Both the position numbers and the translations under genes were made by a program. From assembly GCA_947625515.1 (NCBI GenBank), contig CANQOO010000003.1, positions 62,001 to 126,000 on the forward strand: 64,000 nucleotides of DNA, written 5' to 3'. The notes under the pieces were generated by a model. The model was not told where the DNA came from and did not search any database. It worked only from the letters and a program-made list of their open reading frames with translations. This document shows positions 1 to 64,000 of this stretch, piece after piece (positions within the stretch are counted from its first letter, which is position 1; the number at the start of each line of letters is the position of its first letter). The stretch is from an uncultured Clostridia bacterium. Lineage in GTDB: Bacteria > Bacillota > Clostridia > Christensenellales > UBA1242.

Positions 1-27
1 AAATCTTTGTCAAATTTGAGGATTGAC

Positions 28-543
28 ATGACGCAAAACGTGACGGATAATTTTGTTTACGTTGGAAAAATCATCAAACCGCAGGGCATCAAGGGCGAAG
101 TTAAAATTTTGCCCGCAGTCGATATCCCTGCGATTTTTAATGGCAAACATCCGCTTTTTGTGGAAAAAGTGGAGATGAAAATTCAGCATGCAAGTTTTCG
201 CCTTGGATATGGCTATGTGAAGTTTGCAGAAATTGCTGACCGAAATGCTGCGGAAAAATTTCGTGCGAAAAAAGTGTATATCACCCGCGACGAATTTAAA
301 AAAGTGGCGTCCGACGACTTTCTGATTGACGAGCTTGTTGGCAGCGTGCTTTGCGATGAGAAAGGCGAGATGGTGGGGCAAATTATGGGCGTGACTGACT
401 ATGGCTTTGATGACATTCTCATCATCAAAGAGGACGGGATTTTGTATGAAGTGCCGTTCCGCAAGGCGATTTTTCAGGTGCAAGATGGCACGCTCTCGGT
501 CATCCGTGCGGAATATGAGGGTGCCAAGGTGGTGCAGGAATGA
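28..543 (+). CDS. rimM: 16S rRNA processing protein RimM
   Basis: VGKIIKPQGIKGEVKILP motif, PRC-barrel-like C-terminus, followed by trmD. Confidence 0.93.
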   Translation: MTQNVTDNFVYVGKIIKPQGIKGEVKILPAVDIPAIFNGKHPLFVEKVEMKIQHASFRLGYGYVKFAEIADRNAAEKFRAKKVYITRDEFKKVASDDFLIDELVGSVLCDEKGEMVGQIMGVTDYGFDDILIIKEDGILYEVPFRKAIFQVQDGTLSVIRAEYEGAKVVQE

Positions 544-1463
544 GGAAGGAGGAGCAAACTGGCATCACGGCGGGCGTGACTGATGCCGCTGACTCAAATG
601 GAATGGTCGGCACCACGGGCATCACTGAAATGAGCGGCAGGTGTGGCACAATCGGCACAGGCAATGTGGCGGACACATGCGATATGGCTGGGGCAGTTGG
701 AGTAGAAGTGACTGAAAAAACGCCGATGAGGATTGACATTCTCACACTTTTTCCGGAAAGTTTCGCCCCACTGCAAACAAGCATTATTGGGCGAGCGGTG
801 GAAAGAGGAACACTGAAAATAAACATTGTCAATATCCGAGATTTTTCCAAGGATAGACACAAAAAATGTGATGACACGCCATTTGGCGGTGGTGCTGGAA
901 TGCTTATGACAGTCCAGCCGATTTTTGACGCCATAAATTCGCTGCTCAGCGACGAGGAAAAAGACTTGCTGAAAAAAGAAGCGGAAAGGGGCGTGAAAAA
1001 TAGAAAAAACAAGGATTCTTCCGTCAGAATAATCTTCCCTTCTCCGATTGGGCAGGTGCTGTCTGCAAAGAAAGCTGAGGCACTTTCAACATTCAAACAC
1101 CTCATTTTTGTCTGCGGTCACTATGAAGGTGTGGACGAGCGGCTGTTTCAACTTTTTCCGATTGAGCAAATTTCAATCGGCGACTATGTTCTGACCGGCG
1201 GCGAATTGCCGACAATGGTGATTGCTGACTGTTTGTCCCGTTTTGTGGATGGAGTCATTTCACCGGAAAGTTTGGAGAGCGAAAGTTTCTCCAATGGGCT
1301 TTTGGAATATCCGCAATACACCAAGCCACGTGTTTTTCAAGGGCTGTCTGTGCCGGATGTTTTGCTGTCTGGCAATCACCAGGAGATTGACAAATGGAGA
1401 GAGGCCCAAAGCCTTAAACGCACGCAGGTGTTGCGTAAAGATTTGCTTAGGAAGAAGAAATAG
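540..1463 (+). CDS. trmD: tRNA (guanine-N1)-methyltransferase TrmD, with possible ~62-aa N-terminal extension (canonical start near 729)
   Basis: MRIDILTLFPESF, HYEGVDERL, SIGDYVLTGGELP motifs; ATGA overlap with rimM. Confidence 0.93.
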   Translation: MRKEEQTGITAGVTDAADSNGMVGTTGITEMSGRCGTIGTGNVADTCDMAGAVGVEVTEKTPMRIDILTLFPESFAPLQTSIIGRAVERGTLKINIVNIRDFSKDRHKKCDDTPFGGGAGMLMTVQPIFDAINSLLSDEEKDLLKKEAERGVKNRKNKDSSVRIIFPSPIGQVLSAKKAEALSTFKHLIFVCGHYEGVDERLFQLFPIEQISIGDYVLTGGELPTMVIADCLSRFVDGVISPESLESESFSNGLLEYPQYTKPRVFQGLSVPDVLLSGNHQEIDKWREAQSLKRTQVLRKDLLRKKK

Positions 1464-1486
1464 AAAGAGGCAACAAAATTTTAATT

Positions 1487-1546
1487 GCACAATATGTGGT
1501 GTATTATGCACTGCATACTACGCTTTATATGGTGTATTATGCATTA
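1487..1546. repeat. Palindromic element copy 1
   Basis: caatatgtggtgtattatgcactgcatactacgctttatatggtgtattatgcat. Confidence 0.85.
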
Positions 1547-1707
1547 AATTCTGCTTGTTCTTCTTGCATTTCGGACTTGGCAATGAATTTGAAAACATGC
1601 ATTAAGAAAAGAGAAGTCTGGATGTGATAATTTAAAAACGTGGCAAAATAAAATGAAAAAAATTCGGATTTGAGAAATTTAAAAAATGAAGAAAAAAGGA
1701 AAGAAAG

Positions 1708-2598
1708 ATGAAAATTAACTGGTTTCCAGGACATATGAATAAGGCGTTGAAGGACATTGGAGAAGAATTGAAAAAAGTTGATGTGGTCACCTATGTTCTT
1801 GACGCACGCATTCCAATTTCGTCCTTCAATCCAAGTCTGGACAAACTTACCGAAAACAAGCCAGTTTTGTATGTTCTTAATAAGATTGACATGGCAGACG
1901 AAGCGAAAGTCAAAAAGTTTTTGCCGAGTTTTTCTGGAAAATCACGCGATTTTGTGCTTTACAACAGCACTCTTTCTGGCAAAAGTGACGCAATTTTGGC
2001 GAAAATTAAGAAACTGGCGAGCGAAAAAATTGAGAAATACCGTGCCAAAGGCGTGAAAGCGACCGTTCGCACTATGGTTGTCGGCATCCCGAACTGTGGC
2101 AAAAGCACCCTCGTCAACAATTTGTGTCGGAAGGCCAAGACCATGACAGGTGACCGTGCGGGCGTAACAAAACGCGGGCAGTGGGTGAGTGTTGGCGACT
2201 GCATTGAGGTGTATGACACGCCGGGAACGCTGTATCCAAACATCGCCAATCAGGACATTGCGAAAAAACTGGCATATGTAGGCAGCGTGCGGGACGAGAT
2301 TTTGGATTTTGTGGAACTTGGTGCAGAATTTGTGGGTTGCATAAACAAAACCTATCCAAATGTTTTGGAAAAACGCTACGGAATTGACCTTTCAAAAGCG
2401 GATAATTTAAATCCTCAGCTTGATGAAATTGAAAATTCGATTGAAGAAATTGAAAATCCGAACTTTCAAACTTTGGCTAAAATTGCAAAAATAAGAAAGT
2501 TTGTTTCAAACGGTGGCGAATTTGACATCGAACGTGCGGGCAGAAGTTTGATTGACGATTTTCGCAAAGGTCGTCTTGGCAGGTTGACTTTGGATTAA
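1708..2598 (+). CDS. rbgA: ribosome biogenesis GTPase RbgA/YlqF (circularly permuted GTPase)
   Basis: WFPGHMNKAL, NKIDMAD, GIPNCGKSTLVN, DTPGTL in permuted order. Confidence 0.92.
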   Translation: MKINWFPGHMNKALKDIGEELKKVDVVTYVLDARIPISSFNPSLDKLTENKPVLYVLNKIDMADEAKVKKFLPSFSGKSRDFVLYNSTLSGKSDAILAKIKKLASEKIEKYRAKGVKATVRTMVVGIPNCGKSTLVNNLCRKAKTMTGDRAGVTKRGQWVSVGDCIEVYDTPGTLYPNIANQDIAKKLAYVGSVRDEILDFVELGAEFVGCINKTYPNVLEKRYGIDLSKADNLNPQLDEIENSIEEIENPNFQTLAKIAKIRKFVSNGGEFDIERAGRSLIDDFRKGRLGRLTLD

Positions 2599-2792
2599 AA
2601 TGCGGCTGAAACTTTTCAAAGCATGTTCAAAATGGGCATATTCAAGGTGGGCAGGCTTATTAGAAAGCAAAAAATTTATGCAGTAAATATTCGAACAACA
2701 ATGTTTAAAATTTAATTAAATTTTGCGTTTAATTTCTTATTTTGCAATGCGGAATTTCGTTCGTTTATATAACAAATTCATGGGGGATTGAG

Positions 2793-3164
2793 ATGGATAA
2801 TCCTTACACAAAAGATCTGGCTAAAATGCGGAACAAAATTGAGGGCGACATGGGTGAAACGCGTGCCGTCCAATTTTTGCGTGGGAAGGGTTATCGCATT
2901 TTGCAGACAAACTATAAGACCAAATTTGGCGAGATTGATATCATTGCCCAGGACGGCAAGGTGATTGTTTTTGTGGAGGTTAAAGAGCGGGCGACGCTTG
3001 CGTATGGGCGGCCGATTGAGGCGGTGAACTTTCAAAAACAGCAGAAAATCAGGCGGGTGGCAGAGTTTTATCTTATGATGAAGCACAGCCCCTACGCGGA
3101 CTGCCGCTTCGACGTTATTGAAATTCTTGGCGACAGCATTAATCACGAAACCAACGCTTTCTGA
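2793..3164 (+). CDS. YraN/UPF0102 family endonuclease-like protein
   Basis: GEIDIIAQDGKVIVFVEVKER motif. Confidence 0.88.
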   Translation: MDNPYTKDLAKMRNKIEGDMGETRAVQFLRGKGYRILQTNYKTKFGEIDIIAQDGKVIVFVEVKERATLAYGRPIEAVNFQKQQKIRRVAEFYLMMKHSPYADCRFDVIEILGDSINHETNAF

Positions 3165-3389
3165 GAAGATGCGTCCTCAAATTTTATGTTAACATTTCAA
3201 AAATTCATATTTTTATGTCCTGAGCTACATATTTTTTCACTGATTTTCAAATTCGTATCATATTTTCTTTTGTTTGAGAATTTACAAGCCAATTTTTTAA
3301 GGATGTTTCTGGAGATAAATTTGTTTTTATCTTTTTTTAATAAATTTCTTAAAAAACTTTGCAAAAAGTCTTGCTTTTCCAATTTCGAG

Positions 3390-3486
3390 TGTGCTATAAT
3401 GATGAGGACTTCGGGTGTTCCGCTGGGTTGTTCGCGAAATTTTTTGCAGATATTGCCTCTTGGGGCGTCTGAAATTCGCAAAGTCC
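3390..3486 (+). promoter_or_regulatory. rplS promoter (TGCTATAAT) and structured 5' leader, possible L19 r-protein leader
   Basis: Extended -10 near 3392-3400; leader closed by GGACTT (3406-3411) / AAGTCC (3481-3486). Confidence 0.5.
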
Positions 3487-3592
3487 AATGGATGCAACTT
3501 TTGGATTCAACTTTGAAAATCCATGGTCAAATAATTTTGGACAGAAACCTTATGAGCATCATGTCGAAAATCTGAAAAAAGGAGATAAGTCA

Positions 3593-3940
3593 ATGGCAAA
3601 TTTAATCGACCAACTTGAACGCGAAGGCATGAAAGAAACAATTCCTTCATTCGCAATCGGTGACACTGTGAAAGTGACAGTTCGCATCAAAGAAGGCGAC
3701 AAAGAAAGATTGCAGGCTTTTGAAGGCGTTGTCATTTCAAGAAAGAACGGCGGAATTCGCGAAACCTTCACCGTAAGAAAAATTTCCTACGGCGTTGGCG
3801 TGGAAAAAACTTTCCCAATTCATTCACCAAAAATCGCTTCAATTGAAGTGGTGAGAAAAGGTCGTCCAAGAAGAGCAAAACTCTATTATGTTCGTGACCT
3901 CACCGGAAAGGCTGCAAAAGTTAAATCCGCTGAAAACTAA
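3593..3940 (+). CDS. rplS: 50S ribosomal protein L19
   Basis: [41 protein letters not shown] upstream. Confidence 0.96.
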
Positions 3941-3961
3941 TTCGCACAGTTTAAGAAAAGA

Positions 3962-3991
3962 TAAGAGAGCGTTTTCGCTTTCTTTTTTTTG
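3962..3991 (+). terminator. Rho-independent terminator after rplS
   Basis: AGAGAGCG-TTTT-CGCTTTCT followed by T-run. Confidence 0.8.
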
Positions 3992-4065
3992 TTTTAATTT
4001 TTAACGAATTTTCTTGTTAAAAATTTTAAATTTCTTGACAAATTTGACCTTAAATGTGATATTAT

Positions 4066-4980
4066 ATGAATATGAAAAAAAGTTTTGACATTTTGATTAT
4101 CGGCGGCGGGGTGGCTGGCATGAGTGCGGCGATTTATGCCAAACGAAGGGGAAAGAATGTCTGCATCATCGAAAAATTTACGCTGGGCGGGCAGGTGAAC
4201 ACCATTCCAAAAATTGAGAATTTTCCGTCAGAGGTTTCCATTGACGGCATCAGTCTTGTGCAGAATTTTGCTATGCAAATTGAGCGTCTGGGCGTGGAAG
4301 TGATTTATGACGACGTCCAAAAAGTGGACTATTCCGGCGAGACAAAGCGAGTTTTTGGGCGTGAGGATGAATATGAGGCAAAAAGCGTCATCCTTGCGAC
4401 AGGGCTGACATATGTGGAATTGGGCAAAAATGAGAATGACTTTTTGGGTCGCGGCGTCAGTTATTGTGCCGTGTGCGACGCCAATTTTTTCCGTGGGAAA
4501 GATGTTTGCGTGGCAAGTGCAAGGGGCAGCGGCTTGAAGGAAGCACTTGTGCTGGCAGAGGTGTGCAGCCACGTGACGGTGCTTGACAGCGGGGATATGT
4601 CTGCTTATGCGAGTGCCAACAAAAACAAGAAAATTGATGTGCTTTCCAATGTCCAAATTGAAAAAGTTGTTGGAAAAGACGCGGTAGAGGGCGTTGAAAT
4701 TTCAATTTTGAAAGCTCAAAAAGTGGGAAATGGCAAAACGAAAACAGAACATGAAAAAAGAATTTTGAAAACCACCGCTCTTTTTGTGGCACTTGGGAAA
4801 AAACCGGATAACACCGTTTTTGGCGGGGTGAAGGTGGACGCAAAGGGATTTGTCATCACCAACGAAAAAATGCAAACATCCATAGATGGCGTGTTTGCCG
4901 TGGGCGATGTGAGAAGCAAAGAACTTAAACAAATTGTCACCGCTTGCAGCGATGGTGCCATTGCAGGACAGTTTGCATAA
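4066..4980 (+). CDS. trxB: thioredoxin reductase-like FAD/NAD(P) oxidoreductase
   Basis: IIGGGVAGMSAAIYAKRRG, CAVC redox motif, GVFAVGDVRS. Confidence 0.85.
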   Translation: MNMKKSFDILIIGGGVAGMSAAIYAKRRGKNVCIIEKFTLGGQVNTIPKIENFPSEVSIDGISLVQNFAMQIERLGVEVIYDDVQKVDYSGETKRVFGREDEYEAKSVILATGLTYVELGKNENDFLGRGVSYCAVCDANFFRGKDVCVASARGSGLKEALVLAEVCSHVTVLDSGDMSAYASANKNKKIDVLSNVQIEKVVGKDAVEGVEISILKAQKVGNGKTKTEHEKRILKTTALFVALGKKPDNTVFGGVKVDAKGFVITNEKMQTSIDGVFAVGDVRSKELKQIVTACSDGAIAGQFA

Positions 4981-5027
4981 CACCACAATATATGGTGTAT
5001 TATGCAATGCATAATACACTCTATGTT
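4980..5027. repeat. Palindromic element copy 2
   Basis: acaccacaatatatggtgtattatgcaatgcataatacactctatg. Confidence 0.85.
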
Positions 5028-5351
5028 GATTATCGATATATTTTGTGCTATGCAAAGAGAACGTGCACTGCGTCCATTTCAGGACAATTCTGTTTCAAAA
5101 TTGGGCGGAACGCATAATCAAAAATTGGGAAAGACTTATTTTAAAAGTTAACTCCCATTTGATAAAAAGAACAAAAGGCTTTCAGTTGTCTTTTGTTTCT
5201 TTTTTGTTAAACATTTTCAGAAATGGCACCGCCCATTTTGGTGCTTTTACGCAGATGATTTTGATTTGATTGTTTGTTTTCTTTTCATTTTCCATATCAT
5301 TTTTGTATGCGGAAGATGGAAAGAGTGTGAAAAATCCAAATCAATCGACAT

Positions 5352-5392
5352 GACCAGAGGAGAATCCTTCGCTCCCTCAGGATGACAAAGAA
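5352..5392. repeat. Fragment resembling the GTCATCCTGAG...GAAGGAT repeat seen in many bacterial genomes
   Basis: gagaatccttcgctccctcaggatgacaaag; antisense spurious peptide CHPEGAKDSP. Confidence 0.45.
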
Positions 5393-5535
5393 GTAAATTT
5401 TTTATGGACAAATGTAAAATTCGTTTTTTTTGTAGGAATGTTTTTCTATATGAAATCAATTTAAATCAAAGATGTAAGAACTTTTTTCCAAAAAAAACAA
5501 AATAAATTAAATATGTTTAATGAGAAATTAAACAT

Positions 5536-6252
5536 TCATTCCAAAATCAGTCCGCCGTCCACATAAAGTGTCTGACCGGTTATGAACGAAGCGTTTTCGC
5601 TGCACAGGAAACTGATGGCGTTTGCCACGTCTTCTGTTGTGCCAAGGCGTTGCAGCGGGGTCATTTCCGCCACATCATCTTTTTCTTCTTTGCCAAGATT
5701 GTTGTTCATTTTGGTGTCAATAAAGCCCGGGGCGACAACATTGATGCGATAGCCAAGATTGCCCAGTTCGCTTGCAAGAGATTTGCCCAGTCCCGTCATG
5801 GCGGCTTTGGTGGCAGCATACACGCTCTCGCACGAGCAGCCCACTTTTTCCGCAAAAGAGCCGACAAGCAAAATGTTTGCCGGGGTTTTTGCAATTTTCA
5901 CAAATTCGCGAATTGCCTTGATGGCACTTTTGATGTTCACATCAAATAAAGCGTCGATTTCCTCATTTTTAACATCAAAAATCAGCGTCCTTTTTTGGGC
6001 TATGCCGGCACAGAACACAAGGGTGTCAATGTATTCAAAATCTTTGCCAACTTCGGCAAAAAATTTTTCAATCTCGCCGCTTCCTACAAGGTTGAGGTGA
6101 TATGTTTTCACGTTCTCTTTGCTTGGCGTCAAATTGATGGGGCTTTTATTGTATGTCAGTGCCAGATTGTAGCCATCTTTTTGCAGTTTTTTTGCCGCCG
6201 CTGCACCAATTTCGCCGGATGCACCAATTATGATTGCAGTTTTTTTAATCAT
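5536..6252 (-). CDS. SDR-family oxidoreductase (FabG-like)
   Basis: IIGASGEIGAAAAKKL, YAATKAAMTGLGKSLASEL, ITGQTLYVDGG. Confidence 0.9.
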   Translation of the reverse strand: MIKKTAIIIGASGEIGAAAAKKLQKDGYNLALTYNKSPINLTPSKENVKTYHLNLVGSGEIEKFFAEVGKDFEYIDTLVFCAGIAQKRTLIFDVKNEEIDALFDVNIKSAIKAIREFVKIAKTPANILLVGSFAEKVGCSCESVYAATKAAMTGLGKSLASELGNLGYRINVVAPGFIDTKMNNNLGKEEKDDVAEMTPLQRLGTTEDVANAISFLCSENASFITGQTLYVDGGLILE

Positions 6253-6344
6253 TTTTCTCTCCTGATTTTTTTATTAAATTTTTAATGAATTTTTCGCTTA
6301 ATCTTTTTTATTTTAGCATTTTTTCGCCCTACATCCAAGCGATT

Positions 6345-6385
6345 TTGACAAATCAACTTCACAATTTGATAAATCAACTTCACAA
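6345..6385. repeat. 21-bp tandem duplication upstream of lysS
   Basis: TTGACAAATCAACTTCACAA / TTGATAAATCAACTTCACAA. Confidence 0.8.
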
Positions 6386-6497
6386 AATGTTCTTTTTGAT
6401 TGACTTGCAGGAATTTTTGTGATATATTTGTTTCGATTCTATATTGAAATTATAGACTGAAATTAATGAGAAAAATATTTTTTAAAAGGTGAGAAAC

Positions 6498-7958
6498 ATG
6501 GAAGAAAATTTGTCTAATGAAGTTGATATCAGACGTGCAAAAATTGAACAACTTAAAGCGGAAGGGGAAATTCCGTATAAAGAAAAATTTGAACGCACTT
6601 GCACTATCTTGCAGGCTCGCGAGAAGCTTGGCGAGCATGTGAAAATTGCCGGCCGAATTGTGTTTCGCCGTATTATGGGCAAGTTTGGTTTTTGCCAAAT
6701 TCGTGACATCTATGCCGCCATTCAAATTTCTGTCGGCAGAAATGAGTTTTCGGAAGAGGACTATAATTTCTACAAAAAAATGATTGACATCGGCGATTTT
6801 ATTGGTGTGGAAGGCGAAGTCTATCAGACGCAAACTGGCGAGGTGACTGTGCGGGCGGAAAAAATCACTTTGCTTTCCAAAACTCTGCGACCGCTGCCAG
6901 AGAAATTTCACGGCATTGCCGACACGGAAATTAGATATCGCCAGCGCTATCTCGACCTCATCACAAACGAGGACAGCCGAAAGATTTTCTTGACTCGCAG
7001 CAAGGTGGAGTCTTTCATTCGCAGATATCTTGAGGACAACGGCTTCATTGAAGTTGAGACGCCAATCCTGCAAACAAGCGTTTCGGGGGCAAGTGCCAAG
7101 CCGTTTTTCACCCATCACAACGCTCTTGACATGCAGTGCAACCTGCGAATTGCCACCGAATGTGCGTTGAAGGAATGCATCGCGGCTGGCATCGACCGCG
7201 TGTTTGAACTTGGCAAGGATTTCCGCAACGAGGGCATGGACCCGGCACACTTGCAGGAGTTTACACAGGTTGAGTGGTATGCCTCCTATTGGAATTTTGA
7301 GGACAACATCGCTTTCTTTAAGAAGATGATTGTGGAACTTTTCAAAACCTGCTTTGGCACAACAAAAGTGAACTATCAGGGGCAGGAAATTGACTTTGAC
7401 GGGGCTTGGCCGCGGGTGGACTATGTGGCACGCATGCGAGAACTTTTGGGCTGCGACTTTTTGTCTGTTGACGATGTGGACGAACTGAAAAAGATTGCAG
7501 TTGAAAAGCAAAAACTGTTCTCTTATGCCGAACTTGAAGAATGCAAGACCGTCCGCACGCTGATTGACTATATCTACAAACGCAAAATCCGTGCTGACAT
7601 TGTGGAGCCGACAATTTTGTTTAACTATCCTGCATCGCTCATTCCGCTTGCACGTCGCAACGACAAAGATGACAGAATTATTGACGTTTTCCAAGTTGTC
7701 GCTGGCGGGCAAGAACTTGTGAAGGCATACAGCGAACTTGTTGACCCAATCACACAAAGAAAAACCTTGGAGGACCAACTGAAAGAAAAAGCGGCGGGCG
7801 ACGAGGAAACAATGGATGTCGATGAGGACTTCTTGCTGGCAATGGAGCATGGCATGCCTCCAATTTCTGGGCTGGGCTTTGGCATTGACCGCTTCTTGAT
7901 GTTTGCGTTCGACTGCCCGAACATCCGCGATGTCGTGCTTTTCCCTACAATGAAGTGA
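6498..7958 (+). CDS. lysS: lysyl-tRNA synthetase, class II
   Basis: RYRQRYLDLI, FIEVETPILQ, GLGFGIDRFLM class II motifs. Confidence 0.96.
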   Translation: MEENLSNEVDIRRAKIEQLKAEGEIPYKEKFERTCTILQAREKLGEHVKIAGRIVFRRIMGKFGFCQIRDIYAAIQISVGRNEFSEEDYNFYKKMIDIGDFIGVEGEVYQTQTGEVTVRAEKITLLSKTLRPLPEKFHGIADTEIRYRQRYLDLITNEDSRKIFLTRSKVESFIRRYLEDNGFIEVETPILQTSVSGASAKPFFTHHNALDMQCNLRIATECALKECIAAGIDRVFELGKDFRNEGMDPAHLQEFTQVEWYASYWNFEDNIAFFKKMIVELFKTCFGTTKVNYQGQEIDFDGAWPRVDYVARMRELLGCDFLSVDDVDELKKIAVEKQKLFSYAELEECKTVRTLIDYIYKRKIRADIVEPTILFNYPASLIPLARRNDKDDRIIDVFQVVAGGQELVKAYSELVDPITQRKTLEDQLKEKAAGDEETMDVDEDFLLAMEHGMPPISGLGFGIDRFLMFAFDCPNIRDVVLFPTMK

Positions 7959-8147
7959 CATTTTGACTATTTTAACACAAGGACTTTATTGCTTAGATAA
8001 AATTGTGTAATTTTACTCATAAATTTGTGCAATACTCTTGAAAAATTGAGCAATACTCAAATAAATCGGACAGAATAAAGAATATGGCGAAATTTTGAAA
8101 AGTGGATTTGAAAAAAGAGAAAGAAATATCGCGAGAAGGGGCGTAAG

Positions 8148-8777
8148 GTGAAAAGAAAATTGACGGCGGAATTTGTCATGAAGGGGTTGGACATCATGGT
8201 GCCAGACCCAAAGTGTGAACTTGAACACAACAATCCGTTTGAACTTCTGGTGGCGGTGATTCTTTCCGCACAATGCACCGACAAGCGTGTCAATCAGGTG
8301 ACGCGAGAACTTTTTAAAACGCACAACACGCCGGACGCTTTCCTGAAAATTTCGCAAGGAGAACTTGAACAGAAAATTCATTCCTGCGGCTTCTATCACA
8401 ACAAGGCAAAGGCCATCAAGGCAATGAGTGCGGACATCTTGACGCGTTTCGGCGGGCAAGTGCCAGCAAATTTCGACGACTTGTTGACGCTTGCCGGCGT
8501 GGGGCGAAAGACGGCGAATGTGGTCATGGCGGTGGCGTTTGGCGGGGACAATTTTGCAGTGGACACGCACGTGCTTCGCGTTTCCAATCGGCTGGGGCTG
8601 GTTTTGACCAAAGACCCAAACAAATGCGAAGAGGAACTTTGCAAAATCTTTCCAAAGAAAAACTGGTCGCGGCTGCACTATCAAATGGTGCTTTTTGGCA
8701 GATACACTTGCAAGGCGATGAAGCCGGAGTGCGAAAAATGTGTTTTCAATCGCGAATGCCCGCACTCACGCGTGTGA
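8148..8777 (+). CDS. nth: endonuclease III
   Basis: HhH LAGVGRKTANVV, VDTHVLRVSNRLGL, C-terminal 4-Cys cluster. Confidence 0.95.
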   Translation: MKRKLTAEFVMKGLDIMVPDPKCELEHNNPFELLVAVILSAQCTDKRVNQVTRELFKTHNTPDAFLKISQGELEQKIHSCGFYHNKAKAIKAMSADILTRFGGQVPANFDDLLTLAGVGRKTANVVMAVAFGGDNFAVDTHVLRVSNRLGLVLTKDPNKCEEELCKIFPKKNWSRLHYQMVLFGRYTCKAMKPECEKCVFNRECPHSRV

Positions 8778-8837
8778 AATGTGAAAAATTGAGATGCATT
8801 TGCATGTTTTGAAAATGTGATGATTTGAAGGTGGAAT

Positions 8838-10109
8838 ATGTTTCTTGATAGAGTGAAAATTTCGATAAAAGCAGGCAATGGTGGCAAGGGGTCAACATCT
8901 TTTTTGCGAACAAAGTTGAATGCCAATGGTGGCCCCGATGGCGGCGATGGCGGCAAGGGCGGCGACATTGTTTTTGTTGCGACCAACGATTTAAACACGC
9001 TCTATCCGTTCCGCTTTAAAAAGAAATTTGTTGCCGAAAATGGCGAGGACGGGCATCAGAAGAATCAAACAGGCAAAAGCGGAAAAGACGAAATTATTGA
9101 GGTGCCAACCGGCACAGTGCTTGTCAATCCAAAAACGGACAAGATTATCGCCGACCTGAGCGAGGATGGGTCGCGATTTGTGGCACTCAAAGGCGGGGCG
9201 GGCGGCCACGGGAACGCATATTATCGCTCGTCAATCAAGCAGGCCCCATCTTTTTCGCAGACGGGCGAGGTCACCGAGCTTCGGGAAGTGATTTTGGAAC
9301 TTAAAACCATCGCTGATGTCGGGCTGGTGGGCTTTCCAAATGTCGGCAAGTCCACGCTTTTGTCGGTGATTTCAAACGCGAATCCTAAAATTGCGAACTA
9401 CCCATTCACGACCATTTATCCTAATTTGGGCGTGTGCGAAGTGCTGGGCGAAACATTTGTGGTGGCTGACATTCCGGGGCTGATTGAGGGTGCCAGCGAG
9501 GGCTTGGGGCTTGGGCATTACTTCTTGAAACACGTGGAGCGGGTGCGTCTTATTGTGCATCTTGTGGACATTTCCGAGAGCGAAGGCCGCCATGCCGAGG
9601 ATGATTTTCGCATAATCAATGAAGAACTTGCAAAATATGACGCGGACCTTGCCAAAACAAAACAAATTGTGGTGCTTTCCAAATGCGACTTGCTGGAAAA
9701 AGAGCAGCTGGAAAAGCGAGTTGAGGACTTTTGCAAAGCGACCAAAGTGAAAGATGTGCTGATGATTTCTTCATATTCGCGTGATGGCATCGAAGAGCTT
9801 AAACGCAAAATATTGGAGAATTTGAAGAAAATTCCAAAGAAAGCACCACTTGCCGTGCAGGAGTTTGATTTTGATAAGAAGGATGTGTCCAGCATTGAAG
9901 TTTCCCGCCGCAGCGATGGCAGTTTTGAGATTTCAGGCGGAAGAATTGAAAGTTTAATTCGCGGCGTTGTGCTTTCCGACCAAACTTCTTTTGCATATTT
10001 TCAGACGAGACTGAAAGAAATGGGCGTTATTGACCTATTGAAAGAAAAAGGGCTGAAAGAGGGTGACACTGTTGTCATCAAAGACATCAGTTTTGAATAT
10101 ATGGAATGA
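8838..10109 (+). CDS. obgE: GTPase ObgE/CgtA
   Basis: Glycine-rich Obg fold, GFPNVGKSTLL, DIPGLIEGASEGLGLGHYFL. Confidence 0.96.
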   Translation: MFLDRVKISIKAGNGGKGSTSFLRTKLNANGGPDGGDGGKGGDIVFVATNDLNTLYPFRFKKKFVAENGEDGHQKNQTGKSGKDEIIEVPTGTVLVNPKTDKIIADLSEDGSRFVALKGGAGGHGNAYYRSSIKQAPSFSQTGEVTELREVILELKTIADVGLVGFPNVGKSTLLSVISNANPKIANYPFTTIYPNLGVCEVLGETFVVADIPGLIEGASEGLGLGHYFLKHVERVRLIVHLVDISESEGRHAEDDFRIINEELAKYDADLAKTKQIVVLSKCDLLEKEQLEKRVEDFCKATKVKDVLMISSYSRDGIEELKRKILENLKKIPKKAPLAVQEFDFDKKDVSSIEVSRRSDGSFEISGGRIESLIRGVVLSDQTSFAYFQTRLKEMGVIDLLKEKGLKEGDTVVIKDISFEYME

Positions 10110-10223
10110 AGATTTTAAGAAAGACGCATCAAATGTGCTATAAAAATGTATAAGAATGTTTGAATAAGAATGTTCTATAAAATGCATTCAAAACATTGCT
10201 TAAAATTATAGAAAAATTACATA

Positions 10224-10272
10224 TCACCACAATATAAGGTGTATTATGCATGCATACCACCGCAACATGTGG
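10224..10272. repeat. Palindromic element copy 3
   Basis: caccacaatataaggtgtattatgcatgcataccaccgcaacatgtgg. Confidence 0.85.
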
Positions 10273-10489
10273 AATTTTTAAAAATAATAAAAATCATGCA
10301 ATTTAAAAATAATCGGAAAAATTAAGAAAAAAAATAACAAAAAATGCAGTCAAAAACTTGGAAATAAAATTGGCAAAAAATACAAAATTGAAAACAAAAT
10401 CGAAATGAAATAAGAAAATTTGATAAATCAATAATGAATGGGGAAAATCAAAATAAATTGGACAAAATATTAGGAATAAAGGAGCGAGA

Positions 10490-10786
10490 ATGATTACAAC
10501 AAAACAACGTGCGTTTTTGCGAGGGCTTGGAAATGCTCTTGACCCGCTGATGCAGATTGGCAAGGAGGGCGTGACGGAAAATGTGCTGGAAAGTGCCAAC
10601 CTGCTTTTGGAAGCACGGGAACTTGTGAAAATTAGGGTGCTGAAAAATGCGGACGAATCGACGCGAACCGTCGCCGAAGAGGTTGCCGGCCGACTTGGTG
10701 CGGAGGTTGTGCAGGTTATTGGCAACAATTTCATTCTTTATAAAGTTTCCACACGCAAAAACTTCAAACATATCGAGTTGCCATAA
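10490..10786 (+). CDS. YhbY-family CRM-domain RNA-binding protein
   Basis: LDPLMQIGKEGVTENV motif. Confidence 0.88.
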   Translation: MITTKQRAFLRGLGNALDPLMQIGKEGVTENVLESANLLLEARELVKIRVLKNADESTRTVAEEVAGRLGAEVVQVIGNNFILYKVSTRKNFKHIELP

Positions 10787-10904
10787 ATGCAAATTTTTTA
10801 TTATTTTCGCAGCATCACTTTTTTGTTGCATCTTTTTTTTGAGAAATTTAATTTCAACTAGATTTCAAGAATAAATTTTTAAAATCTTGTTAGTATCGAA
10901 TTTT

Positions 10905-11810
10905 TCACAACACTTGGGGGCTTTGTTTCGCGTTGTAGATTGTGTTGAACTGCGAAAAAAGTGCGAATGTCACCAAAATTGAGGCGACAAAGCAATAATA
11001 GATGCTCACGCGGACAAATAGCCCGCTTAAAATCAGCACAATGGCGGAGAAGAGATAGCCTCTTGTCCTTTTTTTGTTGAAGGAATATGCCACAAAATCT
11101 CGCCACGTCATTTTGCTGCCGCTAAGTTTGTGCGTGATGTCCGGAAAACAATCATAGGCCTTGTAGAGTTGTTGATAGGTGGCAAACTCATCCAAGAACA
11201 GGAACTTTTCGCTGAAATTTCGCACAAGCGAAAAAAGTTGTTTGTCGGCGACAAATTTGCAGCAGATGACAATTTTGGTCGCCTTTTCTTTTTTCACCTT
11301 GCCATAAAGTTGCATAAATTTTGTCACGGTCAGCCCGTCAAAAGTCAGGTCGGCACACAGCACTGTGCAGACATTTTCATCGGGATGACGTATCAGCACA
11401 TAGTCCTTTCTTTTCGTCACGTCGGGATGTTTTTTGCGGGCAAGTTTGGCAAAAAATTCCATTGGTTTGTCGGCACATGACAGCGAGAAAAACATGTTTT
11501 CTGCGTCCTCTTTCTCTTTCATTTTCAGCCCCAGTTTGTCCTGCCTGCGTTTGCTCAGGAAAAACAGAATGGCATAAATCACGCCGCTCAGCAAAGTCGT
11601 CGCCAGCAAAACAAGCCAAAGTGGGCGAAGAAAGTATCTCAGCCAGACAAAGCACAGTAAAAAGATTAGGCTGAACCGCAGAATTTCTTGAAAAATGATT
11701 CTTGCTTTTCTCACGCCACAATTTTTGCCACGATGGACATTTTTTAAACTTATTTGCGGCATTTGAATTATGTTATGGACGGGAAGATATTGTTGTGTCA
11801 CATAAGGCAA
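10905..11810 (-). CDS. hypothetical membrane protein (four predicted TM segments)
   Basis: Long ORF with paired hydrophobic segments at both ends. Confidence 0.6.
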   Translation of the reverse strand: MPYVTQQYLPVHNIIQMPQISLKNVHRGKNCGVRKARIIFQEILRFSLIFLLCFVWLRYFLRPLWLVLLATTLLSGVIYAILFFLSKRRQDKLGLKMKEKEDAENMFFSLSCADKPMEFFAKLARKKHPDVTKRKDYVLIRHPDENVCTVLCADLTFDGLTVTKFMQLYGKVKKEKATKIVICCKFVADKQLFSLVRNFSEKFLFLDEFATYQQLYKAYDCFPDITHKLSGSKMTWRDFVAYSFNKKRTRGYLFSAIVLILSGLFVRVSIYYCFVASILVTFALFSQFNTIYNAKQSPQVL

Positions 11811-11882
11811 ATATTTTCCACAAAAAACAAAAAGAATTTCAAAATGTTTGACAAACGCTCAAAAAGTTGATAATATATAATT

Positions 11883-12197
11883 ATGATGAACATCAAACAG
11901 TTTGTCGATTTGCTTGTGGAAAACAAAATGAAAAACATCTCGGTCTATGACCTCACGGAAGGCGACCAAGAAAAATTTATCATTCTTTGCACGTCCAGCA
12001 AGCCGCTCGACAGCAAAAAAGCCGCAGATGTGATTGCGGAAAAATATGGCTATACGGACAAAATTGAGGGCTATTTCAAGGGCGAGTGGATTGTGTTTGA
12101 CTTTCAAAATTTGACCCTCCACATCTTCCTGCCACGCGTGAGAGAAAAATATAATCTAGACAAACTTTACAAGCCTCGCAAAATCACAATAAAATAA
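11883..12197 (+). CDS. rsfS: ribosomal silencing factor RsfS (YbeB/Iojap)
   Basis: HIFLPRVREKYNLDKLY and short iojap-like fold. Confidence 0.8.
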   Translation: MMNIKQFVDLLVENKMKNISVYDLTEGDQEKFIILCTSSKPLDSKKAADVIAEKYGYTDKIEGYFKGEWIVFDFQNLTLHIFLPRVREKYNLDKLYKPRKITIK

Positions 12198-12290
12198 TTG
12201 CAACAAACAATGTGAAAATGTTGCAAAAAAAAGAAAGAAGCACAAAAAAGAATTGAGTAATTGAAAAAATAAATATGCTTTACAAAGAAC

Positions 12291-12320
12291 AAAATCGGGG
12301 AGACCTGATTTTTTTGTTGT
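12291..12320 (+). terminator. Rho-independent terminator
   Basis: AAAATCGGGGAGACCTGATTTTTTT. Confidence 0.7.
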
Positions 12321-12608
12321 TTATTATATTTTTCTGTTTTATATATTGCTTCTGTGTGAGTTTCTTATTAATTTCATACTGAATTTTAGATAATTTTGTG
12401 TTATGTCGAATTTTTTATATAATTTTTTGGCATTTTTTTATAATTGTTTGTTTTTGTTTTTATAAATGCTTGTCAAAATTTTTATATAATTTTTGTTATT
12501 TTTTTATAATTACAGCTTTTTACAATAATTGCTAAATAATTGCTAATCGAATTTTTATTATAATTGCTAAACGAATTTTTACTATAATTGCTTGACAAAT
12601 TTTTGATA

Positions 12609-13301
12609 TTATTTTTGCGTGTGTTTTAAAGGATTGTCTTTGCACTTAATTTGTGTTTTTCGTGCAAGAAGCACGTCTTCCAACGTTTCAAATTGTTTTT
12701 GTTGACTTGGAAATTTAATTCCGCTGCGTTGGGCAACACTTTTGAACGTTTCAAAATTGTTGTTTTTGATGCAATTAAATCTTTCCATACTTTCCGCAAG
12801 CAGGCAAATGTCTTTCAGTCCTCGCCAGGCGGCATAGTGCAGTGGAGTGTTGCCTTCGTCGTCCTGAATTTCCATCGCTTTTGGATTCACGTCCAACGCC
12901 AACAGGCAAACCTTGCTCATTCCACGATTCGCGGCAAGGTGCAAAAATGTCGCTCCGTCCACATTCTGAATTTCCGCAAGACTAGGCTCCGCTTCCAGTG
13001 CGAGCAAACAGGCGTTTTCAAAGCCAGCTTGTGCCGCGTGATGCAGGCAGGTGTTTTTGTTGCTGTCCTGCAATCGGTTTAGGTGCGGAAAGTGCTGCAT
13101 TATGCCGCAAAGCAACTCTTCCCGCGTCTGCTGAAATTCCTGCAAAAGCGTCTTGCCGCAACTGGATTTTTTGAGGAATAAATCGGCATCTTCTGTCTCT
13201 TGAATATATTTCTTCATTTGCTCATCAAACGCGTGCGGCGGCATGTGCTGCATGATTTCAAGCAACGCGTCAATTTCGTTTGTCATCACCACCTCTTGCA
13301 T
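12609..13301 (-). CDS. ankyrin-repeat protein
   Basis: Repeats such as GATFLHLAANRGMSKVCLLALDVNP and GNTPLHYAAWRGLKDICLLA. Confidence 0.85.
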   Translation of the reverse strand: MQEVVMTNEIDALLEIMQHMPPHAFDEQMKKYIQETEDADLFLKKSSCGKTLLQEFQQTREELLCGIMQHFPHLNRLQDSNKNTCLHHAAQAGFENACLLALEAEPSLAEIQNVDGATFLHLAANRGMSKVCLLALDVNPKAMEIQDDEGNTPLHYAAWRGLKDICLLAESMERFNCIKNNNFETFKSVAQRSGIKFPSQQKQFETLEDVLLARKTQIKCKDNPLKHTQK

Positions 13302-13554
13302 ATTATTTATGCAAGCAGCCCGGATACTGCAAAAATTTTTCTAAGAAAATAGCAAAAATTAGGAATGCAAAATAAAAAGCCGCCAAATATTGGCGACAAA
13401 TTTGCAAAAAAATTTATGTATTTAATCTGACGATGTTCCTTATAATTTTTAAGTTAAAATTTTCCTTTTAAGGCGATGTTGATTTCCTTAGGTTGATATT
13501 TTTCCTTATAATGCGATATTTATTAAACTGATGATTTTCTTATAAAGCGGAGAG

Positions 13555-14577
13555 CTATTTTATTTTCTCCAAGAATGGATTCTTCCAGCCCTGAGAGATG
13601 TCCGGGCTGGCAGGGACGGTGATGGTTGGCAATGTTTTTTGGGTCATGCGGTTGCCACTCGCCAAAATGCTGTGATATGTTTCTTTGAAGCGATTTGGCA
13701 CATCCTCCACTTGTCCATTTGCGGCATTGCAAAGCTCATTGTTGCCAGCAAATGCCGCCATGTGCAAAAATGTGTCTCCGTTGTTGTTCTGAATGTTTGC
13801 AAGCCCTGGCACACTCAATGCCTTGATGCACACTTCATTCAGTTGAGGCAAAGCGGCGGCATAGTGCAAAAAAGTGTTTCCATGCTCATCTTGCAAGAAG
13901 GGCAGAATTGGATCTTTTAAGGCTTCAAGATAGACGGCCTTGCGGCGGGCTATTTCTTCATCCGACAATTTTAATATGCTGCAGGCGTCATAGTGCAAAA
14001 ATGTGCCACCATGCTCGTCCTGAATGCTGGCACACTCGGGGTGTTGCTGCAAAATTTGAAGCCAAGAATCGACATATTCTGTCTTGCCAGCGGAAAAGTG
14101 CAAATATGTCTGGCCTTTTGCGTTGCAAACATATGTTTCAGGATTATCTTTCACCATATCAAACACTTTCAGCAGCCCATTTGCAACGGCAACGTGAAGA
14201 AATGTGTTGCCAAATTCATCTTGCACCTTGCATAGTTCTGGCCTTTTTTGAATTGCATATATGCACACATCTTCCATTTTGCATTTTGCAACGTTGACCA
14301 TGAAATCTCGCCCGTCGCTTAGGGTAACAGCGTTTGGCATGCGGTCTATGATTGCACATAAAAGTTCTTTCTTTTGCTTCTTCAAAAACAGGTCAATCAC
14401 CGACATGCCATTTTTAGCCCGCTCACGGAAGAGATTGGACATCTTTTCTTCATTGGCTTTTTTTATGTGTTGAAGCATCAACTCGTCAAAGTCTGCAAGG
14501 CTTTGCTCCGAAATCATGATAAAATCGGCATAATTGCCAGCCGCAACATTTCCCATCATCCCTCCAATTTCTTTCAT
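13555..14577 (-). CDS. ankyrin-repeat protein (paralogue of 12609-13301)
   Basis: GNTFLHVAVANG, GGTFLHYDA, GNTFLHYAAALP, GDTFLHMAAFAGN. Confidence 0.85.
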   Translation of the reverse strand: MKEIGGMMGNVAAGNYADFIMISEQSLADFDELMLQHIKKANEEKMSNLFRERAKNGMSVIDLFLKKQKKELLCAIIDRMPNAVTLSDGRDFMVNVAKCKMEDVCIYAIQKRPELCKVQDEFGNTFLHVAVANGLLKVFDMVKDNPETYVCNAKGQTYLHFSAGKTEYVDSWLQILQQHPECASIQDEHGGTFLHYDACSILKLSDEEIARRKAVYLEALKDPILPFLQDEHGNTFLHYAAALPQLNEVCIKALSVPGLANIQNNNGDTFLHMAAFAGNNELCNAANGQVEDVPNRFKETYHSILASGNRMTQKTLPTITVPASPDISQGWKNPFLEKIK

Positions 14578-14752
14578 TGTAGCAAACTGCCGCTGTGTTT
14601 GTCAAGAGCAAATGTGCAAAGTGTCAAATTTTAGTTTTTTAAAATGGTGGCTGAGATTTTGGATATTATGCCGCTTTTGCCAAAAATTTTGCAAAATTGT
14701 TTTGAAATTTTTTCTTTTTAGTTTACAATGTGTTTGATAGGGCAAAAATCAT

Positions 14753-15181
14753 ATGATTGAAATTTGTTTTGTTTGCACGGGCAACACTTGCCGGTCGGTG
14801 ATGGCGGAACGCATCGCAAAAAAAATGGCGAAAGCCCGCAAGATGAAAAATGTCAAATTTTCATCGGCAGGACTGTGTGCAACTGGCGAAAACATTTCCG
14901 AAAACGCCGCCAAAACGCTTAAACTTTTGGGCTATGATGGGCGAAATCGCAAAAGCGTAAAACTGAAAAAAGTCAAGCCGGATGTGCTGTATGTTGCGGT
15001 GACGGACGACCACAAACACCGAATTGGCTCCAAAAAATGCCTCAGTTTTGAGGACCTTGCAGGCAGCGTGGGCGACCCATATGGCCAGGACATGCAAGTT
15101 TATGAAAAATCGGCAAAACAAATTGAAAAAAACGTGTCAATATTGTTGGACAAAATCGAAAATTTGAGAGGTGCAAAATGA
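14753..15181 (+). CDS. low-molecular-weight protein-tyrosine phosphatase family
   Basis: CFVCTGNTCRSVMAE P-loop; DPYGQD C-terminal motif. Confidence 0.9.
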   Translation: MIEICFVCTGNTCRSVMAERIAKKMAKARKMKNVKFSSAGLCATGENISENAAKTLKLLGYDGRNRKSVKLKKVKPDVLYVAVTDDHKHRIGSKKCLSFEDLAGSVGDPYGQDMQVYEKSAKQIEKNVSILLDKIENLRGAK

Positions 15182-15609
15182 TTGTTATGGCAAGCGACCA
15201 CCGCGGATATCTTTTGAAGGAAACGTTAAAGACTTTTTTCAATCAGCAGAACATCATCACGATTGACGTTGGGTCATATTCCAAAGAGCCGGTGGACTAT
15301 CCGGATTTTGCCAAACTTGGCATTGAAAAGGTATTGGAGGACAAAAACAATGTCGGCATTTTCATTTGCGGCTCTGGCATCGGCATGAGCATGGTGGCAA
15401 ATCGCAATCCAAAAATCCGTGCGGGACTTTGCATGAACACCAAAATGGCAATGCTTTCTCGCAAAGATAACGACGCCAATGTGCTGTGCATGCCGGGGAA
15501 TTTGCGAAAGAAAAAAGCAATCGCCATCGTCAAAACTTTCCTCACAACCTCGTTTGAGGGCGGCCGCCACGCAAGGCGTCTGAAAAAATTTTCGGGGGTG
15601 AGCAAGTGA
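15178..15609 (+). CDS. rpiB: ribose-5-phosphate isomerase B
   Basis: MASDHRGYLLKE, GIFICGSGIGMSMVANR. Confidence 0.92.
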   Translation: MIVMASDHRGYLLKETLKTFFNQQNIITIDVGSYSKEPVDYPDFAKLGIEKVLEDKNNVGIFICGSGIGMSMVANRNPKIRAGLCMNTKMAMLSRKDNDANVLCMPGNLRKKKAIAIVKTFLTTSFEGGRHARRLKKFSGVSK

Positions 15610-16442
15610 TAAATCTCATATTGCCCATTGTGGACGACCCGGACAAATATCTTCCATTCCTAGGCAGCCTTGCAGGCAAGGATGCTAAGGTTTTTGTCGG
15701 CATCCGCAAAGGGCTGACGCTCAATCTTGCTCAAAACGACCAAAAGAATGAAAAATCCGGCAAACGCGGGCGAAAATCTGCCAAGTTTGAAAATGACAAG
15801 AAAGTTTTGGACATTGAAATTCACACTTTTTCCGAAACGGCAAAAATGGAAGAAATCATAAACTCGCTGCACAGCGTGAATATGCAGCGGGGCAAGGTGC
15901 TTGTCTGCCGCCGTCCGCTGACCGATGCGGAGTTTGAAAAACTGGCGTCATCCAGCAAAGACATTGTGGCGTTGAAGGCGAAACACTCAAAATTTGTTTC
16001 GTTCATGAAAAAAGCTGCCGAAAAAATTGTAAAGAGGTTCTTTGCGTTCACATTTTTTGAAGACATCTCCGCCATATGCTTTGGCGAAAATATGTTTGAG
16101 CTTATGTCCACCATCCGCGACCTTTCAATGGCAAGCCGCATCAATCGTTTTGTTGGGCTGGACATAGAAGAGGTGGAAACGGCAGAAAGGCAGGTGAAAA
16201 AAGATTATTCTCGCTGGGGAAACATCTCTTTGTTTTTGTTGTGGACTTTTGTGCTTCTTGCAAGCGTGGCGGGCGGAGTGCTTGTGTGCGTGTTCACGCC
16301 GCTGCACGTGCTGACTGTGATTTTGGTAATTTTTTGGATTTTCTTGGCACTGTTTTTGTGGTTTGTCGGGCTTGTCAACTTCACGCGGACTCTTGCCGTT
16401 GGAAATTTGAGATATGGCAGGGCGGAAGAAATGACTGCGTGA
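15606..16442 (+). CDS. hypothetical protein with two C-terminal TM segments, translationally coupled to rpiB
   Basis: ATGA-type overlap; hydrophobic C-terminal hairpin. Confidence 0.65.
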   Translation: MINLILPIVDDPDKYLPFLGSLAGKDAKVFVGIRKGLTLNLAQNDQKNEKSGKRGRKSAKFENDKKVLDIEIHTFSETAKMEEIINSLHSVNMQRGKVLVCRRPLTDAEFEKLASSSKDIVALKAKHSKFVSFMKKAAEKIVKRFFAFTFFEDISAICFGENMFELMSTIRDLSMASRINRFVGLDIEEVETAERQVKKDYSRWGNISLFLLWTFVLLASVAGGVLVCVFTPLHVLTVILVIFWIFLALFLWFVGLVNFTRTLAVGNLRYGRAEEMTA

Positions 16443-16580
16443 AACAAATAGATTTGAGATAGATTTTCTTGGCACAAAATTTTTCAGGAAATTATCAAAA
16501 ATTTAAGAAATTTTTAAAAAATGAATCAAAAAAAATCTAGAAAAAACGTGAAAAAATCATTAGAAACTTAGAAAAAATAG

Positions 16581-17663
<1,083 letters not shown>

Positions 17664-17704
17664 AAGCAAATTTTTGTGCGAAACAAAAAATCAAAGGATA
17701 AAAA

Positions 17705-18658
17705 ATGAAAAGTGAACTTAACCGTGCATTGGTTGAAAGTTTGAATGAAAGCAGCAATCAAACCTTTATTGAAAACGTGAAAAACACTGTTTTCAGTCTT
17801 GTTTCGTCTGCTGTGGAGAGTGTTTCGCAAAAAACTCCGTTTGTGTTGCCCGAAAAATGCGTGCTTATTCCCGTGAACGAGATTTGCACGGGGGCGGTCA
17901 CACAACTTTCAGAGTTCAGTTTCTTTCTGGGCATTGAAAACCCACAAATTGAAATGAACACCAAAACCGTGAAAAACTTTTGGAAATTTGCTTGGCGGGA
18001 GTTTCGTGCTTCGTGGCGGCTGGGAAGGAAGAAATATAAAAAAAGAAGAAAGGAGAATCCTCAGCCGGCACCGCAGACGATTGAAAAATATCAACTCTCA
18101 AATTTTCGGCACGACCTTGTTTTATGCATTGCGGATATGCTGTCACAAACGTCGCTCATCTATGAATATGACCGCCATTTTTCCATTGTAGGGCGGGAGG
18201 ATTTTGGCACAAATGTGAAAATCAACATCTATGTCACTGCGTTCGACTCGCTTGAAAGCACTTTCAAACTCTACACTGCACGCCGCAACAAATTTTGCGA
18301 CATCTCGTTCGGTTCGCGTTATGAAAATTTGGAATACAAGCAATCCGCATGCGGCACAATCTTCAACGACATGATTAAAATCTTCAACACGCTGTTCTGC
18401 AAGCGTTACAACGCCGTGTCAAACCAAATTTTGGTGGAAAGTTTGCTCTTCAACTGCCCAAATGTGCTTTTTGACGGCTCGGATGTGTTCAAGACGTTTG
18501 TCAATGTGGCGAACTATATCCGAATTGCTGCCCCAACATCATTTGCATCAATCGCAAACACCGAAAACACTGTCTTTCAGGACAAATTGGTCGTTTCCAC
18601 CGGTCAGCAGACGGAATACAGCAAAATCATTCGCATGCTGGACGAATTTAAGTTCTAA
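17705..18658 (+). CDS. hypothetical protein
   Basis: 318-codon ORF following gapA; family not recognised. Confidence 0.65.
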   Translation: MKSELNRALVESLNESSNQTFIENVKNTVFSLVSSAVESVSQKTPFVLPEKCVLIPVNEICTGAVTQLSEFSFFLGIENPQIEMNTKTVKNFWKFAWREFRASWRLGRKKYKKRRKENPQPAPQTIEKYQLSNFRHDLVLCIADMLSQTSLIYEYDRHFSIVGREDFGTNVKINIYVTAFDSLESTFKLYTARRNKFCDISFGSRYENLEYKQSACGTIFNDMIKIFNTLFCKRYNAVSNQILVESLLFNCPNVLFDGSDVFKTFVNVANYIRIAAPTSFASIANTENTVFQDKLVVSTGQQTEYSKIIRMLDEFKF

Positions 18659-18728
18659 AATCTCGAAAATTATCCTATTCATTGCATATTTTCTCTCTTT
18701 CTGCCCAACCTAAGCATAGGAGGGGCAA

Positions 18729-18932
18729 ATGAAAGAAGTTTGGATGATTATGGGCTTTGGAGCAGGGCTTGTTGCTGGTGCACTTCTTTACAAACATTGC
18801 GACGACGCAAAAAAGCTTGTAAACAAGGGCGAAAAGGCGGTTAAGCAAGAGGTTGAAAACTTGAAAGAAACCGTAAAAGCACCACAAAAGGCAAAAAAGC
18901 AAGCGAAAAAGGCTCAACCAAAAACGAAATAA
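18729..18932 (+). CDS. small YtxH-like membrane-anchored Lys-rich protein
   Basis: N-terminal glycine-rich TM then charged helix; SD AGGAGGGG. Confidence 0.6.
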   Translation: MKEVWMIMGFGAGLVAGALLYKHCDDAKKLVNKGEKAVKQEVENLKETVKAPQKAKKQAKKAQPKTK

Positions 18933-18940
18933 ACAATCGA

Positions 18941-18969
18941 AAAAACACCAAGCAATTTGGTGTTTTTTA
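18941..18969 (+). terminator. Rho-independent terminator
   Basis: AAAACACCAA-GCAA-TTTGGTGTTTTTT. Confidence 0.85.
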
Positions 18970-19103
18970 TTTTAAATTAATTTTTTTATTTTAATTTATT
19001 TTTCTAATATTTTTAATTTATTTTTCTAATATTTTTGTTATATTTTTTTTATTCTATATTATTTTTAGTAATTAATTTTTTTGATTTATTTATTGTTTAA
19101 AAT

Positions 19104-20873
19104 TTATGCTGCCAAACTTTTTGCAACTGCTGTGAGGTTGAGGTGAAGGGCAGGGCGGACGGCACGAGAAAGGCTCACATGAGATTCATGCCATAATCCG
19201 CCGGACGCTCCCAGATCGCAGGCACCGAGAGAATCGTCCCAGTAGGCAGAGCGGAGCCAGGAATAGTTGAATGTAACGGAGTCATTATTTGAGCCAAACT
19301 TGCCTAAAACACTCTGATCCATATTCATAAGTTTTCTTTGATTGGTTGTTGTTTCCCAGATACCTATGTGGCTATTGTCATATCCTGTTTCGGTTAGGGA
19401 TGGCAGCCAAAGATAATCATCTTTCCAAGCGTCATTGCCTTCTTGGCCAGCATAGTTGTATTTTCCATAAAAGCCATTTACAGTCGTTTCATTCCACCAG
19501 TTCTCATTTGCTAAGTCGTATTCATATGAAAGTTGATTTTTTGCACTTTGGCCATCTTTTTGCCATGAAACATGCTCTGGCGTCACAAAGAATTCTGTCA
19601 AGCCAGATTGTTCCATTGTGAAAAGTGCAAAGACATTATTTTTGCTCTGTTCGGCTGTCGCTGTCTCAGTTCCAGATGTGGCATAGACTCCGCCGTTGTT
19701 AAGCATAACTGCTCTGATATAAGATGTTCCATACATATTGGTTGGATATTTCTCCATTTCGTGATCGGCAAGCCAGTTTGCTGACCAGTCGCTGTAAAGC
19801 GCACCATTTAAGAAACCATAATATTCGCCTTCATCTCTTTTTCTGCTTGACCAAACGTCTTGTTGGTTGTCCGCAAGCCAGAGGGTGAGGATGTCGTTTT
19901 CTTGGTCGTCTTGGGAAAGATAGACTGGCGTCCAAAAAAGTCCGCCCAGTTCAATGAGTATTTCCGCGTCATAACTATCTGCTAAGACGGAATAATCAAT
20001 GTTAGAATAATCGGAGTTTTTCAATGCAGAATAATTTGCATTTGCAGATGAATAGTTGCTTGCACTTGCGGCGTTCACTTTGTTGTAGTTTGCAATCATG
20101 TCCGTAGAGGTGGCTTTATTTTTTGCCAAGGTGTCAATTGCGGTCATGTTGGAAACATTGACATTCGCATCGCCAGAAATTTGTTGCAGAATTTTGTTCA
20201 TGCTGTATGCATCAAAAGTTTTGGAAGATTCTTCAAACAGTTCCCCGATAGGTCTTTCCGCCAAACTGTCGAGGAAAATTGTGCATTCGCCGGTGCCTGT
20301 GGCGTTCTTGATTGGATTGGCAAGGGAGATTCGGATGCCAATGTCGAGGACAGATTTAACATTGCCTTGCGGGGTGACATAAAGATTTTTTAGGGACGAC
20401 CTTGTGCAAAGGTATTGTGCCGTTGTCCCGTCCGTTGTGGTGCGGGTGGAGGAAGAATATTTGACTTGCAAGTTGGATGCAGTGTCAAACCCAGTCAGTT
20501 GCAATTTGACGCCAAAGCCGTCAGTGTCGCTGAGGTTTTGGATTGTGTAGTGAAATTCAACATATGCGTCCGGAGTTTTGAGGGTGATATCTGGCGTTTC
20601 CTTAAACTTCTGCTCTGTGCCGGTCGGTTCTCCGCCAGAAAATGTTAGGTCTTGCCCAAGGCTTGTTGCGTTTCCAGTGGCAGGGCCATCTCCACTGCCA
20701 GTCACATATTCGCCTGAGATAATTGCATGCACATTTCTTGCGGTGTAGGTGACATTGAACGATGCGTTCACATTTCCGCTAAGAGCCGCCCATGTTATTC
20801 CAACCGAGGCACCAACCACCACCAAGACCATGGCAAGGCTGCCAATGATTTTCCAAAATCTTTTCTTTTTCAT
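19104..20873 (-). CDS. secreted/surface protein with C-terminal DUF6273-like domain
   Basis: Signal/anchor MKKKRFWKIIGSLAMVLVVVGASVGITWA; C-terminal YSWLRSA...AVRPALHLNL; SD GGAGGG before ATG at 20873. Confidence 0.75.
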   Translation of the reverse strand: MKKKRFWKIIGSLAMVLVVVGASVGITWAALSGNVNASFNVTYTARNVHAIISGEYVTGSGDGPATGNATSLGQDLTFSGGEPTGTEQKFKETPDITLKTPDAYVEFHYTIQNLSDTDGFGVKLQLTGFDTASNLQVKYSSSTRTTTDGTTAQYLCTRSSLKNLYVTPQGNVKSVLDIGIRISLANPIKNATGTGECTIFLDSLAERPIGELFEESSKTFDAYSMNKILQQISGDANVNVSNMTAIDTLAKNKATSTDMIANYNKVNAASASNYSSANANYSALKNSDYSNIDYSVLADSYDAEILIELGGLFWTPVYLSQDDQENDILTLWLADNQQDVWSSRKRDEGEYYGFLNGALYSDWSANWLADHEMEKYPTNMYGTSYIRAVMLNNGGVYATSGTETATAEQSKNNVFALFTMEQSGLTEFFVTPEHVSWQKDGQSAKNQLSYEYDLANENWWNETTVNGFYGKYNYAGQEGNDAWKDDYLWLPSLTETGYDNSHIGIWETTTNQRKLMNMDQSVLGKFGSNNDSVTFNYSWLRSAYWDDSLGACDLGASGGLWHESHVSLSRAVRPALHLNLTAVAKSLAA

Positions 20874-20977
20874 GTTCCCTCCAAGTGCGTTTAAGGTTAT
20901 CCACAATAGTATGAGAAAGTTTCTTCAAAAACAAAAAGAAATATCTCATATATATACTATGGCACATTATATTAAGC

Positions 20978-21009
20978 AGTATAGTTCGGGGGGGGGGGCT
21001 TTTTGTCAA
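20978..21009 (-). promoter_or_regulatory. Candidate phase-variable promoter: TTGACA - 20-nt spacer containing C11 - TATACT
   Basis: -35 at 21009-21004, G11 (plus strand) at 20988-20998, -10 at 20983-20978. Confidence 0.7.
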
Positions 21010-21275
21010 GCATTTTTTAAAAGTTTTTAAAAAAATTTAAAATTTTCCACATTTTTAAACCAAATTCTTTAAACTTATAGGTCAATCTTTCATTTTAGAG
21101 CCAAATTTTTCAACTATTAAGCCAATCTTTCATTTTTGAGTTACCAAAAATTTTATGCCTGACTTTCAACTCTAATCTTTTTGCCAAGTTTTCTAACTTT
21201 TCATTTTCTCAAGTTTTCTAACTTTTCTTTTTCTGCCAAGTTTTTCAATTTCTATGCCGCAGGTTCTTTTTTTTC

Positions 21276-21576
21276 AACAAAAAAACAAGGGGCGACCTTG
21301 CTTTTCTGATGCTGGGCGGATGCTTTGTTGCAAAATGACCGACTGCCTTGAAAGTGCCAAACTCCACCAAAGCTTCCTTATGGCACATCAACTGGTTCCC
21401 TTAGTGATGCTTCCGTCAGGACCTGACACGATTCGGAAAGGCCGATTGCACAAGACCTTGATTTCATCGCCTGGAACTTTCACACATATTCAACCAAATT
21501 GCACCGAGGCAACTGTTCGACCCTGCTGTAGCGGATTGCAGGTGACAGGGCACCGCTATCTCCCCGTCTAGCCCAG
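21276..21576 (-). ncRNA. ffs: Signal recognition particle RNA (large Bacillota type)
   Basis: Minus strand contains GGGCTAGACGGGGAGATAGCGGTGCCCTGTCACCTGCAATCCGCTACAGCAGGG and GTGTCAGGTCCTGACGGAAGCATCACTAAG; promoter TTGACA-17-TATAAT (21612-21584); ends in CAAGG-TCGCC-CCTTG plus T-run. Confidence 0.93.
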
Positions 21577-21752
21577 TGTGAATATTATAAACAAATCCCA
21601 TCCTTTTGTCAAGCAAATTCACCAAAAAACCTTGGCAACATGGCGACATGGCTTCTTGCCAGGCGGCTTCGACAAAAACGGCAAATTTGTGACAGATTTT
21701 CCTTCGCTTTGGGGCAAGGCGGTGCATAGATTTACATTGCAAGGAGTGCAAT

Positions 21753-22661
21753 ATGTTGGAGAAAATTTTGCCGGACAAGATGCATCGGATTTTGATGGAA
21801 AAGGTCAACATGAAGGCTGTCAACGAAATTCGCCTGCGTGCGGACAAGCCCGTTGGGGTGAACGTGAGCGGAAAGATGTTTTTCTTGTGCGAAAATGGCG
21901 TGACAAGCAACTTGAAACAGGCCCTCTATGCCAGCAAAATAATGATTGAGGACGTGATTTTCCGTGCCAGTGAATGCTCCATCTATTCCGTGAACGAGCA
22001 AATTAAGAAGGGCTTCATTGTCACTGACGAGGGTGTGCGAATTGGCATAGGCGGAAATTTGGTGGACGAGAACGGGCATATCAAAACCATGACAAATTTC
22101 TGCTCTTGCAACATTCGCGTGCCACATGTGGTGAGAAATTGCAGCCTGAGTGCATATCCGTTTTTGGTGGACGAGGACGGCGTGCAGAACACCCTGATTG
22201 TCAGTCCGCCCGGCTGCGGAAAAACCACTTTTTTGAGAGATTTTGTTTCGCAACTTTCGCAAAGAGGGCTGCCATACAACATTCTTCTTTTGGACGAGCG
22301 TGGCGAACTGGACTGCGGCATCGACTCGGCTTTCACCGACAAAATCGCTTTTTCCAGCAAGAAAATTGGCTTTGAAAATGGCATACGGTCACTCAGCCCC
22401 GACATCATCGTGACTGACGAATTGGGGCAGGAGGACGACATTGCCGCGGTGAGATATGCCTGCACGTGCGGCGTGCGACTGCTTGCATCCACTCACGCCG
22501 AAAGCATGGAAGTTTTCTGCAAAAAACCACTTTTTGAACAAGTCTTGAAGGAAAAAATTTTCAAGCGATTTGTCCTTCTTTCCAAACGCAACGGACCCGG
22601 CACACTTGAAGGAATTTACAACGAAAATCTGTCTCGCGTATATTTCCCAAACGGCAGATAA
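21753..22661 (+). CDS. spoIIIAA: stage III sporulation protein AA (ATPase)
   Basis: VNEIRLRADKPVGV; Walker A SPPGCGKTTFLRDF; first gene of the spoIIIA cluster. Confidence 0.93.
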   Translation: MLEKILPDKMHRILMEKVNMKAVNEIRLRADKPVGVNVSGKMFFLCENGVTSNLKQALYASKIMIEDVIFRASECSIYSVNEQIKKGFIVTDEGVRIGIGGNLVDENGHIKTMTNFCSCNIRVPHVVRNCSLSAYPFLVDEDGVQNTLIVSPPGCGKTTFLRDFVSQLSQRGLPYNILLLDERGELDCGIDSAFTDKIAFSSKKIGFENGIRSLSPDIIVTDELGQEDDIAAVRYACTCGVRLLASTHAESMEVFCKKPLFEQVLKEKIFKRFVLLSKRNGPGTLEGIYNENLSRVYFPNGR

Positions 22662-22988
22662 ACACGCTAAAATAATTGCTTTTAATTAAAAAAATATTCA
22701 ACTTTAATTAACAAAAAATATTGAGATAAATTGACGAAAAAAAATTGCATCAAACTAGCAGAATTATTGACTTAAATTAACAAAAAAATAGAGATAAGTT
22801 GATAAAAATTTTGCATAAAACTAGCAAAAATTTTGACTTAAATTAACAAAAAAATATTGACTTAAAAATTAGCGAAAAAATTATTACATCAAATAAACAA
22901 AAAAAACAACTTTAAATTTTCGATAATTTTTAAAAAATTTTTACATTTAGTTAATAGCTTTAAGTTATCATTTAAAAAATTCTTAGTC

Positions 22989-23495
22989 TTGGAGGTGGCA
23001 GTGAAATATCTTTTAATTCTCTTTGTTTTTGTGATTTGTGTGGGCGTGGGCTATTTCTTTTCGACAAAATATATGAAGAGAAAAAAGTTTTTTGCTTCGC
23101 TTATTTCGCTGGCGGACAAACTGTCGCTGGAAATAAATTTCTCACGCGAGCGGCTGAAAGTTCTGCTGGAAAATTTTGATGCAAACTCCAAAAAACATTT
23201 GCTTGGCATTGATGAAAATTTCGTGCGATATCTTGACAGGAATTGCGAGTTGACCAACGACGAAATTTTCAAGAATGTCAATTGTCTTAAACCCGATGAG
23301 CGAGATTTGATTTTGCTTTTTTTCAAAACGTTGGGACGAAGCGACGTTGAAAATCAGACAAAAGAAATTCAGACGTTTGTCTCTCGCTTTGGTGAGATTA
23401 AGAAGAAGTGTGACGAAGAGCAAAAGAAATATGGCTCTCTCTCCATCAAACTGGGTGTCGTGGCGGGGCTTTTCTTTGCCATTGTGATGATTTGA
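22989..23495 (+). CDS. spoIIIAB: stage III sporulation protein AB
   Basis: N-terminal TM, position in operon, C-terminal TM. Confidence 0.8.
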   Translation: MEVAVKYLLILFVFVICVGVGYFFSTKYMKRKKFFASLISLADKLSLEINFSRERLKVLLENFDANSKKHLLGIDENFVRYLDRNCELTNDEIFKNVNCLKPDERDLILLFFKTLGRSDVENQTKEIQTFVSRFGEIKKKCDEEQKKYGSLSIKLGVVAGLFFAIVMI

Positions 23496-23665
23496 TTAAA
23501 AAAATTTTCCCGGCATTTTTCAAGAAATTTTTGCCATATTTTTGTCGTAATTTTTACTAAATTTTTTAGATATTTTTGTCATAATTTTTACTGTAATCTT
23601 AGCCATATTTTTCAATATTTTTTTCTAAATTTTCAATTATTTTGCATGAAGGGAGGTGATGCAAA

Positions 23666-23875
23666 TTGGAAGTTGAAATTATTTTCAAGATTGCTGCGAT
23701 TGGCATCTTGACCGCGGTGGTTGGGCAAATTTTGCGGAACAGCGGCAAGGAAGACATCTCCACGCTGGCGACACTTGCGGGCGTGGTGATTGTGCTGTTT
23801 ATGGTGCTTTCCATGATTGGGGATTTGTTCTCTTCCATTCGCACCATGTTCAACTTTGCCGTTTCGTTCAGATAG
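23666..23875 (+). CDS. spoIIIAC: stage III sporulation protein AC
   Basis: IFKIAAIGILTAVVGQILRNSGKED. Confidence 0.92.
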   Translation: MEVEIIFKIAAIGILTAVVGQILRNSGKEDISTLATLAGVVIVLFMVLSMIGDLFSSIRTMFNFAVSFR

Positions 23876-23986
23876 GTTGATGTAGATGAAGAATTGTTGC
23901 GAAAGTTGACGGTTGCCGAAATATTTTGCGTTAAAATTGCAAGAAAATTTTTGCATTTTATTTTCGCGAAACCTCGTCTTGAAAGG

Positions 23987-24082
23987 CTAGAAAATTTCTG
24001 AAAACGAACTGAAAAAGTTAAAAATTTTCTGAAAAACAAACTCAAAAAGTTAGAAAATTTTTGAAAAACAAATTGAAAAAGG
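23987..24082. repeat. Degenerate ~32-bp tandem repeat (3 copies) between spoIIIAC and spoIIIAD
   Basis: ctagaaaatttctgaaaacgaactgaaaaagtt / aaaaattttctgaaaaacaaactcaaaaagtt / agaaaatttttgaaaaacaaattgaaaaagg. Confidence 0.75.
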
Positions 24083-24091
24083 AGGGCGGAT

Positions 24092-24484
24092 GTGGACACT
24101 CTATACAAAATTTTGGCTATTGCCGTTGTGACGTGTGTGGCGTGTCTGATTGTCAAGCCCGTCAGAGCGGATTTCGCGGTCATCATTTCCATTGTGGGCG
24201 GGATTTTGATTGTCATTTTCATGCTCTCATACATTTGCGATGTGTTTGAAGTTTTTCAGGGGATTTTTAAGACTTCGGGCATCAATTCTTCTCTCTATGC
24301 CATCATCTTCAAAATTATTGGTGTGGGATATTTGACGGAGTTCACCGCCAGCCTTTGCAATGACACTGGCAATCAAAGTTTGGGCGACAAGGTTTTGCTG
24401 GGCGGAAAAATCATCATTCTGGTCATGGCTCTTCCAATCGTGACCAGCATTTTGGACATCGTCATGCAGTTATTGCCAAAATGA
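24092..24484 (+). CDS. spoIIIAD: stage III sporulation protein AD
   Basis: Polytopic protein, operon position, EFTASLCNDTGN motif. Confidence 0.92.
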   Translation: MDTLYKILAIAVVTCVACLIVKPVRADFAVIISIVGGILIVIFMLSYICDVFEVFQGIFKTSGINSSLYAIIFKIIGVGYLTEFTASLCNDTGNQSLGDKVLLGGKIIILVMALPIVTSILDIVMQLLPK

Positions 24485-25752
24485 TGCCAGGTTGTTTTCG
24501 CAAGCGGGAGTCCTCCAAAAAGAAGAGCCTTTGGAGGCGAGTTTGCCCGATTGTTGTCATATTTTTCATCTTTCTGTCCTGTTTTTACGGCAGATTTGAC
24601 ATCACCCAGGGTTTTGTGCCAAATGTTGCCTACGCTGACAGCGGGCAGATGCAGGATTTGGAGCAAGAACTGGAAGATGAAGTGCAAAATCAAATTTCCA
24701 ATCTCGATTTTTCGGACGTTGAGGCGGTGATTGAAAAACTTTCCACTTCGGCGAAAAAACTTTTTGACTCCGGCTCGTTTGGGGCGAAACTTGAAAGTGT
24801 CATTTCGGGCGAATATGCCGAAAATTCCACTTCATTTTTTTCGGCAGTGATGTCCATTTTTGTGGAAGGATTTAAATCCTTTTTGCCAATCATCGCCAGC
24901 ATAATTTCCATTGCCATTCTTGGTGGCATGGTGTCAAATTTAAAGCCCGCCACAAACGGAAAGTCAATCGGAAACATCGTCCATTTTGTCACATATGGAG
25001 TGGTGATTATTTTCCTTGGGGCAACGCTGGTGCAACTGATTGGTGTCACCACCTCAACACTGACAAATGTCAAGTCTATGTTTGACGCCATCTTTCCCAT
25101 TCTTCTCACACTTCTCACGGCGGTGGGCGGCTCCGTTTCGGTGGGCATCTATCAGCCCGCGATTGCACTTTTGTCAAACGTTTTTATTCTTCTCATCACC
25201 TATGTTCTGCTGCCGCTTTTCATCTTCTCAATCGTCTTTTCCATTGTTGGGAATCTCTCAAACAATGTCCGCCTAGACAAATTTGTTGCTTTTCTTCAAT
25301 CTGCTTTCAAGTGGACAATCGGGCTGTGTTTCACCATTTTTCTGGGCTTTGTTTCCATTCAGGGCGTGATGGCAGGGGCGGTGGATGGGCTTTCCATTCG
25401 CACGGCAAAATATGCCATCAAAAGTTATGTCCCGATTGTGGGCGGATATGTGTCTGACGGGCTTTCCATTGTCATGGCAAGCAGCATGCTCATCAAAAAC
25501 GCTGTGGGCGGAGTGGGGCTGTTCCTGTTGCTTGTCACCATTCTTTCGCCGGTGATTAACCTTGTGCTTTTCATGCTCTCGCTCAAATTTATGGCAGGCA
25601 TAATCGAGCCAATCGGCGACCACAAAATCGCCAATTTTGTGGGGGACATCTCAAAAAGCATGAGCCTTTTGGTGGCACTTCTTGTTGCGGTGGCGTTTAT
25701 GTATCTTGTGCTGACCGGGCTGATTATGTGTTCCGCAAATTTGGTGATTTAA
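24481..25752 (+). CDS. spoIIIAE: stage III sporulation protein AE
   Basis: Large polytopic protein, operon position, ATGA overlap with spoIIIAD. Confidence 0.92.
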   Translation: MMPGCFRKRESSKKKSLWRRVCPIVVIFFIFLSCFYGRFDITQGFVPNVAYADSGQMQDLEQELEDEVQNQISNLDFSDVEAVIEKLSTSAKKLFDSGSFGAKLESVISGEYAENSTSFFSAVMSIFVEGFKSFLPIIASIISIAILGGMVSNLKPATNGKSIGNIVHFVTYGVVIIFLGATLVQLIGVTTSTLTNVKSMFDAIFPILLTLLTAVGGSVSVGIYQPAIALLSNVFILLITYVLLPLFIFSIVFSIVGNLSNNVRLDKFVAFLQSAFKWTIGLCFTIFLGFVSIQGVMAGAVDGLSIRTAKYAIKSYVPIVGGYVSDGLSIVMASSMLIKNAVGGVGLFLLLVTILSPVINLVLFMLSLKFMAGIIEPIGDHKIANFVGDISKSMSLLVALLVAVAFMYLVLTGLIMCSANLVI

Positions 25753-25919
25753 CTTCCCGCAATCTTAATGAAGTTTCACGATAAAGTTTTTATGAAGTTA
25801 ACGATAAAGTTTTTGAAATTTGCCAAGCGTCGTGAAACAGTTTGGAAAATTTGCCAGCGGAAAATTTTTGAGAATTTAAGCGGCGGAAAAAGTGTGAAAG
25901 CATTAAAAGGAGGGGGAAG

Positions 25920-26417
25920 ATGTCTGGAATTTCTGCATGGCTTTTGTCGATTGCCTGCGTGGTGATTTTAAGCGTGCTTGCCGAGTTTGTTTTGCCTGAG
26001 GGGCAGATTAACAAATACACAAAAGTCATCTTTTCGTTTGTCATCCTGCTGGTGATAATCATGCCGCTTCCTTCCCTTTTTGGCAAAGAGTTTAAGTTTG
26101 AAAACTTCCTTGGCACGGGCGACGCGTCCATTCAGGAAAATTATTTATATCAGCTGAACATCAACAAAATTTCCGCCGTGACGGAGGACATTTCCGAGCA
26201 GATTGAAAAGGTGGGCATCCGAGGTGTGAAAATTTCCATCAACGCCGATGTGCTGACCGACAAAATGGAAATTTTTGCCGTGCAGGTGGATGTGCGGGAA
26301 ATTGAATATGCCGAAAATTGCGAGAGTAAAGATATTGTGAAGGCGAAAATGAAAATCTGCGACATAATCTCTGGCTTCGACCTTCTTAAAACAACGCCGG
26401 TGCATTTTAAAGAATGA
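25920..26417 (+). CDS. spoIIIAF: stage III sporulation protein AF
   Basis: N-terminal TM hairpin LAEFVLPEGQINKYTKVIFSFVILLVI; operon position. Confidence 0.88.
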   Translation: MSGISAWLLSIACVVILSVLAEFVLPEGQINKYTKVIFSFVILLVIIMPLPSLFGKEFKFENFLGTGDASIQENYLYQLNINKISAVTEDISEQIEKVGIRGVKISINADVLTDKMEIFAVQVDVREIEYAENCESKDIVKAKMKICDIISGFDLLKTTPVHFKE

Positions 26418-26578
26418 ACAGCAGCGGATGAAAAATTGAACATTAAATGAAATGGGGCAAATTTTAACAAAAATTTGTGATGTGAAAATTATGAAGAAGA
26501 ATTGTTGTAAAAAAACTCAAAAAAATTATAAAAAGATTGATAAATTTGTGAAGAAAATTGTCGAAAAGGGGGTTTGAA

Positions 26579-27091
26579 ATGTCCAAAATTAAAGAGATGT
26601 GGCAAAAACTAAGAAAAATCAAGCACATCCACATCATTGTGGCGATGGTTGCGGCACTACTGCTCTGCGTCATCTATTTTTCTTTTCTTTCTTCGCCAAA
26701 AACTGACAAAAAAGAGGAGAATACGAGTGTCACTTTTTCCTCTTCGGAAGAATATGTAGGCTGGCTGGAAAATAAACTTAATAATGTCTTGTCCCAAATT
26801 TCTGGTGCGGGCAAGGTGAGCACAATCGTCACTTTGGAGAGCGGCTTCACCTATGACTACGCCAAAGAGGTTGAGACGCGTTCCAGCACTGCCGGGGATG
26901 TGGTCATCACGTCCGAAACTGTCATCTTAGTGAATGGCGAGCCGGTGGTGGTGAAAGAGTGGTTCCCGGTGATTCGGGGCGTAGTGATTGTTTCCAGCGG
27001 GGCGAACGATTTTGGGGTGAAGATGAAAATGCTGGATGCGGTCATGACTGTGCTGGAAATTGAGCAGGAGAGCATCACCATTCTTTCGTGA
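26579..27091 (+). CDS. spoIIIAG: stage III sporulation protein AG
   Basis: Single TM, LNNVLSQISGAGKVSTIVTLESG. Confidence 0.9.
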   Translation: MSKIKEMWQKLRKIKHIHIIVAMVAALLLCVIYFSFLSSPKTDKKEENTSVTFSSSEEYVGWLENKLNNVLSQISGAGKVSTIVTLESGFTYDYAKEVETRSSTAGDVVITSETVILVNGEPVVVKEWFPVIRGVVIVSSGANDFGVKMKMLDAVMTVLEIEQESITILS

Positions 27092-27667
27092 CAAAACATA
27101 TGAAAAAGCGGCACAACTCACTTCTTGCGTAGCGAACTATGGCAAGTGTGGCACAACTCACTTTTTTTCGCATCGAAATGGCAAATGCAGGCAGGGAGGC
27201 CGCAGAACAGAACGCGATGAAAAAGCGGGATGTTTCAAAGTTTCACTTTTTAAGAACGCAAAAAGAAGTGGCAAAAAATTCCACTCACGCACACTTTTCG
27301 ACAAAATTCATTTGGCAAAACACTTCTATACATTCAAAAGTTGACATAGTTTAATCTGGACAAGCACATAAGAAGTGACGCGAAAAAAAGCGAGCAGCTC
27401 CAAAGAAAAAATCGAAAAAATTGCTTAGAAATTTGCTCCGCAGGATAAAGAGCGAAACAATTTACTCTAATCAGACCAAATTCAAAGCGAACAAGAGAAA
27501 CTAAGGATGGAAAAACTTCTTCGCATAAGAAGTGCAATACGGAAATGAAGAACTTCTTCTCAAAAGAGATGGAAGAAAGGTAAGAGACACCTCTTCGCAA
27601 ACAAAAACACAAGACGATGGCAGAAGTTTGTCAAAAATTTTGGCGGGATGCCGCAAAGGAGTAAACC

Positions 27668-28135
27668 ATGAAAAAAAGAACAAAAATCATCATTCTCACA
27701 CTTATGATTGTGCTGCTTGGCGTGACGGGCTATCTTAACATTGCACTCAACAACAACATTCAGCAAACAAACACCACTGTGACAGCCGGAACATATTTCT
27801 CCACCTATCGCACCAGCCGCGAAAGCACTCGCAACCAGCAAAAACTTTATTATGACAGCATCATTGAAAGCGGCGACCCAAACGATGCAGCTGTTGTCAA
27901 CGCCATTCAGGCTCGTCAAGAGTTGATTGAACGCATGGACAAAGAAGTGACCTGCGAAGGGCTGATTAAACTGCTTGGATTTTCTGACTGCGTCATCGCA
28001 CTTTCGGACAACAAGGTGAACGTTGTTGTACAGGCGGAGGATTTGACCGACCTTGAAGTTGCAAACATCTGCTCCACCGTGATTGACCAACTTGGCGTGC
28101 AACTGAGAAATATTGTCATAATTTATGCCGACTAA
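27668..28135 (+). CDS. spoIIIAH: stage III sporulation protein AH
   Basis: N-terminal TM plus C-terminal ring-building-like domain; operon position. Confidence 0.85.
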   Translation: MKKRTKIIILTLMIVLLGVTGYLNIALNNNIQQTNTTVTAGTYFSTYRTSRESTRNQQKLYYDSIIESGDPNDAAVVNAIQARQELIERMDKEVTCEGLIKLLGFSDCVIALSDNKVNVVVQAEDLTDLEVANICSTVIDQLGVQLRNIVIIYAD

Positions 28136-28361
28136 GTTTTCGCATATTTTATGCCACTCAGTTTGCAATAATAATGCGATGAAAATGTGCTGATGAATTT
28201 CAACTTAATGCCGAATCATATTTATTAAGATTAGTTTGTGAATTTGTGCCGATTAATTTGCAAAATGTGTTTTGAATGTGCTAAAATGAAATTGCTTATG
28301 AAAAGTTTTGGCAATTTCCCGCAAAAATTGGGAGCCGAAACCAAAGCACAAGGAGAAATTT

Positions 28362-28727
28362 ATGGCAGTAAAAAATCAAGAGGGAAGCGGAAAAATCACG
28401 CTGGACAGAAAGATTCTGACGTCAATCATCAACTTGGCTGCAAAAGAGATAAACGGCGTGCAAAGCGTGACAAACACCGAGCGTCCTTGGTGGAAAAAAC
28501 TTGTCAGCAGATATGATGACGGCGTGGAAATTAAATTTGAAAAAAACGGAGCCTTGACGGTGGATGTGTATATCAACATCCTTGCGGGGTTCAGCGTGCC
28601 AGACATTGCTTATCGCGTGCAAGAAAATGTGCGAAATTCGCTTGCCACAATGGTGGCACTCAAACCTTTGAAAATCAACATTCACGTCATCAATGTGGAC
28701 TGCGACAGCGAGGTTGAGAATGCGTAA
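28362..28727 (+). CDS. Asp23/Gls24 family protein (YqhY-like)
   Basis: Gls24 fold pattern; sits directly before nusB as in other Bacillota. Confidence 0.8.
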   Translation: MAVKNQEGSGKITLDRKILTSIINLAAKEINGVQSVTNTERPWWKKLVSRYDDGVEIKFEKNGALTVDVYINILAGFSVPDIAYRVQENVRNSLATMVALKPLKINIHVINVDCDSEVENA

Positions 28728-29100
28728 TACTGCAAGAGAAAACGCTTTCAAACTTGTTTTTGAAAGCTTGTTTCATCAGCCGGACCCACTGCTTTCCAGT
28801 GAGAATCTGCAGGAACTCAAAAAAGAGGACGACCAGAAGTTTTTTGATGACATAATGGCGGCATTTGAACAGCACAAGGCGTTGCTGCAAGAAAAAATTG
28901 AGGCAAACCTGAAAAACTTTTCATATGACCGACTTTTCAAAATCGACCTCGCGATTGTGTATGTTGCACTTTCTGAAATTCTTTACTGCGGCACGCCGGA
29001 AGCGGTTGCCATCAACGAGGCGTTGGAACTTGCAAAAAAATACAGCACTCCAAAGTCGCACAAGTTTATCAACGGGCTTATTTCGGCAATAATCAAATGA
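28720..29100 (+). CDS. nusB: transcription antitermination protein NusB
   Basis: RENAFKLVFESLF, PEAVAINEALELAKKYS, FINGLIS. Confidence 0.93.
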   Translation: MRNTARENAFKLVFESLFHQPDPLLSSENLQELKKEDDQKFFDDIMAAFEQHKALLQEKIEANLKNFSYDRLFKIDLAIVYVALSEILYCGTPEAVAINEALELAKKYSTPKSHKFINGLISAIIK

Positions 29101-29101
29101 T

Positions 29102-30277
29102 ATGAACACCATCACGGTCACAAAATTTAACAACTATGTCAAAAACATATTCAATGCGGAAGAACTTCTCCACAACATCAACATTGTTGGAGAAGTTTTT
29201 GGCGTTTCATTCAGTAAATCTGCCACATATTTTTCCATAAAAGACGAAGAAAGCTCTCTGCCGTGCGTCTGCTTTTATGCAGAACTTTCTGGGCAGTTTC
29301 AAGAGGGTGAGCAGGTTGTGGTGACCGGCTCGCCAAATTTTTATACAAAATCTGGCCGCTTCAATTTTGTGGTGTCAAAGGTGGAAAAGGCTGGGCAGGG
29401 TCTTTTGTTTCAAAAGTTTGTGGAACTGAAAGAAAAACTCTCACGCGAAGGACTTTTTGACGAGGCCCACAAAAAAAAGATGCCCGAAAGCATAAAACGC
29501 ATTGGCGTTGTCACATCCAAAGAGGGGGCGGTGATTCAGGACATCAAAAATGTCACATGGCGAAGAAATCCGTCCATCGACATCGTGCTTTATGACACAA
29601 AAGTGCAAGGCAATGGGGCGGAATTTGAAATTGCGGACGGCATCAGATTTTTCTCCGAATATGACGGCGTTGACGCGGTGATTGTGGCACGCGGCGGCGG
29701 CAGTTTGGACGATTTGTGGGCATACAACACCGAAACGGTGGCTCGGGCAGCATATGAATGCAAAAAGCCGCTTGTTTCTGCGGTGGGACATGAGGTTGAT
29801 TTCACCATTATCGATTTTGTCTGTGACCTTCGGGCTCCGACGCCAAGTGCTGCGGCAGAGCTTCTCACAAAAGACACCAAAAATTTGGGTGCGGCATTAA
29901 AGCGTGAGGCAAGCCGACTTTCGCGACTGTTGGAAGGCTACCTTGCGGACAAAACAATGCTGTTCAGCGGGACGAAAAACATCCTTATTTCCCAAATGGA
30001 CGACATTGTGCAGCAGCGGCGGCTTAGGCTGCACAAACTTGCACAGCAGGCGTCTGTCAAACTGGAATCTCTGCTTGTGCAAAGTGATTATGCTCTCAAA
30101 TTGAAATTAGCGACGCTCAACAAACTCAATCCGCTTGACATCTTGGCACTGGGATATGCTAAAATAGAGCAGCAGGGCAGGAACGTTGGCAGGCTGAAAG
30201 AACTTGACCTAAACAAACCGATTGAAATCAATTTTGTGGATGGGCAAATTGCCATCCCAACAGGAGAGAAGAGATGA
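29102..30277 (+). CDS. xseA: exodeoxyribonuclease VII large subunit
   Basis: IGVVTSKEGAVIQDI, ARGGGSLDDLWAYN, SAVGHEVDFTI. Confidence 0.96.
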   Translation: MNTITVTKFNNYVKNIFNAEELLHNINIVGEVFGVSFSKSATYFSIKDEESSLPCVCFYAELSGQFQEGEQVVVTGSPNFYTKSGRFNFVVSKVEKAGQGLLFQKFVELKEKLSREGLFDEAHKKKMPESIKRIGVVTSKEGAVIQDIKNVTWRRNPSIDIVLYDTKVQGNGAEFEIADGIRFFSEYDGVDAVIVARGGGSLDDLWAYNTETVARAAYECKKPLVSAVGHEVDFTIIDFVCDLRAPTPSAAAELLTKDTKNLGAALKREASRLSRLLEGYLADKTMLFSGTKNILISQMDDIVQQRRLRLHKLAQQASVKLESLLVQSDYALKLKLATLNKLNPLDILALGYAKIEQQGRNVGRLKELDLNKPIEINFVDGQIAIPTGEKR

Positions 30278-30489
30278 ATGAAAATTTGACATATGAAGAT
30301 GCCATCAAAGAAATGGAAGAAATCATTCAGAAGTTGGAATCTGAAAACCTGCCTTTAAGGCATGCCCAAGAACTTTTTGAACGGGCAGCAGTGCTGGCGA
30401 AATTTTCGCAAGAAGAACTGGCAAAAACTTCTGGAAAGCTGTTTGAAATCAAAAAAACTCTTGACGGCGTCTCGGAAGAAGAAGTTTAA
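30274..30489 (+). CDS. xseB: exodeoxyribonuclease VII small subunit
   Basis: TYEDAIKEMEEIIQKLESENLPL; ATGA overlap with xseA. Confidence 0.94.
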   Translation: MNENLTYEDAIKEMEEIIQKLESENLPLRHAQELFERAAVLAKFSQEELAKTSGKLFEIKKTLDGVSEEEV

Positions 30490-30503
30490 AAACGGAGAAG
30501 AAA

Positions 30504-32225
30504 ATGAGAATATCTAAACTTGTTGGAGAAAGAATTAAAGAAGTCCCAAACGGAGCGACACTGAAAAGCCACATCCTGCTTTTGCGTGCGGGATACATAA
30601 AGCAGGTCAGCACAGGCACATTCACATTGATGCCACCTGCGATGCGGGTCAATCAAAAAATTCAAAACATCATCCGCGAGGAGATGGATGCTCTTGGCGG
30701 GCAAGAGGTGCTTTTCCCTGTGGTTATGCCACGTGAGCTTTGGGAAATGAGCGGAAGATATTCCTCCATCAAGGAGGAGATGGTCAGGCTGAAAGACCGC
30801 ACGGGGCATGACATGGTGCTGGGCATGACACACGAGGAGGCCGCTGTGCATATGGCACTTAACACCGTGAAAAGTTATGACCAACTGCCGTTTATGGTGT
30901 ATCAAATTCAGACAAAATATCGCGACGAGGCACGTCCTCGCGGCGGCCTTATCCGTGCACGCGAGTTCACAATGAAGGACGCCTATTCTTTCCACGCCAC
31001 GCAGGAGGACTTGGAAAATTATTATAAAAAGGTGTATGAAGCATATTTTCGCATATTCAAGCGGATTGGCTTCAAAAAATTTACGGCTGTGAAAAGTGAC
31101 ACCGGCATGATGGGCGGCAAGGTTGCGGACGAATTTATGGCAGTGACGGACGTCGGCGAAGATAGACTTGTCATCTGCCCACACTGCGGCTATGCCAGCA
31201 ACATGGAGGTGGCAGTTTCCGTAAAAGACGAAAATGACCACACCGTTTCGGGGGAAATGGAAGAAGTTTTCACCGGAAACGCTCACACCATTGAGGAAGT
31301 TTGTGCGTTTCTGGAAGTTGACGCCAAGCACACGGCGAAGGCGGTTTGCTATCAAACATCCGACCATCGTCTTGTGGTGGTTTTCCTGCGAGGGGATTGC
31401 GACGTGAACGAAGTGAAGCTGCAAAAAATTGCAAAAAGCGAACTTCTGCCAGTTGAGGTGGAAGAATTTGGGCTTTGTGCAGGCAACATTGGCTGCGTGA
31501 ACTTGCATGTGCCAGCGGAAAGCGTGGTTGTGTATGACGCCACACTGCAAGGGCTGGAAAACTTTGTGACGGGTGCCAACAAAAAGGATTTTCACCTCAA
31601 AAACGTCAGTGCCTCGCGTGACTTAAATGGCGTGGAATTTGTGGACGTTTCGCTTGTCAAAGAGAGCGAAAAGTGTGTCAAGTGCGGCCATGAATTGACG
31701 CTGACTCGCGGCATTGAAATTGGCAACATCTTCCAACTTGGCACCAAATACACCGCGAGCATGGGCATGAAGGTGACTATGCCGGACGGAACAGCAAAAG
31801 AGCCAGTCATGGGCTGCTATGGCATCGGCGTGGGACGCAGCCTTGCCAGCATAATTGAGGAAAAGGCGGACGACAAAGGGCTTGTTTGGCCAATGACAAT
31901 CGCACCTTGGCACGTCCATCTTTGCCCGCTTCGCATGGATGACGAAAATGTCAGTGCTCTTGCCGAAGAACTTTATCGCAACATGCAAAGTGCGGGCATC
32001 GAGGTGCTGTATGATGACCGCAACGTGTCCGCGGGTGTGAAGTTGACCGACAGCGAACTGATGGGCTTGCCAATCCGCGTGCTTATCAGCCCAAAAACCA
32101 TTGCCAACTCTCAGGCTGAGGTGACGATGCGTGAAAGTGGCGAAAAACTTTTCATCAATTTCGGCGACCTTATCTCCGAACTTCGAGAGATGATTCGCGG
32201 TGAAATTGAAGAGATTGAAAAGTAA
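30504..32225 (+). CDS. proS: prolyl-tRNA synthetase
   Basis: GYIKQVSTGTFTLMPPAMRV, class II motifs, YbaK-like insertion. Confidence 0.97.
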   Translation: MRISKLVGERIKEVPNGATLKSHILLLRAGYIKQVSTGTFTLMPPAMRVNQKIQNIIREEMDALGGQEVLFPVVMPRELWEMSGRYSSIKEEMVRLKDRTGHDMVLGMTHEEAAVHMALNTVKSYDQLPFMVYQIQTKYRDEARPRGGLIRAREFTMKDAYSFHATQEDLENYYKKVYEAYFRIFKRIGFKKFTAVKSDTGMMGGKVADEFMAVTDVGEDRLVICPHCGYASNMEVAVSVKDENDHTVSGEMEEVFTGNAHTIEEVCAFLEVDAKHTAKAVCYQTSDHRLVVVFLRGDCDVNEVKLQKIAKSELLPVEVEEFGLCAGNIGCVNLHVPAESVVVYDATLQGLENFVTGANKKDFHLKNVSASRDLNGVEFVDVSLVKESEKCVKCGHELTLTRGIEIGNIFQLGTKYTASMGMKVTMPDGTAKEPVMGCYGIGVGRSLASIIEEKADDKGLVWPMTIAPWHVHLCPLRMDDENVSALAEELYRNMQSAGIEVLYDDRNVSAGVKLTDSELMGLPIRVLISPKTIANSQAEVTMRESGEKLFINFGDLISELREMIRGEIEEIEK

Positions 32226-32404
32226 AACTGTGTTGAAAAAGACTGCTTGAAATAAAAACTTCTTAAAATTATATGAAAAAATACAAAGCTTATCACTCAA
32301 ACGAGGCGACAAGACCTTATTAAGAAGTTGAAAAATTAAACACGCGTATTTTACGAAAATGCACTCTAAATTGGAATAGAAAAACAATAATCACTTCACA
32401 AATC

Positions 32405-32460
32405 TTGCATACTACACTATAAGTGGTGTAGTATGCTGCATAATAGGCACAATATATGGG
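32405..32460. repeat. Palindromic element copy 4
   Basis: tgcatactacactataagtggtgtagtatgctgcataataggcacaatatatggg. Confidence 0.8.
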
Positions 32461-32672
32461 ATTTTATGTGATTGTGTTTTTTTTGTTTTGTTTCATTTTT
32501 GTATCGTTTTTTTGTTTCATTGAAATGTGGTTTGATAAGTTAAAGATAAAAATTTCTCACACAAATTTTTATTAAACTGCTTCTTTGTTTCATTTATCAA
32601 ATTAATTTTGGTCTAGCGGAATTTGTCTTATTAATATGTCCTATTTTTTGTGATGGAAAAATATAATATGAT

Positions 32673-33317
32673 ATGAAAATTCGAAATTTAAACTGGGCGG
32701 TGCGGACTTTTGTGCTTTCAATCTTTTTGTCCATTTTTTTCAGTGTCGTATCGCAAAGTTTGTTTCCAACTCTGCCGGCGTTTCTTTCGCTTTTTGTCAT
32801 CATTTTTTTTATGGTTTTTGCCTCAATTTTCGACATGATTGGCGTGGCTGTCACAAGCACGTCGCTTGAAAATTTGGAAAAATATTCTTCCTCCAAGGGC
32901 TTTGCCACGGCAAAAAAGCTCTGTCAAAGTCGGGAAAAAGTCTCTTCGTTCTGCGGGGACGTTGTGGGGGACATCTGCGGCATCCTCAGCGGTGCTGGGG
33001 GTGTGAGTTTGGTGCTTGCCATGCACATTCAAGAGGCGGGGCTATATTTTCTCGCCACCTGTTTTGTCAGTTCTCTGATTGCGGGCCTGACAATTTTTGA
33101 CAAGGCGGTGCTGAAAGGCTACGCGGTGGAAAACTGCGAGAAAGTTGTGCTTGCCACTGGAAAAGTGATTGAGTTTTCGTTTGCAGATTTTGTTAAATCG
33201 CTTATAAAAAATAGGAAAAAGAAAAAGCAGGATAAGAATAATACAGCGAAATCTGCCCACAACAAAAAAGTTTTGAAGAAAGAATCTGACCTTAATAATC
33301 GCACAAAAAATGTGTGA
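32673..33317 (+). CDS. hypothetical membrane protein
   Basis: Several hydrophobic segments and Lys-rich tail. Confidence 0.65.
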   Translation: MKIRNLNWAVRTFVLSIFLSIFFSVVSQSLFPTLPAFLSLFVIIFFMVFASIFDMIGVAVTSTSLENLEKYSSSKGFATAKKLCQSREKVSSFCGDVVGDICGILSGAGGVSLVLAMHIQEAGLYFLATCFVSSLIAGLTIFDKAVLKGYAVENCEKVVLATGKVIEFSFADFVKSLIKNRKKKKQDKNNTAKSAHNKKVLKKESDLNNRTKNV

Positions 33318-33372
33318 GGTATTTAAAATTTCCCTTTTTTTTAAAAAAATTTGAAAAAAAGTGGGAAAACAG

Positions 33373-33560
33373 TTGACATGCAATGTTTTTTGTGATAAGA
33401 TATTGCACGTAAGAAAGCAGAAGATTCCCTTCTCACCCATCGAATTTTGTTTTGATGTGGTCACACAAATTGAATGTAAAACTTTTGCCTGAGTGTTTTC
33501 ACAATGGCAAGCAAATTTAATTTGATTTCGGGGAATTCTGCAATTTTGCAGAATTTTTTT
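33373..33560 (+). promoter_or_regulatory. infC promoter and leader with attenuator-type terminator
   Basis: TTGACA-17-TAAGAT (33373-33401); hairpin AATTCTGCAA-TT-TTGCAGAATT plus T-run (33534-33560) just before the SD. Confidence 0.7.
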
Positions 33561-33576
33561 AAAGGAGATTACGACA

Positions 33577-34089
33577 ATTTTTAAAGAACTTCAAATCAAC
33601 AACCAAATTTATGCAAAAGAAGTGCGTCTTATTGGTGAGGATGGCGAGCAACTTGGCGTGCTTTCACGGGCAGAGGCACAAGCAAAAGCCGACCAGGCTG
33701 GTCTGGACCTTGTGTTGATGTCGCCACAAGCAAATCCGCCGGTGTGCAAACTTATGGACTATGGAAAATATAAGTTTGACGCCATCAAAAAAGAGAAAGA
33801 ACTTCGCAAAAATCAAAAAATCAGCGAAATTAAAGAGATTCAACTTTCCATGAGAATTGATGAATATCACGTCAATTTCAAACTGAAAAGTGCTCAGAAA
33901 ATTTTGCAAGACGGCGACAAGGTGAAAGTTTCGCTTCGCATGCGTGGACGTGAACAAGCCTATGTCAAAAATGCGGTTGAAGATGTCAAGAAGTTTGTGG
34001 CACAACTTTCCGAGTTTGGCACGGTGGACAAAGAGCCAGCCGTAATGGGGAAGAATGTGTCTGTTGTAATCAGTCCGAAAAAAGCGTAA
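33577..34089 (+). CDS. infC: translation initiation factor IF-3, probable AUU start
   Basis: In-frame upstream ATT-TTT-AAA-GAA-CTT-CAA-ATC-AAC-AAC-CAA; SD AAAGGAG 33561-33567; EVRLIGEDGEQLGVLS. Confidence 0.93.
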   Translation: MFKELQINNQIYAKEVRLIGEDGEQLGVLSRAEAQAKADQAGLDLVLMSPQANPPVCKLMDYGKYKFDAIKKEKELRKNQKISEIKEIQLSMRIDEYHVNFKLKSAQKILQDGDKVKVSLRMRGREQAYVKNAVEDVKKFVAQLSEFGTVDKEPAVMGKNVSVVISPKKA

Positions 34090-34104
34090 AAGGAGAAAAA
34101 GAAA

Positions 34105-34299
34105 ATGCCTAAACAAAAAACACACAGCGGCGTAAAGAAAAGATTTTCACTCACCGCAACAGGGAAAGTCAAGTATGCAAGACCAGGCAAGGGTCATTTC
34201 TTGACAGCCAAAAACAAAAGTCGTAAAAGAAAGCTTCGCAAGGGCTCTTACATCAATGGGAAGAACACCCAAAACATCAAGACCTTGCTTGCAAAGTAA
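34105..34299 (+). CDS. rpmI: 50S ribosomal protein L35
   Basis: MPKQKTHSGVKKRFSLTATGKVKY. Confidence 0.97.
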   Translation: MPKQKTHSGVKKRFSLTATGKVKYARPGKGHFLTAKNKSRKRKLRKGSYINGKNTQNIKTLLAK

Positions 34300-34318
34300 G
34301 TGAATAGGAGAGTGCAAC

Positions 34319-34666
34319 ATGAGAATTAAAAGAGGCGTAAACGCAGTTAAAAAACGCAGAAAAATTTTAAAGCAAGCCAAAGGATACTTTGGTGCAAAGA
34401 GCAAACTCTATCGCACCGCACGCGAACAGGTGATGAAGAGTGGGCAATATGCTTACATCGGCAGAAAACAAAAGAAAAGAAACTTCCGTGCACTTTGGAT
34501 CACCCGCATCAATGCAGGTTGCCACGCCAACGACATTTCTTATTCACGTTTCATCAGCGGCTTGAAAAAAGCAAATGTCAACCTCAACCGCAAAGTTTTG
34601 GCTGATATGGCTGTTCGTGAGCCAGCAGCGTTTGCAGAGCTTGTTGCAGTTGCAAAAAAGGCATAA
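34319..34666 (+). CDS. rplT: 50S ribosomal protein L20
   Basis: [27 protein letters not shown]. Confidence 0.97.
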
Positions 34667-34867
34667 CTTTTGCCTATGGCTTCGGGGGAAATTTTTCTCA
34701 AAAGATTTCTATGATTTTCTATACAAGAAGTTCTTTCATAGATTATTCAAAACATTTTCCCGTCACAACTTTGCCTGATGCGTTGATATTTGTCAGCGTC
34801 ACTTTGCAAAAAAACGTCATGTTTCAAAATTATGACAGGCTGCGAAAAGCTTTTGCATAGATTATGA

Positions 34868-35887
34868 TTGGCTCATGCATACATGAGGAGTAGAATTTTG
34901 GAAAAAGCAAGCAAAAATTTCATATCCAACCTGAAAAAGCAAAAACGAGAAAACAAGTCTTTGCTTTTTTTGGATAACATCAAAATCATCAAGGACGCAC
35001 TTTCAAACAAAACAATTTTGCCAAAATGCATCCTGACAAGCCTGGACGAAGAGGCGTTTGATGCACTTGAAATTCTGCCAAACACTTTCAGACGTGCAGC
35101 TTTTGGCAATGCGTCAGGACAAGCAAATGGACAAAGTGACGGCACAAAAGCGGGGCGAATGAAAAGCGTCGTTTCAGAAGCCGTGCATTCAAAAAATGTT
35201 GACCCAAAAACTGAGCAGACTTGCAAGGCTCAAAACATTTCGTTTACAAAGCAAAGGGGTGAGCCTCAGAGCCTTTCGCAGGGACTTTCGTTTGAGGAGC
35301 AAATTCGTCTGATTGAACAGAGCGACGACTTGCCAATTTTTCGCGTTGACGAAAAAACAATCGAGCAACTTGCAGACACAAAAACACCACAGAAAGTATT
35401 ATGCATTGCATACTACACACAACATCTTGTGGATATTCCAAAACACAACTTTCTTGTGCTGGATGGCTTGCAAGACCCGGGAAATGTTGGCACGCTCATC
35501 CGAACCGCGAAGGCAAGCGGCTTTGAGGATGTCATTCTGGTGGAGTGCGTTCGCAAAAACAACGAAAAGCTTATTCGAAGTTCGGTTGGGGCAGTGCTTT
35601 CCAGCAATGTTATGGAGATGAGGCGACAAGAATTTGTCGAATTCGCCACCAAGAATGCTCTCAATCTTATCTGCTGCGACATGGATGGGCAAAGCATTTT
35701 TTCCTTTCAGCCGCAGGGGCGAGTTGGCGTTGTTGTTGGCAGCGAAGGACAGGGCGTCAGCAAGGAAATCCGCTCGCTTTGCCGTCACATGGTGAAAATT
35801 CCAATGTGCGAGGGGATTGAAAGTTTAAACGCTGGCGTCAGCGGCAGCATAATTATGTATGAAATAAACAAGAACAAATTTAATTAA
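34868..35887 (+). CDS. TrmH/SpoU-family RNA 2'-O-methyltransferase with unusual insertion
   Basis: LVLDGLQDPGNVGTLIRTAKASGF, VVGSEGQGVS, NAGVSGSIIMYE. Confidence 0.9.
   Translation: MAHAYMRSRILEKASKNFISNLKKQKRENKSLLFLDNIKIIKDALSNKTILPKCILTSLDEEAFDALEILPNTFRRAAFGNASGQANGQSDGTKAGRMKSVVSEAVHSKNVDPKTEQTCKAQNISFTKQRGEPQSLSQGLSFEEQIRLIEQSDDLPIFRVDEKTIEQLADTKTPQKVLCIAYYTQHLVDIPKHNFLVLDGLQDPGNVGTLIRTAKASGFEDVILVECVRKNNEKLIRSSVGAVLSSNVMEMRRQEFVEFATKNALNLICCDMDGQSIFSFQPQGRVGVVVGSEGQGVSKEIRSLCRHMVKIPMCEGIESLNAGVSGSIIMYEINKNKFN
35385..35432. repeat. Palindromic element copy 5, inside the SpoU-family CDS
   Basis: caccacagaaagtattatgcattgcatactacacac; 20/21 identical to copy 1 core. Confidence 0.75.
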
Positions 35888-36019
35888 ATTTAAAAACCAT
35901 TCATGGCAATTTGTTTTGAAAAATTGTTGCCATGTGATATAATTAAATTATAAGTGAAATTTTCAGAAATAAGTTTGATACAATTTCGAAGAATTGCTTA
36001 AAACAAAAAGGAGAAAACT

Positions 36020-36751
36020 ATGTCCGGACATTCAAAATGGCATAACATTCAGGCTAAAAAAGGTAAAACTGATGCCGCAAGAGGCAAAATTTTCACAAAA
36101 ATCGGCCGCGAAATCGCCGTGTGCGTTAAGCAGGGCGGCAGCGACCCGAATGTTAACAGTAAACTTAAAGACATAATCGCAAAGGCCAAGCAGAACAATA
36201 TGCCAAGCGACAACATTGAACGCTCCATCAAAAAAGCGGCGGGCGAACTTGGCGGCGTGAACTATGAGGCCATCACATATGAGGGCTACGGCGTGGGCGG
36301 CTCCGCTGTGATTGTGGAATGTTTGACTGACAACAAAAATCGCACCGCGGGCGATGTGCGTCACTCTTTTGATAAACATGGCGGCAGTTTGGGAAGCAAC
36401 GGCTGCGTTTCCTATCTTTTCAAACGCCAGGGCATTGTGGTTGTTGTGGATGTGAAGGACGCCGAGGCACTTATGCTTGACGCCATTGAACTTGGTGCGA
36501 CAGACGTTCAGGAAGATGAGGACAGCGTGGAGATTATCACTCCGGCAAACGAACATGGCAAAATGCACGAAGAGTTGGAAAAGAAGGGCTATCATGTTGT
36601 TTCCAGCGAAACCGCTCTTGTGCCAGACATGTATGTTGACCTGAGTGAAGACCAGCAAGCAAAATTCCAACGCATGCTTGACGCATTGGAAGATTTGGAC
36701 GACGTTCAGGAGGTCTATCACAACGTAAATCTTCCGGACGAGGAAGAATAA
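36020..36751 (+). CDS. YebC/PmpR family transcriptional/translational regulator
   Basis: MSGHSKWHNIQAKKGKTDAARGKIFTKIGREI. Confidence 0.96.
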   Translation: MSGHSKWHNIQAKKGKTDAARGKIFTKIGREIAVCVKQGGSDPNVNSKLKDIIAKAKQNNMPSDNIERSIKKAAGELGGVNYEAITYEGYGVGGSAVIVECLTDNKNRTAGDVRHSFDKHGGSLGSNGCVSYLFKRQGIVVVVDVKDAEALMLDAIELGATDVQEDEDSVEIITPANEHGKMHEELEKKGYHVVSSETALVPDMYVDLSEDQQAKFQRMLDALEDLDDVQEVYHNVNLPDEEE

Positions 36752-36778
36752 TCCAAGGCTTTGAGAACATTTTTTCAT

Positions 36779-36816
36779 ACACTCCGTTTTTATTTGACAA
36801 GGCGGGGTGTTTTTTA
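36779..36816 (+). terminator. Rho-independent terminator
   Basis: ACACTCCG ... CGGGGTGTTTTTT. Confidence 0.7.
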
Positions 36817-36829
36817 TTAAAATGATATC

Positions 36830-37318
36830 ATGAGAATTTTAGGAATTGACCCAGGATATGGCATTGTGGGCTTTGGCATCATCGACACGCACAGAGATAA
36901 CGCCGTCGTGGACTATGGGGTGATTGAGACGCCTAAGGAAGAAAGCTTTCCAGTTCGACTGCAACGAATTGAGGAGAGTTTACGAGTGCTTTTCGAAAGA
37001 TACAGGCCGGACGAGGTGGCGATTGAAGAGCTTTTCTATTTCCGCAATCAAACCACCGTCATTCCAGTTGCGGAAGCCCGCGGGGTGATTGTGCTGACCG
37101 CCACGAAGCATTGCGAACGCATTTTTGAATACACTCCAATGCAAATCAAGCAGGCCTTGACAGGCAACGGCCGCGCGGACAAGAAACAGATGCAATTTAT
37201 GGTCAAGGCGGTGCTGGGGCTGGAAAAAATTCCAAAGCCGGACGATGCCGCGGATGCCCTTGCCGTCGCACTATGTCACAGTCAAATCAATCCAAGACTG
37301 AACGACAATATGATTTAA
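36830..37318 (+). CDS. ruvC: crossover junction endodeoxyribonuclease RuvC
   Basis: MRILGIDPGYGIVGFG; EELFYFRNQTT. Confidence 0.96.
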   Translation: MRILGIDPGYGIVGFGIIDTHRDNAVVDYGVIETPKEESFPVRLQRIEESLRVLFERYRPDEVAIEELFYFRNQTTVIPVAEARGVIVLTATKHCERIFEYTPMQIKQALTGNGRADKKQMQFMVKAVLGLEKIPKPDDAADALAVALCHSQINPRLNDNMI

Positions 37319-37490
37319 AACCCCGTTTCTTATGAGGTTGCTTCATTTTTGAAGTTTCATAATTTTAGAAATTACATAATTTGTGAAACTACATAATTTG
37401 AAGTTACATAATTGAAGAAAAATTCGGATAATGCGATATAAGCCAAAATTTGTTACAAGGCGGAAATCAACAAAAAAAGGATGAACAAAA

Positions 37491-38090
37491 ATGATATCAT
37501 TTCTTGTCGGAACTATTGAAGAAAAAAATGAAAATTTGCTTGTGTTGGACGTGAATGGCGTGGGCTATGAGATGACAATTTCCAACAACACACTTGCAAG
37601 TTTGCCCATGGAAGGGGAAACTGTGAAAGTTTTAACATATCTGCAAGTGAGCGAAAATGTGGGAGTATGCCTGTATGGTTTTGCAACGGCAGAAGAAAAG
37701 GCGATGTTCGAAAAACTCATCACCGTCTCTGGAATTGGCCCAAAAAGTGCCATTGCTGTGCTTTCCGGCGTGAAACTTTCCGAACTTATGACCGCCATCG
37801 CAAGCGGAGATTCAACCGCACTTTCCAAAGTGAAGGGGCTTGGCAAGAAAAGTGCGGAACGCATTTGCCTGGAACTGAAAGATAAAATCACCGCCGTTTC
37901 GCTGGGCGGATTTGACGATTTGCCGCTGATGGAAAATATCAACGAGGGCGTTTTGAACGACGCCGTGCAGACTTTGATAAGTTTGGGCGTCAATAAAAAC
38001 GAAGCATATCGTCTTGCACGCAGCAAAATGACCGAAAATTGTACCGCAGAAGAAATCATCCTGAAAGTGCTCAAAGAATATGGAAAATAA
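37491..38090 (+). CDS. ruvA: Holliday junction helicase subunit RuvA
   Basis: LITVSGIGPKSAIAVLS, VKGLGKKSAERI. Confidence 0.96.
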   Translation: MISFLVGTIEEKNENLLVLDVNGVGYEMTISNNTLASLPMEGETVKVLTYLQVSENVGVCLYGFATAEEKAMFEKLITVSGIGPKSAIAVLSGVKLSELMTAIASGDSTALSKVKGLGKKSAERICLELKDKITAVSLGGFDDLPLMENINEGVLNDAVQTLISLGVNKNEAYRLARSKMTENCTAEEIILKVLKEYGK

Positions 38091-38113
38091 CATTAATCCA
38101 AAACACAAAATAA

Positions 38114-38160
38114 AGCGTAGTATGCATGCATAATACACCAATATTGGTGTGATATGCAAA
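38114..38160. repeat. Palindromic element copy 6
   Basis: gcgtagtatgcatgcataatacaccaatattggtgtgatatgcaaa. Confidence 0.8.
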
Positions 38161-38297
38161 TTATACTGCATTTGGTGTGTTTAAGCAAATTATACTGTCA
38201 TAATGATTTTGAATAATGTAAGCAAAAGAATTTCTTAATTCAATTAAAGCAAAATTAAGATTTGTTTAATACAAAATTAATTTTAAAAGGAAAGGGT

Positions 38298-39302
38298 ATG
38301 GAAGACAGGTTCATCACAAGCTCCAAAAATTGGACGGACGCCGAGATTGAAAATTCACTCAGGCCGACGGCACTGACGCAGTATGTGGGGCAAAGCAAGG
38401 TTAAACAGAGTTTGCAGGTGTATATTCAGGCGGCGAAAACTCGAAAAGATGCACTGGACCATGTGCTTTTGTATGGTCCTCCGGGGCTTGGCAAGACGAC
38501 GCTTGCACATATTATTGCAAACGAACTGGGCTCTCAGTTTAAGGTGACATCTGGCCCGGCGATTGAGCATGCTGCCGACCTTGCGGCAATTCTCACAAAT
38601 CTTGGCAAGAACGACGTGCTTTTTATTGACGAAATTCACCGCCTGAACAAGAGCGTTGAGGAAATTTTATATCCTGCCATGGAGGATTTTGCACTGGACT
38701 TTATCGTCGGCAAAGGGCCTTCGGCGAAAAATATGCGGCTTAAAATTCAGCCTTTCACGCTGATTGGTGCCACCACCAAGGCGGGCATGCTGACGGGCCC
38801 ACTGCGTGACAGATTTGGTGTGATTTGCCGTTTGGAACTTTATGAGCCGCAAGAGCTTCAAGAAATCATCACGCGTTCGGCGGGGATTTTGAAAATCGAC
38901 ATTGACCCCGAAGCAAGCCTGGACATCGCAAAACGCTCGCGAGGCACGCCGCGAATCGCAAACAGGCTTCTTAAACGTGTGCGTGACTATGCTGAGGTTT
39001 TGGGCTCCGGCAAAATCACTAAACAAATCACTGACCAGGCACTTTCAAAAATGGAAATTGACGACCTAGGGCTGGATTTCATCGACCGCAAAATTTTGGA
39101 CAGCATCATCAACAAGTTCGGCGGCGGCCCTGTGGGTTTGGAAACGCTTGCCGCAACAATTTGTGAGGACAGTGGAACTATTGAGGACGTCTATGAGCCA
39201 TATCTTTTGCAACTTGGCTTCATCGCACGCACTCCACGTGGGCGAATTGCACTTGAAAACGCTTATAAGCATTTGGGGCTTGATGTGCCAGAGCATCAGT
39301 GA
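38298..39302 (+). CDS. ruvB: Holliday junction helicase RuvB
   Basis: [35 protein letters not shown]. Confidence 0.97.
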
Positions 39303-39321
39303 TGCAAAAATTTTTGGAAGA

Positions 39322-39376
39322 TTGCATTGCACTATACAAAGTGTAATATGCACGCATAATACACCACATATTGTAG
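39322..39376. repeat. Palindromic element copy 7
   Basis: tgcattgcactatacaaagtgtaatatgcacgcataatacaccacatattgtag. Confidence 0.8.
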
Positions 39377-39464
39377 AAAAACTCTAATGCGAAAAATCGC
39401 TAACTAAATAAGAAAATTCTGAAACAAACGCTGCTAGTAAGCACTAATATGGAAACTAAAAATA

Positions 39465-40556
39465 ATGGAAGAAAACAGAAACCTTTTGAGAAGCACATAT
39501 TTTTATGACCTGCCAAGCGAGTTGATTGCTCAGACGCCGATTGAGCCACGCGACCACTCGCGACTTTTTTGCTATAATCGCAAGACAGGCAAGATTTTGC
39601 ACAAACACTTTTATGATATTTTGGACTTTCTTCATGCCGGCGACGTGCTTGTGGTCAACAATACCAAGGTTTTGCCGGCACGCCTTTTTGGATTTAAGTC
39701 CAGCACGGGAGCAAAAATTGAGGTGCTTTTGCAAAAACGTATCGACCTCAAAAATTGGGAAGTAATCACCAAGCCTGCCAAGCGTTTAGACATCGGCACC
39801 GAGGTGGTGTTCAATGAAAACATCAAGTGCGTTGTCACCGAAAAAGGGGATTATGGTGCCTGCAAAATTCGTTTCGAATTCTCGCCAAACAAAACATTTG
39901 AAGAGCATTTGATGGAGATTGGCACCATGCCGCTGCCGCCATACATCAAGGAAAAACTGAAAAATCGCGACCGCTATCAGACAGTGTATGCCAAAGTTGA
40001 GGGTTCCAGTGCCGCTCCGACGGCTGGGCTTCATTTCACGCCCGAACTTCTGCAAAAAATTCGCGAAAAGGGCGTGGAAATTTGCGAGGTGCTGCTGCAT
40101 GTGGGACTAGGCACTTTCCGCCCAGTGAAGGAGGACAACATCCAAAATCACGAGATGCACAGCGAATATTTTGAAATTTCGCCTGAGGTCGCGGAAAAAA
40201 TTAACAAGGCCAAAAAAGAGGGGCGAAGGATTATTGCCGTCGGCACAACTTCGGTGCGAGTGCTGGAAAGCGGTGCGGCTTTGCGAAGCGAAGTTGAAGG
40301 AAGCGACATTGAAAAAGATAAGGGAAATTATGTTCTCATTCCGCAAAAACGTGAGACAAAAATTTTCATCTATCCGCCATACAAATTCAAAATGGTGGAC
40401 GCTCTCATCACCAATTTCCATCTGCCGGAAAGCACGCTTATCATGCTTGTTTCGGCATTTGTGGGCGACATCGACAAAACTTTGGCACTTTATGAAACCG
40501 CCGTGCAGGAAAAATATCGTTTCTTTTCTTTCGGCGATGCCATGTTTTTGGAGTGA
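39465..40556 (+). CDS. queA: S-adenosylmethionine:tRNA ribosyltransferase-isomerase
   Basis: YDLPSELIAQTPIEPRDHSRL, SAAPTAGLHFT. Confidence 0.96.
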   Translation: MEENRNLLRSTYFYDLPSELIAQTPIEPRDHSRLFCYNRKTGKILHKHFYDILDFLHAGDVLVVNNTKVLPARLFGFKSSTGAKIEVLLQKRIDLKNWEVITKPAKRLDIGTEVVFNENIKCVVTEKGDYGACKIRFEFSPNKTFEEHLMEIGTMPLPPYIKEKLKNRDRYQTVYAKVEGSSAAPTAGLHFTPELLQKIREKGVEICEVLLHVGLGTFRPVKEDNIQNHEMHSEYFEISPEVAEKINKAKKEGRRIIAVGTTSVRVLESGAALRSEVEGSDIEKDKGNYVLIPQKRETKIFIYPPYKFKMVDALITNFHLPESTLIMLVSAFVGDIDKTLALYETAVQEKYRFFSFGDAMFLE

Positions 40557-40576
40557 CTCCTCCGCTTGGGCAACGC

Positions 40577-40597
40577 TGCCGCTCACGGCAATTTTTT
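40577..40597 (+). terminator. Rho-independent terminator after queA
   Basis: TGCCG-CTCA-CGGCA then ATTTTTT. Confidence 0.7.
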
Positions 40598-40707
40598 GAA
40601 AAGATAAGATATTTTAAACATTTAAAAAATATGTAAACAACTTTGAAGCACGTAAAACATAATCTAAAAAATGTCAATAAAAAACATGCAAAGTGCCAAG
40701 AATTTAA

Positions 40708-41882
<1,175 letters not shown>

Positions 41883-41883
<1 letters not shown>

Positions 41884-50321: not shown

Positions 50322-51002
50322 TCAAAATTTTTGCAGGAGTTTTTGCGTCACAAAAGCAGAAATGACGCACCCGCACATAGCCGGGAAATAAGAAATGCTT
50401 CCAACAACGGAATTGTTGGATTTTATCGGCGGAGTGTCGCATGTGACAACATCCAAGCTCTCCACCCCACATTCACGAAGTTTTTTCCGCATAACTTTTG
50501 CCAGGCCGTCGTGCGAAGTTTGGTATATGTCCACCACCTTAAACTGCGGCACCGCAATGCGATTTCCCGCTCCCATGGCAGAAACCACCGGAATTTGATT
50601 TGCTTTGCAAAATTGGATGAGTGCCACTTTGTCTGGCACGCTGTCGATAGCGTCAACGACATAATCAAAATTTTGCCCCAAAATTTGAGGGGCGTTTTCG
50701 ACGGAAAGGCGTTGTGAAACAGCCCGCACGTCGCAATTTGGATTGATTTGCAGAATGATTTGTGTCATCACATCAACTTTCTTGCTGCCGACCGTCTGAA
50801 CATTTGCCACAATTTGACGATTGATGTTTGTTTGGTCAACAACGTCAAAATCCACCAATGTGAGTCGCCCCACGCCGGCTCGTGCAAGAAGATAAGCCAC
50901 ATATCCTCCCACGCCGCCAATTCCAACAACTGCAACATGGCTTTTCTGCAATCTGTCAACACCATTTTTTCCAATCAAAAGTTCAGTTCGGTCACTCCAC
51001 AT
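50322..51002 (-). CDS. ThiF/TcdA-type E1-like protein (tRNA t6A dehydratase-like)
   Basis: VAVVGIGGVGGYVAYLLARAGVGRLTLVDFDVVDQTNINRQ. Confidence 0.9.
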   Translation of the reverse strand: MWSDRTELLIGKNGVDRLQKSHVAVVGIGGVGGYVAYLLARAGVGRLTLVDFDVVDQTNINRQIVANVQTVGSKKVDVMTQIILQINPNCDVRAVSQRLSVENAPQILGQNFDYVVDAIDSVPDKVALIQFCKANQIPVVSAMGAGNRIAVPQFKVVDIYQTSHDGLAKVMRKKLRECGVESLDVVTCDTPPIKSNNSVVGSISYFPAMCGCVISAFVTQKLLQKF

Positions 51003-51123
51003 TTTCTTCCCTAATCATTTTAAAGCAAATTTTTACAACAACATTATTAGACTAGATTCCGTTTAAATCGCGTCTATTTCAAAACGTTTCTAACATGTCT
51101 ATTTCAAGTTGTAAACTTTTTTA

Positions 51124-51173
51124 ACACAATATATGGTGTATTATGCATGCATAATACCGCAGCATATGTTATA
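51124..51173. repeat. Palindromic element copy 9
   Basis: acacaatatatggtgtattatgcatgcataataccgcagcatatgtt. Confidence 0.85.
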
Positions 51174-52464
51174 ACACATATTTCTTTAAATCAAATTTTT
51201 CTGTCTTATCTTTAAATACATTTTGCACATAGGTGCGGTCAATCACGACATCAAGCAGTGGATGCTCGCCAGTCGCGTTGAAAGAAACATCCTCCAAAAC
51301 ACTTTCCATGATTGTGTGCAGTCGCCTTGCACCGAGGTCCTCGCTTGTTTCATTTTCTCGAGCCGCCATTTCAGCAATTTCGTCAAGAGCGTCGTCCTTA
51401 AAGATGAGGTTGATGTTGTCCACCTTCAAAAGGTTGGCATATTGCAGTGTCACCGCATTTTTTGGTGCCGTCAAAATTTTCTTGAAGTCCTCTTTTGTCA
51501 AACTTTCAAGTTCGACACGGATTGGAAAACGGCCTTGCAGTTCTGGAATCATATCTTCCATTTTTGCAACATGGAATGCTCCCGCTGCGATGAAAAGAAT
51601 GAAGTCCGTCTTGACATTGCCATATTTTGTCGGCACGGTGCTGCCCTCCACGATTGGAAGAATGTCACGTTGCACACCCTCTCGCGACACGTCCGCACTG
51701 TTTGTGGCCTGGCTTTTGCCGATAATTTTGTCGATTTCGTCAATGAAAATGATGCCCTGCTCTTCTGCAAGTGCGATTGCCTCTTCATTCACATTGTCCA
51801 TATCAATAATTTTATCGCTCTCCTCCTGCAAAAGTGCCTCGCGAGCGTTGCGGACGGAGAGTTTTTTCTTCTTATGTTTTTGCGGAGCCAAGCCTTCAAA
51901 CATCGAGCCAAGATTGATTTCGTTTCCTCCAAAAGCCATCATAGGCTTTGGAGCTTCCAGCACAACAACCTCAACAATCTCGTCCTCACATTTGCCAGCA
52001 TGCAGTTCTTCCATCAACGCCTCACGGTTGACCTCCACCTGCGTCACGCGACGATTTTGAAAGAGTGCGTCCACAAGTTTTTCTTCAACAATCGGCATAA
52101 CTTTTGCCTCAACTGCTTTCTTTTTGTTGTCTTTCACCATGCGGACGGCAACCTCAACAAGGTCCCTCACCATGCTTTCCACATCGCGGCCAACATATCC
52201 AACTTCGGTGTATTTTGTCGCCTCAACCTTAACAAATGGTGAGCCCACCAGTTTGGCAAGCCTGCGAGCAATTTCCGTTTTGCCCACACCCGTTGGGCCA
52301 CTCATGACAATGTTTTTTGGCGTAATTTCGTCACGCACATCTGCCGGCAAACGGCTGCGGCGATATCTGTTTCTAAGTGCCACCGCCACGGCACGCTTGG
52401 CGTTTTCTTGCCCAACAATATATTTGTCAAGTTCGGCAACAATTTGTTTTGGTGTAAAGTTCAT
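51169..52464 (-). CDS. hslU: ATP-dependent protease ATPase subunit HslU
   Basis: FTPKQIVAELDKYIVGQENAKRAVAVALRNRYRR; GPTGVGKTEIARRLA. Confidence 0.96.
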   Translation of the reverse strand: MNFTPKQIVAELDKYIVGQENAKRAVAVALRNRYRRSRLPADVRDEITPKNIVMSGPTGVGKTEIARRLAKLVGSPFVKVEATKYTEVGYVGRDVESMVRDLVEVAVRMVKDNKKKAVEAKVMPIVEEKLVDALFQNRRVTQVEVNREALMEELHAGKCEDEIVEVVVLEAPKPMMAFGGNEINLGSMFEGLAPQKHKKKKLSVRNAREALLQEESDKIIDMDNVNEEAIALAEEQGIIFIDEIDKIIGKSQATNSADVSREGVQRDILPIVEGSTVPTKYGNVKTDFILFIAAGAFHVAKMEDMIPELQGRFPIRVELESLTKEDFKKILTAPKNAVTLQYANLLKVDNINLIFKDDALDEIAEMAARENETSEDLGARRLHTIMESVLEDVSFNATGEHPLLDVVIDRTYVQNVFKDKTEKFDLKKYVL

Positions 52465-52632
52465 ATCATTCTCTCCCTTTCTTTGCTTTGTAAATCTTTG
52501 CAAGCAAATTCTTGCGGATGTAAAGTCTCATTGGCAATTAAATTTTTGCAAATGTTCAATTTTTCACAATTCATAGTTGTTCAAATTGCCAGTTTTCAAT
52601 TCAGATTTTCCTTCTAAAACATTTTTGAAATA

Positions 52633-53172
52633 TCACAGTTCTTCAACAATGATGTTGTCATTTGTAAACACGCAAATTTCGCTGGCAATTTTAAGTGCCT
52701 TATATGCCACCTCTTTTGCCTCATAGTTGGTGTTTTGAACAAGTGCCCGTGCGGCTGCAAGAGCATAATTTCCGCCAGAGCCAATCGCACAAATCCCCTC
52801 TTGCGGCTCAATGACGTTGCCGGCACCGTCCAAAATGAGGACTTGGTCTTTGTCAGCCACAATCATCATGGCGTCCAACTGTCTGCCCGCTTTGTCTTCT
52901 CGCCAAGTTTGAGCAAGCTCAACCGCACTTCTCATCAAGTTGCCGGCATACTTGTTCAGCATTCCCTCAAAGCGTTCCGAAAGCGAAAATGCGTCAGCCA
53001 CCGAACCGGCAAAGCCGACCACAACTCTGTTGTTATATATCCTCCTCACCTTGCGGGCGTTGTTTTTGAAGATGATGCTGTTTTGCATCGTCACTTGTCC
53101 GTCGCCTGCCACTGCAATTTTGCCGTCTCGCTTTACTGCACAAATTGTTGTGCCTCTGAAAAGATTTTCCAT
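52633..53172 (-). CDS. hslV: ATP-dependent protease subunit HslV
   Basis: GTTICAVKRDGKIAVAGDGQVT; GFAGSVADAFSLSERFE. Confidence 0.96.
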   Translation of the reverse strand: MENLFRGTTICAVKRDGKIAVAGDGQVTMQNSIIFKNNARKVRRIYNNRVVVGFAGSVADAFSLSERFEGMLNKYAGNLMRSAVELAQTWREDKAGRQLDAMMIVADKDQVLILDGAGNVIEPQEGICAIGSGGNYALAAARALVQNTNYEAKEVAYKALKIASEICVFTNDNIIVEEL

Positions 53173-53275
53173 GTTACCTCCTCGAAATTTTTGCTGTTAA
53201 TTTTGCATTAAATTTGTTTAAAAATCTGCCACCTTGCTGTTTTTTGAAAATTGAATATTAAATTTGTTGTCACAG

Positions 53276-55378
53276 TCAGTTTTGTGTATCGGCACGATAG
53301 TCGCACGCCGAACATTTGACAACCTTGCCTTTTTTAATCAGATATTTCCCGCACTTAGGACATTTTTCACCCGTCGGAATGTCCCAACTCATAAAATTGC
53401 AGCCCTCTCTGTCTTCGCAGGCATAGAAAGTTTTGCCGCGTTTTGAGCGAAGTGCGAAAACATTTTTGCCACACTCTGGGCATTTTCCAACAGGCTTACG
53501 CTCGTTCTCTTCAAGATTTTTGATGTTTCGGCATTTAGGGAAATTGGAGCAGCCCAAAAACTTGCCAAAACGCCCTTCGCGAATGACCATTTTATGCCCG
53601 CATTTTTCGCAAATGATGTCCGTTTCCACAGGTTCTGCCTTCATGCTCAGTCCGCTTTCATCCGCACGCGAAAGAAGGTCTTTGAAGCCGTTCCAAAAAC
53701 TGTCCACAACGCTGTGCCACTCATCCTTATCTTCCGCGATGTCATCCAGCCTGCTTTCCATATGAGCGGTGAATTTGACATTGATGACGCTGTTGAAGAA
53801 TTTTTCCAAATAGTCAATCATCTTCCGCCCAAGTTCGGTCGGCACAAGCGACTTGCCGTCCTTTGAGCAATAGTTTCTGGCAGTGAGAATGGTGATTGTT
53901 GCAGCATATGTTGCCGGCCTGCCAATCCCCTTTTCTTCCATTGCTTTCACAAGGCTCGCCTCGGTGAAACGTGCAGGCGGCTTGGTGAATTTTTGCTCTT
54001 CCTTAATCTCTTTGGCTGCCAAAACTTCGTTTTCAGATAGTTGCGGTAATTTCTCGGCGGCATTCTTATCCTTGCCCTTGCCCGCTTTTGAAGATTCATC
54101 GTCCTCTTTGTCGCCGTCCACAAATTCTTTATACACCGCTGTGAAGCCGGCAAATTCCTGCGTGCGGCCGCTTGCCTTAAAGCCATAGCCTTCGCAGTCC
54201 AAGCCAACATTGACATTGGAATATTCCGCCTCGCTCATTTGGCTTGCCATGAAGCGGTCATAGATAAGTTTATAAAGCCTGTAATTATCCCGCGTCAAGC
54301 TGCCCTGCACCATTTCAGGCGTCATGTGCATATTGATTGGCCTAATAGCCTCGTGGGCGTCCTGGGCGTTTTTCTTGCTGGCGTAAATGTTTGGCTTTTC
54401 TGGAATATAATCTTTGCCAAATTTCTCGACAATAAACTCCCTGCACGCCATTTGAGCGTCCACGGACACACGCGTGCTGTCCGTTCTGATGTAAGTGATA
54501 AGTGCAATCTTGCCCTCGCCCTTCACCTCCACGCCCTCATACAGTTCCTGTGCCGCCATGGTGGTTTTTCGCAGGCTCATGCCCAATTTGTTGAGGGCGT
54601 CCTGCTGCATTGTGCTGGTGGTGAACGGTGCAAGTGCGTGAGATTTTGTGTGCGACTTTTTAATTTCCGTCACAACAAATTCTTTTCCCCTGATGGCAGA
54701 AAGAATGGTGTCCACCTGTGCACGATTTTCTGGCTTAATCTTTTTGTTGCCAAAAGTTGCAAGCGAAGATTTAAACTTGATTTTGTCCTTTTCGTGCAGA
54801 GCGGTGATTGTCCAAAATTCTTCCGGCTTAAAATTTTCAATTTCCTTTTCCCGCTCCACAACAAGTTTCAGTGCGACAGACTGCACCCTGCCGGCGGAAA
54901 GTTTTGGGGCAATCTTTCGCGACAAAATTGGCGAAAGTTTATAGCCCACAATGCGGTCAAGGACCCTGCGAGCCTGCTGAGCGTTGACAAGATTTAGGTC
55001 GATGGCACGCGGCTCATCCAACGCTTTAAGCACCGCCTTTTTGGAAATTTCGTTAAATTGGATGCGGCACTTGGTGTTTGGGTCCAGCCCAAGAACATGT
55101 GCAACATGCCAAGAAATCGCCTCCCCTTCGCGGTCCGGGTCGGTTGCGATTAACACTTCTTCGGCGGCGGAGGCCTTCTTTTTCAACTCCGCAATCAACG
55201 CCTTTTTGTCTGGATTAATCTCATAGTGAGGTTCATAGTTGTTGTTGAGGTCTATGGCAAAAGATTTTGCCGGCAGGTCACGGATGTGCCCTTTTGTGGC
55301 AAACACTTCAAAGCCATTTCCCAAATATTTTTTCAGTGTATCCCGCTTTGCAGGTGCTTCAATGACGACAAGTTTCAA
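53276..55378 (-). CDS. topA: DNA topoisomerase I
   Basis: Toprim domain, YIRTDSTRVS, three C-terminal Cys4 zinc ribbons. Confidence 0.97.
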   Translation of the reverse strand: MKLVVIEAPAKRDTLKKYLGNGFEVFATKGHIRDLPAKSFAIDLNNNYEPHYEINPDKKALIAELKKKASAAEEVLIATDPDREGEAISWHVAHVLGLDPNTKCRIQFNEISKKAVLKALDEPRAIDLNLVNAQQARRVLDRIVGYKLSPILSRKIAPKLSAGRVQSVALKLVVEREKEIENFKPEEFWTITALHEKDKIKFKSSLATFGNKKIKPENRAQVDTILSAIRGKEFVVTEIKKSHTKSHALAPFTTSTMQQDALNKLGMSLRKTTMAAQELYEGVEVKGEGKIALITYIRTDSTRVSVDAQMACREFIVEKFGKDYIPEKPNIYASKKNAQDAHEAIRPINMHMTPEMVQGSLTRDNYRLYKLIYDRFMASQMSEAEYSNVNVGLDCEGYGFKASGRTQEFAGFTAVYKEFVDGDKEDDESSKAGKGKDKNAAEKLPQLSENEVLAAKEIKEEQKFTKPPARFTEASLVKAMEEKGIGRPATYAATITILTARNYCSKDGKSLVPTELGRKMIDYLEKFFNSVINVKFTAHMESRLDDIAEDKDEWHSVVDSFWNGFKDLLSRADESGLSMKAEPVETDIICEKCGHKMVIREGRFGKFLGCSNFPKCRNIKNLEENERKPVGKCPECGKNVFALRSKRGKTFYACEDREGCNFMSWDIPTGEKCPKCGKYLIKKGKVVKCSACDYRADTQN

Positions 55379-55601
55379 AACAATCTCCCTTCAAATCCCC
55401 ATTTAAAGTTTTGGCAAGCATTTCGCATTTTGCTGATTGGCATTTTCAAATTTGATTTTTCTAAGTTGCATTTTTATAAGTTGCTTTCCGTTGATTCGCT
55501 TTATTTTGCATTTTGCCGCGTTTTGCAAAAGAATTTCGTTCCGCCCTAGACAAGGCAGGCTTATTTTTTTTGCAAAAGCGTGTTGCATGCAATAAGACGC
55601 C

Positions 55602-56678
55602 CTACGTCAAGCAGAACATCTGTGCTGGCAACCTTCTTATTAAACCACGAATTTCCAAAGTTGTCAAACAAACATTCAACAAATTGACAGGAATTTTTGA
55701 ATTTTCTGCCAAAAAATCAAAACTACGCGGTTCGGCTTGCAGTAAATCCACAATTTTCTGCTCGTCAAAATTGAGCGAAACAACCTTCTTATCTTCCGCG
55801 GCGTGGTCCAGCCCATAGAACTGCAAAATATCGTCCGGGCAAAGTGTGCATTCCGCCTGTCCGCTTTTGATGAGGCTGTTTGTCAGTTCGCTTTTCGGAC
55901 TGTTGATGTTCCCTGGCACAGCAAAGATGTCCTTGCCATATTCAAGAGCATATTCTTTCGTGTGCAGCGTGCCGCTTTTCAGTCCAGCTTCCGGGATGAG
56001 TATGCCGTCGCTGACACCAGCCACAATCCTGTTGCGACGCGGGAAGGTGTATCTTTTCGGCTCGAACGAAGGTGGATATTCGGTGAAAATAAGCCCACCC
56101 TTTTGGACAATCTCCTGGGCAAGTTCGGTGTTTGTGGATGGATATATGTGATTGAAGCCGCTGCCGATGATGGCGATTGTCTTGCCACCCACATCAAGAG
56201 TGGCACGATGGGCAATTTGGTCGATGCCATAGCACAATCCGCTGACAATCACAAGCCCGCTTTCAGCAAGTTTCTTGGCAAATTTCTCTGTGACAAGCCT
56301 GCCATAACTGGACGGCATCCGCGTGCCGACAATGGCAAAACATCTTTGCGAAAGCAAGGACAAATCGCCCTTGGAATAAAGCACAAGCGGTCGGTCAGGA
56401 AGGTCAATCAAACTGGTGGGATAGTTCGGCGAAAAGATGGTCAAAATCTCAATGCCAGAGTGCTGCATATTCTCAATGCAGCTGTCAAGTTCTCTGGCGT
56501 CATAGGCATCTTTCAACTTTCTAATTTCATCGGACGATAAAATTTGATATATAATAGGGTTGTTCAAAACGCTGTCCACTGAAAAATCTTCCAATTCCTC
56601 CAAAAGCATCTCCTGCTTCTTGTTGGCAATTTCTTGATAAGATAAAAATATCAAAAATCTGTCTTTCTGTGAAATCAA
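55602..56678 (-). CDS. dprA: DNA processing protein DprA/Smf
   Basis: AIVGTRMPSSYGRLVTEKFAKKLAESGLVIVSGLCYGID. Confidence 0.93.
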   Translation of the reverse strand: MISQKDRFLIFLSYQEIANKKQEMLLEELEDFSVDSVLNNPIIYQILSSDEIRKLKDAYDARELDSCIENMQHSGIEILTIFSPNYPTSLIDLPDRPLVLYSKGDLSLLSQRCFAIVGTRMPSSYGRLVTEKFAKKLAESGLVIVSGLCYGIDQIAHRATLDVGGKTIAIIGSGFNHIYPSTNTELAQEIVQKGGLIFTEYPPSFEPKRYTFPRRNRIVAGVSDGILIPEAGLKSGTLHTKEYALEYGKDIFAVPGNINSPKSELTNSLIKSGQAECTLCPDDILQFYGLDHAAEDKKVVSLNFDEQKIVDLLQAEPRSFDFLAENSKIPVNLLNVCLTTLEIRGLIRRLPAQMFCLT

Positions 56679-56917
56679 TTCTTCCCTCCAATCACATTTT
56701 CTTCAACTTTTTTCTTCAACTTTCCAATTTGCTTTCTCATTTTTTAATTTTTCATTTGCTTATCTATTTTTTAACTTCCAATTTTGCTGTTCCAAGTTTT
56801 TCAATTTCTTATTTCAAATTTTCAATTTCTTATTTCAAATTTCTTTTTCCGAATTTGTGTATTATTTTTTAATAGGAAGTTATGTTCATTGCTCCGACAC
56901 CACTTCCATTTTTGCAT

Positions 56918-56980
56918 ATCACCACAAAATGTGGTGTAGTATGCAGCATAACACCGCAACGCCTGGTGTAATATGCAAAA
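56918..56980. repeat. Palindromic element copy 10
   Basis: atcaccacaaaatgtggtgtagtatgcagcataacaccgcaacgcctggtgtaatatgcaaaa. Confidence 0.85.
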
Positions 56981-57001
56981 TTTACAATCTTTAAGATAAA
57001 T

Positions 57002-58543
57002 TCAAACGCTCCAATACTTTCTGTCAAGATTGTGATAAGAAATCGCTTCGGCAATGTGTTGAGGCAAAATGTCAGCCTCCCCTTCAAGGTCGGCAATTGT
57101 GCGAGCAACCTTCAAAATTCTGTCGTGTGCACGAGCGGAGAGTTTAAGGCTGTCAAACGCCTGTTCCATCAAATTCAGCCCCTGCGGTGACAAATGACAA
57201 AATTTCTTCATTTGCGGCACAGACATCTTGGCGTTGGAAAAATTTTTGGAGTTTTTAAAGCGTTCAAGTTGAATTTTTCTTGCACGGTCCACCCTCGCTT
57301 TGATGTCGGCGGAACATTCTTCCTTCTCCGCACTGTTCAGTTCTCGATAGGAGACGTTGTCCACCTCCACCTGAATGTCAATTCTGTCCATGATTGGGCC
57401 CGAAATGCGGGAAAGATATTTTCGGATTTGCACCGGCGAGCATTTGCATTCGTGGTCATGAGAGCCATAGTAGCCGCACGGACAAGGGTTCATGCTGGCA
57501 ATTAAAATGAAATTAGCGGGATATGTTATGGTTTGATTCAGCCTCGAAACGGTGATTTGCCCATCCTCCATTGGCTGTCGAAGTGTTTCAATCATTTGCT
57601 TCGGATATTCCGGAAATTCATCCAAAAACAGCACGCCATTATGTGCCATGCTTATCTCGCCAGGCTTGCTTTTGCTGCCGCCGCCTGCCATGCTTATGGT
57701 TGTGGTCGTGTGATGCGGACTGCGAAACGGTCGATGCGTGACAATGCCTTTTTTGAGGTCAAGTTCGCCGGCGACTGAGTGGATTTTTGTAACTTCCAAC
57801 GCTTCCTCAAAGGTCAAATCGGGCAAAATTCCCGAAAAACACTTCGCCAGCATACTTTTGCCACTTCCCGGCGGGCCAATCATCAGCACGTTATGACCAC
57901 CTGCCGCCGCAATTTCAAGTGCACGTTTCGCCTGAGCCTGCCCCTTCACATTCTCGAAATCTAAATTGTTTTGAGCGGTTTTCATCATCTCGTCAAAAGA
58001 GCGAATTTCAATCGGCTTCAACTTTTCCTGCTGCTCGCCATTCAAAAAGTCCACAAGTTCTCTCAGGTGCGAAACGGCATACATTTCCATGCCCTCAATG
58101 AAGCGTGCTTCCTCTTCATTTTCCTTTGGCAAAACAACTTTTTTAAACCCCATTGCCCTGGCAGAAATCAGCATTGGCAAAACGCCCCTAACTTTTTTCA
58201 CGCTGCCGTCCAGAGAAAGTTCGCCTATGAATATGTAATCCTTATATTGCTTGCCATGAATTTGGTCGGACGCCGCCAAAACGCCCACCGCGATGCCGAG
58301 GTCATAGATTGGACCTTCTTTTTTGATGTCTGCCGGAGCAAGATTGATGGTGTAGTGCTTGACCGGATATTCAAAGCCAGAATTGCGAATGGCGGACTTG
58401 ACACGCTCACGCGACTCCTTCACCGCCGTGTCGCCCAGCCCAACAATGTCCATGTTCGGCACGCCGCCCACCATGTCGGTTTCAATTTGCACCAAAAAGC
58501 CATCCAAGCCAACCAGTCCAAAACTCAAAACTTTTGAAAGCAT
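57002..58543 (-). CDS. ComM/YifB Mg-chelatase-like AAA ATPase
   Basis: VNIVGLGDTAVKESRERVKSAI-like N-terminus, GPPGSGKSMLAKCF. Confidence 0.95.
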   Translation of the reverse strand: MLSKVLSFGLVGLDGFLVQIETDMVGGVPNMDIVGLGDTAVKESRERVKSAIRNSGFEYPVKHYTINLAPADIKKEGPIYDLGIAVGVLAASDQIHGKQYKDYIFIGELSLDGSVKKVRGVLPMLISARAMGFKKVVLPKENEEEARFIEGMEMYAVSHLRELVDFLNGEQQEKLKPIEIRSFDEMMKTAQNNLDFENVKGQAQAKRALEIAAAGGHNVLMIGPPGSGKSMLAKCFSGILPDLTFEEALEVTKIHSVAGELDLKKGIVTHRPFRSPHHTTTTISMAGGGSKSKPGEISMAHNGVLFLDEFPEYPKQMIETLRQPMEDGQITVSRLNQTITYPANFILIASMNPCPCGYYGSHDHECKCSPVQIRKYLSRISGPIMDRIDIQVEVDNVSYRELNSAEKEECSADIKARVDRARKIQLERFKNSKNFSNAKMSVPQMKKFCHLSPQGLNLMEQAFDSLKLSARAHDRILKVARTIADLEGEADILPQHIAEAISYHNLDRKYWSV

Positions 58544-58833
58544 CTTTCCCCCAAATCAGAAAAATTACATGATGATTATATCAAATTCTCTTCATATTTC
58601 AAAATGATTTTTGCTTTCTTTCCGCATAAAAGAAAAAAGCAGAGCAAACGCCCCGCTTCAATTTGTCGAATTGTGATGATGCGTGACTTTTTGTGATTTT
58701 TTCACGCATTTCAACACTTCTTCAATTTCTTTATATGAATTTTAAATGACATGCAGAATTTTGACATTGTTTTTAATGTTTTTCCATTTATTTATATTAA
58801 ATGTTTGTGTGCAATGTCGAAAACTTTGCCTTC

Positions 58834-59212
58834 TTAATATAAAATCATTCCCAGCAAAAAGCTTGCCGCCACGGCAAAGCAAAACAAAATGATTCCCCAT
58901 TTGACGATTTTATCTTTCAGAATTGTCTTCTCAAATTGTTTGCGATATGCCTTCTCGGCGACATCGAACTCCATGGCAGAAACTTGTCCGCCGCCAATTA
59001 ATTTGGCACGATAGAAGACAAAATCTTCATCCCGCTCTTTCTTATATGCGGTGAAATAATCCACAATCAGCCACACTCCCCAAAAAATGGCAAGCAAAAG
59101 CAGGGATGCCATAACGAAATAGGCAAATCCCGGCCACGCTTTATTCAAAATTGCAAACAATGCCGCAAGAGCAATCATGGCGGCAGTGACAATATATTGC
59201 AGATTTTTCATT
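58834..59212 (-). CDS. hypothetical membrane protein
   Basis: Three hydrophobic segments. Confidence 0.6.
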
Positions 59213-59255
59213 TCTTCCCCAAACGTTGCAAAATATTGCAAGGCTTAACGCTGCT

Positions 59256-59666
59256 TTAAAGTTGAACCACAGCAAAAATATACACAACAACAATCACAAC
59301 AGTGGCAACAATCCAACCGACAAGCCACCAAATTGTGCGTTTTGTCCAGCCGGTTTTACGCATACGCATTGTCCAATAGAAGCCCAGCCAAATGCAGATG
59401 ACATATGACAGACATTCGCCAATGGACGCAAAAGCACTTGCCACAGATGGCGTGTTGTTTTTGAATGCCAACCTGAAAATCAGTGCAATCGCGATGAACG
59501 CAATGGCAAAATATGCGACGCAGTCCAAAACTTTTGTGCTGGACCAGGTGCGAACCGTCTTTTCCTTCTTTTGTTTTTCTTTCTTCTGTTTTTCGTGTTT
59601 TTGCTCGCTCGTTTTTTCTGTTTTCACAGTTTGAGGCTCATGCTCTTTTTTTACTTCCTCAGCCAT
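59256..59666 (-). CDS. hypothetical membrane protein with Lys/Glu-rich N-terminus
   Basis: Charged N-terminus then three TM-like segments. Confidence 0.6.
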   Translation of the reverse strand: MAEEVKKEHEPQTVKTEKTSEQKHEKQKKEKQKKEKTVRTWSSTKVLDCVAYFAIAFIAIALIFRLAFKNNTPSVASAFASIGECLSYVICIWLGFYWTMRMRKTGWTKRTIWWLVGWIVATVVIVVVYIFAVVQL

Positions 59667-59888
59667 TTTACTCCTCCAATATTATTTTTGAATATATGAA
59701 TCATATCAATGCGTTATTCCCCACAGCCAGTCCAAAGAATCTCGTTCAGGATTTCCTGCGAAAGGAGTTTCATTCCCGCCTTACATTGATTTATAGTCGT
59801 GTAAATTCTAGACAAATTCAGAACGCAGTTCAGACACCAACATCCCACGCAATAAAATTTTCGTCCATAAATTGGCGAGAGAGTTGCA

Positions 59889-61472
59889 TCATTTTGCGGT
59901 TTCGGAGAATCTGCTTTCGCGGATGACGTTCACCTTAATCTGCCCTGGATATTGCATCTCGTTTTCAATTTTTTGAGCAATTTCCTTCGCCATAAACATT
60001 GCCTGACTGTCCGAAATTTCGGTCGGCTTGACAATGATTCTCACTTCGCGTCCTGCCTGAACAGCGTAGGATTTATCAACGCCCTTAAAGCTGTTTGCAA
60101 TTTCTTCAAGTTGTTGCAAGCGTTTGATGTAGTTTTCAAAACTGTCGCGTCTTGCACCCGGTCTGGAACTTGAAATGGCATCCGCAACCTGCACAATCAC
60201 AGCCTCGATTGACTTGAATTCCACATTAAAGTGATGAGCCTCAATGCAATGCACAACTGCCTCGCTTTCGCCGCATTTTCTGGCAAGTTCAACGCCAATT
60301 TGCACATGCGTGCCTTCTTGTTCGTGGTCGAGAGCCTTGCCGATGTCGTGCAGCAGCCCACCGCGTTTGGCAACCTTAACATTTGCCCCCATTTCGCTTG
60401 CCAAAAGCCCGGCGATGATGGATGTTTCGATGGAATGTTTCAGCACGTTTTGACCATAGCTTGTGCGATATTTCAGCCTGCCCAACGTTCTCATAAGTTC
60501 TGGGCTCAAATTGAAAATGCCCACTTCGTTGCAAGCGTCGTCTGCCGCCTGCTTGATGACCTTGTCCACCTCACGCTGCATCTTTTCCACAATTTCTTCC
60601 ACGCGTGTTGGATGGATTCTGCCGTCCGAAATTAATTTTTCCAGACTCAGTCTTGCCACTTCACGCCTGATTGGGTCGAAGCAAGAAATGGTGATGGTCT
60701 CTGGGGTGTCATCCACGATAAGTTCCACGCCTGTTGCTGCCTCAATGGCACGGATGTTGCGACCTTCGCGGCCGATGATTCTTCCTTTCATTTCGTCATT
60801 AGGAAGTGCCACCACCGACACGGTCATCTCGCTGGTTGTGTCCGTTGCACAGCGTTGCAGTGCCTGACCGATAATCCAGCGAGCCTTGTTTTCGCCCTCT
60901 TCGCGGGCATCCTCTTCAATTTTCTTGACAATTGATGCCGCCTCTTTCTGAGCGTCATTACGCATGTTGGAAATAAGCAGGTCTTTCGCCTCTTGCTTGG
61001 AAAGCTGAGAAGTTTTTTCCAGTTCTTCCACAATTTGGGCTTTCAAAGTTTCTTGCTCTTGCATCACTTTTTCGACACCAGCACGCGTGTCTTGAAGTTT
61101 CTTTCTTTCTTCTTCCAGCTGTGCGTTTTTGTTGTCCACAGCCTGTTCTTTTTTCTCGATGTATTCTTCCCGCTGATTCAGTCGCTCTTCAAATTTCGCT
61201 GCTTCCGAGCGTCTGTCTTTCATTTCGCGTTCAATTTCATCTTTCATTTTTTGCGATTGCTCTTTGCTTTCAAGAATCGCCTCTTTTTTGATTGTCTTTG
61301 CTTCTGCATACGCATCTTCAATGATTTTGATGGCATTAGATTTGTTTTTTTGCAGTTTTTTGCTGTTGTAAAGTTTAAAAATCAAAAATCCAACCGCAAG
61401 TCCCGCCAAAAACAGGACAATTGCAATCACGGACACGATGGCAGGAGAGACATCAAGCATCAAAATTTTCAT
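59889..61472 (-). CDS. rny: ribonuclease Y
   Basis: N-terminal TM, coiled coil, KH (GRIIGREGRNIRAIEAATGVELIVDDTPE), HD (GLLHDIGKALDHE). Confidence 0.97.
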   Translation of the reverse strand: MKILMLDVSPAIVSVIAIVLFLAGLAVGFLIFKLYNSKKLQKNKSNAIKIIEDAYAEAKTIKKEAILESKEQSQKMKDEIEREMKDRRSEAAKFEERLNQREEYIEKKEQAVDNKNAQLEEERKKLQDTRAGVEKVMQEQETLKAQIVEELEKTSQLSKQEAKDLLISNMRNDAQKEAASIVKKIEEDAREEGENKARWIIGQALQRCATDTTSEMTVSVVALPNDEMKGRIIGREGRNIRAIEAATGVELIVDDTPETITISCFDPIRREVARLSLEKLISDGRIHPTRVEEIVEKMQREVDKVIKQAADDACNEVGIFNLSPELMRTLGRLKYRTSYGQNVLKHSIETSIIAGLLASEMGANVKVAKRGGLLHDIGKALDHEQEGTHVQIGVELARKCGESEAVVHCIEAHHFNVEFKSIEAVIVQVADAISSSRPGARRDSFENYIKRLQQLEEIANSFKGVDKSYAVQAGREVRIIVKPTEISDSQAMFMAKEIAQKIENEMQYPGQIKVNVIRESRFSETAK

Positions 61473-61517
61473 ATTTCTCTCCTTTAATTCCTTTCCTTTA
61501 AGGTTTGCCGTCATTGA

Positions 61518-61562
61518 CGAAAAAATAAAAGGCAAACTCTTAAACATAACAAGTTTACCTTT
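61518..61562 (-). terminator. Rho-independent terminator after clpX
   Basis: Minus strand GGTAAACTT...AAGAGTTTGCC then TTTTATTTTTT. Confidence 0.65.
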
Positions 61563-61646
61563 TTTTTATAAGATTGTCAAATAAAATTAATATAATATTA
61601 GCATTTTAACAAAGATTTTCTAAAAATATTTTTTGTTAATAACTTT

Positions 61647-64000: not shown

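Follow-up and report, generated by a model that had tools for sequence, protein, structure and literature searches.

On the minus strand of the stretch of DNA analysed here (the window, 64 kb in full), a protein-coding gene is preceded by a promoter-like sequence in which a run of eleven C residues separates the -35 and -10 elements. The features of the locus are as follows, in the direction of transcription:

21584..21612, minus strand: perfect TTGACA-N17-TATAAT promoter of the SRP RNA gene, seen in the sequence and used as an internal reference for a normal spacer
21278..21300, minus strand: terminator-like hairpin with a T run (z = -3.4), insulating the gene from the upstream SRP RNA promoter
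21010..21060, minus strand: A/T-rich stretch upstream of the -35, a possible UP element by analogy with the A/T-rich arms before the -35 in class A promoters (see below)
21004..21009, minus strand: -35 element TTGACA, from the sequence; TTGACA also stands 2-6 nt before the tract in 15 of the 35 tracts of the genome
20988..20998, minus strand: C11 homopolymer within the -35/-10 spacer, proposed to be the slippage switch, from the sequence and from genome and paralogue comparison
20978..20983, minus strand: -10 element TATACT at a spacer of 20 nt, identical in all four close paralogues
20966..20971, minus strand: second TATAAT, 32 nt from TTGACA and with no usable -35, probably an initiation region and not a -10
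20877..20882, minus strand: ribosome-binding site GGAGGG, from the sequence
19104..20873, minus strand: gene under the putative switch, encoding a 589-aa protein with a hydrophobic N-terminus and a DUF6273-like C-terminal part; more than 20 paralogous genes in the genome
20784..20864, minus strand: hydrophobic segment at the N-terminus (aa 4-30), a signal peptide or anchor, modelled as a helix at aa 3-29 in an otherwise poor model
19161..19253, minus strand: hypervariable C-terminal patch, aa 541-571, defined by comparison of paralogues

The promoter reads TTGACA-N5-C11-N4-TATACT, and its 20-nt spacer (21003-20984) consists of AAAAG, C11 and GAAC. This is exactly the arrangement given in the initial annotation, which had placed the run wholly inside the spacer. 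The -10 ends 104 nt (about 105) before the ATG at 20873, in agreement with the earlier estimate of about 100 nt, and the ATG stands behind GGAGGG. A TGn extended -10 is absent. The run had also been called exceptional for its length. This is true of the window, where C11 is the only C/G run of at least 8 nt (0.43 8-mers expected) and no further C/G run of at least 6 nt was found, but not of the genome, whose C/G runs of 9-11 nt number 35. Degenerate A-rich repeats (AAAATGAAAGATTGGC.../GAAAAATTTGGC...) occupy window positions ~21060-21250, between the SRP RNA terminator and the tract promoter.

The gene for the large bacterial SRP RNA (Rfam RF01854, 147.8 bits) is located upstream on the same strand, at 21576-21312. 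Its transcript starts ~8 nt past its -10, and the same distance applied to the tract promoter puts the start at the second TATAAT (20971-20966). Since the calibrated start falls there, this hexamer is probably an initiation region rather than a -10. The opposite possibility is that transcription starts from the second TATAAT, or reaches the gene by read-through from the SRP RNA gene, and that the tract plays no part in regulation. Of the two hexamers, TATAAT is better than TATACT, either TATAAT or TATAGT is present in all four close paralogues, and a promoter matching the consensus at 12/12 positions lies on the same strand 600 nt upstream. However, a -35 for the second TATAAT would sit inside the C run, in other tract promoters of the genome the -10 directly follows the tract, and the calibration leads to a start at this hexamer. 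Read-through was rejected as well, being blocked by the terminator-like hairpin and T run. Transcription independent of the tract is, on this evidence, very unlikely. Because the SRP RNA gene ends in this way before the promoter is reached, the C11 promoter is the obvious promoter of the gene. On the plus strand, window positions 21753-28168 hold ORFs resembling the spoIIIA sporulation operon, recognised by eye, in a genome of ~1.1 Mb.

The gene product had been described as a signal-peptide protein with a DUF6273-like domain. The hydrophobic N-terminus was recovered, while the domain is reached only below threshold and through a paralogue. DUF6273 (PF19789) gave no match at E<=1 in the window protein, and a 75%-identical paralogue scored E=6e-4 and 20.1 bits, below the cut-off of 23.5; a tract-controlled protein of a sister species passes this cut-off (30.9 bits). 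A single-sequence AlphaFold model of the window protein was poor (pLDDT 31), a profile search of solved structures with the protein returned no match, and no relatives were found in viral contigs. The protein is presumably exposed at the cell surface. Its patch at aa 541-571, between WLRS and VRPALHLNL, has a pN/pS of ~0.8 among paralogues, against 0.1-0.45 around it and 0.2-0.4 over the remaining parts of the four closest, a pattern as for a diversifying ligand-binding or antigenic surface. A diversity-generating retroelement was considered for this hypervariable tail and rejected: its own genome (81% complete) gave no RVT_1 match, and the patch was not A-specific on inspection.

C/G tracts in the host genome

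The host genome was surveyed as 1.11 Mb in 11 contigs (81% complete), with expected run counts taken from a dinucleotide model fitted to the window. Runs of C or G reach at least 9 nt at 35 sites (26 of 9, 6 of 10 and 3 of 11), where ~1.3 are expected. Run lengths show an inverted spectrum: of the 126 C7 words in the genome, ~nine words, or ~5-6 runs, are left for lengths of 7-8 nt, against ~30 expected, and lengths of 9-11 are enriched. Fifteen of the 35 tracts, here called class A, stand between TTGACA, 2-6 nt upstream, and a -10, an arrangement expected 0.14 times (P = 3e-27). Class B includes 15 tracts (G9-10) and one G8, placed ~17 nt past the start codon in a second family of paralogues. 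The remaining tracts comprise two in intergenic positions upstream of small secreted proteins and three inside coding sequence.

The class B genes (on G000 C1, C2, C3, C5, C6, C8 and C9) form a family of 16 in which a G8-G10 tract follows the ATG; 6 of them are in frame and 10 are not. Adding or deleting a single G opens a frame of 244-469 aa in each of the 10, and such a mixture of states would be expected if frame-shift loci switched independently of one another. This family has the same C-terminal domain as the promoter-tract family of the window gene. The two intergenic runs, G9 and G11 at G000 C6:54437 and C6:55452, are ~260 nt upstream of secreted MTTKKKLLTAL... genes, lie in no recognisable promoter spacer and have no open frame. 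The three in-frame G9 runs, at G000 C10:13099, C6:10436 and C6:4294, are found in genes for a lipoprotein (immediately behind the lipobox Cys), a hydrolase-like protein and a multi-pass membrane protein, and are candidate frame-shift switches. A loss of mismatch repair was considered as the source of the many tracts and rejected, with MutS in 111/112 genomes of the genus and MutL intact in the host genome.

A comparison of the window protein with its own genome gave 43 matching stretches. The four closest genes share a GAAC/GCGT-TATACT promoter with C11, C10, C10 and C9, which results in spacers of 20, 19, 19 and 18 nt. In a four-copy promoter family, TTGACAAAAAT-Cn-GCTAAAAT (also written TTGACAAAAAT-Cn-GCTAAAATGGGGGTAGGTG), n is 9, 9, 10 and 11. 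Similar promoter pairs differed in tract length in 11/20 cases, the comparison being made between paralogues, which are non-independent observations, and sister species, with one genome per species. Identical flanks enclose unequal tracts of 9/9/9/11 in G048, 9/9/10 in G090 and 9 (eight times)/10/11 in G114, and promoter pairs with at least 98% identical flanks mostly share C9. Of three tractless paralogues that were examined, two have a TTGACA- or TTGCAA-type promoter whose spacer is 17-18 nt (by inspection).

Recurrence in the genus

The genus was searched with the pattern TTGACA-N2..6-C8+-N1..9-TANNNT, its G counterpart and a reversed-pattern control. The C form was found in 57 of 112 congeneric species and the G form in 35; the control gave zero matches across the same 112 species. 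The tract has the same position in 15 promoters of the genome, and the C or the G form is present in 62/112 congeneric species (a hand count of the union from two tables). Outside the genus, the C form was detected in ~16/375 sampled genomes of the order.

A chance homopolymer or an assembly artefact is a further alternative. Homopolymers are error-prone, and several contigs of the genome end at paralogous copies. Against this, the arrangement recurs in independent assemblies of 62 species with zero reversed-pattern matches, the coincidence of tract and TTGACA has P = 3e-27, and runs of 7-8 are depleted where runs of 9-11 are enriched. This explanation is already contradicted, and its probability is close to negligible.

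Across the genus, the products sampled downstream of these promoters are of surface type. In the host genome, 11/14 promoter-tract genes encode a secretion-like or hydrophobic N-terminus and 3/14 do not. The sister species G114 has thirteen G9-G11 promoters of the same architecture, of which 11 precede long N-terminally anchored ORFs and two run into a contig or locus end. Downstream proteins sampled across the genus include GLUG, InlB-type repeat (Flg_new), BspA-LRR, GBS Bsp-like and DUF6273 types. In a mixed-taxon set, hydrophobic or lipobox N-termini follow 70/130 tract promoters versus 9/32 ordinary promoters (P = 0.01). Open frames of more than 9000 aa with the same DUF6273-like domain, giant surface proteins, were seen at G000 C6 ~22836-23864 and G003 C6 ~33089.

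Spacer lengths and the proposed switch

Ordinary TTGACA/TATAAT promoters of the genome (n=46) have a spacer of 17-18 nt in 80% of cases, compared with 9% of the C-tract promoters (n=97, P = 2e-17) and 16% of the G-tract promoters (n=80). The spacers of tract promoters are bimodal, with modes at 15-16 and 19-20 in the C and G forms alike. Because the two orientations behave alike, an effect of length is favoured over a sequence-specific factor. A TGn extended -10 is found in 12/17 promoters of the long-spacer group versus 8/71, and may compensate for the long spacer. Tract length 9 is modal in both promoters and coding tracts, whatever the frame, which suggests a mutational equilibrium; poly-G tracts of C. 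jejuni tend to lengthen at 8-9 and to shorten at 10-11 (PMC4085013). The flanks then seem to be set so that a tract of 9 sits at the edge of the working range.

A different view of the same data is that the C/G run serves as a fixed element, either structural or bound by a protein, such as stiff A-like DNA or an operator, and that a change in length is not its purpose. Such an element fits the strong mode at 9 in promoter and coding tracts, the spacers of 15-16 and 19-20 instead of 17-18, if the tract could change the preferred spacing, and the association of the TGn motif with long spacers. It does not fit the copies with identical flanks and different tract lengths, the occurrence of the run as C or G on the coding strand with the same bimodality, or the presence of the same tract type inside coding sequence, where a frame shift is the sole possible effect. 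Moreover, the modal length needs no binding protein, because 9 is the length at which the bias of poly-G slippage in C. jejuni changes from insertion to deletion (PMC4085013). A fixed element is, overall, unlikely. The avoidance of 17-18 in consensus genomes could also reflect a different optimal length for tract promoters.

We consider with considerable confidence that C11 would act as a slipped-strand phase-variation switch, built into the core promoter of a gene for a predicted surface protein. Replication slippage (slipped-strand mispairing) at C11 would add or remove single C residues with mismatch repair (MutS and MutL) intact. The altered number of C residues would change the distance between TTGACA and TATACT, the strength of recognition by sigma-A and, in turn, transcription, with the promoter weak or off at C11 (20 nt) and on at C8-C9 (17-18 nt). 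Since ordinary spacers are 17-18 nt, C11 should be weak and the loss of 2-3 C should raise expression; the lack of a TGn motif likewise predicts a promoter that is weak or off at C11 and on at C8-C9. Judged from spacer lengths, the window promoter is probably OFF or weak at present. We infer that slippage is reversible within a clone and that transcription depends on tract length.

The phase-variable promoter put forward in the initial annotation is thus supported, as all of its computable predictions held (recurrence, tract-length differences, a sister family with coding tracts and a spacer norm of 17-18). The genus very probably switches surface proteins on and off by slippage in C/G runs, and the best reading of the sequence comparisons is that the window promoter would be part of a genus-wide contingency repertoire with transcriptional and translational switches. 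A more complete model, to which we give somewhat better than even chances, is a distributed contingency system in a genus with small genomes. Adhesin families would each carry a C/G run in the spacer, an equilibrium length of 9 would lead to spacers of 15-16 or 19-20 and leave most copies OFF or weak, a slip of 1-3 bases would turn one on, and a second family would use frame shifts for the same end.

Relation to known contingency systems

In the porA, opc and fetA promoters of Neisseria meningitidis, an unstable C or G homopolymer between the -35 and -10 alters the spacer and sigma-factor binding (PMC2791445, citing van der Ende 1995 and Sarkari 1994), and meningococcal homopolymers of at least 8 are predominantly variable (PMC5084427). 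Several characters of porA/opc/vlp-type promoters are found here: a repeat between the -35 and -10, a tract of at least 8 (C11), a length that varies with constant flanks in paralogues and sister species, and control of surface structures, as judged from N-termini and domain types. The porA, opc and fetA promoters likewise have a homopolymer in the spacer and serve surface proteins. Unlike these single genes of a proteobacterium, the tract promoters described here belong to paralogous families in a gut Clostridia genus, with up to 13-15 promoters per genome; their modal length puts the spacer off its optimum, and length-dependent expression is at this stage a prediction.

The vlp genes of Mycoplasma hyorhinis form a multigene surface lipoprotein family in which each promoter spacer has its own poly-A homopolymer and switches independently. 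A multigene surface family with a homopolymer in the promoter spacer of each member is common to both systems. In contrast to vlp, the tracts here consist of C or G, the organism lies outside the mollicutes and seems to have retained sporulation genes and mismatch repair, and a sister family uses translational frame switching. The latter family resembles the poly-G/C coding-tract contingency loci of Campylobacter, Helicobacter and Neisseria, with G8-G10 near the start codon and ON/OFF states set by the frame in 16 genes, but differs from them in that its C-terminal domain also occurs in the promoter-tract family to which the window gene belongs.

The best-known slipped-strand contingency loci are those of respiratory-tract pathogens, Campylobacter and Helicobacter. 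In the open-access literature searched, no paper dealt with homopolymer phase variation together with Clostridia metagenome-assembled genomes or Christensenellaceae. The mechanism is known; what is new relative to that literature is the setting in an uncultured gut Clostridia genus, the number of loci per genome, the off-optimum spacers and the combination of promoter and coding switches in two families that share a domain. If the proposal is true, gut Clostridia with reduced genomes have surface variation as large, per genome size, as mycoplasmas or meningococci, which would bear on strain tracking, phage and antibody escape, and colonisation models for uncultured commensals. The 35 tracts per genome can be typed together from existing metagenomic reads, so that the switch is directly testable.

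In a scan of named species genomes, the architecture was also present in Mucispirillum and a few other taxa. The Mucispirillum promoters (L144, L146, L152, L155, L157, L164, L172, L182 and L186) read TTGACA-C9-TATAAT, always with a 15-nt spacer, and stand before genes for secreted proteins or lipoproteins; they are apparently an independent occurrence of the same design.
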